From Nitrospirota bacterium (GTDB lineage: Bacteria; Nitrospirota; Nitrospiria; Nitrospirales; Nitrospiraceae), in contig JACRLR010000016.1 of NCBI GenBank assembly GCA_016219645.1, forward strand, positions 372,001 to 436,000: DNA of 64,000 bases, read 5' to 3'. Below the pieces are notes generated by a model. That model saw only the letters and a program-made list of their open reading frames with translations, was not told the origin of the DNA and made no database searches. Position 1 is the first letter of the stretch. Every line of letters begins with the position of its first letter. Below are positions 1 to 64,000 of this stretch, one piece after another. The translations under genes were made by a program, and so were the position numbers.

Positions 1-428
1 CGAAAATCGGCTGCGCTCAAACGGCAGCCGTCGATCAAGCTGGCATGGCTCAAACGGTCGGCCAGGACCAATTCGCCTCGCCCGATCAATGCAGGGATAG
101 TTCCGATATTGGCAAGGTAGCCGGAGCTAAAAGTTAGCGCGGCTTCGGTTCCCTTGAATTGTGCCAGAGCGGACTCGAGCTCTTGATGAGGCGGCAACGA
201 GCCTGAGATCAGTCGAGCGGCGCCGGCGCCAGCACCAAACCGTTGTGTCGCCTCGATGGCAGATTGAACCACTTCCGGGTGCATAGCCAACCCCAAATAG
301 TCGTTCGAGGCGAACAGAAGAATCTGGCGTCCTGCCATCTCAACCGACGGACCGGTGCCGGAATGGAGGGGCGTGAGGTGCCGGGTCAGGTGCCGCGCAG
401 CCAGTTCTTGTAGTCGTTGTTCAAGCAT
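1..428 (-). CDS. bioF: 8-amino-7-oxononanoate synthase, 5' part (cut by window edge)
   Basis: Biotin synthesis enzyme, a PLP-dependent alpha-oxoamine synthase that condenses pimeloyl thioester with alanine. Translating the minus strand from ATG at 428 gives about 142 residues with no stop before the edge. Family hallmarks are visible: ASNDYLGLAMHP near residue 45, the GAGAARLISGS glycine/serine stretch near 75, and LADRLSHASLIDGCRLS near 125, which corresponds to the substrate-pocket region. The PLP lysine lies outside the window. A GTG start 9 codons upstream is possible, but family members usually begin close to the chosen ATG. It is divergent from the TPR gene at 579. Confidence 0.9.
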   Translation of the reverse strand, partial: MLEQRLQELAARHLTRHLTPLHSGTGPSVEMAGRQILLFASNDYLGLAMHPEVVQSAIEATQRFGAGAGAARLISGSLPPHQELESALAQFKGTEAALTFSSGYLANIGTIPALIGRGELVLADRLSHASLIDGCRLSAADF

Positions 429-497
429 CAGACGGTGCCAGTCATACACGTGGCGGAGCGAGTGCCTTCTGAGAGTCGACAGGTAGTAGTTGCCTCA

Positions 498-527
498 TTG
501 ACAAATTCGTGACATCCTTAGTATAAG
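498..527 (+). promoter_or_regulatory. sigma-70-type promoter for the TPR gene
   Basis: A perfect TTGACA (498-503) is followed after 18 bases by TATAAG (522-527). It lies about 50 bases upstream of the ATG at 579, in the short divergent gap with bioF. Pattern match only. Confidence 0.6.
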
Positions 528-578
528 CGCGCACACAAATCGAGGAAACAGACCTCACGCTCTCCGACGAATCCATCC

Positions 579-1361
579 ATGAGCTACCGCATCAAGGTCC
601 CGGCGAAAACTCTTCCGGTCGATGAAGCTCATATGCTGAGCTGGCTTGGCCAGACGCTGCATCGATCACAGGGTTATCGACGCCCCCTGTTAGTCGGTTT
701 AGGGGTATTGCTGCTCGCCTCCGCCGTGGTCGGAGGGGTGTTTTATGTTGACCGCCAGGCTGTGCAGAAGGCACAAGACCTAGAGCGGGAGGCGGTGCGC
801 TTTTTGACTGTTCCGTCTGCCGGTGATGCACAGAAGGCCGATCACGCAGTAAAAGAAGCGATCGCGAGGTATCGGCAGATTGCCGATCAATACCCACGTA
901 CCCCGACGGCACCACTCGCCTTGTATCATTTGGGGAATATGTTGGTCCAGACCAATGACCTGAGTGCAGCGATTGAGGCCTATCAACGATTTCTTGCATC
1001 CTATGCATCGAACCCGTCATTCGCCGGGTTGGTACAACAACGCTTGGCGTATGTCTACCTGCTCAAAGGAGATCGGGACCAAGCGATGAAGGCCCTTACC
1101 AGTATTTTGGAATCCCCCGGCACGCTGAACAGGGATCAGGCGTTGTTTGAGCTGGCACGTCTGGAGGAGTCCCAATCGCGCCCTGATGCGGCGGTGGCTC
1201 GGTATCAAGAACTGATCAAGACCTATCCAAACTCTCCTTTCACCAGTGAAGCAACGATTCGAACTAAGATCATTGATGTCAAAAAATCGCAAGAAACAAT
1301 GCCTGCCTCGACATCGACAACCCCGGCTGCGCCGTCCCCAACCGGTAAGAAGAGCCCCTAG
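579..1361 (+). CDS. TPR protein with one N-terminal membrane anchor
   Basis: A protein of 260 residues. A single hydrophobic segment at about residues 36-57 is followed by a large soluble part, so the protein is probably inner-membrane-anchored with a periplasmic C-terminus. Tetratricopeptide-like pairs of helices run from about 90 to 230, for example around APLALYHLGNMLVQTNDLSA and the later RYQELIKTYPNSPFTSEA. This layout resembles YfgM/BamD/YbgF-type envelope proteins that act as protein-docking scaffolds. The C-terminus is low-complexity (T/P/S/K). The start follows a good promoter at 498-527; no strong Shine-Dalgarno is seen. The exact partner is unknown. Confidence 0.8.
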   Translation: MSYRIKVPAKTLPVDEAHMLSWLGQTLHRSQGYRRPLLVGLGVLLLASAVVGGVFYVDRQAVQKAQDLEREAVRFLTVPSAGDAQKADHAVKEAIARYRQIADQYPRTPTAPLALYHLGNMLVQTNDLSAAIEAYQRFLASYASNPSFAGLVQQRLAYVYLLKGDRDQAMKALTSILESPGTLNRDQALFELARLEESQSRPDAAVARYQELIKTYPNSPFTSEATIRTKIIDVKKSQETMPASTSTTPAAPSPTGKKSP

Positions 1362-1393
1362 CGGGATAGCCGTGCGAGTTGGTCGGTCTTGCT

Positions 1394-1431
1394 AACCAGA
1401 TAAACGAGACAAATCTGAAAAACCAAATAAA
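1394..1431. repeat. class A repeat, single arm
   Basis: AACCAGATAAACGAGACAAA-type units match the right arm of the class A hairpins found at 15.8, 21.9, 38.1 and 45.1 kb. No matching left arm is seen here. It lies between two convergent genes. Confidence 0.5.
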
Positions 1432-1467
1432 GGTTTTCTTGGGCTGATGGATCAGGTCGACTTCCGG

Positions 1468-2835
1468 TTAGCGACTGATAACGAGAAAGTCGCCCGGTCG
1501 AATGGTTGGGCTGGAAAGGCTATTCTTCGTTTTGAGCGTGTTGAGCGGGACGCGAAACCGCTTCGATACCTTTCCCAGCGTGTCTCCTGTGCGGACTTTA
1601 TACCAGCGAGAGGGCTCGGCGGTTGCAAACTGAGCCTTGGCCGGTAGAGGCGGAAATTTATAGGTCGGGATCCGGTCAAGCACCTGTTCCACTTTTGCTT
1701 TCGTTCCTACCGGAACCTTCAAGTGATAGGTCTCATCACCAGGGGGTGTCGCGTCTCTCCGCAACTCGGGATTCAAGAGCCGGAGTTCTTCATAAGGAAT
1801 GCCGGTGGCGTTGGAGATCGTGCGAAAATGGACAGGCCTTGTGATGATCGCTTCATCAAACTGATGCGGCTCGGCAGATTCCTGAGAGAAGCCGTATCGA
1901 TCAGGGTTCCTTGCGATAATCGTGGCGGCCATAAATCGCGGCACGTACTCCTTCGTCTCGCGCCGGATCAATCGTGTCTTGGAAATCTCGGAAAAGCTTT
2001 CGGCCTTGGATTTGTGGAGGGCTCGCATCACCTTGCCCTCTCCCGCATTGTAGGCGGCCATTGCAAGCGGCCAGGTCCCGAAGAGGTCGTAGAGATCGCG
2101 GAGGTAGCGTGCCGCAGCGACCGTGGACTTGATGGGGTCCCGACGTTCATCGACATAGTTGTCTATGCGGAGCCCATAGGTCTTGCCCGTACCCTTCATG
2201 AACTGCCAGGGGCCGGTCGCTTTCGCGCGTGAATATGCGTAGGGGTTGAAACCGCTTTCTACCAGCGAAAGATAGACCAGATCACTGGGGAGTTGAAATT
2301 CCGTGAAGATTGTATCGACAAGTGGGCGGTAACGACTAAGCCGGATGAGCCATTGCTCAAAGCGACCACGGATGGATGTATTGAAGTAGTGAATATGGGC
2401 CTGGACCGACGGATCCATCACAATCGGAACATTATAAATCGCAGATTCCGCCTGATTTGTGCCGCTCTTAGAGGAGTTTGGGGTTTGGGCCAGTTCAGCC
2501 GGAGGATTGAAGGCGTCCGAAAACCGAGCCGTAGCCGGTGCATTTTCTGCTGGGTTCAGCTCTAAGAGGTCTTCAGCTCTCGGAACGCTACTAGTTGGAG
2601 TTGTGAGATCACCGATGGCATCTGTAGTCGGGCCTTCGGTATCCAGCGGGACCAGATTTGCGTCGGGGTCGTCTTCAGCCGCTACGTTTTCGTCCACGGG
2701 CGTAGGCGGGACAACGGCAGGGGATTCGGAATAAGTTGCAGCCTGCACCACCATAGTAGGTGTGCAGAAGCTGAACCCCATCCCGATGAAGAGAGCTATT
2801 GAGAGGATGGTGTATCTTGGCCCGAGAGTCAGCAT
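1468..2835 (-). CDS. Membrane-bound lytic transglycosylase (MltD-like) with LysM
   Basis: Cleaves the glycan strands of peptidoglycan in the periplasm. From the chosen ATG (2835) it has 455 residues: a signal peptide within the first ~35, an acidic and proline-rich linker, then an SLT goslin-type lysozyme fold. The catalytic Glu sits in SLVESGFNPYAYS and is followed by the family hallmark ATGPWQFMKGTGKTYGL and AYNAGEGKV. A C-terminal LysM starts at WYKVRTGDTLGKVSKRF. The open frame continues upstream past 3200, but those extra residues do not look like family sequence. ATG 2835 gives a clean signal peptide and has AAGGTG just upstream; ATG 2877 is the alternative. Confidence 0.9.
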   Translation of the reverse strand: MLTLGPRYTILSIALFIGMGFSFCTPTMVVQAATYSESPAVVPPTPVDENVAAEDDPDANLVPLDTEGPTTDAIGDLTTPTSSVPRAEDLLELNPAENAPATARFSDAFNPPAELAQTPNSSKSGTNQAESAIYNVPIVMDPSVQAHIHYFNTSIRGRFEQWLIRLSRYRPLVDTIFTEFQLPSDLVYLSLVESGFNPYAYSRAKATGPWQFMKGTGKTYGLRIDNYVDERRDPIKSTVAAARYLRDLYDLFGTWPLAMAAYNAGEGKVMRALHKSKAESFSEISKTRLIRRETKEYVPRFMAATIIARNPDRYGFSQESAEPHQFDEAIITRPVHFRTISNATGIPYEELRLLNPELRRDATPPGDETYHLKVPVGTKAKVEQVLDRIPTYKFPPLPAKAQFATAEPSRWYKVRTGDTLGKVSKRFRVPLNTLKTKNSLSSPTIRPGDFLVISR

Positions 2836-3147
2836 TGACACCTTGTGGCAATCAGTATCGTGAAAGAGGTTTGTCATGTTCTGTGAGGTTAGACTATCGA
2901 TGGGCTGAGCTCTTGTCAAGAAATCGCAAAAGGAATGGTACCCCTCTTTGGTCGTACAGAGGCTAGGAGCTGTGGTTGCCCTACAAAAATGGTCAATGAA
3001 AGTAGTGCCGGTTCTAACGATCACAAGAGTCTGAAAATACACGTATCTACAGGGTTCTCCGCCTTGACAGCTTTGGGGGGCAATGGTATCGTCCCTCCGT
3101 TCTCTGTGAGATTTTTCACGCTTCATTATGGTTAGGAGGATCAGTCG
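2836..3147. other. Intergenic region with possible promoter
   Basis: About 310 bases between divergent genes. TTGACA at 3064-3069 is followed after 17 bases by TATCGT (3087-3092), a partial -10 match, and could drive the aminotransferase-serA genes. AGGAGG at 3134-3139 is the ribosome binding site for the ATG at 3148. Nothing else was recognised. Confidence 0.4.
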
Positions 3148-4287
3148 ATGTTGAAGCAGTACTTGCTGGCCCCCGGCCCGACACCTGTACCACCAGAGGT
3201 TCTGTTGGCCATGGCGCGGCCCATGTTCCACCATCGTGCCCCTGAATTCGACAAGGTCTTTGCAGATGTCCGTGACGGACTTAAATGGCTGTTCCAAACA
3301 AAAAGCAACGTACTCATGCTGGCGGCTTCCGGTACCGGAGGCATGGAAGGTTCAGTGTCTAATTTTCTTTCTCCCGGTGACAAGGCTCTCACGATCAATG
3401 GGGGAAAATTCGGCGAACGATGGACAAAGCTCTGCAAGACGTTCGGGGCCGAGGTGACTGAAATCAAGGTGGAATGGGGGCGAGCCGTCAATCCTCAAGC
3501 GGTGGCCGATGCGTTGAAAAAAGATCCAGGGATCAAAGCGGTGTATGTGCAAGCGAGTGAAACGTCTACCGGTGTGGCGCATGACGTCAAGGCTCTTGCG
3601 GAGATCGTGAGACACTATAGCGATACCATACTTGTAGTGGATGCGATCACCGCCCTCGGAGTGTTCGACATCAAGACTGATGAGTGGGGGGTCGATGTCG
3701 TGGTCACCGGGTCGCAGAAGGCGCTGATGCTTCCGCCTGGCCTGGCATTTGTGAGCGTGAGCGATAAGGCCTGGAAATTGGCAGAAAAGGTAAAGAACAC
3801 GGCCTTCTATTTCAATTTCAAGAAAGAACAGGAGAATCAGCTGAAGAATCAGACAGCCTATACACCGGGCGTGTCTCTCATCGTCGGTTTGCAGGAAGTC
3901 CTGAAGATGATGAAGGCGGAGGGGCTTGCGGGGCTCTTCGGTCGCCAGGCCATACTTGCGAAGGCGATGCGCGAAGGGATACAGGGCGCCGGTTTGGCGT
4001 TGTTTCCCAAAGAGTCGCCCAGCGATGCCCTCACGGCTATTTCAGCGCCGGAAGGGGTTGACGGCCAGGCCATCTATAAAAACTTGCGCGTTCAGTACGG
4101 TATTACCGCGGCCGGTGGGCAAGACCATTTGAAGGGTAAAATTTTCCGGCTTTCTCACATGGGCTACATGGACCGGTTCGATATCATCATGGCGGTTGCA
4201 GCTGTCGAAATGGTGCTCAAAGGGTTGGGCCATCCTGTGAAACTTGGCAGCGGTGTCGCGAAGGCGCAGGAAATTCTAATGGCCTAG
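3148..4287 (+). CDS. Class-V aminotransferase (serine/alanine-glyoxylate type)
   Basis: PLP enzyme of 379 residues from the serine-pyruvate / alanine-glyoxylate aminotransferase family, starting with the typical LLAPGPTPVPPEV. The cofactor-binding Asp is D165 in VVDAITALG and the Schiff-base lysine is K191 in TGSQKALMLPPGL. SGTGGMEG (about 61-68) is the phosphate-binding loop. A strong AGGAGG lies 8 bases before the ATG. serA begins 41 bases after the stop, so the pair probably makes serine: SerA oxidises 3-phosphoglycerate and this enzyme may act as the transaminase. Direct phosphoserine activity is inference; glyoxylate/serine exchange is the alternative. Confidence 0.88.
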   Translation: MLKQYLLAPGPTPVPPEVLLAMARPMFHHRAPEFDKVFADVRDGLKWLFQTKSNVLMLAASGTGGMEGSVSNFLSPGDKALTINGGKFGERWTKLCKTFGAEVTEIKVEWGRAVNPQAVADALKKDPGIKAVYVQASETSTGVAHDVKALAEIVRHYSDTILVVDAITALGVFDIKTDEWGVDVVVTGSQKALMLPPGLAFVSVSDKAWKLAEKVKNTAFYFNFKKEQENQLKNQTAYTPGVSLIVGLQEVLKMMKAEGLAGLFGRQAILAKAMREGIQGAGLALFPKESPSDALTAISAPEGVDGQAIYKNLRVQYGITAAGGQDHLKGKIFRLSHMGYMDRFDIIMAVAAVEMVLKGLGHPVKLGSGVAKAQEILMA

Positions 4288-4328
4288 GGGTGGCGTCTCA
4301 AAGCTCTTACGATGATAAGGCAGGCACA

Positions 4329-5918
4329 ATGGGCATGAAAATTCTCATCAGCGATAGTTTGTCAAAGCAGGGCGTGGAACTGTTGGAGAAGGCTGGATTC
4401 ACCGTGGTTGTGAAATCCAAGATGCCGAAGGACGAGCTGTTCAGGGAAATCAAGGACGCAGATGGACTGATCGTACGGTCCGGCACCAAGGTGACGGAAG
4501 AACTGATTGCGGTGGCCGAGAAGTTGAAAGTCGTCGGGCGAGCCGGGTCAGGGCTGGATAATGTCGATACTCCTGCGGCTACCCGTCGGGGCATCGTGGT
4601 CATGAATACGCCGGGCGGAAATACGGTCACGACAGCTGAACACACGATGTCGATGATCTGTGCGATGAGCCGAAGGATCCCCCAGGCGACGGCCTCGGTC
4701 AAGGCAGGCAAGTGGGAAAAAGACAAGTTCATGGGAGTTGAACTCTATAATAAGGTGCTTGGTATTGTCGGTGTAGGGCAGATCGGCAGCCATCTGACGA
4801 AGCTAGCACAGGGAATCGGCATGAGCGTGATCGCCTACGATCCCTATTTGGCCGAAGAGCGCGCAGAGAAGATGGGCGTCAATATGATGCCGTTGGCTGA
4901 ACTCTTCACGCGCGCCGATATCATCTCTGTCCACACGCCCTTGACGCCTGAGACCAAGGGCCTGATCAATGCGCAAATGATCTCGACGATGAAGCCGGGT
5001 GTCATGATTGTAAATTGTGCCCGCGGGGGAATTATTCACGAGGGAGATCTGTTTGAAGCGTTGAAGGTCAAGCGCGTGGCCGCCGCCGCATTCGACGTGT
5101 TTGAAGAAGAGCCAGTAAAGGCGGACCATCCGTTGTTGACCTTGGACAACTTTATTTGTACGCCGCACATTGGAGCTCAGACGACTGAGGCGCAAGAGAA
5201 TGTGGCCATCGGGATTGCGGAGCAGATCGTCGACTATTTCACGAAAGGTATTGCCAGGGGAGCGGTCAATATTCCGTCTGTCTCTCCGGAGCTATTGCCG
5301 AGGCTTCAGCCCTATCTGTCATTAGCCGAGCAGCTTGGGAAGATGCAAACTCAGTTGTGCGAAGGCGGGATTGAACGAGTGACCGTAGAGTACAGCGGAG
5401 AGGTGGCAAGTTTGTCAATCGCGCCACTCACAATCGCCGTACTGAAGGGATTGCTGACACCGGTGATGGAATCGCCTGTGAACTATGTGAATGCGCCGAT
5501 TGTTGCGAAAGAACGTGGTATTGAAGTGAAGGAAGTAAAGAGTTCCGATGCGGGAGATTTTACCAGCTTAATCCGTGTACAAGTGGAGGCTGGGAAGAAG
5601 TCGCACCAGGTGGCCGGCACGCTGTATCACAAGAAAGACCCGCGCGTTGTCCAGATCGATCAGTTCAAAGTTGAGGTTGTGCCGGAAGGACACATGCTCC
5701 TGATTCTAAACATTGATCGCCCGGGTGTGATCGGGATGGTGGGGAAGGTACTCGGCGACAGCCAGATCAACATCGTCCGGATGCAATGCGCGCTCGAGAA
5801 GCGGGGAGGGAACGCGTTGCTCATCATTGGATCCGATGCGATCTTTCCTGAGGCGGTGCTTGAGGCGATCAAATCCAGCAGGGATATTCTTTCAGTCAAA
5901 GTCGCGGTTCTGTCTTAA
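4329..5918 (+). CDS. serA: D-3-phosphoglycerate dehydrogenase
   Basis: First step of serine synthesis, NAD-dependent oxidation of 3-phosphoglycerate. The 529 residues fit the long form of the enzyme. The Rossmann motif is GIVGVGQIGSH (about 145-154). The catalytic Arg is in NCARGGI, the Glu in FEEEP and the His in CTPHIGAQTTEAQ. An intervening ASB domain (about 325-440) and a C-terminal ACT domain starting near HMLLILNIDRPGVIGMVG would bind serine for feedback control. The frame extends to a GTG at 4290, but ATG 4329 has AAGG eight bases upstream and matches the family start MGMKILISD. Confidence 0.95.
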   Translation: MGMKILISDSLSKQGVELLEKAGFTVVVKSKMPKDELFREIKDADGLIVRSGTKVTEELIAVAEKLKVVGRAGSGLDNVDTPAATRRGIVVMNTPGGNTVTTAEHTMSMICAMSRRIPQATASVKAGKWEKDKFMGVELYNKVLGIVGVGQIGSHLTKLAQGIGMSVIAYDPYLAEERAEKMGVNMMPLAELFTRADIISVHTPLTPETKGLINAQMISTMKPGVMIVNCARGGIIHEGDLFEALKVKRVAAAAFDVFEEEPVKADHPLLTLDNFICTPHIGAQTTEAQENVAIGIAEQIVDYFTKGIARGAVNIPSVSPELLPRLQPYLSLAEQLGKMQTQLCEGGIERVTVEYSGEVASLSIAPLTIAVLKGLLTPVMESPVNYVNAPIVAKERGIEVKEVKSSDAGDFTSLIRVQVEAGKKSHQVAGTLYHKKDPRVVQIDQFKVEVVPEGHMLLILNIDRPGVIGMVGKVLGDSQINIVRMQCALEKRGGNALLIIGSDAIFPEAVLEAIKSSRDILSVKVAVLS

Positions 5919-5946
5919 TTCCCCGCGCCAATCCATCAGGTCCGCC

Positions 5947-7353
5947 ATGGTCTCCGCTCCTCCGAAGCCACGCATTCCTTCGGGACAGGCCGCATCGTCT
6001 CGCGAGCGCTCGCTTGTCCCTGTAGGCATGGCGACGATTCTTCCTCATGCGGCGAAGCAGGTCCGCCGCCTTGAAGAAGACTTGCTCTCTCATATCAACT
6101 GTTGGGGCTACGACGAGATTATTCTTCCCACGTTTGAATACCTCGATGTGTTAGCTCCAGGGCTTGAGCCGGAACTAATCGAGCAGTGCTATCAATTCGT
6201 CGATCGTACGACGGGCCGCACGTTGCTTCTCCGTCCGGATGCCACGGCGCAAATCGCCAGAACGGTTGCGATGGGGCTTACGGGGACGATGTTGCCGTTG
6301 CGGCTCTCGTATCGAACGTCTGTTTTCCGCTACGAACGAGAACACGCCGGGCGCGGCAGGGAAATTTTTCAGGTCGGAGCCGAGCTTATCGGCCTCGACG
6401 ACGTGACGAGTGACAGTGAAGTGATCGGTCTGATGATCGAATGTCTCCAGAGAATTGGTCTCCAGTCCTTTAAAGTGTCGCTGGGGCATGTGGGATTTAT
6501 TAAGGGGCTTCTGCTGCGATCGGGATTGTCGGCGCTAGGGCAGAAATTGGCTGAGCAGGCGGCGGCACGGAAAGACCTCCCGAGGCTAGAAGAGGTTCTT
6601 GCGAGCGAGCGTATCTCTAAGGCCGCAGCACGGGCCATCCGGGAAGCGCCTGAACTGTATGGTCAAGAGGAAGTCTTGTCACGCGGTCTGGTCCTCGCGG
6701 CCGGCGATCTGTCATTAGCCGCTCCGCTCGAACGGCTGGGTCAGGTGTATCGTTTGCTTTGTGCGGCAGGGCATCGGGATTCATTGCTTCTGGATCTCGG
6801 AGAATTCCGCGGGTTCGATTATTATGATGGAATTGTCTTTGATGTGTTTGCCGCAGGGGTTGGAGCGGAGTTGGGCGGCGGAGGACGATACGATCATCTG
6901 ATCGGTCGATTTGGGCGGCCACTGCCCTCAACCGGGTTTGGCTTAGATGTCGACCGGCTTTTCCGCACCGTGGAGTTTCTTGATGAGCGATCAGTCTCGG
7001 CGAGAGTGGATTATCTTGTCGCGGCGCCGGCTCGGGCTACCCGGTTGTTGGCGGAGTCCGCAGTGCAGTTGCGTCGGACTGGATCACGAGTGGTGCAGCA
7101 GATTGTGAAAGGGAACGACGCGGCCCTTATTGCTGCCGCTGTGGCGGCAGGGTCAGCCCAGCAGGCAGCAGCCGTTGTCGTGGTCGGTGCACCAGGGATA
7201 GACCATGATGACGTACTGGTAGTCGAATCCCTCCCTGTCCACATGCCTGGCCGTCGCAGAGGGAAGATGGGCTTTCCTGCGAAGAAGATGGCGTTTGCGG
7301 ATCTGGTGGCCGTGGCTCGTCGGTCTCATCGGCAGGCAAAGGAACAGTCATGA
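5947..7353 (+). CDS. hisZ: ATP phosphoribosyltransferase regulatory subunit (HisZ)
   Basis: HisRS-like paralogue that activates the short form of HisG in the first step of histidine synthesis. Class-II synthetase motif 2 is visible as YRTSVFRYEREHAGRGREIFQVG (split over about 122-144). A relaxed histidine-A motif, GFDYYDGIVFDVF, is followed by ELGGGGRYDHLIGRFG. There is no anticodon-binding domain of the normal HisRS kind. At 468 residues it is longer than most HisZ because of a C-terminal extension. The upstream frame overlaps serA; ATG 5947 avoids this. dnaB overlaps its stop by four bases. hisG is not in the window. Confidence 0.85.
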   Translation: MVSAPPKPRIPSGQAASSRERSLVPVGMATILPHAAKQVRRLEEDLLSHINCWGYDEIILPTFEYLDVLAPGLEPELIEQCYQFVDRTTGRTLLLRPDATAQIARTVAMGLTGTMLPLRLSYRTSVFRYEREHAGRGREIFQVGAELIGLDDVTSDSEVIGLMIECLQRIGLQSFKVSLGHVGFIKGLLLRSGLSALGQKLAEQAAARKDLPRLEEVLASERISKAAARAIREAPELYGQEEVLSRGLVLAAGDLSLAAPLERLGQVYRLLCAAGHRDSLLLDLGEFRGFDYYDGIVFDVFAAGVGAELGGGGRYDHLIGRFGRPLPSTGFGLDVDRLFRTVEFLDERSVSARVDYLVAAPARATRLLAESAVQLRRTGSRVVQQIVKGNDAALIAAAVAAGSAQQAAAVVVVGAPGIDHDDVLVVESLPVHMPGRRRGKMGFPAKKMAFADLVAVARRSHRQAKEQS

Positions 7354-8705
7354 AATCCATGTCGGCCGCCGATCTATCCCAGCCCAAATTACCCCCTCAG
7401 AATCTGGAGGCCGAGCAATCGGTCCTTGGCGCAGTGCTTCTTGACAATAGCGCGATGGCAAAGGCGATGGAATTGCTGGTCGAGGAGAACTTCTACCGCA
7501 CGTCGCATCGGAAAATTTATCGTGCGATGCTGGAGTTGTCGGAGGTCGGAGAAGTCATCGATCAGATCACATTGACGGAACGGCTGAAGGCGCAGGGTGA
7601 AATCGAGGCGATCGGGGGAGCAGCCTATCTGGCGGAACTCGTGCAGAGCGTGGCCAGCTCCGCCAATATTCGTTACCACTGCAAGATCGTGCGGGACAAG
7701 GCATTGCTGCGGGAGCTCATCCATTCTTCCACAGAGGTTCTCACGCGCGGGTACGAAGGCACCTCTTCAGTTGACGACCTGCTCGATTTCGCAGAACGGT
7801 CGGTATTCAGCATCGTCCAAGGCAAACTGGATCGGTCGTTCACTCCCCTTAACTCCATCATTAAAGAAAGCCTCGATCTCGTCGATAAACTGTCGAAGCG
7901 AAAAGAACATATCACTGGTGTGCCCACCGGCTTTTATGATCTCGACGATATCACCGCCGGGCTCCAGCCTTCCGATCTCGTGGTGATCGCGGGGCGGCCC
8001 AGCATGGGGAAGACGAGCCTGGCGTTGGGGATGGCTGTACATGCCGCCATCCACGCAGGCAGCGTGGTCGGAATTTTTAGTCTGGAAATGTCGAAGCCGC
8101 AGATTGTCCTCCGTATGCTGAGTTCGGAAGCACGGGTCGATTCACACGGCCTTCGGACAGGCAAGCTTCAGAAAGAGGACTGGTGGCGTCTTGCGGAAGC
8201 GGCAGGCCGACTGGAACAAGCGCCGATCTATATCGATGATACAGGAGGCATCACCGTACAGCAAATGCGGGGTAAGGCGCGCCGGCTGAAAGCCGAGCGT
8301 GGGTTGGATCTTTTGATCGTCGACTATCTCCAGCTGATGCAGGGACGGAGCGATTCGGAGTCCCGCCAGCAAGAAATCTCTGATATTTCACGCTCGCTAA
8401 AAGCCCTGGCCAAGGAGCTTAACGTGCCGGTCGTCGCGTTGTCGCAGCTCAGTCGTGCGGTAGAGGCCAGGAAGCCACCGGTTCCGATGCTGGCTGACCT
8501 CCGCGAGAGCGGCGCGATCGAGCAAGATGCAGATGTCGTTATGTTCATATACCGCGAAGAGGTGTATGACCAAAACTCAGAACGGAAAGGCATTGCCGAT
8601 ATTCTCGTGAGCAAACACCGCAACGGGCCTATTGGGAAGAGGGAACTCTTTTTCCACGACCGTTTCGCGAAGTTCGAAAGCCTCGACAAACACGAAGTCG
8701 TTTGA
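7350..8705 (+). CDS. dnaB: Replicative DNA helicase DnaB
   Basis: Hexameric 5'-3' helicase of the replication fork, 451 residues. The N-terminal domain (about 15-120) begins with the family signature PPQNLEAEQSVLGAVLLDN. The RecA-like ATPase domain has Walker A AGRPSMGKTSLALG (about 214-227), Walker B LLIVDYLQLM, and the Q/arginine-finger region LSQLSRAVEARKP followed by LADLRESGAIEQDADVV. No intein is present. Its ATG overlaps the hisZ stop as ATGA, so the two are probably translationally coupled, an unusual pairing of histidine synthesis and replication genes. Confidence 0.97.
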   Translation: MKSMSAADLSQPKLPPQNLEAEQSVLGAVLLDNSAMAKAMELLVEENFYRTSHRKIYRAMLELSEVGEVIDQITLTERLKAQGEIEAIGGAAYLAELVQSVASSANIRYHCKIVRDKALLRELIHSSTEVLTRGYEGTSSVDDLLDFAERSVFSIVQGKLDRSFTPLNSIIKESLDLVDKLSKRKEHITGVPTGFYDLDDITAGLQPSDLVVIAGRPSMGKTSLALGMAVHAAIHAGSVVGIFSLEMSKPQIVLRMLSSEARVDSHGLRTGKLQKEDWWRLAEAAGRLEQAPIYIDDTGGITVQQMRGKARRLKAERGLDLLIVDYLQLMQGRSDSESRQQEISDISRSLKALAKELNVPVVALSQLSRAVEARKPPVPMLADLRESGAIEQDADVVMFIYREEVYDQNSERKGIADILVSKHRNGPIGKRELFFHDRFAKFESLDKHEVV

Positions 8706-8744
8706 CCCTGCCCAAACCCCTTTCGTATAATCTTTCAGAGCTCG

Positions 8745-8811
8745 CAGGTAGATAGGCTGAAGGCTTTTAGCCTTCGGTCTTCAGCCTATCTACCTGACCT
8801 GAGCAGTTACT
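8745..8811. repeat. class D palindrome, terminator-like
   Basis: Perfect 18-base arms at 8745-8762 and 8779-8796 (core AGGCTGAAG) enclose a 16-base loop that itself contains a smaller GAAGGC/GCCTTC palindrome. It is followed by GAGCAGTTAC. The same core and tail recur at 16957-17010. It lies just after dnaB and could terminate transcription, although no long T run follows. Confidence 0.75.
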
Positions 8812-8837
8812 CTAAATCCACCAAGAGGATCGTGCGA

Positions 8838-10658
8838 ATGTTCACAACAGGAGTCATTCCGAGTCGAACAGTGCGCCGCCAAGGTTTTACGTCGCTCTGG
8901 TTGCTGATCTCCCTGATGATGGTGGCCTGTGCTGCCGCGCCTCAGACGCCTGAGAAGCGTGCTCTTGCCGACACGCCGAAGGCTGCGTCCTCGGTTCATC
9001 CCCCCGATGCCGACGCTTCCTATCACTTCATGCTGGGGTACCAAGCTGAGCTTGCGCAGGACATGGATCGCGCGATTCGAGAATATCAGTCTGCGCTGAA
9101 GGCGGATCCGGCATCTCAAACTGTGAAGGCCCGGCTGGCAAGCCTCTATTTTTCCCTTGGCGATATGCCCAACGCGCTCCTCTATGCGGACCAAGTGGCA
9201 GAGGGAGGAAGCCAAGATGGTCAGCTGCTCACCCAGATGGCAGGTATTTTAGCCAGTGCGGGGCAAGGGGAGCGTGCGGTGAAACTGTTAGATCGCGCGA
9301 TCGCTGCGGATCCAACGTCTGGGGATCCCTATTTTACGAAGGGCCTGTTGCTCCTGAATCTGAAGCGGCAGCCTGAAGCGGAGCAGTCTATTCGGACTGG
9401 TTTGGCGAAGTCTCCTGACTCTGCTGTGGGCCATTATCACTTGGGACGACTGCTCCTCGATGCGGGGAAAGGGGAAGAGGCCGCGGCGAGTTTTGAGCGG
9501 TCGATTGCGGCGAATGCTTCGTTTGAGCCGGCCTATCATGCGCTCGCTTCGATTTATGAATCTCGGCAATCACAGGATCGCGCGATCGCCGTATTACGGA
9601 AATACCTTCAGACTGTGAACCCTCGAAACCGCGCTATCCAGCACCAGTTGGTTCGTGTCTATATGGCGGCAAAGGACTATCAGGGTGCCAGGAAAGAATT
9701 GAATGATCTGTTGGCGGAAGACCCGTCTGACCTCGATGCGCAGCTTCGATTGGCGCTGCTATATGGTGAGGAGAAGGAATATGCCAAGGCCATTGATCAG
9801 CTGACCCAAGTTCTCAAGGCGCGCCCGACGGAGCTTAAAATCAGAGATTACCTTGGATTTCTCTACGAGGAGTCCAAGGACACGAAGAAGGCCATCGAGA
9901 CCTACACATTTAACATTCAACTTGAACCCTCCTACTTCGAAGGGCAATTGCATCTCGGCCTGTTGTACTATCGATTGAAGCAATATCCGGAGGCCATCAC
10001 CCACTTGACCCAGGCCCGTAAGATTAATCCAAAACAGCCTGAAACCCACATCGTGCTGGGGTTGATCTATCTGCAGAAGGAACAGTTCGACGACGCAGTA
10101 AAGGTCTTGGAGGAGGGCATCAGCCAGAATCCCAAGAGCGCCGATCTGTACTTCAATCTCGGGACAGTCTACGACAAGCTCAACCGATTCGATGACGTCG
10201 AGCATGTCATGGAAACCGCAATTAATCTGGACCCCCACCATGCCGATGCCCTCAACTATCTGGGATATAGCTACGCAGAGCGGGGGGTAAAAATCGACCA
10301 GGCGCTTTCCCTCACGAAGCGGGCCGTCTCGCTCAAACCGAGTAATGGGTATTATATCGATAGCCTCGCCTGGGCCCTGTTCAAATCCGGCTCGTTCACC
10401 GAGGCCTTGGCGGAGATGAAGCGCGCTGTTGCGCTCGCAGGGGATGACCCGGTGCTCTATGAACACCTCGGTGACATTTATGCCAAGCAACGAAACTTGA
10501 CAGAGGCCCGCGAGGCCTGGCTCCGAGCATTGGAATTGGACCCTTCCAATAACAAGTTGATGGACCGATTTCGCGAGTTGGGGATGGGAGATCCGGCACA
10601 GGAAGAGCGTATCCAACAGGCCAAGCAGCGTGTATCCGAGAAGATACAAACTCAGTAA
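8838..10658 (+). CDS. TPR-repeat lipoprotein
   Basis: A protein of 606 residues. The N-terminal hydrophobic segment ends in a lipobox (MMVAC), so it should be lipid-anchored in the periplasm. The rest is an almost continuous array of tetratricopeptide repeats from about residue 55 to 590, with clear consensus blocks such as AYHALASIYESRQSQDRAI and DALNYLGYSYAERG. Such arrays are protein-docking scaffolds; proteins like this often sit near pilus or secretion genes, and pilA follows 480 bases on. ATG 8838 is preferred over GTG 8832 because AAGAGGA lies eight bases before it. Confidence 0.88.
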   Translation: MFTTGVIPSRTVRRQGFTSLWLLISLMMVACAAAPQTPEKRALADTPKAASSVHPPDADASYHFMLGYQAELAQDMDRAIREYQSALKADPASQTVKARLASLYFSLGDMPNALLYADQVAEGGSQDGQLLTQMAGILASAGQGERAVKLLDRAIAADPTSGDPYFTKGLLLLNLKRQPEAEQSIRTGLAKSPDSAVGHYHLGRLLLDAGKGEEAAASFERSIAANASFEPAYHALASIYESRQSQDRAIAVLRKYLQTVNPRNRAIQHQLVRVYMAAKDYQGARKELNDLLAEDPSDLDAQLRLALLYGEEKEYAKAIDQLTQVLKARPTELKIRDYLGFLYEESKDTKKAIETYTFNIQLEPSYFEGQLHLGLLYYRLKQYPEAITHLTQARKINPKQPETHIVLGLIYLQKEQFDDAVKVLEEGISQNPKSADLYFNLGTVYDKLNRFDDVEHVMETAINLDPHHADALNYLGYSYAERGVKIDQALSLTKRAVSLKPSNGYYIDSLAWALFKSGSFTEALAEMKRAVALAGDDPVLYEHLGDIYAKQRNLTEAREAWLRALELDPSNNKLMDRFRELGMGDPAQEERIQQAKQRVSEKIQTQ

Positions 10659-11141
10659 TACATCCCCCCGCTCTAACAGTAGCCCTGCTTTCACCGATTT
10701 ATCCTCTCTATTAAAGTTGATCTCGCCTTCAGCCTGGATCAACCTTTCAGAATCTGACAGGCCGACCCAGTTCCATTCTCCTGCGCTCAATGCTCGTTTC
10801 CATGGATTGTTCTTCCGCTGTGCCGGGGAGTCTGCTCGATTATCTTCATAGCCAGAGAGGGAAGTGTAGGGGGGACCAAGTCCCGTGCGGCAGGCGACAA
10901 ATATTGGCAGATCAGGGCAAAAGCTGGAGAGAGGCACACCAAACATAGGATCCCACCAGGAAGAAGCAAAGCGTAACCATTTGATATTACGTGTTCCTCG
11001 CCATTTCATTGTCTGAAAACTCAGCAGGCATCGAACCTGCTAAGGGTTAGGCAACAGCAACAGATATGGGGTCTCGATGACAAAGAAGCAAGGGTGTGTA
11101 AAGGGGCGAGATCAGTGAACCATCAACAAGGAGGCAGTACG
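10659..11141. other. Long leader region upstream of pilA
   Basis: A gap of 483 bases with no convincing gene. A small stem-loop (AGCAGG/CCTGCT, 7-base loop) at about 11022-11042 looks like a tRNA T-arm, but no matching acceptor, D or anticodon arms surround it. No sigma-54 TGGCAC-N5-TTGC element and no c-di-GMP riboswitch consensus were found. AAGGAGG at 11128-11134 is the pilA ribosome binding site. The length suggests a regulated leader. Confidence 0.4.
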
Positions 11142-11768
11142 ATGTTGAAGCAGTTAAAGGGGCAAAAGGGTTTTACCCTGATCGAGTTGATGATCGTCGT
11201 GGCGATCATCGGGATCTTGGCGGCCATCGCCATCCCGAACTTCCTGCAGTACCAGATGAAATCGCGTCAGTCCGAAGCCAAGACCAACCTCCAGGCGATC
11301 AAGACCTCTCAAGTCGCCTTCCAGTCTGAGCGAGGCTGTTATGTCGGTATGACGGGGGAGGGTGTAGCAACCCCTGCAGGTGGTACCAAAACAACTCCAT
11401 TTACCTGGGGTATCGGACTGCCAGCGACTATCCCTGCAGTGGGCTGGTGTGTTGCGGGTGGTACATTTGCAGGCACCTTCGTTGATATTGGGTTTAAGGC
11501 AACGGGAAATGTAAATTATCTCTATCAAGTAAATGCGACACTAGTTGCAGCTCCAGGTCTCTATACGACGGCCACTTCTTGTGCTGCCTCCATCGGAGCG
11601 CCTCCTGCTAACGGAGCGGCTGGTGCCGGAGCTGTCGGTATGAACAACTTCCTTGCGATGGCGAGTTCGAATCTTGATGGCGACAATGTTGCGCCGAATG
11701 CCGGGGTTTCCCTCTGGGATGCGACGGTCGACCATGGTGCTACGGATTGTACGACTGGTCAATTCTAG
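11142..11768 (+). CDS. pilA: Type IV pilin (major pilin PilA-like)
   Basis: Prepilin of 208 residues. A short basic leader ([10 protein letters not shown]) is followed directly by the class-III signal: cleavage after Gly, N-methylation of Phe and the invariant Glu5 in [20 protein letters not shown]. The hydrophobic helix continues to about residue 40. The C-terminal globular part is rich in Gly/Ala/Thr and has five or more Cys, including C at the end (ATDCTTGQF), which may form the disulphide-bounded D-region. AAGGAGG lies seven bases before the ATG; the frame extends upstream but without pilin sequence. A hairpin terminator follows. Assembly genes are not in the window. Confidence 0.93.
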
Positions 11769-11794
11769 GTTGCTGTAGATAAGTTCATGAGGCC

Positions 11795-11818
11795 CCGGCA
11801 GCCATCAGGCTGCCGGGA
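11795..11818 (+). terminator. Hairpin after pilA
   Basis: Perfect 10-base arms CCCGGCAGCC / GGCTGCCGGG with loop ATCA, 26 bases after the pilA stop. There is only a weak T-rich tail. It may attenuate rather than fully stop transcription into the genes at 11856-14551, allowing high pilin output with lower downstream expression. Confidence 0.65.
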
Positions 11819-11855
11819 CCTTCCCATTTACTCATCCTGCCGCGGTGTCTCTCTC

Positions 11856-12824
11856 ATGGCGGTTTCAACAGCCCTACATCATCGCAATACCTCGATCGGG
11901 AATCAGATTCTGCTTTGCACGGGAGCGATTCTCTTGCTGGCCAGCGTCGGCTGGTTGCAAGGGGAGCTCGATCAGCGGCAGGATCGGACTGTGGTGCAGA
12001 TCGAAGGTCTTGCTCAGCTTCCCAAGGGTGAATATCTCAAACCGGCCCTGCTCGGCTATCACCACCTAGGTGCGGATGCTCTATGGCTCAGGCTGGTGCA
12101 AGTAATCGGGAAAAAACGGAATAGTGCGGATGAATATGAATGGATGTATCACGCCCTGGATGTGTTGACCACGCTCGATCCTCAGTATGCCTACGCCTAT
12201 TACGCCGGTGGGGTCATTCTCGGCGATCTCGCCAACCGCCCGGACTTGAGCAATCTACTCCTGGAAAAAGGATTCAAGGCCAATCCCGATGTTTGGAACA
12301 TTCCCTTTCTGCTTGGATACAACTATTACTTTCTGCTCGGCGATTCAGCCAAAGGAGCAGAGTACATTATGGAAGCGGCTCGCTTGCCGGAAGGTCCATC
12401 TTATCTCCCAGGGCTTGCTACTCGCATGGCAGCAGAAGCAGGAAGCCCGGACACAGCATTGGCATTTCTTGAAGCCCGATTGCGGGAGACGCAGGATCCT
12501 GAGATGCGAGAATTCTTGGCGAACCGGATGAAAGAAGTTATCATTGAACGGGATATTCGCCTACTGGAGAGCGCAGTGGAAGCCTATCAGATGCAACATC
12601 AAACCCCTCCTGTGACACTCATGGATCTTGTAAAGGCAGGGGCCCTTCCGAATATTCCAGAGGAACCGTTCGAAGGAGACTATCGGTTGGATCCCAGGAC
12701 CGGTTCGGTCTCCAGTTCAACCCATCCGAACCGTCTACGAACCTTCTTTAAACGTACAAAGCCTCCTGCCTATCTCTTTCCTAAGATAGAGCCTGCCTAC
12801 AGTTTCCCGAGGACATGGGAGTGA
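11856..12824 (+). CDS. Membrane-anchored TPR-like protein of the pilin cluster
   Basis: A protein of 322 residues with one hydrophobic segment at about 16-33 (LLCTGAILLLASVGWL), then a helical repeat region (about 80-240) rich in Tyr/Leu/Ala pairs such as YAYAYYAGGVILGDLA. The C-terminal part (IRLLESAVEAYQMQHQTPP, LMDLVKAGALPNIPEEPF) resembles the tails of pseudopilin-like proteins. It lies between pilA and an ABC exporter whose genes overlap. In Myxococcus, pilA is followed by pilG-pilH-pilI (accessory membrane protein, ABC ATPase, permease); this gene occupies the pilG position. That equivalence is inference. The start ATG lacks a clear Shine-Dalgarno. Confidence 0.75.
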   Translation: MAVSTALHHRNTSIGNQILLCTGAILLLASVGWLQGELDQRQDRTVVQIEGLAQLPKGEYLKPALLGYHHLGADALWLRLVQVIGKKRNSADEYEWMYHALDVLTTLDPQYAYAYYAGGVILGDLANRPDLSNLLLEKGFKANPDVWNIPFLLGYNYYFLLGDSAKGAEYIMEAARLPEGPSYLPGLATRMAAEAGSPDTALAFLEARLRETQDPEMREFLANRMKEVIIERDIRLLESAVEAYQMQHQTPPVTLMDLVKAGALPNIPEEPFEGDYRLDPRTGSVSSSTHPNRLRTFFKRTKPPAYLFPKIEPAYSFPRTWE

Positions 12825-12827
12825 GCC

Positions 12828-13793
12828 ATGACGCCTGACGCTGATCTTGTGGTCCAGACTGAACAACTGTCTAAGATCTTTCGCGTGGGGTTCTGGGGCA
12901 AGCGAGTGACCGCTGTAGATGGCATTAGACTCGAAGTCCAGCCTGGGGAAGTGTTCGGTTTTCTTGGCCCGAACGGCGCGGGGAAAACCACCACCCTCAA
13001 GATGTTGATGGGGCTCATCTATCCAACAAGCGGACAGGCCTGGTTGTTCGGCCGGGAGTTGGGCGACCCACAGACCAAGGCCAGGCTGGGCTTTCTTCCC
13101 GAGGCTCCCTACTTTTATGACTACCTCACGAGTCGGGAGTTTCTTGGGTTCTATGGGCATTTGTTCGGACTCTGGGGAGCTGTTCTTGATAAGCGAGTCG
13201 ACGAACTCTTGGAGCTGGTCGGTATGACCCATGCGAAGGATCTTCAGCTCAGGAAATTCTCAAAAGGCATGTTGCAGCGGGTGGGGGTTGCCCAAGCCTT
13301 GATCAATGATCCGGAGTTGGTGGTGCTGGATGAACCCATGTCCGGATTGGACCCCATCGGGCGGAAAGAAGTTCGCGATCTGATCTTGCGACTCAAAGAG
13401 TCAGGGAAGACGGTCCTGTTCAGCTCCCATATCCTGCACGATGCCGAAGTGTTATGTGATCGAGTCGCGATGATCCTGAAGGGCCGGCTCGTGGCCTGCG
13501 GCAAGGTGACCGATCTGCTGCATCAAGGGACGCATCACCAAGTGGAACTCGTCGTGGACAGTCTGACCCCAGAAGGGTTGGACCACTTACGTCCGCTTGT
13601 CGACAAGGTGGTGATGCAAGGGGATCGGATGCTGGTGGTGCTGAAGAACCAACAACAAGTGGCAGGAGCGCTGGAGATTATCCGCGCGGCAAAGGCTTCT
13701 CTGGTGTCGCTCAATCCTCAGAAGGGGTCGTTGGAGGATCTATTCATCCGGGAGGTTGCAGGGCATCAGAGTCCGTCGGAGGACCGCGCATGA
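12828..13793 (+). CDS. ABC transporter ATP-binding protein (PilH-like position)
   Basis: ATPase of 321 residues for an ABC-2 type exporter. Walker A is GPNGAGKTTTLKML (about 45-58), the signature is FSKGMLQRVGVAQAL and Walker B is LVVLDEPMSGLDP, followed by the H-loop SSHILHD. A C-terminal regulatory extension of about 90 residues follows. It starts three bases after the preceding stop and overlaps the permease ATG, so the three genes form an operon behind pilA. By position it may correspond to Myxococcus PilH, which is needed for pilus assembly; the transported substrate is unknown. Confidence 0.9.
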   Translation: MTPDADLVVQTEQLSKIFRVGFWGKRVTAVDGIRLEVQPGEVFGFLGPNGAGKTTTLKMLMGLIYPTSGQAWLFGRELGDPQTKARLGFLPEAPYFYDYLTSREFLGFYGHLFGLWGAVLDKRVDELLELVGMTHAKDLQLRKFSKGMLQRVGVAQALINDPELVVLDEPMSGLDPIGRKEVRDLILRLKESGKTVLFSSHILHDAEVLCDRVAMILKGRLVACGKVTDLLHQGTHHQVELVVDSLTPEGLDHLRPLVDKVVMQGDRMLVVLKNQQQVAGALEIIRAAKASLVSLNPQKGSLEDLFIREVAGHQSPSEDRA

Positions 13794-14551
13794 AAGTCTT
13801 GTCGATCGCTCTGAATACCTTTCGGGAAAATTTACGAGACAAGTTGCTCTACAACCTGCTTGTGTTTGCCTTGCTCATGATCGGCAGTTCCGTGGTCTTG
13901 TCACGGTTGACTCTGGGGGAGTTCCACCGTCTCATACTGGATATCGGACTCGGGAGCATCAATTTTTTCGGGGTCTTGATCGCCATTTTTGTCGGGATCG
14001 GACTGGTGAGTAAGGAGATCGAGAAGAAAACCATCTATACGATTGTGTCGAAGCCGGTGGCCCGTTACCAATTTCTGCTCGGAAAGTACCTGGGCCTCTC
14101 AATTACCTTGTTCGTCAACACGGTGGTGATGGCACTGGGGCTGTTGGTGGTGCTCTACGCCCAAGGAGTTCCCGTTGAGGGGATGCTCTTTAAGGCACTG
14201 GCGCTTATTTTCATTGAGTTCATGGTCATTACTGCGGTGGCGTTACTGTTTTCGACCTTTACCAGTGCCACCCTGAGTGCCATCTTTACCCTGGCCCTGT
14301 ATGTGATTGGGCATCTTACCGCGGATCTGAAAGTGTTCGGGGCAAAAATGGATGATCTCACCAGGGGAATCTTGGACGGAATTTACTATCTCTTGCCCAA
14401 CCTCGAGCGGTTCAACTTGAAGGGTCATGTCGTGCACCACCTCGACGTCGGCGGTTCGGACCTATTGCTGATTGTCGCCTACGGAGCGACCTACACAGCG
14501 GTTCTGCTCTTTACAGCCAGCCTGATCTTTCATCGACGAGATTTCCGCTAG
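13790..14551 (+). CDS. ABC-2 type transporter permease (PilI-like position)
   Basis: Polytopic inner-membrane protein of 253 residues with about six hydrophobic segments. Notable ones are near 20-42 (LLYNLLVFALLMIGSSVVLS), 55-70, 105-125, 140-165, 170-185 and the C-terminal 225-247. The amphipathic ISKEIEKKTIYTIVSKP-like stretch near 72-88 is typical of NatB/CcmB-type exporters. The ATGA overlap with the ATPase gene implies coupled expression and a shared complex. Likely the membrane half of the exporter in the pilin cluster. Confidence 0.88.
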   Translation: MKVLSIALNTFRENLRDKLLYNLLVFALLMIGSSVVLSRLTLGEFHRLILDIGLGSINFFGVLIAIFVGIGLVSKEIEKKTIYTIVSKPVARYQFLLGKYLGLSITLFVNTVVMALGLLVVLYAQGVPVEGMLFKALALIFIEFMVITAVALLFSTFTSATLSAIFTLALYVIGHLTADLKVFGAKMDDLTRGILDGIYYLLPNLERFNLKGHVVHHLDVGGSDLLLIVAYGATYTAVLLFTASLIFHRRDFR

Positions 14552-14664
14552 CCAGCTCCAGATTCTCTACTTGCATTATGCCGAGGGGCAGGGTATTGAA
14601 GAGAGTACCGCGCCTGTACCACTGGTCATTTGGGTGTTGAAATTCATACTGGAGAACAGCATCG

Positions 14665-15783
14665 ATGAATGTGCCATTGCTTGATTTGAAAGCTCAGTTT
14701 CAGCCCATTCGGGCGGAGGTTTTCGCCGCGATGCAGGCTGTCTGTGACGAGCAAGGCTTTGTGTTGGGGCCGCGCGTCTTGGCGTTCGAGGAAGCCATTG
14801 CCAGATACATCGGGTGTGGCTATGCGGTCGGCTGTGCCTCGGGAAGCGATGCGTTGTTGCTCTCTCTGATGGCCATGGGGGTGAAGGCCGGGGATGAAGT
14901 CATTACCATCCCGTTTACATTTTTTGCTACGGCAGGCGCTGTGTCGCGATTGGGCGCGAAACCGGTGTTTGTGGACATTCAGCCTGATTCATACAACATC
15001 GATTCCGAGTTGATTGAGAATGCGATCACGTCTCGCACAAAGGCGATCATTCCCGTGCACCTCTTCGGGCAATGTGCGGACATGGCCGCGATCAATGAAA
15101 TAGCGAAGCGGAAAGAAGTTCGCGTTATCGAGGATGCCTGCCAAGCCATTGGGGCGGCACAGCAGGGGAACCGCGCAGGCGTATTGGGTGACACCGGGTG
15201 CTTTAGCTTTTTCCCCACCAAGAATTTAGGAGGTTTCGGCGATGGAGGGTTGATTACAACCAACGACCAAACCCTTGCAGACTCTATGGCCATGCTCCGT
15301 GTTCACGGGAGTCAGGTTCGGTATCTCCACGAAGCAGTAGGAATCAATAGTCGGTTGGATGCGCTCCAGGCTGCCATACTCCAAATCAAATTGAAGTATC
15401 TTGACCAGTGGACTGAGGGACGACGTCGGAATGCTGAACGGTATCAGCAATTGTTTGCCCGGACGAAGCATGCGGATCGCGTCAGGCTTCCATCCACGAT
15501 GCCAGGGAATTTTCACGTCTATAACCAATTCACCGTGCGAGCACCGAAGCGCGACGAGTTGCGTGCCTTTCTCAAAGAAAAGGGGGTCGGCACGGAGGTG
15601 TACTATCCGCTCCCGATGCATCTCCAAAACTGCTACAGAGATTTAGGGCACCAGAAGGGGGCCTTCCCGCAGTCAGAACAGGCGGCTGATGAAGTCATGT
15701 CACTTCCAATTTATCCGGAATTGACCGAAACGCAGCAGGCCTACGTGGTTGAGATGATTGCGGAGTTCTATCAGCGCGCGTAG
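14665..15783 (+). CDS. DegT/DnrJ/EryC1/StrS family sugar aminotransferase
   Basis: PLP enzyme of 372 residues that aminates nucleotide-linked keto sugars for surface polysaccharides. Hallmarks are VPLLDLKAQFQPIR at the start, the cofactor loop ASGSDALLLSLMAMG, PFTFFATAGAVSRLGAKPVF, VIEDACQAIGA with the PLP Asp, and the Schiff-base lysine in FFPTKNLGGFGDGGLI. C-terminal substrate motifs such as VYNQFTVRAP and EVYYPLPMHLQ are also family-typical. GGAGAACAGC precedes the ATG. No dehydratase or glycosyltransferase is adjacent, so the exact sugar cannot be named. Confidence 0.9.
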   Translation: MNVPLLDLKAQFQPIRAEVFAAMQAVCDEQGFVLGPRVLAFEEAIARYIGCGYAVGCASGSDALLLSLMAMGVKAGDEVITIPFTFFATAGAVSRLGAKPVFVDIQPDSYNIDSELIENAITSRTKAIIPVHLFGQCADMAAINEIAKRKEVRVIEDACQAIGAAQQGNRAGVLGDTGCFSFFPTKNLGGFGDGGLITTNDQTLADSMAMLRVHGSQVRYLHEAVGINSRLDALQAAILQIKLKYLDQWTEGRRRNAERYQQLFARTKHADRVRLPSTMPGNFHVYNQFTVRAPKRDELRAFLKEKGVGTEVYYPLPMHLQNCYRDLGHQKGAFPQSEQAADEVMSLPIYPELTETQQAYVVEMIAEFYQRA

Positions 15784-15808
15784 CAGGATGCTGAGAAAGT
15801 CCGCCAGC
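15783..15808 (+). repeat. class C repeat, left end only
   Basis: AGCAGGATGCTGAGAAAGTC and following bases match the left terminus of the full class C elements at 27505 and 19589. The right end is missing; a class A hairpin begins 13 bases later, which may have replaced it. Confidence 0.6.
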
Positions 15809-15820
15809 AGAAGATTGCCG

Positions 15821-15900
15821 TTATTTGGTTTATTTGGTTTGTTTGGTTTGTTTCGTTTGTTTGGTTAAGCAAGACAAACCAGATGAACCAGATCAATCTG
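15821..15900. repeat. class A hairpin repeat
   Basis: The left arm (15821-15867) is built of near-repeats of TTTGGTTTG/TTTGGTTTA with a period of nine. The right arm (15871-15900, ACAAACCAGATGAACCAGAT) is a partial complement. It sits in the gap before the protease gene and could act as a weak terminator or structured leader. Confidence 0.7.
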
Positions 15901-15944
15901 CCCCGCCAGTCTCGCTCGGCTATCCTGTTAGAAAGAAGGAGCCC

Positions 15945-16952
15945 ATGATGAAAGCGCTGACCTGGGGAACCTTGTTTGTACTCTCCTTGATATGGGGTAC
16001 GGAGGCTATCGGCAAGGAGTTATCCCCTCGGGAGATTTACGAACAGGCCTCTCCATCCGTAGTGATGGTGATGGGCTATGCGGATGGCGGCAGGAAGGGG
16101 AGCGGAGGAACCGGTTCAATCATTCAGTCGGATGGACTGGTTCTCACCAATGCCCATGTTGTGATCGAAGAGCAGACGGGAAAACCATTCCCTCGACTGT
16201 CCGTGTTTCTGAAGCCGGCCCGGGTTACGGGAGAGTCATCGAGCGATCTTTCCCGTATGCTCCGTGCCAAGGTCGTGGCCTATTCACAACCATTGGATCT
16301 AGCCTTGCTGAAACTTGATGGCATGAGCGAACGGCTGCCTGTCGTCGATGTGAGTGAATCGGGACGGGCCAGGATCGGGGATCGAGTGGTGGCCATCGGT
16401 CATCCAGAGCAGGGCGGACTGTGGACCCTCACTACTGGAGTGATCAGCGCGGAAGTCGATAATTTTAATGGTGTAAAGGGCAAGCACGTGTTTCAGACCG
16501 AGACGGGACTGAACCGTGGAAATTCAGGTGGCCCCCTCTTGGATGGAGAAGGTCGAATGATCGGAGTCAATACTGCAATTGCCCGTGTTGCGTCGGATGG
16601 CCTTCCGATCATGAGCATCAGTTTTGCCCTCAAGTCGAGCGTCGCTGGCCAGTGGTTGCGGGAGCAAGGCGTGGGGGCAGAGAGGCAGGGAGGGGGTAAG
16701 GGGGTAAGGGGGGGGAATCGAATAGATCAGACAGACCTGATCGACCAACCGGCTCAGTCAGTGCAGCCACAAGTCAAACCAGCCCAGCCTCATCAGTCTG
16801 ACTTGCAACTCAAGCAGATGGTGAAACCGGATGCGGCCCAGCCAGCGCCGCGTCCATATAACCTCGATCAGTTGATCAGCGATCGTGCGAGAGCGGAAGC
16901 CGACCTCGACAGCATGATGTCGGAAATGCGTGGACGGATGAAGGGGCGGTAG
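15945..16952 (+). CDS. Secreted trypsin-like serine protease (S1C/HtrA-like core)
   Basis: Periplasmic protease of 335 residues with a signal peptide ending near EAIGKE. The catalytic triad is visible: H71 in VLTNAHVV, D118 in PLDLALLKL and S194 in RGNSGGPLL. There is no PDZ domain. The protease core ends near residue 240 and is followed by an unusual linker (about 243-300) whose DNA (about 16670-16790) is G-rich and then resembles class A repeat units, and by a helical tail. The long upstream frame is translated repeat DNA; ATG 15945 has AAGGAG before it and starts the signal peptide. Likely an envelope quality-control or processing protease. Confidence 0.88.
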   Translation: MMKALTWGTLFVLSLIWGTEAIGKELSPREIYEQASPSVVMVMGYADGGRKGSGGTGSIIQSDGLVLTNAHVVIEEQTGKPFPRLSVFLKPARVTGESSSDLSRMLRAKVVAYSQPLDLALLKLDGMSERLPVVDVSESGRARIGDRVVAIGHPEQGGLWTLTTGVISAEVDNFNGVKGKHVFQTETGLNRGNSGGPLLDGEGRMIGVNTAIARVASDGLPIMSISFALKSSVAGQWLREQGVGAERQGGGKGVRGGNRIDQTDLIDQPAQSVQPQVKPAQPHQSDLQLKQMVKPDAAQPAPRPYNLDQLISDRARAEADLDSMMSEMRGRMKGR

Positions 16953-16956
16953 AATC

Positions 16957-17010
16957 CAGGTGTTTAGGCTGAAGACTAAAAGCCTTCAGCCTAAACACCT
17001 GAGCGGTTAC
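16957..17010. repeat. class D palindrome between convergent genes
   Basis: Perfect 17-base arms at 16958-16974 and 16984-17000 (core TTAGGCTGAAG) with a 9-base loop, followed by GAGCGGTTAC. Same core and tail as 8745-8811. It lies between the protease stop and the ilvD stop, so it could terminate both strands. Confidence 0.75.
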
Positions 17011-17028
17011 GTTTCTTCCAGCATCCTG

Positions 17029-18702
17029 CTATGTCGTAATTGCTCCTTCCGAGGCGGACGAGACATGCCGGGCATATTTGCCCATCACACCTGAGGTATA
17101 GTGTGGCAGTGGTTGTTTGACCTTCTTGAGCCTGGCGTTGATTTCTTTCTGTGAGAGCTCCACGCTTAGCGTCCGCTTGGCAATATCAAAAACAATCATG
17201 TCTCCGTTCTTCAAGGCGCCGATAGGGCCGCCTTTGATCGCTTCCGGTGCAACATGACCTGCCATCAAGCCATGGGTTGCCCCGGAGAAACGGCCGTCGG
17301 TAAGCAGCGCAACGGAATCGCCTAAGCCTGCGCCAACGATAGCCGCGGTTACGCCAAGCATTTCTCTCATGCCTGGTCCGCCGGACGGGCCTTCATAGCG
17401 GATTACTACCACATCACCTGCTTTGATCTGACGGGACTGGACCGCGACAAACGCATCCTCTTCTCTGTTGTACACCTTCGCTGGACCGCGGAATGTCATA
17501 ATCGAGTGCCCTGCTACCTTCACGACGCAGCCGTCCGGGGCGAGGTTCCCACGCAAAATCACCAACCCGCCGGTTTGCTTGATCGGATTCGAGAGGGGAC
17601 GGAGTACCTGTTGGCCTGATGTTTCCTTGGCTCCTTGGGCTTCTTCTCCAATCGTCCGGCCGGTCACAGTCGGCTGGCGCTCGTGCAAAAGACCAGCATC
17701 GATCAGACGCTTGGCGACTAAGGTTGTCCCCCCAGCCGCATAGAGATCCGAGGCAACAAATCGCCCACCTGGCTTCAGATCGGCGAGTAAGGGCACTTTC
17801 CGATTGATCCTGTCAAAGTCGTCGATGCTCAGGCTAATGCCGGCCTCTCGCGCGATGGCGAGCAGGTGCAGCACGGCGTTCGTCGACCCGCCTGTGGTCG
17901 CAACCGCGGCGATCGCATTTTCCAGCGATTTCCGCGTGATGATTTGGCGGGGCCGCAGGTCTCGCTTCAAGAGGTCCATGACCATCTTCCCGCAATCGAA
18001 GGCCACGTCGTCCTTTCGTTGATCCATAGCCGGCACGCCGTTCCGTCCCATCGGCGAAATGCCGAGGAACTCGAACGCGATGGCCATGGTGTTGGCCGTA
18101 AACTGGCCACCGCAGGCGCCTGGGCCAGGGCAGGCATGGTCTTCGAGATCTTTGAGCTCAGCGTTGGTCATCTTGCCGGAGGCATGTTTCCCGACCGCTT
18201 CGAACACGTCTTGAATGGTTACATCGTGGCCTTGGAAGTGACCCGGCATGATCGAGCCGCCATAGAGCATCACCGATGGCAGGTTCAGTCGAGCAAGCGC
18301 CATCACGGTGCCGGGAATGGTTTTGTCACACCCCGACAATGCCACCACACCGTCGAACAAGTGCCCACGGGCCACGAGTTCGATTGAATCGGCAATCACC
18401 TCCCGACTGATCAACGAAGCCTTCATCCCTTCAGTCCCCATCGAAATGCCGTCCGACACCGCAATAGTGTTGTACTCGATGGGAGTGCCGCCCGCAGCTC
18501 TGATGCCCGCCTTAACCCGTTCCGACAATCGGCGCAGATGGAAGTTGCAGGGCATGACCTCTATCCAGGTGTTGGCGACGCCGATGATCGGGCGGGACAA
18601 GTCCTCGTCGGTAAACCCAACGGCTTTCAGCATCGCGCGGGCCGGTGCTCGATCAGGACCGATCAGCAAATTGTGGCTTGTAAGCTTCAAACCCTTCGGC
18701 AT
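17029..18702 (-). CDS. ilvD: Dihydroxy-acid dehydratase
   Basis: Converts dihydroxy-acids to 2-keto acids in valine, leucine and isoleucine synthesis. A protein of 557 residues, the normal size. Fe-S ligands are visible as C52 (VMPCNFHL), C125 ([10 protein letters not shown]) and C197 ([14 protein letters not shown]). The family blocks [17 protein letters not shown] and [20 protein letters not shown] are intact. Three cysteines in these positions fit the [2Fe-2S] type. AAAGGAAT lies upstream of the ATG. It is a lone gene with its 3' end facing the protease gene. Confidence 0.97.
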
Positions 18703-18746
18703 GACTGCGTAATTCCTTTCCCTCTCACCCGTCTCCTTGCCGTTCT

Positions 18747-19349
18747 TTATGGGGCCGTCGGATGTGCCGAATCGCCGCCCATGTGCGGATTGTCTTTCAT
18801 CGCGCCCCCGTGGGGGTTGCCGTATTCCATCCCTCCGCCCTTGTGCTGCTGCATCACTTTCTCATGCTCGGTCTTTTCCTTGGCTCGTTGCTCCGGAGTC
18901 AGCACAGCGAGGACATCCCGCTTAGCCTTGATGGAGACCATCCGTAGGCCGACTTGCAGGTCATGGCTCTGTTTCACCTTGGCTTCGACCGCGCCCAGGT
19001 CGGACTTCTCATTCTCGGTTAAGGCCTTCACTTCTCGTTCCGCTACCTGGATGTCGGCTTCGGTTCTGATACGGGTCTTGTCCAGGTTGAGCTGCATGTC
19101 TTTCAGTTTCGCCACTTGCTCGGGGGTGAGACCGATTTCTTGTTCACGCTGCAGCAGATGCCTGATCAGGTGACCGGTGCCGCTATGTTTCATGCTGGCG
19201 CCATATCCACCCGTCGAACTATGCCCGCCGCCCACATGCCCTTGTTTACCGTAGCCTGGCTCATTGGCCCAGACCGTGGAAAACCCGACGGTTAGAGCGA
19301 ATACCGATGCGACGCCCAACGTCACGATGGTTCCTGTTTTCTGCTTCAT
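18747..19349 (-). CDS. Spy/CpxP-like periplasmic protein
   Basis: Secreted protein of 200 residues with a signal peptide ending near TVWANEP. A Gly/His-rich stretch follows, then a helical core with two LTPEQ motifs ([15 protein letters not shown] near 75 and [11 protein letters not shown] near 155), the signature of the Spy/CpxP/LTXXQ chaperone-sensor group. The C-terminus is rich in His, Met and Gly ([19 protein letters not shown]), suggesting metal binding. AAGGAGG precedes the ATG by five bases. Probably an envelope stress or metal-responsive chaperone; no two-component pair is adjacent. Confidence 0.8.
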
Positions 19350-19588
19350 GCTTGCCTCCTTGGTTTGGACCGGATGAAGGTGTTTATTTCTTCGATGCGA
19401 GCCGATCTATTTTGATCTCACAGACTTCGAGAATGAGTGGTTGTAGATTGCCAGATCGACCCAAACAACGCAAGCCAACAACGCACCTTGACGAGCGTAC
19501 AGGCGCTGGAACATCACAAAGGAAAGAAATGCGGGTCTTTCCCGCATCGACATGATCGAATCGGCATATTCAATGAACGTGAGCCCAC

Positions 19589-19716
19589 GCAAGATGCTCA
19601 AAAAGGCAGTTCAGCAAGGCCGCAGGCGAAGCAAGAACCGGAAGCATACCCTCTGGGGTATGTTGAGGATTCTTGCGAGCCGAGAACGCCGCTGGCGGAC
19701 TTTTTCAGCATCTTGC
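19589..19716 (-). repeat. class C element, compact copy
   Basis: Terminal inverted repeats GCAAGATGCTCAAAAAG (19589-19605) and CTTTTTCAGCATCTTGC (19700-19716) bound a 128-base element that also holds TTCAGCAAGGCCGCAG and AACGCCGCTGGCGGAC, blocks shared with the copy at 27505. It fills the gap between two minus-strand genes, and its end provides part of the dnaJ-like gene's stop codon. The remaining gap 19362-19588 shows nothing recognisable. Confidence 0.75.
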
Positions 19717-20747
19717 TAGGGATGTGATCGCCGTCTGGCTTGGTCAAGCAGCTCGGCACGGGGGTCCGGGTGTGCGATGCTCCTGAGTCGGTCGTACAGT
19801 GCTCGTTCCTCGTCGGTCGAGGAGGGCGGCATCACGATCTGGATGGTCAGAAAGAGATCTCCGTGGCCGCCGGTTGCCGAAGGAAGTCCCTTTCCCTTGA
19901 GCCGAAGCTTACTGTCAGCTCGACTCCCCGGCGGGACTTTCACCCGAACCGGCTCCATCAGTGTGGGGGCCATCACGTCGGCACCCAGGGCCGCTTCCCA
20001 TGGAAAAACGGGGAGGGAGACATGAAGGTCGCTACCTTGCCTGCGAAAAATCTTGTCCGGAGCGATCGCCACCCGCATATACAAGTCCCCAGGCTTGCCG
20101 CCATTGCTCCCGGCCTGGCCCTTTCCGGCCACGCGAACTCTGCTTCCATCCTGCACTCCGGCGGGGATTCGCACTTCAATCGTATTGGGCTGCAGCGTCG
20201 CTCCGTGCCCCTGGCAGGTCGGGCAGGCTCGTCCACGAAGAGCTCCGCTGCCATGGCAGGCGGAGCAAGGCACTGGTTCCTGCAAGGTCACGCGTTTCGT
20301 CACGCCGGCTAATACCTCGGCCAGAGTCAGCTGTACTTCCGTCTCAAGGTCCTCACCCTGCATAGCCAAACCACGGCTATTGCCGGCTCGCCCGCCTCCT
20401 TTGAATAGATTCTCGAAAATGTCGGCGAAGCCTTCCCCGCCAAACGAAAATTCTGGACCCCCCTGCCCACGGGCACCAGCCTGTCGGCGCGCCTGTTCGT
20501 ACGCCTCTGCCTGCTCCCAGTTCGTCCCATATTGGTCGTATTTTTTTCGTTTATCCGGATCGCTCAGGACTTCGTGTGCCGCGTTCAACTCCTTGAACTT
20601 TTTCTCCATCTCCGATTTCTTGGCCCCGCTATGGAGATCGGGATGGACTTGGCGCGCGAGACGGCGATAAGCCTTCTTGATGTCGTCTGCCGAGGCAGAC
20701 TTGGAGAGGCCGAGCACTTGATAGTAGTCGCGTTCTGTTGTCGCCAT
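19716..20747 (-). CDS. DnaJ-type co-chaperone with half zinc finger
   Basis: Hsp70 co-chaperone of 343 residues. The J domain (about 5-70) carries the HPD motif (QVHPDLHSG). It is followed by a Gly/Phe-rich linker ([21 protein letters not shown]) and two C-terminal substrate-binding domains. Between them only two CxxCxGxG units are present (CSACHGSG and CPTCQGHG), so just one zinc site is possible instead of the two in classical DnaJ. That places it between DnaJ and CbpA types. It is not next to dnaK or grpE. Its stop codon overlaps the class C repeat. Confidence 0.9.
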
Positions 20748-20919
20748 GAGAGGTAGATAGGGCCGGTTTAGGGTTGGTCAACTATTATCAAGAGCGAAGC
20801 TTACGGGGTCGGTCCAGGCTTTTCAAGGGCTGAGATGATGGGATGGCTGCCATGCGAGCAAGCTGACAAGGTTGCAAGTCGGCATGATCGTGACTTGTCG
20901 CCTGCGGCATGTCGGCTTG

Positions 20920-21858
20920 TCAGCGAGGGACTACAGTCTTGGCTCGCGCCATCATTTTGCAATAGGAACAGACTTCGGCTGTAGTGGGCTGGTTGCAAGA
21001 GGTGCAGGGGTGGAGGACGGCCCGGTCTTTCTCTGCCATGGTGGTCGCAGCTGGTTGCAGCTTGCTTTGCTTCTCGAGAAAGCCCCAGTAGAACGTCTGC
21101 TTCGTGCCAGGCGACTCGGTCTCGAGACGATTTAAAACTTCCTTGTACTGGAGCATCTTGGAACCTTTGGCCATGGGGCACTCCTCGACGATATAATCGA
21201 TCCGGTTCAACACAGCATAGGCCGCAAGCTCCCGTTCTGAGAGCCGGTAGAGGGGCTTCACCTTCTTGGCAAATCCTTCCACTGAGGCGGGCAACGAGGG
21301 GCCCTGCTTATCCAGATATTCTTCCTGCCAATGTAGCACATTGCCTAGGAGCCGGGCCGCTTCGTCATCGAGATTGTGGCCTGTGGCCATCACGTCGTAG
21401 TGCTCTTCGATTGCCACACGATTAAATTGATAGCGTTTGATCGTACCGCAGGTAGAACAGGTCGGGCGATGGATGAGCTGAGCCAATTCCTTGATCCCGG
21501 CACCGGCCTCCTGTTCGACCTTATGGAGGTGCAACGTGGCTCCATGCGAGGCAGCGGCCGCTTGGGCGAATTTCGTGACCTTGGCAAGCGACTGTTCGGA
21601 ATAGGCTCCAATGCCGAGATTCACATAGAGCGCGTCAGCCTTATAGCCGAGCTTGAGCAAGATGTCCCAGAGTGCCAGGCTGTCCTTCCCGCCGGACACT
21701 GCCACAAGAAGCCGATCATCCTTTCCGAACATCTTCTCAGACTTGATCGCTCGCGCAACCTGATCGTGGACGAAGCCATTGAAGCAGCCCTTACAGAATG
21801 CCGCATTGTGGCGGGGGAGACCGATGACAGCTTTGGTTTTGCATCTGGTGCAATTCAT
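20920..21858 (-). CDS. ttuA: TtuA-type tRNA 2-thiolation enzyme
   Basis: ATP-dependent sulfur transferase of the TtcA/TtuA group, 312 residues. An N-terminal zinc site uses C3, C6, C22 and C25. The PP-loop SGGKDS is at about 55-60 and adenylates the tRNA base. Three Fe-S ligands are placed as in TtuA: C134 and C137 (PTCSTCGT) and C227 (EECPMAKGS). A C-terminal zinc site uses C285, C288, C297 and C300. A ubiquitin-like sulfur carrier (21950-22144) lies directly upstream, the known TtuA partner arrangement. The likely product is 2-thio-ribothymidine at tRNA position 54. Confidence 0.88.
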   Translation of the reverse strand: MNCTRCKTKAVIGLPRHNAAFCKGCFNGFVHDQVARAIKSEKMFGKDDRLLVAVSGGKDSLALWDILLKLGYKADALYVNLGIGAYSEQSLAKVTKFAQAAAASHGATLHLHKVEQEAGAGIKELAQLIHRPTCSTCGTIKRYQFNRVAIEEHYDVMATGHNLDDEAARLLGNVLHWQEEYLDKQGPSLPASVEGFAKKVKPLYRLSERELAAYAVLNRIDYIVEECPMAKGSKMLQYKEVLNRLETESPGTKQTFYWGFLEKQSKLQPAATTMAEKDRAVLHPCTSCNQPTTAEVCSYCKMMARAKTVVPR

Positions 21859-21862
21859 GGGC

Positions 21863-21945
21863 TGGTTTCTCTGGTTTGTTTGGTCTGTTTGGTTTATTTG
21901 GTTTGGACGGGATCAACCAGATAAACCAAACAAACCAGATGAACC
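21863..21945. repeat. class A hairpin between ttuB and ttuA
   Basis: The left arm (21863-21904) consists of TGGTTTGTT/TGGTCTGTT/TGGTTTATT units with a nine-base period. The right arm (21914-21945) is close to its complement (AACCAGATAAACCAAACAAA). It fills the whole gap between two genes of one presumed operon, so it may set their relative expression. Confidence 0.75.
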
Positions 21946-21949
21946 GTCT

Positions 21950-22144
21950 TCAGCCCCCCGAGATCACCGGCCGGATTTCAATGTGATCGCCGTCGTAGAG
22001 CATCTCGTCTTCAGTGACGAGATCATCACCTTTGATGACCAAATGGGCTTCGACGACAAGGTTCAACTCGCGCAAGAGTTCTTTGACCTTCTTGGGACCT
22101 TTCACCTCAATAGTTCTGGCTGGATGGCTCAGTTGGACAAGCAT
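21950..22144 (-). CDS. ttuB: TtuB/ThiS-type ubiquitin-like sulfur carrier
   Basis: Small beta-grasp protein, 64 residues from ATG 22144, ending in the conserved Gly-Gly (RPVISGG) that is adenylated and thiocarboxylated. The pattern VEVKGPKK-VKELLREL, EAHLVIKGDDLVTEDEML and YDGDHIEIRPVISGG is that of ThiS/MoaD/TtuB. Its position just upstream of ttuA argues for TtuB. ATG 22165 would add seven residues; neither has a good Shine-Dalgarno. The E1-like activating enzyme (TtuC) is not in the window. Confidence 0.85.
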   Translation of the reverse strand: MLVQLSHPARTIEVKGPKKVKELLRELNLVVEAHLVIKGDDLVTEDEMLYDGDHIEIRPVISGG

Positions 22145-22190
22145 GGGAGGATCATAAGCTCTCATGCCGGCACGGGACAAGGGGTCTCTT

Positions 22191-22254
22191 ATGGTGAGGG
22201 GTAAGTAGGAAGTAGGGAGTGGTCAGTGGGGAGTGGGTAGGGGAGAAGGGTGGG
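22191..22254. repeat. G-rich near-repeat tract
   Basis: GTGAGGGGTAAGTAGGAAGT and following GTGGGGAGTGGGTAGGGG units form a purine/G-rich single-arm tract between the tRNA nucleotidyltransferase stop and ttuB. Unit length is about seven. No complementary arm is seen nearby, unlike the hairpins at 29.1, 36.3 and 45.9 kb that share the GTGAGGGGTAAG motif. Confidence 0.5.
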
Positions 22255-22261
22255 AAAATGG

Positions 22262-23644
22262 CTACGGTGTGGGAATGAGTTTGCTCTTGGCGAAGACAAT
22301 CCCCTCGTCGAGTGTTGAAAATAGTCCATCCAGCTGCGCTTCGTAACATTCATCGAGTAGTCGCCCTAGATCGGGGCCTGGCTGGACTCCTAGTTCCAGC
22401 ACATGACGACCCATCACAAGAGGAGCGGGGGCCTGGGCTTCCACCTCAAGTTTACGTGCGCGCTCCAGCAGCCATTCACCGGCGGGAAATCCATCAAAAA
22501 GTTTTGGCGGGCGGCCCGCGTGATCAGCTCGTGCAACGCGGACGAGCCGGTCGATCCGTAGTACCTTCCTGGCCAGTCGTCGCACTGCGCTGTCCGAGGC
22601 ATTTGCGTCATGCAGGGCGCGGGGGCGGAGATGGCAGAGCACAAGGGGAATCACCTCGTTGATCAGATCGCCTTGATTCGTCAATCGTTCCAGGAAGCGT
22701 CTCGTCGGAGCCTCTCCCTCCGGTTCGTGGCCGCGAGACATGATGCGTCCGAAGTCATGGGTCGTGGTCGCAGGCTTTCCGAAGTCGTGGCAGAGGATGC
22801 CGAGGCCCACCGCCAGATCGTCGTCGTGATGGCCGGTGCGCTCTGCGGCGAACCAGTCCAAGCAGTGGAGCGTGTGGATCCAGACATCGCCTTCCGGGTG
22901 CCAGATGGGATCTTGCTCACAGCCCTGCAACGCTGCGAGTTCGGGGTAGAAGCGAAGCCAGCCGCAGTCGCTCAAAAATCGTAACCCCATTGAAGGTGTG
23001 ATCCCTTGGAGGAGGAGTTTCTTCCATTCTTCCCAGAGTCGTTCGCTCGGTTGTCCCTCTTGTGTCAGGGTCCGGCACAGGGCAACTGTCTCCGGCGCGA
23101 CGGTCAAACCAAATCGAGCGGCGAGTTGCATGCCACGCAGCACGCGCAAGGGGTCTTCGCCGAAGCGACCGGAGGCGTGGCGCAACACGCGGGCATCGAG
23201 GTCAGCCCGTCCATTGAAGGGGTCGCGGAGTTCCAGTGTGTCTGGGTCCCAGGCCATGGCGTTGAGGGAGAAGTCGCGCCGCGCCAGTGCTTCGTCGATG
23301 TCCATGTCGGGATCGGACTGCCTCAGCAATCCTGAGACCGACGTGGGGTCGGCGAGCATGCGGGAGGGTATGGAGATATCGATGGGCAGACCCTGCAGTT
23401 TGAACACACCAAACGCTTTCCCGACGAACTGCACGGAGAACTGCTCTGCGAGCAGCGCATGCAGTTGGCCGGGTGGTACTCCGGAAATCTCGAGGTCCAG
23501 ATCGCGTGGTTGCAGACCGAGCAGCAGGTCTCGGAGGCAGCCGCCGACCAGCCAAGTCCTGCCGCCGGCCCGGCGAATCAGTTGTTCAATTTGTCGCAGT
23601 GGACCCGCGAGCGCGGGATTCTCGATGCGGAAACGAACCGGCAC
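22262..23644 (-). CDS. tRNA nucleotidyltransferase / poly(A) polymerase family with HD domain
   Basis: Class-II nucleotidyltransferase of 460 residues that adds CCA or A to RNA 3' ends. The head motif is WLVGGCLRDLLLGLQPRDLDLE (starting near residue 31), with the two catalytic Asp in DLDLE. ARRDFSLNAMAWD and the RNA-binding DPLRVLRGMQLAARFG follow. A C-terminal HD-type phosphohydrolase-like region shows LGILCHDFGKP. This combination fits the multidomain CCA-adding enzymes. It starts right after the galT stop with no gap. Whether it is the main CCA enzyme or an A-adding paralogue cannot be settled from sequence alone. Confidence 0.85.
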   Translation of the reverse strand: MPVRFRIENPALAGPLRQIEQLIRRAGGRTWLVGGCLRDLLLGLQPRDLDLEISGVPPGQLHALLAEQFSVQFVGKAFGVFKLQGLPIDISIPSRMLADPTSVSGLLRQSDPDMDIDEALARRDFSLNAMAWDPDTLELRDPFNGRADLDARVLRHASGRFGEDPLRVLRGMQLAARFGLTVAPETVALCRTLTQEGQPSERLWEEWKKLLLQGITPSMGLRFLSDCGWLRFYPELAALQGCEQDPIWHPEGDVWIHTLHCLDWFAAERTGHHDDDLAVGLGILCHDFGKPATTTHDFGRIMSRGHEPEGEAPTRRFLERLTNQGDLINEVIPLVLCHLRPRALHDANASDSAVRRLARKVLRIDRLVRVARADHAGRPPKLFDGFPAGEWLLERARKLEVEAQAPAPLVMGRHVLELGVQPGPDLGRLLDECYEAQLDGLFSTLDEGIVFAKSKLIPTP

Positions 23645-24649
23645 CTAGAGCATCACCTCCCGGAGAAATTTCGCTGACTCTTCCGGCGCCACAGGATTGA
23701 TGTAGAACCCTGTGCCCCATTCGAATCCGGCCACCTGTGTCAGCTTGGGAATGATTTCAATGTGCCAGTGGTAGAAATCTCCGGTCTTCTCGTGGAGGGG
23801 AGAACTATGGAGGACAAAATTATACGAGGGTCGAGCGAGGACCTTGTCCATTCGCCGGAGCGCTTCGGAGAGAATCGGTGCGAGGAACTCAAATTGTAGT
23901 TTCTGGCTCTCTTCGAAGTAGCATGCGTGACGCTTCGGCAGAATCCACATTTCAAAGGGAAAGCGTGGGGCATAGGGGGTTGCGCAGAGGAATTCCTGAT
24001 TTTCTGCCACGATGCGATCGCCTCCAGAAAGGTCCTGTCGGAGAATATCGCAATAGATGCAGCGCTCCTTTTGTGCATAATGAGCCCGACAGCCTTCGAT
24101 CTCTTCCAGGACGCTGGTGGGGATGATCGGCAGGGCAATGAGTTGTGAGTGGCTGTGCTCCAATGTGGCGCCCGCCGATACGCCGTGGTTCTTGAAAATA
24201 AGGATGTATCGAAACCGCACGTCTTTCTTCAGATCAATCATGCGGTCGCGATAAGACCACAGGACATCCTCGATCCGCTTTGTCGGCATGTCGGCCAGGC
24301 TATCTGTGTGGTTGGGGGTCTCGATGATGACTTCATGTGCGCCGATCCCATTCATGCGATCATAGAGACCAAGGCCTTGGCGGTCGAGGTCGCCTTCGAT
24401 CTGAAGCGCAGGGAACTTGTTCGGCACGACACGCACGGTCCAGTTCGGGGTGTTGGGTTCCACCGGTTGAGGCCGGTAGGCCAGGATTTCTTTCGGCGTC
24501 AGCCGCTCCTGCCCTGGGCAAAAGGGGCAGAGAGTGGCAGCCAGTGGTCTGGTTGCTTGCATAGGGATGAAGTCGTGAGGCCGGGCGTTCCGTTCCGTCG
24601 AAATAATCACCCACCGACCGACAATCGGATCACGTCTTAGATCGGGCAT
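23645..24649 (-). CDS. galT: Galactose-1-phosphate uridylyltransferase family
   Basis: HIT-superfamily nucleotidyl transferase of 334 residues. The zinc ligands C41/C44 are in LCPFCPGQE. NKFPAL and NHGVSAGATLEHSHSQLIALP contain the active-site H-S-H (H165, H167 as nucleophile) in place of the usual HPH. The second half holds a typical YAPRFPFEMWILPKRHA and FYHWHIEIIPKL. Immediate neighbours are the nucleotidyltransferase and a GH57 amylase, with no galK or galE. A role in glycogen/UDP- or ADP-sugar turnover is therefore as likely as the Leloir pathway. Confidence 0.88.
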   Translation of the reverse strand: MPDLRRDPIVGRWVIISTERNARPHDFIPMQATRPLAATLCPFCPGQERLTPKEILAYRPQPVEPNTPNWTVRVVPNKFPALQIEGDLDRQGLGLYDRMNGIGAHEVIIETPNHTDSLADMPTKRIEDVLWSYRDRMIDLKKDVRFRYILIFKNHGVSAGATLEHSHSQLIALPIIPTSVLEEIEGCRAHYAQKERCIYCDILRQDLSGGDRIVAENQEFLCATPYAPRFPFEMWILPKRHACYFEESQKLQFEFLAPILSEALRRMDKVLARPSYNFVLHSSPLHEKTGDFYHWHIEIIPKLTQVAGFEWGTGFYINPVAPEESAKFLREVML

Positions 24650-24662
24650 GGTCTCTCCTAAA

Positions 24663-24775
24663 CAATGTGGAATGTGGAATGTTCAATGTTAAATTGACCA
24701 AAAATTGCTAGACACATACAGGAATTTCACTCTTGTAATTCATCATTGAACATTCAACATTTATCATTCAGCACT
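24663..24775. repeat. Heptad-type hairpin (AATGTGG units)
   Basis: The left arm (24663-24697) has AATGTGG/AATGTTC repeats with period seven. The right arm (24743-24775, CATTGAACATTCAACATTTA) is nearly complementary. The loop is about 45 bases. It lies between galT and the GH57 gene. Same architecture as the GTGAGGC hairpins but unrelated in sequence. Confidence 0.7.
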
Positions 24776-24784
24776 TCGTGCTGC

Positions 24785-26986
24785 TCACACTCGCCAGAGA
24801 TTCGCTTCAAATTCCGGACCTGGGACGAAGAAGCTTGCTGGCTTGCGGTGCGGGTACCGCGTAACTTCCAAGCCGTGCTCCATCACCAGAATGGTCATAT
24901 GGAACTCTTGCCCGGGTAAGAGCTCGAGATCCTTGAATGGCACGGCCAGTTCTACAATCTTTTGATGACATATCGAGTGATAGGGGCGGATGTTCTCCCA
25001 GGATCCACTTGCCGATTTCTGCGAAAGCAGAAACTGTTCTTGCTCTGTCGCCTTGAGAGAAAAGGATAGGCGATAGAACCGTTCAGGCGTCTGCAGTTGC
25101 AGCTCGACTGTCAGTTCGGCCTTCCTCGTCTGCGATTGCTCGTCGGGATCGAGCCGGAGATATAACTGGTCAAGGCTCCAGCCGAACCGGATATCGTTCA
25201 GCACCCCGTCGGCTTTCCACATCGCACCGAGCGGTGGCTGAGTCGTAATTCTACCGGCTCCACGCCACTCGAAAAAATCTGTCACGAATCCATCGATCAA
25301 GGGGTTGAGTAAGGCGAGAGGCGCGGTGATGAGGTCCGCATCCGGCATGGTGCGAGGACGACAGATCGGCTGGTTCAACAGATCCGGTGCAGGCAGTCCC
25401 GCGATCGTCCAGACGTTCCGGAGATGGGTTCGAAAGAGCCGATCGAACTCCTCTTTGTAGTCGGTATCGAAGTCATCCCCGTACCACCAGAACCAATCGC
25501 TGCCTTCCGCGGCATAGAGTTCATCCCAGGCTGCCTGTGCGCGATCCGGGGGGAGGGTGGCAGTGATTTCGGCGAGACAGGTTCGCGTGTGATTCACGAG
25601 ATCCCACCCTTGATTGTCTTCCTGGTGGCCGATCCAAATCTTGTAGTCCTGGTTGATCCAGGAGCCAGAATGCAGGTGTCTGACTCGCTGTGTCGCCGGC
25701 GCAGCCTCAAGCGCTTCAGAGATTGTCGAGGTCGTAGCACGAATACTGTGATCATTGAGCGCGCCGGTTGAACAGGCCTTATAGAGGATCGACAGAAACT
25801 GTTCACCCCCCTCGTGATAATGTTCCCAGGGGTTTTCCCCGTCGAGTACAATCGCGATAGTGATCTGTTCCTGCGGCGCATCGTGAATGATCTGGCGTAG
25901 CCGACGAAGGACATCCTCGGCGGCGATATCGGGAGTTGTCTTATGGTAGACGAACCCGAAGGCATCGGAGATCTCCCGATCGCGAAACAGTATCGTCACG
26001 TCTTGACCCTCCGGTCCGACCTGATAGGGCTGATACAGATCGCGGTGGCGCTGCCATGGTTGCTGGGTCGCGTCAAGCGAACGGGCGAGGATGCCTTCGT
26101 CGGTCGCAAGCCAGCGCAGTCCGACCTTCGGCAACATTGAAATCAGCTCCGGACAGACAGAGCCTTCCGACGGCCAGAGGCCTACAGGTGCTCGGCCGAA
26201 TGTGGCGGTATGAAACTCGATCGCGCGTAGCAGTTGGGCCTCCGCATCTTCCGGTGCGTGGAACCGTGACGGGAGCGGGAGATCCGGTCTGGCTCGTCGG
26301 GTGAAGTCTGTATCGATGACGAGCGGCAGGATCGGGTGATAGAAGGGAGTTGTCGTCAGTTCGATTTGTCCCTTCTCCATCAGTCCTCGATAGAGTGGAA
26401 CGATGTCCTTTACAGCGGCAAGTTGGAGGGACAGCACTTCTTGTTTATCTTCTTCCGTGAAGCCCCGGTTTTTCGCGCGTAGGGCTGCCAGGCGTGGATA
26501 GCGACTGACAGTGCCGTAGCCGAACCAGGCGAGGTTATGCCAGGTCTGTAGATCCAGCATATCCTGCGTCGAAAACTGCCGCGCCACCCGTTCCAGGTCG
26601 CGACCGACGACGTCAGCCCCTCGCTTCACGAGCAATTGATGATAGCGTGAATAGGGACGCACCATCGTAGCCCAATTGGCCGAGAAAAAATGCCGAATCA
26701 GAAACGCCTTCTCTTCCAGGCGAAGACCCGCTGCCGGGCGTTGTGCATATTCGAGGAAGAGGTCCCGCACCCTTCCCGATCCGATCTCTTGCAGCTGTTG
26801 CAGAAGCGAGGGGGTAAAATTGAAAGTGGCTTTAACCGAGGGAGATTTCTCCAGCCCATGGGCCATATCGTAGTAGGCCTTCGTGGCATGGAGTCGCACC
26901 CAGGGCATACTCGCAGACCCCGTGACCGGGTCTGTGTAATAGGGTTGATGCATGTGCCAAAGAAAACAGATGTGAGCAGTCTTCAT
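24785..26986 (-). CDS. Glycoside hydrolase family 57 (amylase / glucanotransferase type)
   Basis: Enzyme of 733 residues acting on alpha-glucans. GH57 conserved blocks are in order: WHMHQPYY near residue 10, the nucleophile region GLWPSEGSVCPEL with Glu at about 274, and the acid region IVLDGENPWEHY with Asp at about 382. The middle contains HNLAWFGYG. The C-terminal ~250 residues form a beta-rich domain seen in DUF1957-like/amylase members. It is followed by galT on the same strand, which suggests intracellular glycogen or maltodextrin metabolism. Amylase, branching and 4-alpha-glucanotransferase activities cannot be told apart here. No signal peptide, so cytoplasmic. Confidence 0.9.
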   Translation of the reverse strand: MKTAHICFLWHMHQPYYTDPVTGSASMPWVRLHATKAYYDMAHGLEKSPSVKATFNFTPSLLQQLQEIGSGRVRDLFLEYAQRPAAGLRLEEKAFLIRHFFSANWATMVRPYSRYHQLLVKRGADVVGRDLERVARQFSTQDMLDLQTWHNLAWFGYGTVSRYPRLAALRAKNRGFTEEDKQEVLSLQLAAVKDIVPLYRGLMEKGQIELTTTPFYHPILPLVIDTDFTRRARPDLPLPSRFHAPEDAEAQLLRAIEFHTATFGRAPVGLWPSEGSVCPELISMLPKVGLRWLATDEGILARSLDATQQPWQRHRDLYQPYQVGPEGQDVTILFRDREISDAFGFVYHKTTPDIAAEDVLRRLRQIIHDAPQEQITIAIVLDGENPWEHYHEGGEQFLSILYKACSTGALNDHSIRATTSTISEALEAAPATQRVRHLHSGSWINQDYKIWIGHQEDNQGWDLVNHTRTCLAEITATLPPDRAQAAWDELYAAEGSDWFWWYGDDFDTDYKEEFDRLFRTHLRNVWTIAGLPAPDLLNQPICRPRTMPDADLITAPLALLNPLIDGFVTDFFEWRGAGRITTQPPLGAMWKADGVLNDIRFGWSLDQLYLRLDPDEQSQTRKAELTVELQLQTPERFYRLSFSLKATEQEQFLLSQKSASGSWENIRPYHSICHQKIVELAVPFKDLELLPGQEFHMTILVMEHGLEVTRYPHRKPASFFVPGPEFEANLWRV

Positions 26987-27056
26987 GGTCGAATATTATT
27001 GAGGATTTAGCATCAGTATGTCATAGGGGTATCAGGCCTGCAATCACCGGAGAAAA

Positions 27057-27494
27057 ATGGAGACGGTGCGTCAAGAAGATGAGCGAAGTGTAATGGGTCA
27101 GATACTCTGGTACTGGTTGCCGGTTGTGCTCTATGCAGGTGCGATCTTTTACCTGTCCGACCAGCCGCACCCGCAAGAGAAGCTGCCATCGTTCTTGTTC
27201 GAAGAATTCAGCGACAAAGTCTTGCATGCGGTCGAGTATGGTATCTTGGCTCTCCTCTGTTACAGGGCGTTTCGCTGGGCGTCAGGTCCAACTGTCGCTC
27301 GGCAGGCTATCCTGCTGGCCATCGTGACTGCCTCGGTTTACGGCATGACGGATGAAGCGCACCAGGCCTTCATCCCATTCCGAGAATCGGGCTGGCAAGA
27401 TTGGCTGGCCGATACAATCGGCGCAGCCATCGGGGCGCTGAGTGGGCGGTTCCTCGACCGGAATATTCTCCCCCTAGCCAAGCGTGATGCGTGA
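27057..27494 (+). CDS. VanZ-like membrane protein
   Basis: A protein of 145 residues with four hydrophobic helices: about 17-33 (YWLPVVLYAGAIFYLSDQ), 60-75, 85-103 and 120-135. Signature sequences of the VanZ family are present: FYLSDQPHP near the first helix, FSDKVLHAVEYGILALL, and MTDEAHQAFIPFRESGWQDW before the last helix. VanZ gives low-level teicoplanin resistance in enterococci; most homologues have no known function. GGAG lies just before ATG 27057; ATG 27093 is the alternative. It is divergent from the GH57 gene. Confidence 0.85.
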   Translation: METVRQEDERSVMGQILWYWLPVVLYAGAIFYLSDQPHPQEKLPSFLFEEFSDKVLHAVEYGILALLCYRAFRWASGPTVARQAILLAIVTASVYGMTDEAHQAFIPFRESGWQDWLADTIGAAIGALSGRFLDRNILPLAKRDA

Positions 27495-27504
27495 GCACAT
27501 CCTA

Positions 27505-27717
27505 GCAGGATGCTGAAAAAGTCCGCCAGCGGCGTTCTCGCATCGCTCAGAGGCTCAACGTACCGAATGAGATTCTCGAAGATCGGAAGCACCAGAGGGG
27601 TTTATCCGTTCGCCAAGATTCGTTGCAAGGGCGAACGGCCCACACGAAGTGCGGTTTGTACCTCCTCGCCTCTTCGCTCGCTGCGGCCTTGCTAGACAGC
27701 CTTTTTGAGCATCCTGC
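27505..27717 (+). repeat. class C element, full copy
   Basis: Terminal inverted repeats GCAGGATGCTGAAAAAG (27505-27521) and CTTTTTGAGCATCCTGC (27701-27717) differ at one position and bound 213 bases. Internal blocks TCCGCCAGCGGCGTTCTCG and CTCGCTGCGGCCTTGCTAGA recur at other copies. No ORF of note is inside. It looks like a non-autonomous (MITE-like) element. The 509-base gap 27495-28003 consists of this element, an unremarkable stretch and the class B element at 27820. Confidence 0.8.
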
Positions 27718-27819
27718 GGGACGGTTCTCTCCTATCCCAGATAAACAGGCTACAAAAGTTCAGTTGGCTTCATTATAGTTTTTCCGCAGCCTGCTAACGA
27801 TCGACACCGCTCATCAACA

Positions 27820-27950
27820 GAGCAGCCTGGTTGATTCTCGAGTGCGCGCGTCCAACGAGGGTTTCTAGTTCCTCGACTTTCCCAGAAGGAGTAGGCAGAT
27901 TGTTCTTCACTGCGCGCATTCCGCGAGCAGGAGGACGACCAGGCTGCCCG
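27820..27950 (+). repeat. class B element
   Basis: Outer arms GAGCAGCCTGGTTGATTCTC (27820-27839) and GAGGACGACCAGGCTGCCC (27931-27949) are imperfect complements. Inside lie the two conserved cores, GTGCGCGCGTCCAACGAGG and CTGCGCGCATTCCGCGAGCAG, separated by about 50 variable bases. It lies upstream of amgK. Confidence 0.7.
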
Positions 27951-28003
27951 TCTTCTTCCTTGTGAGTGACAAGGTTTGACCGCATCAGTATAATGCCAAG
28001 CCT

Positions 28004-29107
28004 ATGGCTACTGCCAATCCTACCGCGCCCAAACAGCCACTGGTTTTGCCTGATCGTACCCTCGTAGCTGCCACGGTAGAGGGTCGGCTTCCCTTTGAGG
28101 GACAATTCAAGACCCTTACGCCTTTAGCAGGTGATGCCTCCAACCGCCGGTATTTTCGCATCGAGGTGACCGGCGGCGCTGTTCACTCGGTGATTCTCAT
28201 GCAGTTAGCGGAGCCAGAGGCCTTCAAGCAATCAGAAGAAGCCGTCAGCGGAGCGACTCATCAGATCGCCGAGTTGCCATTTCTCAACATTCTGTCGTAT
28301 TTGTCCAAAGCCGGTGTCTCGGCTCCTCGCCTCTATCACTACGATCAGGCAGCGGGGCTGCTCTATCTTGAAGATTTTGGAGACCTTACCCTAGCGGAAG
28401 CCTGTCGTGAGGCAAATGCCGCAGATGTGGAAGCGCACTATACGCAGGCTGTCGATGTTCTTACGCAGATGCAATCGAAGGTCACCTCACTCGCCGATTC
28501 GAATTGTCTCGCGTTCCACCGAAGTTTCGATGTGCCGCTCCTCATGTGGGAGTTCGACCATTTCCTGGAATATGGGATTGTGGCGCGGCAGGGGAAGCCC
28601 ATGTGCGCGGACGATCATCTGCCCATCCGCGGCGAATGTGAGAGAATCGCCGAGTTGCTCGCCGGCCAGCCGCGCGTCTTCGTCCACCGCGACTATCACT
28701 CGCGCAATTTGATGGTCGATGGCAAACGGCTGGGGGTCATCGACTTTCAAGATGCCTTGATGGGGCCGGCGACATACGATCTCGCCTCGCTGCTGCGCGA
28801 TGCCTATATCGAACTCGACGAGGCGCTGATCGACCGCTTGATCAACCGCTACCTCGACCGATTAACGACTCATCGAGGACTATGGGGTAACCGGGAAACG
28901 TTCCGCCGCCTGTTCGACTTCACCAGCATCCAGCGTAATCTCAAAGCGGCTGGGCGATTCGTCTACATCGATCGCGTCAAAGGCAATCCCAAATTTCTCG
29001 CCGATATTCCGCGTGTCCTGAACTATGTCAAACGGAATCTCCTGAAGTATCCGGAGCTGGCAACGCTGCGGAAACATCTCACCCCCTATGTACCGGAACT
29101 ACAGTGA
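28004..29107 (+). CDS. amgK: AmgK-like amino-sugar anomeric kinase
   Basis: Aminoglycoside-phosphotransferase-fold kinase of 367 residues. In peptidoglycan recycling AmgK phosphorylates N-acetylmuramate and N-acetylglucosamine at C1. The catalytic loop VFVHRDYHSRNLM contains D230, and the Mg-binding GVIDFQDALMGPATYDLASL lies at about 244-263. The ATP-binding region starts at LAGDASNRRYFRI. It is followed after 85 bases by a MurU-like nucleotidyltransferase, the known partner. Together they feed MurNAc back to UDP-MurNAc and bypass early fosfomycin-sensitive steps. No clear Shine-Dalgarno before the ATG. Confidence 0.85.
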   Translation: MATANPTAPKQPLVLPDRTLVAATVEGRLPFEGQFKTLTPLAGDASNRRYFRIEVTGGAVHSVILMQLAEPEAFKQSEEAVSGATHQIAELPFLNILSYLSKAGVSAPRLYHYDQAAGLLYLEDFGDLTLAEACREANAADVEAHYTQAVDVLTQMQSKVTSLADSNCLAFHRSFDVPLLMWEFDHFLEYGIVARQGKPMCADDHLPIRGECERIAELLAGQPRVFVHRDYHSRNLMVDGKRLGVIDFQDALMGPATYDLASLLRDAYIELDEALIDRLINRYLDRLTTHRGLWGNRETFRRLFDFTSIQRNLKAAGRFVYIDRVKGNPKFLADIPRVLNYVKRNLLKYPELATLRKHLTPYVPELQ

Positions 29108-29111
29108 ATGT

Positions 29112-29185
29112 CGTGAGGGGTGAGGCGTTAGGGGTTAGGCGATGGGGAAATGAACCCCCTTACCCCTTACCCCTTACCCCTCACG
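29112..29185. repeat. Heptad-type hairpin (GTGAGGG/GTAAGGG units) before murU
   Basis: The left arm (29112-29147) CGTGAGGGGTGAGGCGTTAG and the right arm (29156-29185) CCCTTACCCCTCACG-type units, period seven, are near-complementary. The right arm ends in CACGAGG, which serves as Shine-Dalgarno for the murU ATG at 29193. Folding of this hairpin could therefore hide or expose the ribosome binding site. Confidence 0.75.
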
Positions 29186-29192
29186 AGGTTGC

Positions 29193-29942
29193 ATGAAAGC
29201 CATGATCCTCGCAGCGGGCCTTGGAACTCGCCTAAGGCCGCTCACGAATACAATGCCGAAACCGCTCCTTCCCATTGCCGGTACGCCGCTGATCGTGTGG
29301 AACCTCTTGCTCCTCAAGCGGTATGGGTTTCTGGATGTCGTGATCAACCTGCACTACCTCGGACCGATGATCGAGCAGGTGGTCGGCAACGGCTCGCGAT
29401 ATGGGGTGCGGATTACCTATTCACGCGAGCCGGTTATTTTAGGGACCGGCGGAGGGATCAAACAGGCGGAGCCGTATTTTTCCGGATCGCCGGTGCTCAT
29501 CCTGAACGGAGATACGCTCGTGGAGATCGATTTGGAAGCCCTGTGGGCATTCCATCGAGAACGAAACGCGGCAGCGACCTTGGTCCTCCGGTCCGACCCA
29601 GATTCCGTACGGTGGGGGCTGATTGAGGTAGGGGACGCCGGTAGGATCGTGCGGATCACCGGGCGTGGCCTCTCCGAGCCGACCGTGACTCAACCGAGAA
29701 TGTTCGCGGGCGTTCATATCTTGCACCCCCGTCTGCTGCGCGAAGTTCCGAAGGGGAAGGCATCTTCGATCATCGAGGCCTATGTGTCGGGGATTCAGCG
29801 AAACGAAGCCGTGCTGGGGTACGATCACCAGGGTTATTGGTCAGACATCGGCACGCCCGAGCGGTACGGACAGGCTGAGCAGGATGCGAGATCAGGGAGA
29901 ATCGATTTATCCCGCAGAAGTCTTTCGCCATCTGCTAGATGA
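29193..29942 (+). CDS. murU: MurU-like N-acetylmuramate-1-phosphate uridylyltransferase
   Basis: Sugar-phosphate nucleotidyltransferase of 249 residues. The N-terminal signature is MKAMILAAGLGTRLRPLTN, with the basic MPKPLLPIAG next and the metal-binding LILNGDTLVEIDL near 105. LGTGGGIKQAEPYF is typical of MurU/RmlA-like enzymes. The single-domain size without a left-handed helix domain, and the position directly after amgK, support MurU in peptidoglycan recycling. The ATG is preceded by GAGG, which is the end of the hairpin at 29112-29185. Confidence 0.85.
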   Translation: MKAMILAAGLGTRLRPLTNTMPKPLLPIAGTPLIVWNLLLLKRYGFLDVVINLHYLGPMIEQVVGNGSRYGVRITYSREPVILGTGGGIKQAEPYFSGSPVLILNGDTLVEIDLEALWAFHRERNAAATLVLRSDPDSVRWGLIEVGDAGRIVRITGRGLSEPTVTQPRMFAGVHILHPRLLREVPKGKASSIIEAYVSGIQRNEAVLGYDHQGYWSDIGTPERYGQAEQDARSGRIDLSRRSLSPSAR

Positions 29943-30069
29943 ATAGCCGCGCCCTTCCTAGCACATCGAACGATCAGGCTATTATCTCCTCTTTTTTGCC
30001 CGGCCAGGATGATAAGATGTCTGCTCTTACACAGATGAGACAACCCATTCATACTTTTATGAGGGAATT

Positions 30070-30483
30070 ATGACCGTGACTCTGATTCGTTGCATCATCG
30101 GAATATCATTGGGGGGCATGCTAGCCGCGAGCGTCTGTCTCGCAGCAGAACCGGCTGAGGTAGAAAAGTTCGTGAAGGCTCGTATCGAGATCGGTGAGAT
30201 GATGATGAACTATTTTCAGGGCGGAGGGCCTGCCGGGGGAGGCCAGCAGCCGTCGCCTGAACAGATGAGAAGCATGGGGGCGGACATCCATGCGAAACTC
30301 GGTAAAGTCTTGGCAAAGCATGATCTGACGGTTGAAGAGTACCGAAAGCGCAGTCCGGAGGTTTTCGCCGATGAGGCGGCGGTCAAGGGCTATCTCAACG
30401 AGCATCCTGATCTAAAGCAACGTTACGAGGCGCTCCCGCTGGATCGGATGGGACGTGGCGGCAGCACCGGGCGTGGGTATTAG
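30070..30483 (+). CDS. Small secreted protein of unknown function
   Basis: A protein of 137 residues with a signal peptide (hydrophobic to about residue 20, cleavage likely near CLAAEPAE). The mature part is helical and charged, with a Gly/Gln-rich loop (QGGGPAGGGQQPSPEQ) in the middle and a Gly-rich C-terminus (DRMGRGGSTGRGY). I do not recognise the family; the pattern resembles DUF4168-like small periplasmic helical proteins. GAGGGAAT precedes the ATG. It stands alone between murU and a class B repeat. Confidence 0.7.
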   Translation: MTVTLIRCIIGISLGGMLAASVCLAAEPAEVEKFVKARIEIGEMMMNYFQGGGPAGGGQQPSPEQMRSMGADIHAKLGKVLAKHDLTVEEYRKRSPEVFADEAAVKGYLNEHPDLKQRYEALPLDRMGRGGSTGRGY

Positions 30484-30519
30484 CAGCCTGTCCAAGCTTG
30501 CTCGTTGCTCTCTCATGGA

Positions 30520-30695
30520 ATGGCACCTGTGGTGGTCCCACTGCGCCCGTCGAACGAGGCTACAGATATTTCCTCCAAGCTCGCTCGTTCTCTCTTCAGG
30601 GATGGGGGCTGATTGATCTCCCCTTGCGCGCGTCCAACGAGGGGAGTCCGCGACCGCGCGTTGCGCGAGCACAGGAGATCATCAGCCTCCATCCC
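30520..30695 (+). repeat. class B element plus partial copy
   Basis: The full copy is 30600-30695: outer arms GGATGGGGGCTGATTGATCT and AGGAGATCATCAGCCTCCAT pair with few mismatches. Between them are the cores TTGCGCGCGTCCAACGAGG (30624-30642) and CGCGCGTTGCGCGAGCAC (30655-30672). Just upstream, 30541-30559 holds an isolated first core, CTGCGCCCGTCGAACGAGG, from a second, decayed copy. Confidence 0.75.
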
Positions 30696-30709
30696 TTTCC
30701 TTCCTTTGA

Positions 30710-30738
30710 TTGACTCCTCCCCACCCCCTCCATATAAT
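30710..30738 (+). promoter_or_regulatory. Strong sigma-70-type promoter
   Basis: TTGACT (30710-30715), 17-base spacer, then a perfect TATAAT (30733-30738). It lies 40 bases upstream of ATG 30779 and decides the start: the longer frame from 30710 would begin inside the promoter. It may drive the genes from 30779 through the GlmL-like operon. Confidence 0.7.
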
Positions 30739-30778
30739 GCCGCTCGATAGTAGATTTCGGCTGCCATTCCACACAGTT

Positions 30779-31159
30779 ATGACTTCTTTCTCCAAGACAT
30801 CTTTGGCTGGGAAATGGGACAAGGTCCGTGACGAACTGTCCCATGCGTTTGCCACCAAGACCGAGGCAGAGGCGTTCACAAGTGGAGATCTTCTGCTGCT
30901 TGATCGGGTGGCCGATGCGGTAGTGAAACGGGGCATGACTGCGCCAGCCACGATTTTTCTGGAATCAATCGGTCCAATGAATTTTCTCGGCAGTCAGGCG
31001 CTGTATTTTCTGGCCCCGATCGTCGAATGGGCGTTAGACGCGAAAGAAATTGAGCATGTGGCTCGATTGCTTGAACGACGCGAGACGATCCCCCGTCTCA
31101 TCACAATCATCGAAACGAAGTCTGCTCCCCAGGCTCCTCCTGGAGCCGCCGCTCAATGA
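30779..31159 (+). CDS. Hypothetical cytoplasmic protein upstream of the GlmL-like gene
   Basis: A protein of 126 residues without signal peptide or membrane helix. It is helical, with the conserved-looking stretch FLESIGPMNFLGSQALYFLA and a Pro/Ala tail. From the amphipathic pattern it could pack against a membrane protein or a helical partner. I do not recognise the family. It is the first gene after a strong promoter and lies about 105 bases before the GlmL-like ATPase gene, so it may belong to that operon. The start at 30779 is chosen because the promoter -10 box lies inside the longer frame. Confidence 0.65.
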   Translation: MTSFSKTSLAGKWDKVRDELSHAFATKTEAEAFTSGDLLLLDRVADAVVKRGMTAPATIFLESIGPMNFLGSQALYFLAPIVEWALDAKEIEHVARLLERRETIPRLITIIETKSAPQAPPGAAAQ

Positions 31160-31166
31160 CGCATCC

Positions 31167-31227
31167 TCGTGAAGCGTGCCTCGTGAAGCGTAGTTCGCGA
31201 ACGACGAGATACGAGATACGAACGACG
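31167..31227. repeat. Short-unit repeat tract (CGTGAAG / ACGAGAT)
   Basis: CGTGAAGCGTGCCTCGTGAAG is followed by GTTCGCGAAC and ACGAGATACGAGATACGAAC. Repeated units of seven flank a central palindrome (TTCGCGAA), so an imperfect hairpin is possible. It lies in the gap before the GlmL-like gene. Confidence 0.5.
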
Positions 31228-31265
31228 TGTGACCAGGTACGCATTTCAGATCAAGAGCCCGCCAC

Positions 31266-33092
31266 GTGACGATCCAGGAATCAAGCAAGATCACCCATCC
31301 CCTCAATGTCATTGTCGCGACAGACTGTGGCAGCACCACGACCAAAGCTATTCTGATCGAGAAGGTCGGCGACGAATACCGGCAAACCTTCCGGGGTGAA
31401 GCGCCGACGACAGTCGAGGCCCCCTTCGAAGATGTGACGCGTGGTGTGCTGAACGCGATTGCCGAAATTGAAGAACTCTCCGGCCGGAAAATCCTCGATG
31501 GATACAGGATCATCACGCCTTGTCGTGATCCGAAAACGGGCGTGGACATCTATATTTCTACCAGCAGCGCGGGCGGCGGGTTGCAGATGATGGTGACGGG
31601 GGTCGTGCAGAACATGACGGGGGAGAGCGCGCAACGGGCTGCGCTCGGCGCCGGCGCGATTGTCATTGACGTGCTGGCATCGAACGACGGCCGATTGCCG
31701 CATGAAAAGATCGAACGTATTCGTACGATGAGACCGGACATGATCTTGATGTCAGGCGGGACGGATGGCGGCGCGGTCAGTCATGTGGTCGAGATGGCAG
31801 AGTACATTTCAGCCGCTGAGCCGCGCCCCCGGTTCGGGGCAACTTTCAAGCTCCCGTTGATTTATGCGGGCAATAAAGATGCGCAGCCGCAAGTAAAAAA
31901 GATCCTGGGTGAGAAAACTGCGCTGGTGCTGACAGACAATATTCGCCCGGTGTTGGAGCGGGAGAATCTCGCACCGGCGCGGAACAAGATTCACGACCTG
32001 TTTCTGGAACATGTCATGCAGCAGGCGCCGGGCTACAAGAAACTGATCGAGATGGCCGGTGCGCCGATCATGCCGACGCCGGCGGCGGTCGGCGTGATCA
32101 TGGAGACAATAGCCAAGCGGGAACATGTGAACGTGATCGGGGTGGATATCGGCGGCGCCACTACCGACGTGTTCTCGGTCTTCGAGGGCCTGTTCAATCG
32201 GACCGTCAGTGCGAATCTCGGCATGTCCTACAGTATCTCCAATGTGCTGGCCGAAGCAGGCCTCCCCAATATTATGCGGTGGGTGCCCTTCACGATCGAT
32301 GAACAGACGCTCCGCAATCGGATCAAGAACAAGATGATCCGCCCGACGACGATTCCGCAGACGCTGGATGAGTTGCAGATCGAACATGCGATTTCCCGTG
32401 AGGCGCTCCGGCTCGCCCTCATCCACCATAAGTCCCTCGCGACGGCCCTCAAGGGTGTGCAGCAGGAGCGTACGATCTCGGATGTGTTCGAGCAGCAACA
32501 GTCCGGCAAGACGTTGATCGACATGCTCAAGCTGGATCTCATCGTCGGGAGCGGCGGAATCCTGTCCCACGCGCCGCGCCGCGTGCAATCGATGCTGATG
32601 ATGGTGGATGCGTACGAGCCCCTAGGGGTGACGAGGCTTTCAGTAGACAGTATCTTCATGATGCCGCATCTAGGAGTTCTTTCGACCATCAACGAAAAAG
32701 CCGCAACCGATGTCTTTGTCCGTGACTGCATGGTCTACTTGGGAACCTGTGTCGCGCCGATCGGGCAGGGAAAAGAAGGGGATCGGTGTGCAGACTATAC
32801 GATCACCTTTCCTGATGGGCGGGTGGACAAGGGACAACTCTCGTTCGGCGACCTTCGGCTGGTTCCGCTGTCCGATGGACAGAAGGCCTCGATCACAGTC
32901 CAGCCTGCGAAACAGGTGAATCTCGGGGCAGGAGCAGGAGTGCCGGTCACGAGAGAAGTGCATGGAGGAGTGGTGGGGCTATTGCTCGATGGGCGTGGGC
33001 GCCCATTGCAGTTGCCTGCCGACCACAATGCCAGAGTGGCATCGCTGACGAAATGGTATAGCGCAGTCGGGCTGTACCCGAAGGGAGGTTGA
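31266..33092 (+). CDS. GlmL/MutL-like ASKHA ATPase, without mutase neighbours
   Basis: A protein of 608 residues. The N-terminal phosphate-1 motif ATDCGSTTTKAILIE (about 18-32) and a second actin-like motif VIGVDIGGATTDVFSVFEG (from about 290) define the acetate-kinase/Hsp70/actin fold of the GlmL (MutL) family. In clostridia GlmL accompanies the B12-dependent glutamate mutase. Here no mutase, B12-binding subunit or methylaspartase gene is near. Instead six downstream genes encode a soluble protein, membrane proteins and a MEMO protein. Other conserved stretches are TSSAGGGLQMMVTGVV and LIVGSGGILSHAPR. Its last codons lie in a hairpin repeat. It probably powers or gates the membrane complex encoded behind it (inference). 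Confidence 0.85.
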   Translation: MTIQESSKITHPLNVIVATDCGSTTTKAILIEKVGDEYRQTFRGEAPTTVEAPFEDVTRGVLNAIAEIEELSGRKILDGYRIITPCRDPKTGVDIYISTSSAGGGLQMMVTGVVQNMTGESAQRAALGAGAIVIDVLASNDGRLPHEKIERIRTMRPDMILMSGGTDGGAVSHVVEMAEYISAAEPRPRFGATFKLPLIYAGNKDAQPQVKKILGEKTALVLTDNIRPVLERENLAPARNKIHDLFLEHVMQQAPGYKKLIEMAGAPIMPTPAAVGVIMETIAKREHVNVIGVDIGGATTDVFSVFEGLFNRTVSANLGMSYSISNVLAEAGLPNIMRWVPFTIDEQTLRNRIKNKMIRPTTIPQTLDELQIEHAISREALRLALIHHKSLATALKGVQQERTISDVFEQQQSGKTLIDMLKLDLIVGSGGILSHAPRRVQSMLMMVDAYEPLGVTRLSVDSIFMMPHLGVLSTINEKAATDVFVRDCMVYLGTCVAPIGQGKEGDRCADYTITFPDGRVDKGQLSFGDLRLVPLSDGQKASITVQPAKQVNLGAGAGVPVTREVHGGVVGLLLDGRGRPLQLPADHNARVASLTKWYSAVGLYPKGG

Positions 33093-33166
33093 GGTTGAGG
33101 CTGAGGTTAAGGTTGAGTGAAGAAAGCTAGCCCGGTTTTCTCAACCTGAACCTCAACCTGAACCTT
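33087..33166. repeat. Hexad-type hairpin (GAGGTT units)
   Basis: The left arm (33087-33117) has GGTTGAGGTTGAGGCTGAGG, period six. The right arm (33140-33166) CTCAACCTGAACCTCAACCT is its near complement. The stop codon TGA of the GlmL-like gene is formed within the left arm. It fills the gap to the next gene. Confidence 0.75.
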
Positions 33167-33174
33167 CTCAAAGA

Positions 33175-34305
33175 ATGGCCCATTCCTATACGCCGGGATT
33201 AACCGTCACAGAACAGGCCCTGGTACGGCGACGTCGGATGTTGTCGTTGCCTGGCACGGTGTTGGTCGCAGCCGGAGAGACTGTGCGTGCGAATCAGGCG
33301 GTGGCTCGCGCAGAATTGCCCGGGAAGGTCTACCCCTTGAATCTTGCCAATCAGTTGGGTGTGGCGCCGGATGAGATTCAGGAATACCTGATCAAAAAGG
33401 CAGGCGATAGGGTGCAGAAGGATGAGATTCTGGCCGAGAACAAGCCGCTTGTGAAGTGGTTCAAGACGGAAGTCCGCTCGCCGATCACGGGTATTGTGGA
33501 GTCCGTGTCTACCGTCACGGGGCAGGTGCTGTTGCGGGACCCGCCGCGTGTGCTGGAATTGCTGGGCTACGTCGATGGGACCATTGTTGAGGTGATTCCG
33601 CAGCAGGGGGTTGTGGTAGAGACTGATTGCAGTCTGGTGCAGGGCATTTTCGGTATCGGTGGTGAAACCAGAGGTGAGATCGTCATCGCAGTGGCGTCGC
33701 CGGAGGAAGTGCTCTCGCCTGGCCATTTCACTCCGGAGATGAAGGGGAAGGTTGTTGTGGGAGGCTCCTTCATCTCGTCGGACGCGCTGGCTCGCGCGAA
33801 GGAGGTTGGGGTAGCCGGTGTAGTGATCGGCGGGATCCATGATAAAGATTTGCGGGCGCTGCTGGGCTACGATCTTGGCGTGGCGATCACCGGCACGGAA
33901 CAGGTCGGCTTTACCCTGATCCTCACTGAAGGGTTCGGCCCCATCCCCATGGCCCGCAAGACCTTTACACTCCTCTCCGCCCACGCAGGGCAACCGGCTT
34001 CGATTTCAGGCGCCACTCAGATTCGAGCCGGCGTCATCCGACCGGAGATCATCATTCCAAAAGGAAGCCCATCGGGTGATCACGCGGTGGCAACCGATCT
34101 ACAGCGGGAAGGCATCAGGATCGGAGACCAAGTCCGCATCATCCGAGATCCACTGTTCGGAAAGATCGGCGAAGTCGCGAGTCTGCCGTCCGATCTGCAG
34201 AAGATTCCAACCGAGAGCGAGGTGCGCGTCATGGAAGTCCGATTTGCCGACGGCAGCAGAACCATGATACCGCGCGCGAACATTGAATTGATCGAAGGAA
34301 CCTAA
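33175..34305 (+). CDS. Soluble barrel/KOW-like protein of the GlmL operon
   Basis: A protein of 376 residues without signal or membrane segments. An N-terminal beta-rich part (LSLPGTVLVAAGETVRANQ) resembles barrel-sandwich hybrid (biotinyl/lipoyl-like) folds. Then EVRSPITGIVESVSTVTGQV looks like a second half of such a barrel. A Gly/Val-rich central part (KGKVVVGGSFISSDALARA, VAGVVIGGIHDKDLRALLG) looks alpha/beta. The C-terminal ~60 residues (IGDQVRIIRDPLFGKIGEVA ... RFADGSRTMIPRANIELIE) match a KOW/SH3-like barrel. There is no lipoyl/biotin lysine motif. Overlaps the next gene by one base (TAATG). Function unknown. Confidence 0.75.
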   Translation: MAHSYTPGLTVTEQALVRRRRMLSLPGTVLVAAGETVRANQAVARAELPGKVYPLNLANQLGVAPDEIQEYLIKKAGDRVQKDEILAENKPLVKWFKTEVRSPITGIVESVSTVTGQVLLRDPPRVLELLGYVDGTIVEVIPQQGVVVETDCSLVQGIFGIGGETRGEIVIAVASPEEVLSPGHFTPEMKGKVVVGGSFISSDALARAKEVGVAGVVIGGIHDKDLRALLGYDLGVAITGTEQVGFTLILTEGFGPIPMARKTFTLLSAHAGQPASISGATQIRAGVIRPEIIIPKGSPSGDHAVATDLQREGIRIGDQVRIIRDPLFGKIGEVASLPSDLQKIPTESEVRVMEVRFADGSRTMIPRANIELIEGT

Positions 34306-35612
34306 TGTTCGTGAAACGTGAAACGTTAAACGTGAAACGTCGCGGATGGCGATTTCCGGCGGCAGCATTAGCATTGCTCGTCGTGGTTCTTCTGAGTCAG
34401 TCATGGTTGCCGGTGTTTGCTCAAACTGACGAGACGAACAAGACCCTCGCTCCCCCGCAAGATGTTCGAGTGTTCGATACTCCGAGCGATGGAGGCGGCA
34501 GCCTGACCCTGCTCTGGTTGCCCGCTCCCGACGAGAGCGCGGCAACCAAGTATCAGGTCTTACTGAGCGAGGGAGCCGCAGTGCCGGATCCTGCCGCGAT
34601 GACAGTTGTGGCGGAGTTTCCAGCGAATCAACGCTATGTCCGTGAATCCAGGTGGCCCTGGTGGACGAGACCTGCAGCGGGAGATCAACACCAGTTCACC
34701 CTCAGAAGTGGCAAGGGGATCGAGCTGAAGGACGGGACCTTCTACCTCATCACGGTGGCGAGGGTCTCTGGCGACGATCGCGCGATCGCCACGCCTGTTC
34801 AAGCGACGCCCCAACCGAATTGGATGAACTGGAATCAGATGAATAATCTGGTGTTGGCCCTTCTGTTCGGAGGCATCGTGTTCTACGCAATAGGGATAGC
34901 AAGAAAGCGGGAGATCTTTCTCCGGCGCATTCCCGGTCTTGCTGCGGTGGATGAGGCCATCGGCCGCGCAACGGAGTTGGGTAAACCGATCCTGTACCTC
35001 ACCGGCGCCCATGACATGCATGATCCTTCGACCATTGCCGCCGCGATCATTCTGGGGCGCGTGGCCAAACGCGCTGCCGCCTATGAGACCGATCTCCTTG
35101 TGCCGCACCGCGATCCGATTACCATGGCCGTCTGTCAGGAAATTACGAAACAGGCCTATCTGGAAGCAGGCAAGCCTGACCTGTACAAGGACGATTCGAA
35201 TTTCTTCATTACGTCGGATCAATTCAGCTATACCGCAGCGGTGGACGGCATCATGCTGCGCAAAAAACCTGCGGCGAATTTCTTCATGGGATCGTACTTT
35301 GCCGAGGCTTTGTTGTTGACGGAAACTGGCGCGAGCACCGGCGCAATCCAAATCGCGGGGACGGACTCCGATCACCAGCTTCCATTCTTCGTCACCACCT
35401 GCGATTACACCTTAATTGGAGAGGAACTCTACGCTGCCAGCGCCTACCTCTCCAGAGAACCGGTTCAGGTCGGCACGTTGCGCGGACAGGACATCGGCAA
35501 GGCCCTCATCCTCGGCGTCCTCGGTATCGGGACCGTCCTGGCGACCCTCGGGGTCATATTCGATGCACAGTGGCCGCAACTATTCCTCGACCTGTTCAAG
35601 GACGTGAAATGA
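34305..35612 (+). CDS. Membrane protein with FN3-like region and conserved cytosolic domain
   Basis: A protein of 435 residues. A basic N-terminus encoded by GTGAAAC repeats is followed by a signal/anchor helix at about 18-38. Residues ~48-165 form a fibronectin-III-like extracytoplasmic domain (APPQDVRVFDTPSDGGGSLT). A membrane helix follows at about 180-200, then a ~190-residue cytosolic domain with striking blocks: IPGLAAVDEAIGRATELGKP, LVPHRDPITMAVCQE, IMLRKKPAANFFMGSYFAEA, and FFVTTCDYTLIGEELYAASA. A last helix is near 398-420. I believe this cytosolic domain is the one catalogued as DUF6754 (from memory). It overlaps both neighbours, so it is tightly coupled in the operon. Confidence 0.8.
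   Translation: MFVKRETLNVKRRGWRFPAAALALLVVVLLSQSWLPVFAQTDETNKTLAPPQDVRVFDTPSDGGGSLTLLWLPAPDESAATKYQVLLSEGAAVPDPAAMTVVAEFPANQRYVRESRWPWWTRPAAGDQHQFTLRSGKGIELKDGTFYLITVARVSGDDRAIATPVQATPQPNWMNWNQMNNLVLALLFGGIVFYAIGIARKREIFLRRIPGLAAVDEAIGRATELGKPILYLTGAHDMHDPSTIAAAIILGRVAKRAAAYETDLLVPHRDPITMAVCQEITKQAYLEAGKPDLYKDDSNFFITSDQFSYTAAVDGIMLRKKPAANFFMGSYFAEALLLTETGASTGAIQIAGTDSDHQLPFFVTTCDYTLIGEELYAASAYLSREPVQVGTLRGQDIGKALILGVLGIGTVLATLGVIFDAQWPQLFLDLFKDVK
34310..34341 (+). repeat. GTGAAAC heptad tract inside a coding start
   Basis: CGTGAAACGTGAAACGTTAA then ACGTGAAACG repeats a seven-base unit at codons 3-13 of the gene at 34305, where it encodes a basic stretch (VKRETLNVKRR). The GTGAAAC unit is that of the hairpins at 36.3 and 45.9 kb, here without the second arm. 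Confidence 0.65.
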
Positions 35613-36259
35613 TCTTTCTCCGCCGACAGCTTCCGCTCCTGGTCACGCTCATCACCGGGCTCGTGTTTGCCGCGCAATATTATGTGCCGCATCCGGCCTC
35701 AGAGCAGATGCTGACCTCCGCCACCAAATGGCTCCAGATCATCGGCGGGTTTGCGCTGGTGCTGGGCGTAAGCAGCCTGTTCCACGTGCATGCCGTCAAG
35801 ATCCGGCGCAAAGAAGCGGGGTGGGGCTATAGTTTCGTCCTCTATGTGAGCATGCTGGGCACCATTGCGGTCGGTCTGTGGTCGAATGGCAAGGAAGCCG
35901 TCGACGGCGCTATGACGGCCTTCGGATGGGTCTATAACTTCATGATGGTCCCGCTCCAGGGGACCATGTTTGCCATCCTCGCCTTGTTCATCGCCTCGGC
36001 AGCCTATCGGTCGTTTCGCGCGCGGAGCCGCGAGGCGTCGGTCCTGCTCATTGCCGCAGTGATCGTCATGACCGGTCGCGTCCCGCTCGGAGAATACCTC
36101 ATCCCTGTCAGCGGCGACCTGTCGCAGTGGATCTTGAATGTGCTGAACGCGTCGGTGCGGCGCGCGATCCTGATCGGCGTCAGCCTCGGCACAGTGGCGC
36201 TCTCCATCAAGATTATCTTTGGCCTGGAACGGTCGTATCTTGGGGGAGGCAAGGAATAG
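35609..36259 (+). CDS. Polytopic membrane protein of the GlmL operon
   Basis: A protein of 216 residues with about six hydrophobic helices: about 7-25, 42-60 (IIGGFALVLGVSSLFHVHAV), 75-92, 105-133, 145-160 and 180-205. Short loops, few charged residues, and a cytosolic-looking basic patch (KIRRKEAGWGYS). No transporter or enzyme family recognised. The ATG overlaps the preceding stop (ATGA), so it is probably a subunit of the same membrane complex. Confidence 0.75.
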   Translation: MIFLRRQLPLLVTLITGLVFAAQYYVPHPASEQMLTSATKWLQIIGGFALVLGVSSLFHVHAVKIRRKEAGWGYSFVLYVSMLGTIAVGLWSNGKEAVDGAMTAFGWVYNFMMVPLQGTMFAILALFIASAAYRSFRARSREASVLLIAAVIVMTGRVPLGEYLIPVSGDLSQWILNVLNASVRRAILIGVSLGTVALSIKIIFGLERSYLGGGKE

Positions 36260-36350
36260 CGTAAGGGGTGAGGCGTGAGGAGTAAGGGGTTGGAGAGAAG
36301 CGTAGCATCTGATGATCGATCGCCTTACGTTTCACGCCTGACGCCTCACG
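36260..36350. repeat. Heptad-type hairpin (GTAAGGG/GTGAGGC units)
   Basis: Left arm 36260-36290 (CGTAAGGGGTGAGGCGTGAG) and right arm 36321-36350 (TACGTTTCACGCCTGACGCC) are near-complementary, loop about 30 bases. It starts directly at the preceding stop codon and ends in CACGAGGTG, which provides the Shine-Dalgarno for ATG 36364. Same layout as 29112-29185. Confidence 0.75.
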
Positions 36351-36363
36351 AGGTGTCGTGGTT

Positions 36364-37206
36364 ATGACTTTCGCTGAACGAATGTTGCGCATTGATAGGC
36401 GGATCATCTTCCTGGTGATCGGCCTCTGTACGCTCTTGCCGCTGCTCTATCCGGTCGGGTTGCCGATCAAAATTTCCAACGAAGTACGCGGGGTCTACGA
36501 CCATATCGAATCACTTCCCGAAGGGTCGGTGTTCCTGCTCTCGTTGGATTTCGATCCTGCGTCGAAGCCAGAGCTCCAGCCTCAAGCGATTTCACTGCTG
36601 CGTCACGCCTTCAAGAAGAATCTGCGCGTGGTTGCGTTGACGCTCTGGGTTTCCGGCACAGGCCTGGCCGACCAGATCATCACACAGGTTGCCCGCGAGA
36701 TGGGCAAGGAAAGCGGGAAGGATTATGTATTCCTCGGCTGGAGTCCCGGCGGGACTGCCGTCATCATCAATATGGGGCAGGATCTCTATGGCGCCTTCCC
36801 GTCCGACTACAACGGCAAGCCGACGAAGGGACTGCCGGTGCTCCAACACGTCGCAAATCTACGCGATGTGAACTATGCCGTCAGCCTGGGCGCCGGCAAT
36901 CCCGGTGTGGAAGCCTGGTATGTGTTCGGCAAGGACAAGTATAAGTTCGAAATGGGCGGCGGCTGCACCGGTGTGATGGCGCCGGGGCTCTATCCTCTGT
37001 TGCGCAGCGGCCAGATCAACGGCCTCATCGGTGGTTTGCGCGGGGCGGCAGAATACGAAACGTTGATCGATCAGAAGGGACGAGCCATTGCCGGGATGGA
37101 TGCGCAATCGGCCACCCATCTCGCCATCATCGTGCTCGTGATCATCTGCAACATCTTCTACTTTTCTCTGCGGAAGCAGGGCAAGCAACAGGGGGAGGTG
37201 GCCTGA
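36364..37206 (+). CDS. Bitopic membrane protein with extracytoplasmic domain, GlmL operon
   Basis: A protein of 280 residues. One helix at about 14-36 (FLVIGLCTLLPLLYPVGLP) and one near 253-270 enclose a ~215-residue extracytoplasmic domain with alternating beta and alpha: SVFLLSLDFDPASKPELQP, KNLRVVALTLWVSGTGLADQ, DYVFLGWSPGGTAVIINMGQ and CTGVMAPGLYPLLRSGQING. The pattern looks like a Rossmann-like or periplasmic-binding fold, but no family was recognised. ATG 36364 is preferred over GTG 36358 because AGGTG lies nine bases before it. The stop overlaps a class B repeat. Confidence 0.75.
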   Translation: MTFAERMLRIDRRIIFLVIGLCTLLPLLYPVGLPIKISNEVRGVYDHIESLPEGSVFLLSLDFDPASKPELQPQAISLLRHAFKKNLRVVALTLWVSGTGLADQIITQVAREMGKESGKDYVFLGWSPGGTAVIINMGQDLYGAFPSDYNGKPTKGLPVLQHVANLRDVNYAVSLGAGNPGVEAWYVFGKDKYKFEMGGGCTGVMAPGLYPLLRSGQINGLIGGLRGAAEYETLIDQKGRAIAGMDAQSATHLAIIVLVIICNIFYFSLRKQGKQQGEVA

Positions 37207-37284
37207 TGAGTCCCTTGTGCTCGCGCAACGCGCGCCCTCGGAAGGACCTCGTTGGACGCGCGCAGTGAGGAACTCATGAGGCCA
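37199..37284 (-). repeat. class B element, reversed
   Basis: Reading the minus strand gives core one (CTGCGCGCGTCCAACGAGG, 37265-37247) then core two (CGCGCGTTGCGCGAGCAC, 37234-37217). The outer arms GGCCTGATGAGTCC and GGAACTCATGAGGCC pair. The preceding gene's stop codon lies in the first arm. Confidence 0.75.
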
Positions 37285-37336
37285 CCAGTTGAGTCGGGGA
37301 GGCAGATGTTGAGTTCAGAGTGTAAAGGATAATCGA

Positions 37337-38089
37337 GTGGCGATTGAAATCATCATCGGGGCCTGGGTGGCGGTCGGTTTTACCCTCTTTATTTTCACGT
37401 TTCTGTATCAGGACAACCCGCTGTTCAAACTGGCCGAGAATCTCTACGTCGGCGTGTCGGTTGGGTACACGATCGTCAAGACCTACGACACGGTGATCGT
37501 GCAGCTCATCTGGAAGCCGATCGTCGAAAACGGGGAGTGGGCGCTGTTAGTTCCGGTCGCCATCGGCCTGCTCATGCTCACCCGTTATGTTCCGAAAGCA
37601 GCCTGGCTCTCGCGATACGCGTTTGCCTTCATTGTCGGTGTCGGGTCAGGGCTTGCCATCCCACGGACCATCTCCTCCTTTATCTTGAAGCAGATCGAGG
37701 ACACGGTTCGCCCGTTGCTGACGATGGTGCAGGGAGAAGGCGTCACCTTTACCTGGAGCCTGTTGAATCCCACCAGCAGTCTGAACACTATCATTATTTT
37801 GGTTGGGGTCTGTTCGGTATTGTTCTACTTCTTTTTCTCCGTCGAGCACACGGGGCCGGGCAAGGTTGTGGCCCGGACAGGTATCCTCTTCTTGATGATC
37901 GCATTCGGTGCAGCCTTCGGTTACACCGTCATGGCCCGCATGTCGCTCTTGATCGGGCGATTGACTGATCTCATTGAGTTCTCCGATCCTTCCTATGGGC
38001 GGCCCAGCCTTTGGCTCCTGGGCGTGACCATCATCCTGCTGGTCGTGATGAGCAGACGGCCTAGCAGTTCTCCGCCTGAAGAGAAATAG
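37337..38089 (+). CDS. Polytopic membrane protein, GlmL operon
   Basis: A protein of 250 residues with about seven hydrophobic segments, at roughly 5-25, 35-55, 70-85, 95-112, 150-168, 180-200 and 228-243. Conserved-looking loops include YQDNPLFKLAENLYVGVSVG near 24-43 and FSDPSYGRPSLWLLG. It starts with GTG, with AAAGGAT seven bases before it. Likely a further subunit of the operon's membrane complex; no known family identified. A class A hairpin lies directly at its stop. Confidence 0.75.
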   Translation: MAIEIIIGAWVAVGFTLFIFTFLYQDNPLFKLAENLYVGVSVGYTIVKTYDTVIVQLIWKPIVENGEWALLVPVAIGLLMLTRYVPKAAWLSRYAFAFIVGVGSGLAIPRTISSFILKQIEDTVRPLLTMVQGEGVTFTWSLLNPTSSLNTIIILVGVCSVLFYFFFSVEHTGPGKVVARTGILFLMIAFGAAFGYTVMARMSLLIGRLTDLIEFSDPSYGRPSLWLLGVTIILLVVMSRRPSSSPPEEK

Positions 38090-38160
38090 GTTTATTTAGT
38101 TTGTTTCGTTTGTTTGGTTGAACGAAATAAACCAAATAGACCAAACAAACCAAATGAACC
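38089..38160. repeat. class A hairpin
   Basis: Left arm 38089-38119 (GGTTTATTTAGTTTGTTTCG...) and right arm 38130-38160 (AACCAAATAGACCAAACAAA...) match at about 26 of 31 positions. It starts at the preceding stop codon. If translated it gives the false N-terminal extension of the MEMO gene. Confidence 0.75.
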
Positions 38161-38170
38161 AGCTCATTGG

Positions 38171-38200
38171 TTGCAGCTTCTTCCGACGCTCGACTACAAT
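38171..38200 (+). promoter_or_regulatory. Possible promoter for the MEMO gene, leaderless start
   Basis: TTGCAG (38171-38176), 18-base spacer, TACAAT (38195-38200). The expected start of transcription, six to seven bases further on, coincides with ATG 38207, so the mRNA could be leaderless; no Shine-Dalgarno is seen before this ATG. Confidence 0.45.
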
Positions 38201-38206
38201 GGCCCC

Positions 38207-39448
38207 ATGACGACCGGCACAGCCAAAGACCCGACACAGTACCCGGCTCTTCGAAACCTCCAGTATTCCCCGATCAAGGAAGGCGAAGAGCAGTATATGG
38301 TGCTCTGGGATCCGACCGGGCTGAGCAAGGACAAGCTGGTCATGCCACTCAATTACTTTTTCATCATTCAGCATTTCGACGGCGAGCATTCGCTGGCCCA
38401 AATTGGAGCGCTTTATCTCAAACGATTCGGTGAATTTCTCGCTCCCGGCAGGATGGAGCAGCTGGTCTCCGATCTGAATGAAAAATTATTTTTGGAGGGT
38501 CAGCGTGCTGAAGATGCTCGCAGGATGGCGAGGGAAGTCTATCGGCAGAGCCCGCTGCGTCGCGCTGCCTTTGCCGGGCGGAGCTACGAAGCAGATGGCG
38601 TGAAACTGAAGAAACAGATTGACGGGTTTTTTACGTCGAAAGAAGGACCGGACTTCAAGCCATCGGTACATGCGGGGAAAAAGATCAAGGGTCTCGTGGC
38701 TCCAACCTATGATTTGAAGCAGGCAGGGCCGATCTATGCCTGGGCCTATAAAGAGTTGCAAGATGCTGAGCAGCCGGATCTCTTCGTCATCATCGGCACG
38801 GCCTCTGCCGGATTGGACCATGTGTTTGCCGTGACGGATAAGGATTTCGAGACGCCTCTCGGGGTCGTGTCCGCCGACCAACCGATTCTGAGCCAGCTCA
38901 AGGCCAAACTCCCGGCCTTCTTTGAAGACGATCTCTGCCACCAAGCTGAGCAGGCGATAGAGTTCCAGCTCCCGTTTCTTCAGGATATTGTGGGAACCAA
39001 GAAACTCTTTACCATCGTGCCGATCTTGAGTTCATTTTCTGCGGCGAGCCTGGGGGATCCGACCGTTCGTCACTCGGTCGACCAATTCTTGACCGGGCTT
39101 CGTGAGATCCTCATACAATCGGGCCGGGCCTATTGCGTGATCGCGGCGGGAGAGCTAGCCCATTTGGGCATGCGCTACGGAGACAAGGCGCCTCCGACGG
39201 ACTTCTCCTTTCATCGCTGTATGCAGTTCGACCTGGAAATGTTGAAGCCGGTGGAGGAGCGCCAGCCGGAAGAATTCGCCAATTACATCAGAAAAGAACA
39301 GGACCAGCGCCGGATCTCCGGCTTCTCCCCCATCTATTCCTTGCTGCGGTTGATCGAGGCGGAAAGCGGGCAGGTCTTACGCTATGACCGCGGGATCACG
39401 GATCAGTATAATTCGACGGTGACGTACGCCAGCATGGCGTTCTATTGA
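38207..39448 (+). CDS. MEMO-family protein (AmmeMemoRadiSam system protein B type)
   Basis: A protein of 413 residues. The N-terminal ~120 form an extra domain (YPALRNLQYSPIKEGEEQYM) with a PqqD/winged-helix feel. The MEMO domain begins near RRAAFAGRSYEADGVKLKKQ and continues with GLVAPTYDLKQAGPIYAWAY, FVIIGTASAGLDHVF, DDLCHQAEQAIEFQLPFLQ and CVIAAGELAHLGMRYGDKAP. MEMO proteins are related to extradiol dioxygenases; the usual radical-SAM and AMMECR1 partners are not adjacent. It is the last gene of the GlmL-like block. The upstream frame from 38114 is translated repeat DNA, so ATG 38207 is used. Confidence 0.85.
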   Translation: MTTGTAKDPTQYPALRNLQYSPIKEGEEQYMVLWDPTGLSKDKLVMPLNYFFIIQHFDGEHSLAQIGALYLKRFGEFLAPGRMEQLVSDLNEKLFLEGQRAEDARRMAREVYRQSPLRRAAFAGRSYEADGVKLKKQIDGFFTSKEGPDFKPSVHAGKKIKGLVAPTYDLKQAGPIYAWAYKELQDAEQPDLFVIIGTASAGLDHVFAVTDKDFETPLGVVSADQPILSQLKAKLPAFFEDDLCHQAEQAIEFQLPFLQDIVGTKKLFTIVPILSSFSAASLGDPTVRHSVDQFLTGLREILIQSGRAYCVIAAGELAHLGMRYGDKAPPTDFSFHRCMQFDLEMLKPVEERQPEEFANYIRKEQDQRRISGFSPIYSLLRLIEAESGQVLRYDRGITDQYNSTVTYASMAFY

Positions 39449-39490
39449 TAAGAGCGTATAGCTGATGGCACGAGATACGCGGCCCTTCCC

Positions 39491-39534
39491 TCGCTGCGGC
39501 CTTGCTGGATAGTCTGTTTGAGCAGCCGGCGGGA
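39491..39534 (+). repeat. class C repeat, right end only
   Basis: CTCGCTGCGGCCTTGCTGGA then TTTGAGCAGCCGGCGGGA match the right terminus of the full copy at 27505. No left end is found. A second right-end fragment lies at 40372-40413, on the other side of the toxin-antitoxin genes. Confidence 0.6.
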
Positions 39535-39661
39535 ATGTATACCTATTGTGTCACACGTGTGGTCTATCGCAGTCAATACAACGAGCTGAGTTGACAGGCT
39601 TCGTGGGTGCCAATAGAGTCAGTTCTGTCAATGCTCCCCACTGTGGAAAGAAGGATAGGTT

Positions 39662-39868
39662 ATGAGGCACGTATCCGCTCACTATGACGGAGAGAAGGTG
39701 ATCCTGGATGAGCCTGTGTTGCTTTCAGCCAATACGCAGGTTGAGGTGGTCATTCCAGATTCGAAGGAGGAACTCACGACGTTGAGGACCGACGTGTTCC
39801 TTGCTTCTTTACCCAGTCTCACGCGTATGTGGGACAATCCGCGCGATGCCGAGTATGACAAGCTATGA
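39662..39868 (+). CDS. Antitoxin-like small protein (AF2212/DUF104-like)
   Basis: A protein of 68 residues. The first half, HVSAHYDGEKVILDEPVLL then TQVEVVIP, matches the short beta-hairpin pattern of AF2212/DUF104-type and related antitoxins. The charged C-terminal half would be the toxin-binding part. AAGGATAGG precedes the ATG. Its stop overlaps an ATG (ATGA at 39865) that begins the MazF/PemK-like toxin, the usual coupling of type II toxin-antitoxin pairs. Confidence 0.75.
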   Translation: MRHVSAHYDGEKVILDEPVLLSANTQVEVVIPDSKEELTTLRTDVFLASLPSLTRMWDNPRDAEYDKL

Positions 39869-40183
39869 ACGGGGAGTGTCGTCCTGGCGACTTTGCCGTT
39901 CTCGGATCTGACGGGGATGAAAAAACGGCCGGCTGTTGTCGTGAGTGCGCCTCATCCTTCGGTCGATCTCTTTCTCCTGCCGCTGACTTCTCAGCTTGAA
40001 AATCTGCAACCAGGTGAATTCGCCTTAGTTGAGTGGAAAGGAGCCGGACTGCTGTTTCCGAGTGTCGTCAAGCGTGGATTGTTTACGCTTGACAAAACAT
40101 ACATCAGCCGGCGATTTGGTCGCCTTGCCGTTGTCGATCAGGGGAAACTCGACAGCGCATTGCGGTTCTGGCTGCGTCTGTAG
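39865..40183 (+). pseudogene. MazF/PemK-like toxin, frameshifted at the start
   Basis: From 39869 on the frame reads TGSVVLATLPFSDLTGMKKR then PAVVVS, the classical MazF/PemK opening (compare GDVVLVPFPFTDLSG...KRRPALVVS). It runs to a stop at 40183. The only suitable ATG (39865, overlapping the antitoxin stop) is in a different frame; removing one G from the run GGGG at 39871-39874 would join ATG-AAC to this frame. In the actual sequence the in-frame codon before ACG 39869 is a stop, leaving only TTG 39893 as a start, which loses the first beta strand. Either an inactivating indel, an assembly error in a homopolymer, or a recoding site. Confidence 0.7.
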
Positions 40184-40188
40184 ACCAC

Positions 40189-40264
40189 AAAGAACAGGAC
40201 CAGCGCCGGATCTCCGGATTTTCCCCCATCTATTCCTTGCTGCGGTTGATCGAGGCGGAGAGCG
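40189..40264 (+). pseudogene. Duplicated 76-base fragment of the MEMO gene
   Basis: Aligns with 39293-39368 inside the MEMO gene with about three differences in 76 bases and would encode KEQDQRRISGFSPIYSLLRL. Same orientation as the parent. It follows the toxin stop by six bases and is cut by a class B repeat at 40269. Confidence 0.85.
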
Positions 40265-40268
40265 AGGT

Positions 40269-40350
40269 AGCTGGGATAATCCCCTTGCTCGCGGAACCCC
40301 CACGATGAAACTGTGGTCGTTCGACGCGCGCAGTTGGGATTATCCCAGCC
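40269..40350 (-). repeat. class B element, reversed
   Basis: Outer arms GCTGGGATAATCCC and GGGATTATCCCAGC are perfect complements. The inside reads, on the minus strand, core one CTGCGCGCGTCGAACGA (40333-40317) and a short core two GTTCCGCGAGCAA. It directly follows the MEMO fragment. Confidence 0.75.
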
Positions 40351-40371
40351 ACCCCTTGCAAGCGATAGGTC

Positions 40372-40751
40372 GGTTCAGCCTTGCTGGATAATCAGTTTGA
40401 GTAGCCTGCCGGAATATTTCTCGAAATCCATCCAACTTCGTTCTCGGTTTGCCACAATTCTCACCGTACCCCTACGGTGTAGGTAGGGGCGTGAGAGATA
40501 ATCCTGCTGCATGGGTTCGCAGAACACGTCGGTTCGTTGAAAACGTTTTGTCAAAAGCGGGACGATTGATACGATTGCCAGACACTTGCGGGGAATCGTA
40601 GGGGCATCTAGCGAATTATGGGAAGTGCTAGTGATCCGAACAAATTACACGCATGACCTCAATAGCCATGCCGGTCCCAAATCTATTCTGTGGGAGAAGA
40701 GAAAGTGCTGGTAAGTGTTAAATCTCCGAAAGTCTACCTGGGAGGGTATAC
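40372..40751. other. Intergenic stretch with class C right end and a small hairpin
   Basis: 40372-40413 (GTTCAGCCTTGCTGGATAAT...) is a decayed class C right end. 40462-40479 is a perfect 7-base-arm hairpin CACCGTA-CCCC-TACGGTG. The rest, up to the nuclease gene at 40752, is visibly more A/T-rich and shows no gene; GGGAGG (40740-40745) is the ribosome binding site for ATG 40752. Confidence 0.5.
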
Positions 40752-41744
40752 ATGTCAAAGGCTAATGAGTCTTTCGCCGAACGAATGAAAAAGCATCAGA
40801 TCGCCTGGGCTAGCAAGAACGGATTCAACCATCTGTTAGAGCCACGACAAGACTCGCAGCCATCATGGGTCTTAAAGAAAGAACACAAGACCAGAAATCT
40901 ACAGAACCCCACCTGGTGGAAGCACATTCCCGAAGGCCATGAACATCTATGGGCGAGAGCACTGAACTCCAGTCAATGTTTCGGCCTGAACCTCTTTGGG
41001 GCACTGGCAGAGAACACCATTTTGGCAAAACGAGTCCTGGAAACGCTACTTCCGAATCGGGCACTTGAGAAGGACGATGTGGTGACCGTTCGATTCGAGC
41101 ACACACCTCAAGGTGCACCGGAATGGCTAGGCGAGAAGGAGCAGCCGACACAGGTGGATGTATTCTTCACAGTCACACGTGGGGAAAAGCCAATTGGGTA
41201 TCTTCTCGTGGAAGTAAAATTCACGGAACACGAGTTTGGCTCCTGTCGGGGAGCAGTTCCACAAAAACCTGGAAACAATGGCAACGTGGATTCATCGCGC
41301 TGTCTCAACCTTCAAGCCGTACTCAAAAGTCCCAAAACCATGTGCTGGATGGCTGAAGCGGACAATGGACGACACTATTGGGACTTTATGCTTTCTGCTG
41401 CCACTCCCTTCACGTTCACTTCAACGATGGCCTGCCCATTCCGGCAAAGCCTGTACCAGTTGATGAGAAACCAAGTGCTGGCGATAGCCTTGGTCCAACA
41501 CACATCCGCTGACTGGGCCGAATTTGGGGTGTGTCTTCATCCTGGGAACACAGAGGTTCGTCAACTCTCTGATGCTGTGTCTGGACACACAGATGCAGTG
41601 AAAGCTTTTAATGCGATTCTTCCCCATAATATGAAAGTCATCAATGTTCTTCCAGACGACATCGTCAAACTTGCTAGAGAAAGTGACCCGGCTTTGTCAG
41701 AATGGGCGGATTGGATGCGCTCTCGCTATGATCTTCATTTGTGA
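40752..41744 (+). CDS. PD-(D/E)XK-like nuclease candidate (PGN_0703-like)
   Basis: A protein of 330 residues without signal peptide. The centre contains TQVDVFFTVTRGEKPIGYLL then VEVKFTEHEFG: an Asp followed about 20 residues later by E-V-K, the core of PD-(D/E)XK nucleases. The earlier block SSQCFGLNLFGALAEN and the Cys after EFG resemble PGN_0703-type putative restriction endonucleases (recalled, not searched). Starts after GGGAGG. It is the first of four genes in an A/T-richer island between repeats, and overlaps the phosphatase gene tail-to-tail by ten bases. Probable defence nuclease; a target is not known. Confidence 0.7.
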   Translation: MSKANESFAERMKKHQIAWASKNGFNHLLEPRQDSQPSWVLKKEHKTRNLQNPTWWKHIPEGHEHLWARALNSSQCFGLNLFGALAENTILAKRVLETLLPNRALEKDDVVTVRFEHTPQGAPEWLGEKEQPTQVDVFFTVTRGEKPIGYLLVEVKFTEHEFGSCRGAVPQKPGNNGNVDSSRCLNLQAVLKSPKTMCWMAEADNGRHYWDFMLSAATPFTFTSTMACPFRQSLYQLMRNQVLAIALVQHTSADWAEFGVCLHPGNTEVRQLSDAVSGHTDAVKAFNAILPHNMKVINVLPDDIVKLARESDPALSEWADWMRSRYDLHL

Positions 41745-42211
41745 CTCAAGATCATCTCAATCTGAATAGGTGTCAGCAAGGTGCGTGGATGATGCTGGCC
41801 CACCCATTGAATGGCTTCTCTCCCAGAGATTCTCATGACCTTCATAGCCAGAAAGATTGCAAAAAGTGCGGTGCGCCCGATTCCGGCCGAGCAGTGAATC
41901 AATGCACTCTGAGAAGCATTGGCGTACTCAATCGTTTTCGTGATGGCTACATCTAATGGCTTGTGCGAAGGAATCCCGTAGTTTGGAATCGGCAAGTGGA
42001 TCACTTCGAAACCCTGGGTCGAGTAAAACTCGGGAAGATTACGTTGTGTTTGTTCGAGATATTCTTCATCTTCCACAAGCACAACCACGATGGAAATATC
42101 CTGCCTTTTCAATTCAGGAAATAACTCACCATCCTGGTCGTAGATGCCAAAAGGCATGGGGCTCCCGAAGACACGTCCGGGGAGGCCCAACGGAAATTCT
42201 GTGAAGGTCAT
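41735..42211 (-). CDS. Protein tyrosine / dual-specificity phosphatase-like protein
   Basis: A protein of 158 residues. The P-loop IHCSAGIGRTALFAIFLA (about 112-129) contains the catalytic Cys and Arg of the HCxxGxxR motif. A general-acid Asp could lie in the loop before it, but the stretch HLPIPNYGIPSHKPLD has only the Asp of PLD, so activity is uncertain. The size and the N-terminal FGSPMPFGIYDQDGELFPEL fit cyclin-dependent-kinase-inhibitor-3/dual-specificity-like bacterial phosphatases. It is convergent with the nuclease gene and divergent from 42255. A phosphatase inside a putative defence island is unusual. Confidence 0.8.
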   Translation of the reverse strand: MTFTEFPLGLPGRVFGSPMPFGIYDQDGELFPELKRQDISIVVVLVEDEEYLEQTQRNLPEFYSTQGFEVIHLPIPNYGIPSHKPLDVAITKTIEYANASQSALIHCSAGIGRTALFAIFLAMKVMRISGREAIQWVGQHHPRTLLTPIQIEMILSHK

Positions 42212-42254
42212 CAGGAATCACGCTCCAACTATCTGACGTGGACGGGAGAGTAGC

Positions 42255-42776
42255 ATGGCCAGATCGCGTCCTTCAAACAAGGGTGAGATGTTGCGAACCC
42301 AAATCTTTGCCCTTCTCAACAAGAACAAGGCGTCTTCTGATGCGGCATTGAAAGCTCTTACGCAGTGCCAGGCGCACGTCAGAAACCGGATCGTTATCGA
42401 GGGAATCGGAAAGGAATGTGGAGTCACGTTGTCTGGCTTTCGTGCGGGCGAGCATCTGGAGTTGTGCTACGACATAAAACGGGGTCGTCATGATGTTGGA
42501 TGCATTTCCAAAGGATGGGATGAACCAGGCTTTCGAGTCGGTGACATAGTCGAAGTGCCAAAATGGAAAAACACTGACATGAAGGAGCACCTGTATGCCC
42601 TTCTCACATTCTGCGCCACGCGTGGCGTGGCTGTAACCATTGAAGGTACAGAACACTCTATCGAATTACACTTGGATTCCGTGATTTACTCAGAAGGGTT
42701 GAACAAGCAGGTATTTGAGCAGATTCTTCACTATCTGCAAGAGTGCGTCGAGAAAGCGCACGAACTAATCGCGTAA
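42255..42776 (+). CDS. Unknown protein of the nuclease island
   Basis: A protein of 173 residues, soluble, no recognised family. The N-terminal ~45 residues are basic and helical (RSRPSNKGEMLRTQIFALLN), the middle is beta-rich with AGEHLELCYDIKRGRHDVGC, and the C-terminus forms a long helix (NKQVFEQILHYLQECVEKAH). GGGAGAG precedes the ATG. Its end overlaps the frame of the next gene; the two are probably co-transcribed. Confidence 0.65.
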   Translation: MARSRPSNKGEMLRTQIFALLNKNKASSDAALKALTQCQAHVRNRIVIEGIGKECGVTLSGFRAGEHLELCYDIKRGRHDVGCISKGWDEPGFRVGDIVEVPKWKNTDMKEHLYALLTFCATRGVAVTIEGTEHSIELHLDSVIYSEGLNKQVFEQILHYLQECVEKAHELIA

Positions 42777-42802
42777 TTCGATATACGGAGGATCGCTACT
42801 GT

Positions 42803-43642
42803 ATGTCTGAAACCATTCTAAAAGATGTCGGCAAGATTATTGACGAAGCGCTTGGTCTAAGGAGTTGTGGGATTGGCAAGGAACCGCATTACAAGCATAA
42901 GGCGACTTGCCAGAAATTGTCTGAATTCCCACCGCCCACTTTCGATGCGACAGCTCTCATTGGAAAGATTTACGCTCAAGTCATATGCAATTGGAAGAAA
43001 GGGGTCAATTACGAGCCATCAACAGAAAACTGGCGCTTCGAATCGCGAACGAATATTGATGCGAGGAACGATGACCCCGAAATTAAACTCGAAAGAGCCA
43101 TTGTCAGTACACAAACCCAGCTTCCTATGAATTGGGCCAATCAGACGCCTACATCATCGGGTTTTGTAGGCCCACGAGCGGATAAGCACCGCAATATTGA
43201 TCTGATTCATCGAGGTGAGGATGGTGCTTATGAATTCATTGAGCTTAAGGTAGGCAGCGATACTCCTCTTTATGCTGCGATGGAGATATTGCAAAATGCT
43301 GTCCTCTATATTTTCACTCGTGAGAATGAGCAGAAAATTGAAGGGGGATCAGATGAGCAAAAGCCTTTACGCGGAGTAACGGTCATCCATTTAAAAGTGT
43401 TGGCTCCATGCAGTTATTACGAAGGCTATAACCTCGCTTGGCTTGAAGTGAATATTTGCAACGGGCTCAAGGCCTTCTTGGTGGGGCGAACGTCTAAGCT
43501 CCAAATGGATTTTAGATTTGACGCTTTCCCTCCTTGGTTTACCTCTGGTCACGCCAAGGCGATATGCAAGGATTTAAGTAAGGAGCAAGCCGATTCGATC
43601 CGAATGGCTGTAGACAATCGAAGCCCCGTATATTCGAGATGA
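42803..43642 (+). CDS. Second PD-(D/E)XK-like nuclease candidate
   Basis: A protein of 279 residues. The motif KHRNIDLIHRGEDGAYEFI then ELKVGSDTPLYAAMEIL places an Asp and E-L-K at the spacing of the PD-(D/E)XK core, followed by a helix. The N-terminal part is charged and helical, with FESRTNIDARNDDPEIKLER. No known family was recognised, but the fold guess is reasonable. ATG 42803 is preferred because GGAGG (42787-42791) lies before it; the frame also opens at 42743. Last gene of the island; a class B repeat follows. Confidence 0.6.
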   Translation: MSETILKDVGKIIDEALGLRSCGIGKEPHYKHKATCQKLSEFPPPTFDATALIGKIYAQVICNWKKGVNYEPSTENWRFESRTNIDARNDDPEIKLERAIVSTQTQLPMNWANQTPTSSGFVGPRADKHRNIDLIHRGEDGAYEFIELKVGSDTPLYAAMEILQNAVLYIFTRENEQKIEGGSDEQKPLRGVTVIHLKVLAPCSYYEGYNLAWLEVNICNGLKAFLVGRTSKLQMDFRFDAFPPWFTSGHAKAICKDLSKEQADSIRMAVDNRSPVYSR

Positions 43643-43723
43643 CATGTGCGATTCTTTTATTTTCCCCCTTGATGGCGGGCTAGATCCACTGCGCGTGACT
43701 TTCCATTTCCTCGTTTCATTTTC

Positions 43724-43818
43724 AAGGGTAGCCTGGTCGATCCTCTATTGCGCGCGTCGAACGAGCACATTCTGATCGTGCGCGTTCCGCGAGCAGGAGG
43801 ACGGCCAGGCTACCCTTC
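43724..43818 (+). repeat. class B element
   Basis: Outer arms AAGGGTAGCCTGGTCGATCC and GGACGGCCAGGCTACCCTT. Core one TTGCGCGCGTCGAACGAG (43748-43765), loop CACATTCTGATC, core two GTGCGCGTTCCGCGAGCAG (43779-43797). The loop is the same as in the copies at 47348 and 63417. Confidence 0.8.
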
Positions 43819-43973
43819 CCGTCTTTCTGAGGCCGCCCGTTGCGCGAGCACAGAAGATCATCAGGCTCCATTCCCTCCTCTGTTTCGGGAGCACAGGAGC
43901 AACGTGGGTATCCTTCCCATCCTTTTTCATCGTGCACATTCCGTGAGCAGGGGGACGACCAGGCAGCCCATCC
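43819..43973 (+). repeat. Decayed class B copies
   Basis: Several second-core fragments follow one another: CGTTGCGCGAGCACAGAAGA (about 43835-43854), GGGAGCACAGGAGCAACG and GTGCACATTCCGTGAGCAG, with pieces of outer arm (ACGACCAGGCAGCCC). They look like remnants of two or three nested or tandem copies. Confidence 0.5.
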
Positions 43974-44354
43974 CTATTCCTTTACCGTCATCTTCACCGT
44001 GATCGGGTCGAGGGGATTATCGCGGCCGTCGCAAAGCGCGGCGACGATCTTGTCCACCACCTCCATGCCTCGAAAGACTTCGCCAAAGACTGTCTAGGTT
44101 CGGACCAGTCCGCTGTTGTCCGCGACACAGATGTAGAACTGCGAGCCGTTATCGTTGGGGTCTCGCGTGCTGTTGCTCTCCCGTGGCATCTTGGCCATGG
44201 CGACAGCGCCGCGTTTATGCGGACGATCGTTGGTCTCGGGATTCAGCCAATAACCGGGACTGCCGGACCCGTGCAGAGAGCGGTCAGGATTCTTGCTCAG
44301 TGGGTCGCCCCCTTGAATGATGGATCCTGGAACGACACGGTGAAAAGTGGGCAG
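43974..44354 (-). pseudogene. Broken cyclophilin copy
   Basis: Strongly similar to the intact peptidyl-prolyl isomerase gene at 45358-45879, same strand. The reading starts only at the equivalent of TFHRVVPG; the first ~50 residues are missing. A TAG replaces the tyrosine codon of RTYTVFGE (the copy reads ...SGLVRT-stop). Beyond it the frame continues with TVFGEVFRGMEVVDKIVAAL to KMTVKE and a normal stop. So it is 5'-truncated and carries a nonsense codon. Confidence 0.88.
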
Positions 44355-44457
44355 CCTATTCATGCTGTACATTTTCGAGGCACGGGGGTTGACTAGGCTT
44401 CACGGCGCGCTTTTGTTAAGCTACTGAGCTCAGTATGTCCTCTCAAGAATGTGCAGG

Positions 44458-44868
44458 CTATGGCGTCAGGCGGTCGATTGCATCCGCGTAGATCACGGGA
44501 ATTCCCTTGGGGTCATTCGCATTCGCCACTACGACCCCGCGGATGCGGAGATATTCGTTTTCAAGAACCAGCTTCGTCGCATTCGGTTTACACGTGCCGG
44601 CCGAGCCGATTTGAATGGTACCCGACTCGTCTTGCAGCGTAAACGTTTGCGCATCGTAGGCTGGGCTGCCTCCGCAGCGGTTCACTCCGCGATGGATCGG
44701 AATGGCGCTGATGTCCTTCGCAGTCCCTTCTATGATTACTACTTTGGCCTGATAGTCGGAGGGATGCTCTAAAATCTTGCTGATGGAAAGGCGATCGCCG
44801 GCCAAGGCGGCAGGGATCAGTCCAAGAGAAATAGATAGGCATAAGACGTTGTTCAAGATATGACGCAT
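44458..44868 (-). CDS. Secreted OB-fold-like protein
   Basis: A protein of 136 residues with a signal peptide (cleavage likely after AALAG). The mature part, YQAKVVIIEGTAKDISAIPI, FTLQDESGTIQIGSAGTC and YLRIRGVVVANANDPKG, has the strand pattern of a nucleic-acid-binding-type OB fold (as in DUF5689/YgiW/tRNA_anti-like secreted proteins). Two cysteines could bridge. AGGAGG lies eight bases before the ATG. It lies between the broken and intact cyclophilin copies. Function unknown. Confidence 0.72.
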   Translation of the reverse strand: MRHILNNVLCLSISLGLIPAALAGDRLSISKILEHPSDYQAKVVIIEGTAKDISAIPIHRGVNRCGGSPAYDAQTFTLQDESGTIQIGSAGTCKPNATKLVLENEYLRIRGVVVANANDPKGIPVIYADAIDRLTP

Positions 44869-45250
44869 CGCGGTGTCCTCCTCTCAGTCCCCTACTTCCT
44901 TCTCAAGGGTAATCTAGTTGTTCCCCGAGTGCGCGTATTGAAGCGACCCGTGTGATTTTACACCCTCCCAGAGGAGGCAGGCAAAGTCTTCTTCGCTGCG
45001 CGCATCGAGCGACCACCGCTTTATTATTTTTCTCCCTTGAGGGCGGGCTAGATGGTCTCCCACTGCGCGTGTCCAACGGATGCTGGTTTATCTGGTCTAT
45101 CTCGTCTATCTGGTTTGTCTGGTTGATCGGACTGGAAATTCATCCAGAAGAACCAGACAGACCAGAAAGACTAGCCAACCAGCCAGACGAGCCCAAGCGC
45201 GTTGCACGAGCACACTCTATATTGTTCCATCCAAGCTGGCTCGTACCCTT
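44869..45250. repeat. class B remnants and class B with a nested class A hairpin
   Basis: 44895-45000 holds decayed class B pieces (GAGTGCGCGTATTGAAGCGA; CTGCGCGCATCGAGCGAC). At 45061-45080 CACTGCGCGTGTCCAACGGA is core one and at about 45196-45213 GCGCGTTGCACGAGCAC is core two. The loop between them (45081-45190) is a complete class A hairpin, with left arm 45083-45126 of TGGTTTATC/TGGTCTATC units and right arm 45143-45189. One element family has inserted into, or grown in, the loop of the other. Confidence 0.7.
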
Positions 45251-45257
45251 CTCCAAT

Positions 45258-45353
45258 GGAGTCGCACCCGCGCTGATCCTATTGCGGCCGTCGAGCGAGG
45301 CCCTTCTGAGGGCGCGCGCTCCGGGAGCAGGGGATCAGTGCGGGTGTGACTCC
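45258..45353 (+). repeat. class B element
   Basis: Outer arms GGAGTCGCACCCGCGCTGAT and ATCAGTGCGGGTGTGACTCC. Core one ATTGCGGCCGTCGAGCGAGG (45281-45300) and core two GCGCGCGCTCCGGGAGCAG (45312-45330). Core bases differ from other copies (GGCC, GGGAGC), shared only with the copy at 63417. It ends a few bases before the cyclophilin stop. Confidence 0.8.
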
Positions 45354-45357
45354 ACGC

Positions 45358-45879
45358 TTACTCCTTCACCGTCATCGTCATGGTAATCGGCTCCAGGGGA
45401 TTGTCGGCTTCGTCACGGGCGGCGGCGACGATCTTGTCCACCACTTCCATGCCTCGAAAGACTTCGCCGAAGACGGTATAGGTTCGATCCAGTCCACTGT
45501 TGTCCGCGACACAGATATAGAACTGCGAGCCGTTATCGTTGGGGTCTCGCGTGCTGTTGCTCTCCCGTGGCACCTTGGCCATGGCGACAGCGCCGCGTTT
45601 ATGCGGACGATCGTTGGTCTCGGGATTCAGCCAGTAGCCGGGACTGCCGGACCCGTGCAGAGAGCGGTCGGGATTCTTGCTCAGTGGGTCGCCCCCTTGA
45701 ATGATGAATCCTGGAACGACCCGGTGAAAGGTGGTGCCATTATAGAACCCCATTTTGACTAGATTGATGAAGTTTTCGATGTGACGAGGAGCGTCGTCCG
45801 GATAGAAGCGAATCTTGATCTCGCCGAACTTCGTTGTGATGGTGACGCGCGGATCGATCTTTTGAAATTGCATCGTCAT
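45358..45879 (-). CDS. Peptidyl-prolyl cis-trans isomerase, cyclophilin type
   Basis: Cytoplasmic prolyl isomerase of 173 residues without signal peptide. Family blocks: YPDDAPRHIENFINLVKMGF, the catalytic Arg in FHRVVPGFIIQGGDP, GSQFYICVADNSGLDRTYTV and FGEVFRGMEVVDKI. The insertion PLSKNPDRSLHGSGSPGYWL is typical of the larger bacterial single-domain type. A 5'-truncated, stop-containing copy lies 1 kb away (43974-44354), showing recent local duplication. No clear operon. Confidence 0.93.
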   Translation of the reverse strand: MTMQFQKIDPRVTITTKFGEIKIRFYPDDAPRHIENFINLVKMGFYNGTTFHRVVPGFIIQGGDPLSKNPDRSLHGSGSPGYWLNPETNDRPHKRGAVAMAKVPRESNSTRDPNDNGSQFYICVADNSGLDRTYTVFGEVFRGMEVVDKIVAAARDEADNPLEPITMTMTVKE

Positions 45880-45921
45880 GCGACCAAACTAGCAAGGACA
45901 ACGATCAAGAGGCAATGGGGA

Positions 45922-45994
45922 ACGTAAGGGGTGAGGGGTAAGGCGTGAGGGGTCGATCGAGATTCGCCTAACGCCTTACGTTTCACGCCTCACG
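45922..45994. repeat. Heptad-type hairpin (GTAAGGG/GTGAGGC units)
   Basis: Left arm 45922-45952 (CGTAAGGGGTGAGGGGTAAG) and right arm 45964-45994 (ACGCCTTACGTTTCACGCCT) are near-complementary. The last codons and stop of the MFS gene (HREA-stop) are inside the right arm. Confidence 0.75.
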
Positions 45995-47269
45995 ATGAAG
46001 CCCTTTCCCTGGGTCGATTTTGAACCAGATGAGCCCGCCCACGATTGCGACAGCTGCGGCAACACCCAACGAGACAGGCCAGCCCCACTGATTGGCCAGC
46101 CATGGAGTGAGAGTCGGCGAAATCGCTCCTCCAATGTTGGCACCGGTGTTCATGAGCCCCGACAAGGTTCCTGTGTGGGCTTTGGATAGATCGGTCGTCG
46201 AGGCCCAGTAGGCGCCGACTGCAAAATACAGCCAGCCTGCGCCAAGTGACAGACTTGCGATTGCCAGAAAGGGAGCATCGACGAGGGCGCCCAATGCAAT
46301 CGCGCAACCGGCCAGGACCATGCCGGTCATACCGGTCACAGTTCGTCCAGTGGTGAGACCATAGCGGGCTGCCAGTCGATCGGTCACCCAGCCGCCAAGT
46401 GGACAAAAGACCAACATGGCCAGAAAGGGGAGGGAGGCATAGATTCCGCCGCGAAGCACATCGAATTCTCGAACGTTCACGAGATACAAGTAGAACCAGG
46501 ACAGATAGACGTAGGCGACATAACCGAGGCAACTGTAGCTCAGCACCAGCCACCAGACGGTGGGGGTTCGTGTGAATGTTCGCCAGGGTACGGCGGCAGT
46601 GGAGGTGAGCGGCGCTCGCGTGAGCAGGGCCTGTTCACCGACATTCACCCAGGGATGTTCGTGCGGATGGTTGCGTGAGAGGAGCCACCAGAGGAGTCCC
46701 ATCACGATGCCGATGAGGCTTGCGAAATAGAACACGGTCTGCCATCCCCAGTTCACCATCACCCATGCGGCGATCGGAGGGGTCATGGCAGAACCCAATC
46801 CGATCCCACCGATCGCAATCCCGATGCCGAGGCCTCGCGCGTCTGCCGGAAACCAGTTGGTCACGGCGCGATTGAAGGCTGGCAATGCCACGGCCTCTCC
46901 CACTCCTAGACTGAATCGCACGAGCATCAGCGCACCGACAATCCCAAAGAGGCTTGCGAGGGAAGACACGGCTGCAACGGCCGTGAAGGCGGTACAGACA
47001 GACCACCAGATGAGCGCGACGGTGAGCACCACCCGCACTCCCCAGCGATCGGCCAGCCATCCACCGGGAATCTGAAACAGGGCATAGCCAATGACGAAGG
47101 CCGAGAAGACCCAGCCCATCTGTTGATCGGTCATCCCAAAGGCCGGCATCATCTGCCGCGCGGTCACGGAAATATTGACGCGATCGATATAGGTCACGAC
47201 GCTGATGAGAAACAGCAAGGCAAGGATGAGCCAGCGGATCCGTGAGGGGCGGGTCGTGAGTGTGGTCAC
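45983..47269 (-). CDS. MFS transporter, anion:cation symporter-like
   Basis: Inner-membrane transporter of 428 residues with 12 predicted helices. The first helix and loop, LLFLISVVTYIDRVNISV, then FSAFVIGYALFQIPGGWLAD, and the conserved RWGVRVV after it match the ACS (hexuronate/galactonate/phthalate) branch. ALGIGIAIGGIGLG-like glycine-rich helix and a second-half WVTDRLAARYG repeat of the MFS loop are present. Substrate unknown; an organic anion is likely. It is alone, next to the cyclophilin gene, and its stop lies in a hairpin repeat. Confidence 0.9.
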   Translation of the reverse strand: MTTLTTRPSRIRWLILALLFLISVVTYIDRVNISVTARQMMPAFGMTDQQMGWVFSAFVIGYALFQIPGGWLADRWGVRVVLTVALIWWSVCTAFTAVAAVSSLASLFGIVGALMLVRFSLGVGEAVALPAFNRAVTNWFPADARGLGIGIAIGGIGLGSAMTPPIAAWVMVNWGWQTVFYFASLIGIVMGLLWWLLSRNHPHEHPWVNVGEQALLTRAPLTSTAAVPWRTFTRTPTVWWLVLSYSCLGYVAYVYLSWFYLYLVNVREFDVLRGGIYASLPFLAMLVFCPLGGWVTDRLAARYGLTTGRTVTGMTGMVLAGCAIALGALVDAPFLAIASLSLGAGWLYFAVGAYWASTTDLSKAHTGTLSGLMNTGANIGGAISPTLTPWLANQWGWPVSLGVAAAVAIVGGLIWFKIDPGKGLHREA

Positions 47270-47347
47270 AAGGTTGAGTCGTGCAATCTGTTCATCGGGA
47301 TGCCGGTGCCGGATTATACAGAGTCCACGCGCAGGTCACTAGATAAG

Positions 47348-47446
47348 AGAGGGAGGCCTGATCGGTCTCCTGTGCTCGCAGAGGGCGCACGATCAGAATG
47401 TGCTCCCTCGATGCGCGCAGAGGGAGACCGATTCAGGCCTCCCTCT
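47348..47446 (-). repeat. class B element, reversed
   Basis: Outer arms AGAGGGAGGCCTGATCGGTC and GACCGATTCAGGCCTCCCTC are almost perfect complements. The minus strand reads core one CTGCGCGCATCGAGGGAG, loop CACATTCTGATC, core two GTGCGCCCTCTGCGAGCAC. It lies between the MFS and HNH genes. Confidence 0.8.
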
Positions 47447-47541
47447 GGGGAAATAAACGAGCGCTTGGTGGGGCCATTGGGGAGTGATGCGACTCGTCTT
47501 GCATAATATAGAGGTTGATCTTGATCTGGTTTGAGTCAAAG

Positions 47542-47565
47542 CCAGGCGACACAGCACTCGCCTGG
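47542..47565. promoter_or_regulatory. Small hairpin in the leader of the HNH-like gene
   Basis: Perfect 8-base arms CCAGGCGA and TCGCCTGG with an 8-base loop, about 110 bases before ATG 47673. Its role is unknown. The rest of 47447-47672 shows no gene; AGAAGGA before the ATG is the ribosome binding site. Confidence 0.4.
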
Positions 47566-47672
47566 GGACAGACAAAGGGAGTAAAATTGTTGTTCCCCAT
47601 TCTTGATGCACTTCCTATGTAAGCGTAGAGTCCTAATCTGCACGGATCGCATTGATAGGGGCTAGAAGGACT

Positions 47673-48506
47673 ATGACGAAAGAATGTGCATACTGTGGGA
47701 ATGGGGGGCCTTTTACTGCCGATCACGTTTGGCCGAACTGTTTCCTAGATCGGTTTGGCCGACATGCTGCGCACTTCTCTGTGCGTGGCGAGCAGGTACA
47801 TGGGGCGGATTATGTTGTCAAAGATGTCTGCGAAACCTGTAACTCTGAAAGGCTCAGCCCACTCGATTCCTACTTCTGTCGCCTGTACGACGAGTATTTT
47901 GTTCATCTTCATGATTTCAACTCGACGGTAGCGCTTCATTATGACTTCAATCTGTTGTCGCGTAGCCTTCTGAAAATCGCGTATAACTCAGCCCGTCAAG
48001 GAGTGTCTGATGCAGGACCTCTGGCAGTGCTTCGAGGGTTCATTGCTGGACGCGATTCTTGCCCTATGCAGTTGGCCGTCTTCGCCGAGCTTGTATCGCC
48101 GACAATGGTTCCGCAGCCTGATGGAAGCATTTGTAAGGTCATGCCGAACATGTATCGATCTATCCTTGGTCAGTTTCTCGGCCCTGGCGGTGATCGCATT
48201 ATGCTCCGTGTGGTGGCGGTTAACTCGTACTACTTCCATCTCATTGTGCCTTTAAAGAAGCTGCCTCCGGTAGATTTCGATTCCGCGGTAAATCAGTTCG
48301 CCAATCAACTCAAGGGTGTTGTGCGACTCTCTCCAGGTCTTGAGAAAGTGACAATCCCCACGTCACCCCAGGACGGTATTCGAAACATCATCCCTCAGCT
48401 TAGGGCGTACCGAGAGCAGTACCGAAAGTTCTTCGCGAAGAAAAGTCGTCTCAATAATCAAGGAGAAAAAAAGATGTTAGGAGATAGTTCGTCCTGGTCG
48501 GAATAA
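47673..48506 (+). CDS. HNH-like zinc-binding protein, possible nuclease
   Basis: A protein of 277 residues. The N-terminus has a compact HNH-like module: CAYCGNGGPFTADHVWPNCF and, after a beta-hairpin, VCETCNSERLSPLD, giving two CxxC pairs around a DH. This is like HNH endonucleases of mobile or defence genes, though the usual second His/Asn is not obvious. The remaining ~200 residues are a helical/beta domain without known family (LLSRSLLKIAYNSARQGVSD). It stands alone between repeats. AAGGA precedes the ATG; the upstream frame from 47652 lacks it. Confidence 0.72.
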   Translation: MTKECAYCGNGGPFTADHVWPNCFLDRFGRHAAHFSVRGEQVHGADYVVKDVCETCNSERLSPLDSYFCRLYDEYFVHLHDFNSTVALHYDFNLLSRSLLKIAYNSARQGVSDAGPLAVLRGFIAGRDSCPMQLAVFAELVSPTMVPQPDGSICKVMPNMYRSILGQFLGPGGDRIMLRVVAVNSYYFHLIVPLKKLPPVDFDSAVNQFANQLKGVVRLSPGLEKVTIPTSPQDGIRNIIPQLRAYREQYRKFFAKKSRLNNQGEKKMLGDSSSWSE

Positions 48507-48686
48507 AAGAGTCGGCAATCTTTTTTGGAAAGGGATGAGAAAAAGGTGTCAGGAGTAATTTCGGTCTGAACAGCTTCCGCAGTCAGCTTCAGCCATCAGT
48601 GTCTCTCTTCATAGCGCGCATTCTTGACGTGCTTGTTTCACGAGCGTAGGGTTTCGCTCTGTTCGGACTGGAGGAAGAGGTCATGA

Positions 48687-49232
48687 ATGGCGTCGGCATT
48701 TTCCCATGTCATTGTTGCTGTGGCGATGGGTCGGGCCTTTCGGAACAAGGAGCTGCGATGGCGCGAGTTGGGTTTGGGTGCCTTCTGTTCGGTTCTGCCG
48801 GATCTGGATGTGGTCGGGTTTCCTTTGGGCATTCAGTACGGTGATATGTGGGGCCACCGTGGGCTGACCCACTCAGTATTGTTTGCGGCGCTGCTGGCCG
48901 GGATTCTTGTGGCTCTGTGGTGTCGGGGCAAACCGGCGATAGCAATGACGGGATTATTTCTGTATTTCTTTCTCTGTACTGCGTCACATGGTGTGCTTGA
49001 TGCGATGACGGATGGAGGGTTGGGCGTGGCGTTTTTCTCTCCATTCGATACGACGAGGTACTTCCTCGCGGTCCGACCGGTCCTTGTGTCTCCCATCGGG
49101 ATCAGCGAATTCTTCAGCGAGTATGGGGCCCGTGTTCTGGCCAACGAAGCAGTTTGGATTTGGCTCCCATCTCTCGCGCTGTTCGTGCTGCTTCGTGCAA
49201 TCCAGCATGTCCGAGGAGCAAAGAGTCCATAG
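48687..49232 (+). CDS. Metal-dependent hydrolase-like membrane protein (YdjM/DUF457)
   Basis: A protein of 181 residues with about four hydrophobic helices. Signature motifs of the YdjM/LexA-binding inner-membrane hydrolase family: FSHVIVAVAMGRAF near the start with the first His, VLPDLDVVG, WGHRGLTHSVLFAALLAGI and TASHGVLDAMTDGGLGVAFF. These His and Asp residues probably bind metal on the cytosolic face. GAGGTC precedes the ATG. trmL follows after 20 bases on the same strand and is probably co-transcribed. Confidence 0.87.
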   Translation: MASAFSHVIVAVAMGRAFRNKELRWRELGLGAFCSVLPDLDVVGFPLGIQYGDMWGHRGLTHSVLFAALLAGILVALWCRGKPAIAMTGLFLYFFLCTASHGVLDAMTDGGLGVAFFSPFDTTRYFLAVRPVLVSPIGISEFFSEYGARVLANEAVWIWLPSLALFVLLRAIQHVRGAKSP

Positions 49233-49252
49233 TATAGGATCCGATCTTGGTC

Positions 49253-49717
49253 ATGTTCGACGTCATCCTCTATCAGCCTGAAATTCCTCCGAACACCGGC
49301 AACATCATACGGCTCTGTGCCAATACTGGCGCAAGGCTGCATCTCGTCAAACCCCTGGGCTTTTCACTGGAGGATAAGCAATTGCTCCGGGCAGGATTGG
49401 ATTATCACGAATTCGCGACGATGACGGTTCACGAGAGCTGGGCCGATTGCCTCGCAGCTTTCAACGATCGTCGTCTGTTTGCGGTCTCCACCAAAGGCAC
49501 TCAACGGTATGACTTGGTTGACTATGCTGCCGGCGATGTTTTTGTATTTGGTCCGGAAAGTCGTGGGTTGCCGTCTGAGATCTTACAGAGTGTTGCTGAA
49601 CAGCAGCGTATCCGAGTCCCCATGGTTCCAGGAAACCGCAGCCTCAACCTTTCCAACGCAGTATCGGTGGTCCTCTATGAAGCCTGGCGGCAGGTCGGAT
49701 TCGGGATGCGCCGGTAA
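49253..49717 (+). CDS. trmL: tRNA (cytidine/uridine-34-2'-O)-methyltransferase TrmL
   Basis: SPOUT-family methyltransferase of 154 residues acting on the wobble base of some leucine tRNAs with S-adenosylmethionine. All three SPOUT motifs are clear: QPEIPPNTGNIIRLCANTG near residue 8, FVFGPESRGLPSEI (about 97-110) and VPMVPGNRSLNLSNAVSVVL (about 121-140), which forms the trefoil knot. ATG 49253 is preferred over TTG 49247. It follows the YdjM-like gene. Confidence 0.95.
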   Translation: MFDVILYQPEIPPNTGNIIRLCANTGARLHLVKPLGFSLEDKQLLRAGLDYHEFATMTVHESWADCLAAFNDRRLFAVSTKGTQRYDLVDYAAGDVFVFGPESRGLPSEILQSVAEQQRIRVPMVPGNRSLNLSNAVSVVLYEAWRQVGFGMRR

Positions 49718-49846
49718 GTATAGAAAGGTTCGAAAACTAGAAATGCTAGACAAGATGCCTGGCTCGCCACACACTGGTGCAGGGCAACGCATGACTGGTA
49801 TGGGTAAGGGCTACGCTGGAAGAGCATCGTGATTCGGGGGGTATCG

Positions 49847-50191
49847 ATGAAGAACGAGCGCTGGTGCTACGTGGTTGCAACGGTATCGGGAGTACTTGGA
49901 TGGGTTGTCATCGCGTGGGTATCGGGCCGTCGGGAGGCGTGGGATTCAGAGTGGTATTTTCAGGCAGGGATTCCTGCTCAGTGCCTCGTATCGGCTGTCT
50001 TAGGGTATCTTGCCCCTGTTCGTCCGTGGCGGTGGGGAGCGGTCCCGTTGGGAGCGCAATCTGTGTGGATGCTGGCATCTCAGGGCGTAGGAAATCTATT
50101 CCCACTCGGATTGATCATGAGCGCCGTGCTCGCAGTGCCTCCCATTCTTGCTGCCCGGTTTGGCGCATTCCTTGGCCGGAAGGCGGTATGA
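49847..50191 (+). CDS. Small membrane protein of unknown function
   Basis: A protein of 114 residues with about four hydrophobic helices: about 8-26, 42-58 (AQCLVSAVLGYLAPV), 62-80 and 85-103. Tightly packed with Gly/Ala; no family recognised. GGGGGG lies six bases before the ATG and supports the start at 49847 over 49829. Follows trmL by 130 bases on the same strand. Confidence 0.65.
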   Translation: MKNERWCYVVATVSGVLGWVVIAWVSGRREAWDSEWYFQAGIPAQCLVSAVLGYLAPVRPWRWGAVPLGAQSVWMLASQGVGNLFPLGLIMSAVLAVPPILAARFGAFLGRKAV

Positions 50192-50263
50192 GGCGAAGTA
50201 ACTCCACCTGGTTCCTCCCGTTGTCGAATCCTGCCATCAGTAAAGGTTGTCGCCGTGTGTCGC

Positions 50264-51160
50264 TCATAGATCGCCCTCTTTCAGACAGCGCCCGAATCCC
50301 TGTTGCTCGGCAAAGTAATAAGCATAATGCAGGGCTGCCAGATTCGCGACTCGTTCTTCCGCCTCTTCCCGATTATCCGTGTAGACGATCGTGAGCCCAT
50401 ATCGCGCCGTCAGTGCATCCAGGAAATCCGTCATGCCGTTCTTGTGGTATTGATTGAGGCGCCCTCCGGCTTTGCGGTGCTGGAGCGTCCCCTCAATGAC
50501 AAGAAAGCGGGAGGGAAAGGCCAGGAGTTGTTCAAGTTCATGAAGAAAGGGCAAGCGATTGTCGGAGGGATTCGAATAGATCGTGGAAAGCACCTCCACG
50601 CCAATACATTTGATGCAGAGGAGTTCGGGTGTTTCGGCAATGGCATAGCTGCCGGCTGAGAGAGGCTCTCGAATGACTCCGGCGATGCGGACGAACCCGT
50701 GGAAGTCGTAGGGGAAATGCTCTCGAGGATCGACGTAGAGATGAATGGCCGGCACCATGGTTGTCGGCTGACCCTGCCGGGAGAGCATAATGAGCGATTG
50801 GGGGCCGCGAGGGTCCTGGGGGGATCGTGGCCTCTGTTGAGGACGTGACGTTGTGGAGGAGTAGGATTCAGAAGATGGGCCTGTTGCAGGGGATGGGCGG
50901 GGCGGCGGCCCGTGGGAGGCCGATGACTGTATCTTGGCATCGTAGCTGGTGCGTGCGACCGGGTCGCTGAGGGTTTGATAGGCCTGGTTGATTAGTTGTG
51001 TCCTGGCTTCCGCCTTGCGGTGCAATGTCGGCGCATGATTGAAGCGATCCGGATGCCAGACCTGAATCTGCTCATGCCAGGCTTTTTTGATGTCAGCATC
51101 CGTTGCGGTGGGCAAGAGTTCGAGAAGCGTATAATAGTTGGTCGTTCGTTCTTCCCGCAC
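50264..51160 (-). CDS. J-domain protein fused to an ERCC4-like nuclease fold
   Basis: A protein of 298 residues. Residues ~7-75 are a J domain with HPD (QVWHPDRFNH), which should stimulate an Hsp70. A Pro/Ser/Gln-rich linker (about 80-130) leads to a C-terminal domain with the ERCC4 order: VDPREHFPYDF, EPLSAGSYAIAETPELL, FLHELEQLLAFPSRFLVIEG and YTDNREEAEERVANLAAL. Where active ERCC4 nucleases have E-R-K after the GDY motif, this protein reads C-I-K, so catalytic activity is doubtful. The combination of J domain and ERCC4-like domain is unusual. Convergent with the gene at 49847. Confidence 0.8.
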   Translation of the reverse strand: MREERTTNYYTLLELLPTATDADIKKAWHEQIQVWHPDRFNHAPTLHRKAEARTQLINQAYQTLSDPVARTSYDAKIQSSASHGPPPRPSPATGPSSESYSSTTSRPQQRPRSPQDPRGPQSLIMLSRQGQPTTMVPAIHLYVDPREHFPYDFHGFVRIAGVIREPLSAGSYAIAETPELLCIKCIGVEVLSTIYSNPSDNRLPFLHELEQLLAFPSRFLVIEGTLQHRKAGGRLNQYHKNGMTDFLDALTARYGLTIVYTDNREEAEERVANLAALHYAYYFAEQQGFGRCLKEGDL

Positions 51161-51294
51161 CGGCCTCTCCTGTGTCAGCTCACGAAGTGTAGCGGAGTAG
51201 AAGAGGGAGTTCTAGCAGGGTGCTAAAATGATGTGCCCGCGCCACGGTTATGGTGTGTGGCTATCCGGCGTGACCACGGAGTGTCCCGAACCTG

Positions 51295-52533
51295 TTAGAA
51301 TCCCAGCTCCTTTTCAAGATCGGCCTGACCCTTCTTAAACTGTTTCTTCTCCTGCTCGTCCTTTTTCTTCTCAAGATTTTGCAGCGCCTCTTGCCGTTTT
51401 TTCAGGACCTCGTTTTCCTTCTTGCGGGCCGACTCTTCTTTTTCCTCGGCAAGCGAGACCGCTTGCGCGGTCCTGATGGCGTCATCGGGCACCGTCATCC
51501 AGTTGAGGCGATAGCCGGGTCGTTTGAGCGCCTGCTCCTGATAGAGCACGACGTAACGAGTGGGATAGCTCCGTTGCCCGATCTGCCGCTCTTCCAACAC
51601 ATAGACGGTTGGTGAGCCGAAGAGATTCGGCTCGTATGAATCCAGATACGTTCTGCTGCCTTGCCTGGCTCCGACTGAGGCAATCTTCTGCATGAACTCC
51701 GTATAGGCCTGAAGATTCGAAGGATCCGGAGGCTGGGCACTTTCTACTGCCTTCCCTTCCGCCTCCCGCGCAAGGTTCATGGCCTCATCCTCGTCCTGCA
51801 ACTGATAGCGGTACTTGTCCTTGAACTCTTGTAACGGAAATGGCCCCTTCTTGGCCTTGCTCTTGAAGAATTGGGCTGGGTCGCTTTTCCCGCTCTTGGA
51901 CACATAGGACAGACGACCGACGGCTGCATCACTCAAATCAAATAAATAGATACTGTCAGGTGCCACGGGCATCGAGTATTTCCCCGCGTCTACCGGAGCC
52001 TGTGGCGTCCGTCCTACGCTCATCGGCATAACTCGCTGTTTCAGCAAGACGAGAGTATTGCCCTTTCCGTGCGAAAGCATATTCGAAGCAGCATTCCTGA
52101 CATCTGGAACCGGGTCATTGGTTAGCGGTGCAAGCACTTCCACATCGCTGTCTTGCGGACCGATCATGCCGATGGCATCCGCGGCGGCGATACGCAACTC
52201 AACCTCGTCGCTCTTAAACATCCGCACAATGCGAGGCATGTGGGCTCGATCGGCCGTGGCGCCTAGCGTCCGCAAGTCCTCCTTCAGGATTTCGACCGCG
52301 CTCTTCCTCACCTTTTCGCAATCCGCCTCATGAATAGGTTTGCGTAGGCAGCTTTCGATATATTTCTTCACGGGCTCCTTGATAGGGTAAGACTCTTGAG
52401 TCGCCCCTGTCGATGTGAACGGAAGAAAGACAGCGACCCAAAGCACCCAGAAGATTGTCCCGGCAACGAAGAGTTGAACCGGCTTAATCGATCGTTTCCC
52501 TGAACGGCCTGGTTGTTTCATCGATCGTCGCAT
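51295..52533 (-). CDS. Secreted or anchored HEAT-repeat protein
   Basis: A protein of 412 residues with an N-terminal signal/anchor at about 20-40 (LFVAGTIFWVLWVAVFLPF). A HEAT-like repeat block (about 75-150) contains PRIVRMFKSDEVELRIAAAD and LAPLTNDPVPDVRNAASNML. The middle part is unclassified (YLFDLSDAAVGRLSYVSKSG), and the C-terminal 60 residues form a highly charged coiled coil (KEESARKKENEVLKKRQEAL). HEAT repeats imply protein docking in the periplasm. ATG 52533 directly follows the upstream gene's stop (TAGCATG), so the two are coupled. Confidence 0.75.
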   Translation of the reverse strand: MRRSMKQPGRSGKRSIKPVQLFVAGTIFWVLWVAVFLPFTSTGATQESYPIKEPVKKYIESCLRKPIHEADCEKVRKSAVEILKEDLRTLGATADRAHMPRIVRMFKSDEVELRIAAADAIGMIGPQDSDVEVLAPLTNDPVPDVRNAASNMLSHGKGNTLVLLKQRVMPMSVGRTPQAPVDAGKYSMPVAPDSIYLFDLSDAAVGRLSYVSKSGKSDPAQFFKSKAKKGPFPLQEFKDKYRYQLQDEDEAMNLAREAEGKAVESAQPPDPSNLQAYTEFMQKIASVGARQGSRTYLDSYEPNLFGSPTVYVLEERQIGQRSYPTRYVVLYQEQALKRPGYRLNWMTVPDDAIRTAQAVSLAEEKEESARKKENEVLKKRQEALQNLEKKKDEQEKKQFKKGQADLEKELGF

Positions 52534-52534
52534 G

Positions 52535-52837
52535 CTATTTCCCCAGTTCATTGCCGACTCCATCCGTATCTGACGCCGCGCTACCAATACTCTCTTTCTC
52601 CCCCTTAATGGATCTGTCGATCCTATCCATGCTTCCGCTCAATTGCGGGCAATTCCCCTTGATTTTGGTCACCTCGTCAATGGTCGCCTGATTTCTTGGC
52701 AGCTTGCCCTGTAGCCAGTGCTTCCAAATCTCATTGCCGATGCTCTTGCAATCTTGAGCCGACCAGCTGTCGGGCGGAATCCACACCATGACCCCCCACA
52801 AGCACATGCCGCACGTAATCAGACGCGAAGTTGTCAT
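52535..52837 (-). CDS. Small secreted protein upstream of the HEAT-repeat gene
   Basis: A protein of 100 residues with a signal peptide ending near SWSA|QDC. The mature part has two cysteines (QDCKSIGNEIWKHWL and IKGNCPQLSG) that could form a disulphide, and a charged C-terminus. No family recognised. Stop and the next start are adjacent, so it probably works with the HEAT-repeat protein in the periplasm. It is divergent from the glycosyltransferase gene at 52883. Confidence 0.68.
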   Translation of the reverse strand: MTTSRLITCGMCLWGVMVWIPPDSWSAQDCKSIGNEIWKHWLQGKLPRNQATIDEVTKIKGNCPQLSGSMDRIDRSIKGEKESIGSAASDTDGVGNELGK

Positions 52838-52882
52838 AAGCCCCCCTATCTCCTTCCGGCGCGATGCAGTATAACCCCGCCT

Positions 52883-54283
52883 ATGAATTCAAGCAGGGTC
52901 CGCTTCATCCCGTTTGTTCTTTGTACGGCCGCCGTAGCCGTCTACTACACGGCTTTCAACGGTGACTTCCACTACGATGATGCCGCATCAATTCTTGAGA
53001 ATCCTCATCTCGACGGTTGGCAGACCTTCCTGGGCCATCTCGATCATATGGTCCGGCTGGTGTTGTATACCACATTCCTGTTTGATCGCTCACTCTATGG
53101 AGCTGCCCCTGCCGGCTACCATCTGCTCAATCTCCTGTTGCACCTGGGCTCCGGACTCCTGGTCTATCTCATTGTCACCAGGGCCGTTACAGAAGAAACC
53201 AGGCATGTGCCTGTTTGGACTGCACTGGTGTTTCTCGTTCATCCCATCGCGACGGAAACGGTGACGTACATCTCCGGGCGGGCGTCAGGTCTGATGGCGT
53301 TCTTATATCTTTTCGCCCTGTTTTTGTACCTCAAGGCTGACGAGCACTCAGAAAACGTCACACGTCGCCGGCTCTACCTGTCAGGCGCGGTCGCCTCATT
53401 CGTACTGGCAATCGGCTCCAAGGAAACAGCCGTCACGCTGCCCGTCATCCTCCTGCTCTGGGATATGGTGATCCGCAAGCTGAAGGGCCCCTCTCTCCGC
53501 ACCGGTATCCTCACCCGCCATCTACCATTTTGGATCGTCCTGCTTCTTGCGGCGGGCTGGGCCTGGAGCCATCCCCGCTACCAGGCGCTCGCCCAATTCA
53601 GCCTGGATCTCCGTCCCCTGTGGGACCATCTGTTGAGCGAGTTGCACGCCATGGCTTATGCGGTGACTCTGCTCTTCACCCCGTGGAACCAGAACTTCGA
53701 TCACGATCTCCCTGTCTTCCACTCACTGACTCAATGGCCCCTTCCGCGTGATCTCTTGTTGCTCTCAGTGACGGTCGCTGCATGCCTGTTTTCGTGGCGG
53801 CGCTTTCCCCAGGTGGCCTTCGGCCTGGCCTGGTTTTTTATTCAGCTCCTCCCGATCAGCTTGATTCCACGTAACGATCTATTGAGCGAGCGCAATCTGT
53901 ATCTGCCTGCGATCGGACTCTTGCTGGCGATTGTCGCGCTCGGGTCGTATGTCATCCAGCGGCTCATGACAATCATCCGGCGACCCGGTCTTGCTCCGTC
54001 CGCTTGGGCTGCGGTGGCGACTGTCGTGGTCGTTACGCTCTGTTTTTTCACTGTTCAGCGGAACCAGCTCTATCACGACCGGCTGCTGCTCTGGTCCGAT
54101 GCGGCCGCAAAATCCCCCAATAAAGCCAGACCGCACAATAATCTCGGCTATGCCTATGCGCTTCGAGACGACTGGGATCGGGCCATTGAAGAATTCCGCG
54201 CAGCGGCCAGGCTCGATCCCGATTTCATCCTTGCCCAACAAAACCTCCGCGATGCTTATCTTCACCGCGTCGGACGGCGATAG
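52883..54283 (+). CDS. TMTC-like GT-C membrane glycosyltransferase with TPR tail
   Basis: Polytopic membrane protein of 466 residues with about ten helices. The first loop carries the acidic motif GDFHYDDAASILENPHL, typical of lipid-linked sugar transferases of the GT-C/TMTC type (DUF1736 region: FLVHPIATETVTYISGRASG, VLAIGSKETAVTLPVILLLWD). The C-terminus has two TPR units (ARPHNNLGYAYALRDDWDRA). Such proteins transfer a sugar to extracytoplasmic proteins; the acceptor is unknown. ATG 52883 fits the first helix; the frame upstream overlaps the divergent gene. A double hairpin terminator follows. Confidence 0.82.
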   Translation: MNSSRVRFIPFVLCTAAVAVYYTAFNGDFHYDDAASILENPHLDGWQTFLGHLDHMVRLVLYTTFLFDRSLYGAAPAGYHLLNLLLHLGSGLLVYLIVTRAVTEETRHVPVWTALVFLVHPIATETVTYISGRASGLMAFLYLFALFLYLKADEHSENVTRRRLYLSGAVASFVLAIGSKETAVTLPVILLLWDMVIRKLKGPSLRTGILTRHLPFWIVLLLAAGWAWSHPRYQALAQFSLDLRPLWDHLLSELHAMAYAVTLLFTPWNQNFDHDLPVFHSLTQWPLPRDLLLLSVTVAACLFSWRRFPQVAFGLAWFFIQLLPISLIPRNDLLSERNLYLPAIGLLLAIVALGSYVIQRLMTIIRRPGLAPSAWAAVATVVVVTLCFFTVQRNQLYHDRLLLWSDAAAKSPNKARPHNNLGYAYALRDDWDRAIEEFRAAARLDPDFILAQQNLRDAYLHRVGRR

Positions 54284-54309
54284 GGACCGGCTCCCGCGTA
54301 GCCGGTCCC
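54283..54309. terminator. Hairpin terminator, first of two
   Basis: Perfect 10-base arms GGGACCGGCT / AGCCGGTCCC with a 7-base loop, starting at the stop codon of the glycosyltransferase gene. Confidence 0.7.
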
Positions 54310-54321
54310 TCTCCTTCTGAC

Positions 54322-54356
54322 GGGGACAGTCGCCGGTCGGAAGGGCGACTGTCCCC
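54322..54356. terminator. Hairpin terminator, second of two
   Basis: Perfect 13-base arms GGGGACAGTCGCC / GGCGACTGTCCCC with a 9-base loop, between convergent genes. Together with 54283-54309 it forms a bidirectional terminator pair. Confidence 0.75.
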
Positions 54357-54361
54357 TTGCT

Positions 54362-55195
54362 TCAACTGTTCGTTCCTTGCAATACCTCATGGCCGTACCG
54401 GAGTAGCTTGCTGGCCTGCTCCCATTGGTCCATGAGATTCAATCCCACCAGCAGCAAGCGATGGCCGTCTTTGAACATGCTGGCGATCAAGCAGCGACCC
54501 GCTTTGCTCGTGTAGCCGGTTTTGACGCCGTTCACATCAGAGTCGACCAGGAGTTCGTTCGTGCTATGCAGCGACAGCTTCCTCTTTCCATCGACTGTCG
54601 AGATGTCGCGGACCAGTGTCCTGACCATCATGGAAAAGAACGGCTGTTGCAGCGCCCGATCGGTTAACGTTGCGAGATCCGCTGCCGTCGAATAGTGCTC
54701 CGGCGCATCGAAACCGCAGGGATTGACAAAGTGCGTGTCCTGCAATCCCAGTGCGCTGGCTCGTTCATTCATCATCGCGACGAACCGCGTGTCGTCGCCT
54801 CCGATGTGCCAGGCGACTGCCTCGCAGGCGTCGTTTGCGCTGGCCACCAGCATGGCCGTCAGCAGATCGCGCAGGATGAACTCCTCCCCGGGCCGGAAGT
54901 TGTAGACCGAATGATGGACGATCGAACGCGGGTGGATCTTCACCACCTCTTGAAGCGGCGCAGATTCCAAGGCAATCAGCGCCGTCATGATTTTTGTGAG
55001 GCTGGCAGGAGGGAGCCGGCGTGACGCGTCTTTTTCCAGCAGCACGCGGCCGGACTTCAATTCAATGAGATACAGTGCCGAAGCTTTGATCGACGGTTTA
55101 GCCGGTGTTTCCTGGGCGCGGACGTCGACGCTGCACAGCATCACCGTCACGGCCATGCCGACGAGAAGCGATCTCCCGCACCCGGTTCGGCCCAT
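54362..55195 (-). CDS. D-alanyl-D-alanine carboxypeptidase (PBP5/6-like, S11)
   Basis: Trims pentapeptide side chains of peptidoglycan in the periplasm. A protein of 277 residues with a signal peptide ending near VDVRAQE. All three penicillin-binding motifs are present: SxxK as S65-LTK68, SxN as S119-A-N121 (LVASANDACE) and KTG at 225-227 (NGVKTGYTS). The enzyme lacks the PBP5 C-terminal domain and amphipathic anchor, so it is the short soluble type. Convergent with the glycosyltransferase gene. Confidence 0.93.
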   Translation of the reverse strand: MGRTGCGRSLLVGMAVTVMLCSVDVRAQETPAKPSIKASALYLIELKSGRVLLEKDASRRLPPASLTKIMTALIALESAPLQEVVKIHPRSIVHHSVYNFRPGEEFILRDLLTAMLVASANDACEAVAWHIGGDDTRFVAMMNERASALGLQDTHFVNPCGFDAPEHYSTAADLATLTDRALQQPFFSMMVRTLVRDISTVDGKRKLSLHSTNELLVDSDVNGVKTGYTSKAGRCLIASMFKDGHRLLLVGLNLMDQWEQASKLLRYGHEVLQGTNS

Positions 55196-55203
55196 GTAAT
55201 CGC

Positions 55204-56016
55204 CTAGTTTCCAAATAATTTTTTCAACATGCCGCCGGCTTTCTCTATATCGGACTTATCGTCGGCGGGCGGTTCCGTTTCCTGGACCGGTGGAGTCTCT
55301 TGCGGTGTCACGATCTGGGGCTTCGTGCCAGATTTTCGCGTACTGGGGGGAGGCATCCCGCTCATGTCAGGCCTGCCCATGGGCTGCCCCATTCCAGGGC
55401 GGCCCATCGCGCCGCTCATCATTCCCGCCATGTCGAATTTCATGAACCCTTCCGGGATCTCGAACAGCGCGGGGTCCTGCCTGCCGATCGTCACGTTCTT
55501 GAGTTCCGTCAGCATCCGCTTCTTCTCATTCCCTTCCTTGTAGAGGAGATCCTGCTTGACGTTGATTCCCTCTCTTGTCCGCCAGGAGAAACCGCCGTAT
55601 TTTTTGCCGTCCGTGCTGGTCGCGATGGTCTTGTACTTCGTTACCCTGACGCCGTTTAACATTTCTTCCCCCATCACCGTGTCTTCATACGTCCATTGCG
55701 AGGCATCACTGCCCTGTCCCTGAACTTTTTGCCCCATTGCATATTCCATATACATGTTTTCCGACGGCATGAGCATCCACATGATCTTGGTGTCATATCG
55801 GAAAATCTGAACAGCGCCGTCGCCGGTTCCCGTCAACATTTCTTTGCGCTCCTTAGTCGGTGTCGCATAGACACGTTGCTGGATCGTACCTTCCTCATTT
55901 TGAATCGTCGCATCGGCGGAATATTCCGCCTGGGGCCTGCTGAGTTGAGCCGCCCAAGCCGGTATCGCACTGAACACAGTGGCGAGCGCAATCAATGCGC
56001 ACAGACGTCGAAACAT
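55204..56016 (-). CDS. Periplasmic DUF4412-like protein
   Basis: A protein of 270 residues with a signal peptide (cleavage near AIPAWA|AQL). Two halves: a beta-rich domain of about 175 residues (YSADATIQNEEGTIQQRVYA, MLMPSENMYMEYAMGQ, FEIPEGFMKF) in the style of LolA-like/DUF4412 proteins, then a Met/Gly/Pro-rich tail (MMSGAMGRPGMGQPMGRPDM) and an acidic C-terminus. ATG 56016 has AAGGAGCC upstream; the longer frame adds no signal peptide. Precedes the D,D-carboxypeptidase gene on the same strand, so the two may be co-expressed. Confidence 0.75.
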   Translation of the reverse strand: MFRRLCALIALATVFSAIPAWAAQLSRPQAEYSADATIQNEEGTIQQRVYATPTKERKEMLTGTGDGAVQIFRYDTKIMWMLMPSENMYMEYAMGQKVQGQGSDASQWTYEDTVMGEEMLNGVRVTKYKTIATSTDGKKYGGFSWRTREGINVKQDLLYKEGNEKKRMLTELKNVTIGRQDPALFEIPEGFMKFDMAGMMSGAMGRPGMGQPMGRPDMSGMPPPSTRKSGTKPQIVTPQETPPVQETEPPADDKSDIEKAGGMLKKLFGN

Positions 56017-56294
56017 GACAGGCTCCTTCCTGAGATGTGTAGCAAGCTGGTGGTGGTTTGTGTGACTCCCATCCGGGTGCAGCTCCGAGCTTGTGTGGGA
56101 CAGAACGTGGAACCGGGGTGAAAGATATCCCTTGCTCAAAAAGAAGTAAAGTGGGACGGAGAGACGAGGCTGGTGGATACGCGGGGGTGTTTAGAGTAGA
56201 CTGGCTTCCCGACAAACATATCTGTTCACCTTGCCATGCTGCGAGGTGCGATGTCGTGAATCGCCGGCGCGTGCCATTTAAGAGGAGACATGGA

Positions 56295-56750
56295 ATGAAC
56301 GATCAAGAAACAAAAAAGGCGGTAGGGATTCTCAACCGCATTATGGAGCATGAGTTAGCAGGAGTCGTGCGCTACATGCATTACTCGCTGATGGTCTATG
56401 GGTATAACCGAATTCCAATCGTATCATGGCTGAAGAGTAATGCGGATGAGAGCCTGGCCCATGCACATAAAGCTGGAGAACTGGTCACCTTATTGGGTGG
56501 CCATCCGTCGCTGAAAATCGGCACGTTGCTGGAAACGGAGAAGCACGACGTGGGGGATATTTTACGCGAAAGTTTGGAGCACGAGAAAGTTGCTGTCGCT
56601 GCATATTATGAGCTGCTGAAACTCTCCGAAGGAAAGTCCGTCCTTCTGGAAGAGTATGCGCGAGAAATGATCGTCGGTGAAGAACTGCATCTGGACGAAG
56701 TGAATAAGATGTTGCGTAAATCAGGTGATGTGCAGCCGTTTCGTTCTTAG
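56295..56750 (+). CDS. Bacterioferritin-like ferritin-family protein
   Basis: Four-helix ferritin-like protein of 151 residues. Di-iron ligands are visible: Glu in RIMEHELAGVVRYMHYSL, ExxH-type ADESLAHAHKAGELVTLLGG, then ESLEHEKVAVAAYYELL and the last helix IVGEELHLDEVNKML with E and H. This is the arrangement of bacterioferritin or related (Bfr/DPS-like) iron-storage proteins. The heme-binding Met of classical Bfr was not placed with confidence. AGAGGAGAC precedes the ATG at 56295. It is a single gene before tex. Confidence 0.85.
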   Translation: MNDQETKKAVGILNRIMEHELAGVVRYMHYSLMVYGYNRIPIVSWLKSNADESLAHAHKAGELVTLLGGHPSLKIGTLLETEKHDVGDILRESLEHEKVAVAAYYELLKLSEGKSVLLEEYAREMIVGEELHLDEVNKMLRKSGDVQPFRS

Positions 56751-56968
56751 TGATTCCCGGGCATTTCATGAGCCTCTGACCCGACCGTAAAAGGATATAC
56801 CGGTCGCTCGAACGTGGCTCAGCCCATGGTACATCCTCGAGAGCGACAGAACCATCGTCAATCCTACAACGAAGACCTGTAACGCACCTTCATAAGAAAG
56901 CGCGTGCGAACCAGAGTGGCGGGCACTCGGCAGTGCAGCGCTTTCAGAAAGATCGGTAACAGACACAG

Positions 56969-59389
56969 ATGAATTCCCCAACAACCCAACCAGTTTCAGA
57001 TGCGGCACAGCTGAAGATTGTTCCACTTATCGCCAAGGAACTCGGCGTGGGTCCCGATCAGGTTAAGGCTGCAGTTGCCCTGCTCGACGAAGGCTCGACC
57101 GTGCCGTTTATCGCGCGGTACCGGAAGGAGGCCACTGGCAATCTGGATGATACGCACTTGCGCACGTTGGAAGAGCGGCTCCTCTATCTGCGCGATTTGG
57201 AGCTGCGCCGCGCGGCAATTCTGGCCTCGATCGAAGAGCAGGGTAAGCTGACCGACGCGCTGCGCGGCACGATCGAGGCGGCTACGACCAAGCAAACGTT
57301 GGAAGATCTCTACCTGCCCTACAAGCCCAAACGCCGCACGAGGGCGCAGATTGCGCGCGAGGCTGGGCTGGAGCCCTTGGCTGAGGCCCTCTTTGCCGAT
57401 CCGACACTCGACCCGGAGCAGGAAGCCATGAAGTATCTGAACGTGAAGCCGGCGGCCGAGGGAGTCGAAGCCATCAATGTACCAGACGCCAAATCGGCGC
57501 TCGATGGCGCGAGAGACATTCTGATCGAACGTTTTGCGGAGACCGCCGAGCTGCTCGCCAAGTTGCGTGCTCGCCTCTGGGAACAGGGCGTCGTGACCTC
57601 CACTGTGATGAAGGACAAGGAATCGGCCCATGAAGAAAAGTTCAGGGATTACTACGCCTATTCTGAAACGATCCGCACGATTCCCTCGCATCGGGCGCTG
57701 GCGCTGTTCCGGGGCCGCACACTGGGGGTATTGAAGCTTGACTTGAACCTGGGCGAAGCACTTGAAGCGGTTGTGCCGCATCCCTGCATCGCAATGATCG
57801 CAGCCCATGTCGGGATTGAAGACCGCGGGCGCCTCGCTGACCAGTGGCTTATGGGTGTCTGCGATTGGGCCTGGCGTGTGAAGATACACCTGCAACTCTC
57901 AGTGGAATTGTTGCTGCAGTTGCGTGAAGCGGCTGAAACGGAAGCGATCAAGATTTTCGGCCGCAATCTGCACGAGCTGTTACTGGCTGCGCCGGCAGGG
58001 CCGAAAGCCGTGCTTGGCCTCGATCCAGGCATCCGCACTGGCTGCAAGGTGGCGGTCGTCGATGCGACCGGCAAGCTGCTGGAGACCACGACTATTTATC
58101 CTTTCCAGCCGCGCAACGATCGGCAGGGATCGCTGGCGACAGTGGCCCGGTTGGTTGTGCAGCATGGGGTCGAACTGATCTCGATCGGAAATGGGACCGG
58201 CAGCAGAGAGACAGACAAGCTGGCCGTTGAGGCGATCAACATGGTGGCGGTTCTGAAGCCGGAGCACAAAGTGGCGAAGATTGTGGTCAGCGAAGCAGGG
58301 GCCTCGGTCTATTCCGCTTCAGCCTTTGCTGCAGCCGAGTTTCCCGATCTGGATGTCAGCCTTCGAGGCGCTGTCTCAATTGCTCGGCGTCTGCAAGATC
58401 CGCTGGCTGAGCTGGTGAAGATCGACCCCAAGGCAATCGGGGTCGGCCAATATCAGCACGATGTGAACCAGAGGGCTCTGGCCCGTTCACTCGATGCGAC
58501 GGTTGAAGATTGTGTCAATGCCGTGGGTGTGGACGTCAACAGGGCTTCGACGCCGCTGCTCGAACGGGTATCTGGTTTGAACAAGGCGTTGGCAAAAAAC
58601 ATTGTCGAGTATCGTGATGTGAACGGCCCATTTCCGAATCGCACCACGCTACGCAAGGTGCCGCGTATGGGAGACAAGACGTTCGAGCAGGCAGCCGGCT
58701 TTCTGCGAATTAACGATGGCGACAATCCGCTGGATCGTTCCTCGGTCCATCCGGAAGCCTATCCGGTGGTCGAACGGATTCTTGCACGCGTCAATAAGGG
58801 GATCGTGGATGTGATGGGTCAACCTGTTATTTTGAATGGATTGTCTCCAGCCGACTTCATCGATGAGAAGTTCGGTGTGCCGACGGTGAAGGACATTCTT
58901 GCCGAGTTGGAAAAACCGGGCCGCGATCCGCGTCCGGAATTCAAGACAGCCACATTCCAAGATGGTATTGAGTCTCTGACCGACCTGCACCCGGGCATGG
59001 TCCTTGAGGGGGTTGTGACGAATGTCGCTGCTTTCGGCGCCTTCGTCGATGTCGGGGTGCATCAAGACGGTCTAGTGCACGTGTCGGCTCTGGCGGATAA
59101 ATTCATCAAGGATCCCCATGATGTCGTGAAGCCTGGCCAGATCGTGAAGGTGAAGGTGTTGGAGGTTGATGTGAAGCGCCAGCGCATTTCTCTGACGATG
59201 CGTCTCGACGAGGTACCGCCTCGTGTGCCGGCTGTGAGTCGCGCGTCGGTGGAGGCTTCTGCGGGAGCAGCCGGCAAGCAGCGTCACGGGCGCGTATCAG
59301 CACCGCAGCATGGTTCGGACCGCGAACCACAGCCGATCGGTACCATGGCGATGGCCATGGCACTGGCTCGCGCCAAACAGAAGAAGTAG
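56969..59389 (+). CDS. tex: RNA-binding transcription accessory protein Tex
   Basis: Nucleic-acid-binding protein of 806 residues linked to transcription control and stress resistance in other bacteria. The N-terminal domain has the typical [20 protein letters not shown] YqgF-like RNase-H fold is marked by [20 protein letters not shown]. Helix-hairpin-helix units follow ([20 protein letters not shown]). The C-terminal S1 domain is clear: [20 protein letters not shown] and [19 protein letters not shown]. The very C-terminus is basic. No good Shine-Dalgarno, and the 218-base gap before it has no other feature. Confidence 0.96.
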
Positions 59390-59473
59390 AAGGGGGATCT
59401 TGCAGTCGGGCATCAGTCAAACGCGGTCCGCTACGGTTCCGGGGAATGACCGTCGCATCATTGCTCCGTCGGT

Positions 59474-59830
59474 TTACGGAATTGGGATGGATAATTCAGC
59501 TGAGAGGGGGCCTTCGTTTCCGGAAGTGTCGTAGGCCGTCACCACGAAGAAGTACGTGCTGCCTTTTTGGAGTCCGTCTGCTTCATAGCTGGTGCTGCTT
59601 GTCGGCAAGGTCGCGATGGGCGCGCCGTATTGACCGGAAGCAGTGCCTTGGTAAATCTTGTACCCTGCCAGATCCGTTTCTGGATTGGGATCCCATTGAA
59701 ACTGTGCCGAGGCAGTGGCGATTGAGGCGGGGGTCGAACCAGCCGGCTCATTGGAGCCACCGCCGCTGCACGAAACCAACGGGAGGGCGAGGCTCATGCA
59801 AAAGATGAATCTGCCGATGAGGGATGTCAT
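59474..59830 (-). CDS. Small FN3-domain lipoprotein
   Basis: A protein of 118 residues. The signal peptide has a lipobox (ALPLVSC), so the protein is lipid-anchored. The mature part is one fibronectin-III domain: QFQWDPNPETDLAGYKIYQG, SSTSYEADGLQKGSTYFFVV and TAYDTSGNEGPLS. The FN3 repeat is like those in surface adhesins and pilus tips. ATG 59830 is used because GGAGACC lies before it and it fits the signal peptide. A lone gene after tex. Confidence 0.82.
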   Translation of the reverse strand: MTSLIGRFIFCMSLALPLVSCSGGGSNEPAGSTPASIATASAQFQWDPNPETDLAGYKIYQGTASGQYGAPIATLPTSSTSYEADGLQKGSTYFFVVTAYDTSGNEGPLSAELSIPIP

Positions 59831-60042
59831 AACAGGTCTCCTTGCTGAAGCGGCCGATACAAAAGCCTGTGAAAGTTCTTGTGACAGAGGCGTGTCACGC
59901 AAGGGCTATGCCGAGGTGTCTACGATAGGGGCTTGGAAAAACAGTGACTTAGTAGAGAGGGGTTCATCAAAAAGTGAGTCCATCTTGCGCAGGTGACTGC
60001 AATTACAAACAGGTAGCGGAATGCTGATCTCATGGCCCGCTC

Positions 60043-60375
60043 ATGGAATCGATACTGGGACAGTCGAATCTGCTACGGTTCGGCAACGTCGCAGGTGGAA
60101 TTATCAGACCGCTGTACCGTCATCCTAAATACAGAATTTGCGCAGTGCTCTCCCGGTATCCGACTCCGCCTCCGGATTCATTCTGGTTCGTTATACGGTT
60201 TGTCGAGCGATTGGCCAAGCAGTTGGCGGAAGCGATCGACCAGGTCGAACACAACATCGCGCCTTACAGGAAAGCCGTCCTTGCTTCCACATTCGGCCCG
60301 ACCCTCCGACGTCATCTCAAGGAACTCCAGCAAGCCCGCCAAACCTATGGGCCAGTGCGGATGAGTAAGGCGTGA
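60043..60375 (+). CDS. Hypothetical protein, weak coding evidence
   Basis: Open frame of 110 residues. Its C-terminus, LRRHLKELQQARQTYGPVRM, is recognisably repeated as a fragment at 60827-60907 (RRHVEEIRKARMTYGLVQL), which supports that this end is or was coding. The N-terminal half is less convincing (Pro-rich, no known pattern). No Shine-Dalgarno is clear. Possibly an eroded gene of the toxin-antitoxin patch. Confidence 0.35.
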   Translation: MESILGQSNLLRFGNVAGGIIRPLYRHPKYRICAVLSRYPTPPPDSFWFVIRFVERLAKQLAEAIDQVEHNIAPYRKAVLASTFGPTLRRHLKELQQARQTYGPVRMSKA

Positions 60376-60417
60376 CCGGCATTTATTCTTCCCTCAGGTC
60401 TTCGCTACTATTGAACT

Positions 60418-60540
60418 ATGAAAGCCAAGAGAGTGAGACAGAAGAAAGCGAAGATTGGGGTCGGCTCGTCACGAATCAAAGCTGTGCTCAAAGAGCTGCG
60501 CAAACAGTATGGGCCGATGCTGAAGCGGCTAGCAGATTGA
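60418..60540 (+). CDS. Very small basic protein
   Basis: 40 residues, very rich in Lys and Arg: MKAKRVRQKKAKIGVGSSRI then KAVLKELRKQYGPMLKRLAD. The ending LKELRKQYGP resembles the repeated C-terminal peptide of 60043-60375. It could be a small nucleic-acid-binding protein or a remnant. Stop lies 12 bases before the antitoxin stop on the other strand. Confidence 0.35.
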   Translation: MKAKRVRQKKAKIGVGSSRIKAVLKELRKQYGPMLKRLAD

Positions 60541-60552
60541 TAAGTTGGTGGG

Positions 60553-60750
60553 CTAAGAAAGGCGTCGATAGAGCTCGGCGTTCTTCTCTATCACACGCTT
60601 GGCAGCAGCGTGGAATGTGTCGTCGGGCTGGCCGATAAAGTCGTGAATGCAAAGCCGCACCATCTGCTCAACGGTCAACCCCTCGCGCTTGCTTAACTCT
60701 TCCATCCGCCGCATTTCTTCATCTGAGAGAGATATCGTGAGCGTTGCCAT
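60553..60750 (-). CDS. Ribbon-helix-helix antitoxin, copy 1
   Basis: A protein of 65 residues. It begins MATLTISLSDEEMRRMEELS, the beta strand plus first helix of a ribbon-helix-helix (CopG/ParD-like) DNA-binding domain, continuing with EGLTVEQMVRLCIHDFIGQP and a charged tail. GGAGCCGGTC precedes the ATG; the frame opens further upstream but without family sequence. No toxin follows in the correct position. A near-identical copy lies at 61720-61917, and the duplication includes the upstream DNA. Confidence 0.85.
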   Translation of the reverse strand: MATLTISLSDEEMRRMEELSKREGLTVEQMVRLCIHDFIGQPDDTFHAAAKRVIEKNAELYRRLS

Positions 60751-60826
60751 GACCGGCTCCTTTGCGTAGGATGCTGCGTCTTGTAATGCGGTCAATATAG
60801 GGGAAAGGACTCGTGAGGGCAAACCC

Positions 60827-60907
60827 TTGAAACTAACCCGCCGCCATGTCGAAGAGATTCGAAAAGCTCGCATGACCTACGGGCTCGTACAACTCAACAA
60901 GGCCTAA
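60827..60907 (+). pseudogene. Remnant of a 60043-like gene
   Basis: 27 codons encoding LKLTRRHVEEIRKARMTYGL then VQLNKA-stop, aligned with the C-terminus of 60043-60375. No start region remains. A further, more decayed copy is at about 61637-61672 (GAGAAATCAAAAACACGCCC...). Confidence 0.5.
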
Positions 60908-60936
60908 TTGCCGAAGAGAAAAACTGATGGGGGTGG

Positions 60937-61380
60937 TTATGGCTCATCAGTTGGGTGGCGACGAGCATGCGTGCGCAGCAATGCCACGAAACCTTCTTGC
61001 TCGAAGTGCCGATCTGTGGTCAGAGCTTCCGAGAGGCGGCGTTCGCGCATTAGTAGCATCGAGCTACAATCGGTGAGACTGTAGCCCTTGTCAGGACGAG
61101 CCTTGTACAGCGCGAGACTGCGTATGAAGGTGCGCCGATTCATCGGCACCACGGTGACTTGTGGATTGTTCATGATCGCTTCGACCATCTGAACCGCGGC
61201 GGCACGGATATGAAGACCATTGTCGGCTAAGGCGTTGAGGAACTCGATGAGCACCAAGTCGGTCGTAAATAGACGACAAGGACTCAAGGCTTCGGAGATC
61301 TCGACGGCTCTCGTGTGATACTGGTCGAAGGAGTTGGTGAGAGCGATCCAATAGACCGTGTCCGCGAAGAGGCGTTTCAC
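60937..61380 (-). CDS. PIN-domain toxin (VapC-like)
   Basis: RNase-type toxin of 147 residues. Acidic PIN residues in order: D7 (LFADTVYWIAL), E46 (LVLIEFLNALAD), D104 (SLTDCSSM) and D123 (TTDRHFEQEGF). This is the usual VapC pattern, cutting initiator tRNA or rRNA in studied cases. The ATG overlaps the upstream gene's stop by four bases (61377-61380), so it is coupled to the antitoxin. Confidence 0.9.
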   Translation of the reverse strand: MKRLFADTVYWIALTNSFDQYHTRAVEISEALSPCRLFTTDLVLIEFLNALADNGLHIRAAAVQMVEAIMNNPQVTVVPMNRRTFIRSLALYKARPDKGYSLTDCSSMLLMRERRLSEALTTDRHFEQEGFVALLRTHARRHPTDEP

Positions 61381-61580
61381 TCGGTGTGACTGCCGTACAG
61401 ATAGTGGTCGTGATTGACAGAAATGTCGGTAGGAAGCTTGTGGAGATCGGACTCAGGTATGGTTCGCGCAATGCGTAGGAGTTCCTCCCACACAGGGCGA
61501 GATTTTTGACTACGAGAAACTTGTGCCCCTCGGCGGGCACGTTTCCGGTGCTTGGTCTTCGCTGGTGATCGTGCGCCCAT
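61377..61580 (-). CDS. Antitoxin partner of the PIN toxin
   Basis: A protein of 67 residues. The N-terminus is basic (PAKTKHRKRARRGAQVSRSQ) and the C-terminus ends SVNHDHYLYGSHTE, a tail very often seen in small antitoxins encoded in front of PIN toxins. It overlaps the toxin gene as ATGA. Likely antitoxin; DNA-binding fold not assigned. Confidence 0.78.
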   Translation of the reverse strand: MGARSPAKTKHRKRARRGAQVSRSQKSRPVWEELLRIARTIPESDLHKLPTDISVNHDHYLYGSHTE

Positions 61581-61719
61581 GATGGCTAATTATAGCGGGG
61601 AAGATCCGACTTGTCTAAGACTGTTTCACGCTTGTCTGATGCCGAGAAATCAAAAACACGCCCGCACGACCTATCGGCCAGGGCGACTTGGGAAGGTGTG
61701 AATGTGTAGCGCTGGTGAT

Positions 61720-61917
61720 TTACGACAGGCGGCGGTAGAGCTCGGCGTTTTTCTCCATCACCCGCTTGGCAGCGGCATGGAACGCGTCATCAGGTTGGCC
61801 AATGAAGTCGTGGATGCCGAGGCGCACCATCTGTTCGACGGTCAGGCCCTCGTGCTTGCCCAGCGCTTCCAGCCGCCGCATTTCTTCATCTGAGAGAGAT
61901 ATCGTGAGCGTCGCCAT
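61720..61917 (-). CDS. Ribbon-helix-helix antitoxin, copy 2
   Basis: A protein of 65 residues, differing from 60553-60750 at only about seven positions (MATLTISLSDEEMRRLEALG and IHDFIGQPDDAFHAAAKRVM). Both gene and upstream DNA (GACCGGCTCCTT..., TGAAAGGACTCACGAGGGCA) are duplicated, roughly 270-300 bases in all. It also has no adjacent toxin of its own. The copies flank the VapBC-like pair. Confidence 0.85.
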   Translation of the reverse strand: MATLTISLSDEEMRRLEALGKHEGLTVEQMVRLGIHDFIGQPDDAFHAAAKRVMEKNAELYRRLS

Positions 61918-62043
61918 GACCGGCTCCTTCGCTTAGGATGCTGTGTCTCGTAATGGGGCCGGTATAAGTGAAAGGACTCACGAGGGCAAACTCTTGAGAG
62001 CAACCCGCCTCCATAAAGTATTTGATCCTTCGCTGATGTGAAA

Positions 62044-63207
62044 TCAGTTCTGCTGAGCAAGAAGCCATTTTATGACTCCCCGTTTTGTCGCGTCCCACGC
62101 AGCGAGTGGTACATCATGAGCCTGCGGCCTGATTCCAAGTATTGGCTCGTCCACATCAAAGTTCCAGCCCCCGTGAACCAACCGGCTCCTGGCGTGGTAA
62201 ACCTCCTCGTACAAGGTTTGAACAGCAGGGATTGGTTGAACGTATTGGCCCAGAAACTTTCTGAATTGTTTCGTGATCCCTCGTTGCTGCTTGCATTCAG
62301 CGCATTTCTCAGCGGGATCGAGAAGCGGCTCAATAGCGCTGACCAGAGAAACAACTTTTTGGGATGATTCGACGGTGGGCTTACAGGCTGCAGACAATGA
62401 TGCACAAGAGCGCAGGAAACGGAGTTGGTTGTTCCAAGAGAGCGCTTTGTATCTTGAGTAGAGATCACCTAGGTCTGGCACCCGAAACTCGTTCGATGTA
62501 ATTCCAAGCTCTCGGAAGTATTGTTCTGCAGGAATTGGTGTAAGGGCCAAAAGCCCATCTACGTGGGAGAATTCGAGATCCGAGGATGTTTCAAGACCAT
62601 CGGACATCCCGCATCGGGCAAGTTGATAGCATCCACCCAGAGAAATCCAGGAGTAAGGAAGGCTAAGGCTAAACACCGCTACATCAAGAAATGCAGACAA
62701 GAGCCATATGGCTTCCTGTATCGCTCGAATTCTCCGATGAGCTTCAAGAAAGGCTAGCTTTGAAGAACGAAAAACCACCTCTATGGCAAAGGGATATGGA
62801 ATGCCAGCTACGAGGTTGGTGTTTAGCATTCCCAGCCCAGTAGCGTCTTTCAAGTCACACGCGACAGGACGTAGCTGCAACCAGCCGGGAATTCTCGCGA
62901 AGCCTTTGGGTGGTCGGTAGGTGAATAGAATGGTTCTGGCGATCCGAGTCTGTTCCACCGCAACGTCTTCTGAAATCTTTGCTTTTAATCGTCCCCAGAC
63001 ATTGCTTGGAACTGCCACAGAACTGAGTCTATGGTTGGAGTTGAATTTTACCTCGGCAATCAAGCGATCATCAGTGCGCATCTCATAGACACGTTTCTTC
63101 TTTTGTGTGTAGCCGACATTCTCGGCAGATTGTATGGCTGCGATCACTTCGCCATCGTCAAGATTCAGCGCTCGAAGTTCGGAAAGGATTGGAATGAGCT
63201 GGGGCAT
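62044..63207 (-). CDS. HEPN-like protein of unknown function
   Basis: A protein of 387 residues without signal. The C-terminal ~130 residues look like an Apea/HEPN-type helical domain: VVSLVSAIEPLLDPAEKCAE, a Cys pair (CAECKQQRG), and near the end VYHARSRLVHGGWN with the R-x4-H motif of HEPN ribonucleases. The N-terminal ~220 residues are mixed alpha/beta without known family (AEVKFNSNHRLSSVAVPSNV). HEPN proteins commonly act in abortive infection and toxin systems; this one sits right next to the toxin-antitoxin patch. Start ATG 63207 has no strong Shine-Dalgarno. Confidence 0.72.
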   Translation of the reverse strand: MPQLIPILSELRALNLDDGEVIAAIQSAENVGYTQKKKRVYEMRTDDRLIAEVKFNSNHRLSSVAVPSNVWGRLKAKISEDVAVEQTRIARTILFTYRPPKGFARIPGWLQLRPVACDLKDATGLGMLNTNLVAGIPYPFAIEVVFRSSKLAFLEAHRRIRAIQEAIWLLSAFLDVAVFSLSLPYSWISLGGCYQLARCGMSDGLETSSDLEFSHVDGLLALTPIPAEQYFRELGITSNEFRVPDLGDLYSRYKALSWNNQLRFLRSCASLSAACKPTVESSQKVVSLVSAIEPLLDPAEKCAECKQQRGITKQFRKFLGQYVQPIPAVQTLYEEVYHARSRLVHGGWNFDVDEPILGIRPQAHDVPLAAWDATKRGVIKWLLAQQN

Positions 63208-63416
63208 GTTCGGCTATCCAGACCTCTGTGTGGTGAGTTCTAGCGTAGAACAACAGAAGAGTCCGTCAGGCGGAGAAGGATAATTCTTCTTTCCCTCTAA
63301 CAACAACTGTTGCCGGCGCTGGGATTATTTCGTGGTGATCCTGGAGATCATTCATTGACAGAAGCACTGGGATGATTTCGACTACGCGTACCGACTAATG
63401 CGCATTTGCCCACCTG

Positions 63417-63511
63417 GAATGATGCCCGTGTCAGTCTGACTGCGGCCGTCGAGCGAGCACATTCTGATCGTGCGCGCTCCGGGAGCAAAAGACTGATGCG
63501 GGCGTCGTTCC
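63417..63511 (+). repeat. class B element
   Basis: Outer arms GGAATGATGCCCGTGTCAGT and AGACTGATGCGGGCGTCGTT pair with some mismatches. Core one CTGCGGCCGTCGAGCGAG (63440-63457), loop CACATTCTGATC, core two GTGCGCGCTCCGGGAGCA. The rest of the 365-base gap 63208-63572 shows nothing recognisable. Confidence 0.78.
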
Positions 63512-63572
63512 AAGCCACTTTCTTGCGTGTGGGCGGCGCGAGCAAGGAGAGCGTCCCAGTCGCGCCTACTTC

Positions 63573-64000
63573 TTAAGGTTCAACAACAACGTCGACGAAC
63601 GCCGGCGCCGAATCCGCCCCCTTTTTATCCGTCACCCGTAACTTAAACCGGTAAGTCCGTTTCTCTGACACGGCCGGTGCGAGGAATGAAGGCTCAGCGT
63701 TATCTACGTCCAGCAGAGCGATTTTGCTTCCGCGCACTTGGCTCCATGAATAGTACAGGGCCTCTCCTTCAGCATCGTGACTCTTCAGCCCATTCAGCTT
63801 GACCTTTGTTCCAGCCTTGACTGACCGGTTTGGGCCTGCATCTGCGACAGGAGGTTGATTCGGTTCTTCGTTCACCTCGACTGTGACATCGAGCGAAGCT
63901 TGCTTGCCGCGGTTGGTGACGGTAAGTGTGGTCTTTCCGTTGCCGACAATCTGAAGCAGACCACTGGAGAGGAGCTTAATGACATTTTGGTTTGAGGAGT
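63573..64000 (-). CDS. PKD/Ig-like surface protein, C-terminal part (cut by window edge)
   Basis: The minus-strand frame is open from the window edge to a stop at 63573, giving at least 142 residues. The visible part ends a larger protein: an upstream beta repeat (GKTTLTVTNRGKQASLDVTV), then a PKD/REJ-like domain with NQPPVADAGPNRSVKAGTKV, LNGLKSHDAEGEALYYSWSQ and TYRFKLRVTDKKGADSAPAF. Such domains occur in secreted or cell-surface adhesins and hydrolases. The internal Met at 63875 is not the true start. Confidence 0.85.
   Translation of the reverse strand, partial: SSNQNVIKLLSSGLLQIVGNGKTTLTVTNRGKQASLDVTVEVNEEPNQPPVADAGPNRSVKAGTKVKLNGLKSHDAEGEALYYSWSQVRGSKIALLDVDNAEPSFLAPAVSEKRTYRFKLRVTDKKGADSAPAFVDVVVEP

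Follow-up and report, generated by a model that had tools for sequence, protein, structure and literature searches.

A J-domain protein of Nitrospiraceae with a degenerate XPF/ERCC4 nuclease domain, a candidate adaptor of DnaK

Introduction

The XPF/MUS81/ERCC1/FANCM family proper is characterized by a tandem helix-hairpin-helix that follows the nuclease domain. Archaeal XPF and Hef carry an intact GDXnERKX3D motif together with HhH2, and the stand-alone ERCC4-type nucleases, among them PHROG 3490 and a Rhodoferax plasmid protein, also keep GD and ERK intact; neither group has a J domain. In eukaryotes, inactive ERCC4 proteins usually act as the partner of an active ERCC4 subunit. ERCC1 has the active nuclease XPF as its partner; FANCM, which combines a helicase, HhH2 and a C-terminal pseudonuclease, forms heterodimers. 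In ERCC1 the ERK residues are replaced by LFL, and the same region binds XPA (PMC6320978). FANCM reads CDXnERRX3E and is inactive, and the nuclease domains of FANCM-FAAP24 show no detectable DNA binding (PMC3905867).

Class C J-domain proteins join an HPD-containing J domain to an unrelated module. In the open literature that we searched, neither a fusion of a J domain to an ERCC4 domain nor a class C member with an ERCC4 module is described. Here we analyse such a fusion, picked out beforehand from the letters alone (the sequence-only reading) in a 64,000-nt stretch of a Nitrospirota genome, referred to below as the window.

Results

The open reading frame named in the sequence-only reading is correct to the nucleotide and lies on the minus strand (Table 1); a consensus scan found no promoter or terminator signal for it. 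The N-terminal HPD J domain, claimed earlier, was recovered by Pfam with E = 1.2e-15. DnaJ and ERCC4 are the only Pfam families matched, and a zinc finger and a DnaJ C-terminal domain are absent. By its J domain and HPD motif the protein would be a class C J-domain protein that may stimulate DnaK. The window's genome has two HSP70 genes, each matched over nearly the full length, together with eight J-domain matches. On G000:C21, a second HSP70 gene (14255-16003) adjoins a J-domain match (16390-16596), separate from the HSP70/J pair at C16:266 kb. Structure prediction for the full-length protein was of low confidence (pLDDT 57.9), and the arrangement of its domains is therefore left without interpretation.

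Table 1. Features of the J-ERCC4 fusion gene, in positions of the window
Feature	Position	Strand	Basis or remark
J-ERCC4 fusion gene	50264..51160	-	298 aa, GTG start at 51160, stop at 50264; homologs found
J domain, aa 8-74	50939..51139	-	Pfam PF00226, 57.8 bits
HPD motif, H36-P37-D38	51047..51055	-	invariant, 28 full-length homologs
Pro/Ser/Arg-rich linker, ~aa 78-134, basic, predicted disordered	50759..50929	-	pLDDT ~30, net charge ~+6, omega 0.31
Degenerate ERCC4 (XPF-type nuclease) domain, aa 135-298	50267..50758	-	AF2 pLDDT 85.7; VIA-align Z 15.8 to XPF
V-D-P-R-E motif, aa 143-147, largely retained	50720..50734	-	alignment of relatives
G-S-Y replacing catalytic G-D-Y, aa 170-172	50645..50653	-	alignment of relatives
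K-C-I replacing catalytic E-R-K, aa 184-186	50603..50611	-	ungapped alignment vs VERKR / VERRR relatives

The C-terminal half had been assigned to ERCC4 by its motif order, and these motifs (VDPREHFP, GSY, LHELEQ, LVIEG and REEAEERVANL) are all present. In Pfam the window protein scores 20.9 bits at aa 206-273, under the ERCC4 cut-off of 24 bits. Relatives with the same fusion, 57-84% identical to it over the ERCC4 domain, exceed this cut-off (L070 37.2, L057 39.2 and L040 44.5 bits), as does the stand-alone protein L081 (53.3 bits). PHROG 3490, annotated as 'ERCC4-type nuclease', matches the window protein weakly, while L070 and the stand-alone proteins match the NCBIfam Hef nuclease model far under its equivalog cut-off. 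A phmmer search of PDB sequences with the ERCC4 domain gave chance matches only, and homology to ERCC4 therefore rests on the profiles of the relatives and on the fold; read by itself, the window protein would not pass as an ERCC4 protein.

The fold was predicted with AlphaFold2 from 30 aligned relatives (pTM 0.81; Table 1). In a Foldseek search with this domain model, the best 31 matches were all chains of XPF, Hef, ERCC1, MUS81-EME1, FANCM/FAAP24 or Zip2-Spo16. VIA-align placed the archaeal nucleases highest, with Z of 15.8 for Aeropyrum XPF and 15.5 for Hef, followed by FANCM (13.9) and ERCC1 (13.6); MUS81 was matched as well, and unrelated chains gave Z <=7. Against XPF, 132 residues superposed at 2.9 A. 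The predicted model thus agrees with the ERCC4 fold claimed for the C-terminal half, a claim that a mismatch of this fold would have overturned according to the sequence-only reading, and the claimed fusion to a J domain recurs in relatives. Unlike the family proper, the window protein has no Pfam match to HhH and stops at the ERCC4 domain: in the predicted model a single helix follows the last strand, and then comes the C-terminus. A C-terminal stretch, H-x-x-Y ... R-x-L, is shared with the stand-alone ERCC4-type nucleases (PHROG 3490, L081-L083 and the Rhodoferax plasmid protein).

The sequence-only reading gave the catalytic triad as C-I-K, which proved to be wrong. When the window protein was set against intact relatives, EIFCVERRRVEEF aligned over ELLCIKCIGVEVL without a gap, fixing the E-R-K columns as K184-C185-I186; the C and I named earlier are the two residues preceding the motif. 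Since the alignment is ungapped through the motif between the window clade and the intact fusion members, the columns are clear. The same reading had listed AGSY, which is indeed there, and had passed without comment over the loss of the first acidic ligand at this place (GD to GS, 170-171). The window protein reads GS...KCIX3V and departs from the canonical GDXnERKX3D.

Its relatives form a graded series. Stand-alone cousins have GDY...(I/L)ERKX3D; a small fusion clade (L068, L070-L072, L075 and L076) has GDY...VERKX3E; and a larger one, the ERR clade, has GDY...VERRX3E. VLRK is found in L040, L041 and L063, and VVRK in L056. In the 28 members of the window clade, mostly GS, SG, GG or GN stand before Y, followed by (I/V)K-x-(I/L/M). 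None of the 28 retains the catalytic Glu or Lys, and only L031 still has the GD Asp, in keeping with the earlier guess of a domain 'perhaps catalytically dead'. By motif, the ERR clade (GDXnERRX3E) matches inactive FANCM, with the same K-to-R and D-to-E changes, and the window clade has degraded further.

On a tree with the stand-alone ERK proteins as outgroup, the window clade was supported at 100/100. The catalytic residues changed in four lineages or more: Glu became Lys in the window clade and Leu or Val elsewhere, and Lys became Arg twice, once in the large clade and once in L069. Support for the deep forks was weak (80-95), so the changes to Leu and to Val may go back to one origin. This pattern implies an ancestral ERK state of the family. 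The small fusion clade with GD and ERK could still cut (though its X3D is E), and the original role of the family may be nucleolytic.

Judged by its motif, the window protein is probably not a catalytic XPF-type nuclease. It is improbable that it still cuts with catalytic residues that have migrated within a PD-(D/E)XK-like fold (D144, E165, E176, K184 and E189, for example), under regulation by the J domain. In its favour, the window clade keeps these five with little or no variation, and one fusion clade retains GD and ERK. Against it, the canonical motif has lost its Lys and the residues of both metal-ligand columns, and column 171 may be G, S, N or D within the window clade, as for a site released from constraint.

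A scan of genome contigs found 34 loci, all in Nitrospirota except one labelled Gaiellales. The latter, L041, comes from an Actinomycetota bin, and its contig has several 70-76% DNA matches to Nitrospiraceae; we judged it to be probably mis-binned. The ERCC4 domain is carried by 85 of 175 Nitrospiraceae genomes (60 of the 114 of good quality), nearly always as a single chromosomal copy. About half of the genomes lack the gene, so it is not indispensable to Nitrospiraceae as a whole. When 295 genomes were drawn evenly from the phylum, only two outside Nitrospiraceae had matches, all of them stand-alone proteins of ~200 aa; the intact stand-alone cousins are 28-31% identical to the window's ERCC4 domain. 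Where the N-terminus is readable a J domain is almost always attached, the exceptions being contig edges or different or truncated N-termini (L017, L029 and L036). Two IMG/VR scans returned no viral relatives, and tblastn of phages and plasmids matched nothing but ERCC4 proteins that stand alone and J domains that are unrelated, nowhere with 80% of the fusion covered.

Several loci are irregular. L059 (~4001-4646, minus strand), like L038, appears frameshifted into two overlapping ORFs, so that broken copies exist. L084 (4001-4168) is a fragment of an ERCC4 C-terminus (97-aa ORF) in a genome, G085, that also has a full copy. G263 has two near-identical stand-alone ERCC4 genes (L081 and L082), and an ORF adjoining one of them resembles a transposase. 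Finally, the intact stand-alone gene L083 (G217:C32) adjoins, by eye, a UvrD-like helicase gene and another gene.

The genome counts bear on the possibility that the inactive J-ERCC4 protein is one subunit of an ERCC1/XPF-like heterodimer, paired with an active ERCC4 nuclease of the same cell. Eukaryotic precedent favours such an arrangement. However, a Pfam ERCC4 search of the window's genome found only J-ERCC4 and no second ERCC4 protein, and nearly all Nitrospiraceae genomes have one match each, which makes this reading very unlikely.

Substitution patterns were compared by Nei-Gojobori estimates of omega, as medians per clade and domain. The window clade gave 0.091 (ERCC4 domain) and 0.086 (J domain), with precision limited by saturation (pS ~0.58); the corresponding values of the ERR clade were 0.085 and 0.095. 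The linker of the window clade evolves faster than either domain (Table 1). Close pairs, the window protein against L009-L011, agree with the low omega (dS 0.38-0.50, dN 0.02-0.06). As omega in the clade without the motif equals that in the ERR clade, the window-clade protein is maintained: it is kept by purifying selection after loss of the motif, and is not decaying. The idea that the gene is decaying and its altered active site reflects drift is thereby largely refuted for the window clade, and we consider it the least probable of all. Occasional broken copies (the L059/L038 frameshift and the extra fragment L084) and the patchy presence across Nitrospiraceae would fit decay, but omega is ~0.09 in both domains of the motif-less clade and the frame is open, without stops, in nearly all members of the family. 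Furthermore, twelve ERCC4-domain positions are fixed differently in the window clade than in the ERR and ERK clades, including Q165E, E184K, G236N and F254Y. These clade-specific residues (E165, K184, N236, Y254 and others) suggest a re-purposed site.

The sequence-only reading proposed a DNA-binding or repair factor, and DNA binding finds weak support here. With the exception of one sequence, every fusion group has an acidic ERCC4 domain. The window clade is the extreme (mean net charge -6.4, pI 5.5); it has lost basic residues at 186, 187, 204 and 207 and has gained K184 and a fixed R/K at 229. HhH2 is missing, and the neighbours are not evident repair genes. The flanking genes of many relatives encode a SpoU/TrmL-type methyltransferase, a TPR protein and, named by eye, a large Tex-like and a GalE-like protein. 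Members of genus g3 often have an AAA ATPase gene (520 aa) on the downstream side of J-ERCC4, as in L057 (4585-6144). We found neither a conserved operon partner nor an evident repair gene among the J-ERCC4 neighbours, which are chromosomal genes without an evident functional partner.

The acidity and the lost basic residues make it less likely that the ERCC4 domain targets naked DNA. A J-protein directed to DNA structures, in which the inactive domain and the basic linker bind branched or nicked DNA and DnaK remodels the nucleoprotein complexes there, is nonetheless the least unlikely of the alternatives, if still an unlikely one. The ancestral fold is that of a DNA nuclease, V-D-x-R-E is largely conserved, the linker could add DNA binding through its charge, and the stand-alone cousin L083 has its helicase neighbour. 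Set against these are the pI of the window-clade domain, the basic residues lost from it, the missing HhH2 and the FANCM-FAAP24 precedent of nuclease domains without detectable DNA binding.

Discussion

The reading that we favour, with a probability of roughly 0.5, is that of a class C J-protein that uses a pseudonuclease module to choose the target of DnaK. The N-terminal J domain would recruit and stimulate DnaK. From it, a flexible basic linker would lead to a domain of XPF/ERCC4 nuclease origin, which in the window lineage has presumably stopped cutting DNA. This domain would serve as a recognition module, possibly also for dimerisation, and would steer DnaK to one particular target. Given its acidity and the basic residues lost around the old motif, we consider a protein likelier than naked DNA as that target; the XPA-binding site of ERCC1 offers a parallel.

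Set beside the described systems, the protein is like class C J-domain proteins in its HPD J domain joined to an unrelated module, and like ERCC1 and the FANCM pseudonuclease in an ERCC4 fold, which in ERCC1 has likewise lost its catalytic residues. It differs from FANCM, with its helicase and HhH2, in having a J domain and no HhH2 and in reading K-C-I in its own clade; from ERCC1, whose partner is an active nuclease, in that the Pfam search of the window's genome detected no other ERCC4 protein; and from archaeal XPF and Hef and the stand-alone nucleases in its J domain and altered motif. Tentatively, bacteria may have reached the FANCM/ERCC1 solution independently: an XPF-type nuclease captured by a J domain and repeatedly disarmed would have become an Hsp70 adaptor. 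Its former active site, with a fixed Lys for the catalytic Glu, would form a new pocket for a ligand or protein, through which DnaK is brought to a DNA-maintenance complex. We regard this as possible, at clearly lower odds than the general reading.

Two well-studied modules, the J domain and ERCC4, are here brought together in a combination absent from the literature searched. The natural series GD/ERK, ERR, LRK, VRK and KxI within one bacterial family indicates that an XPF-type site was lost several times while the protein was kept, and it makes the role of pseudonucleases after cutting has stopped testable in bacteria. In Nitrospira-type bacteria, J-ERCC4 would be a lead to a client pathway of DnaK.
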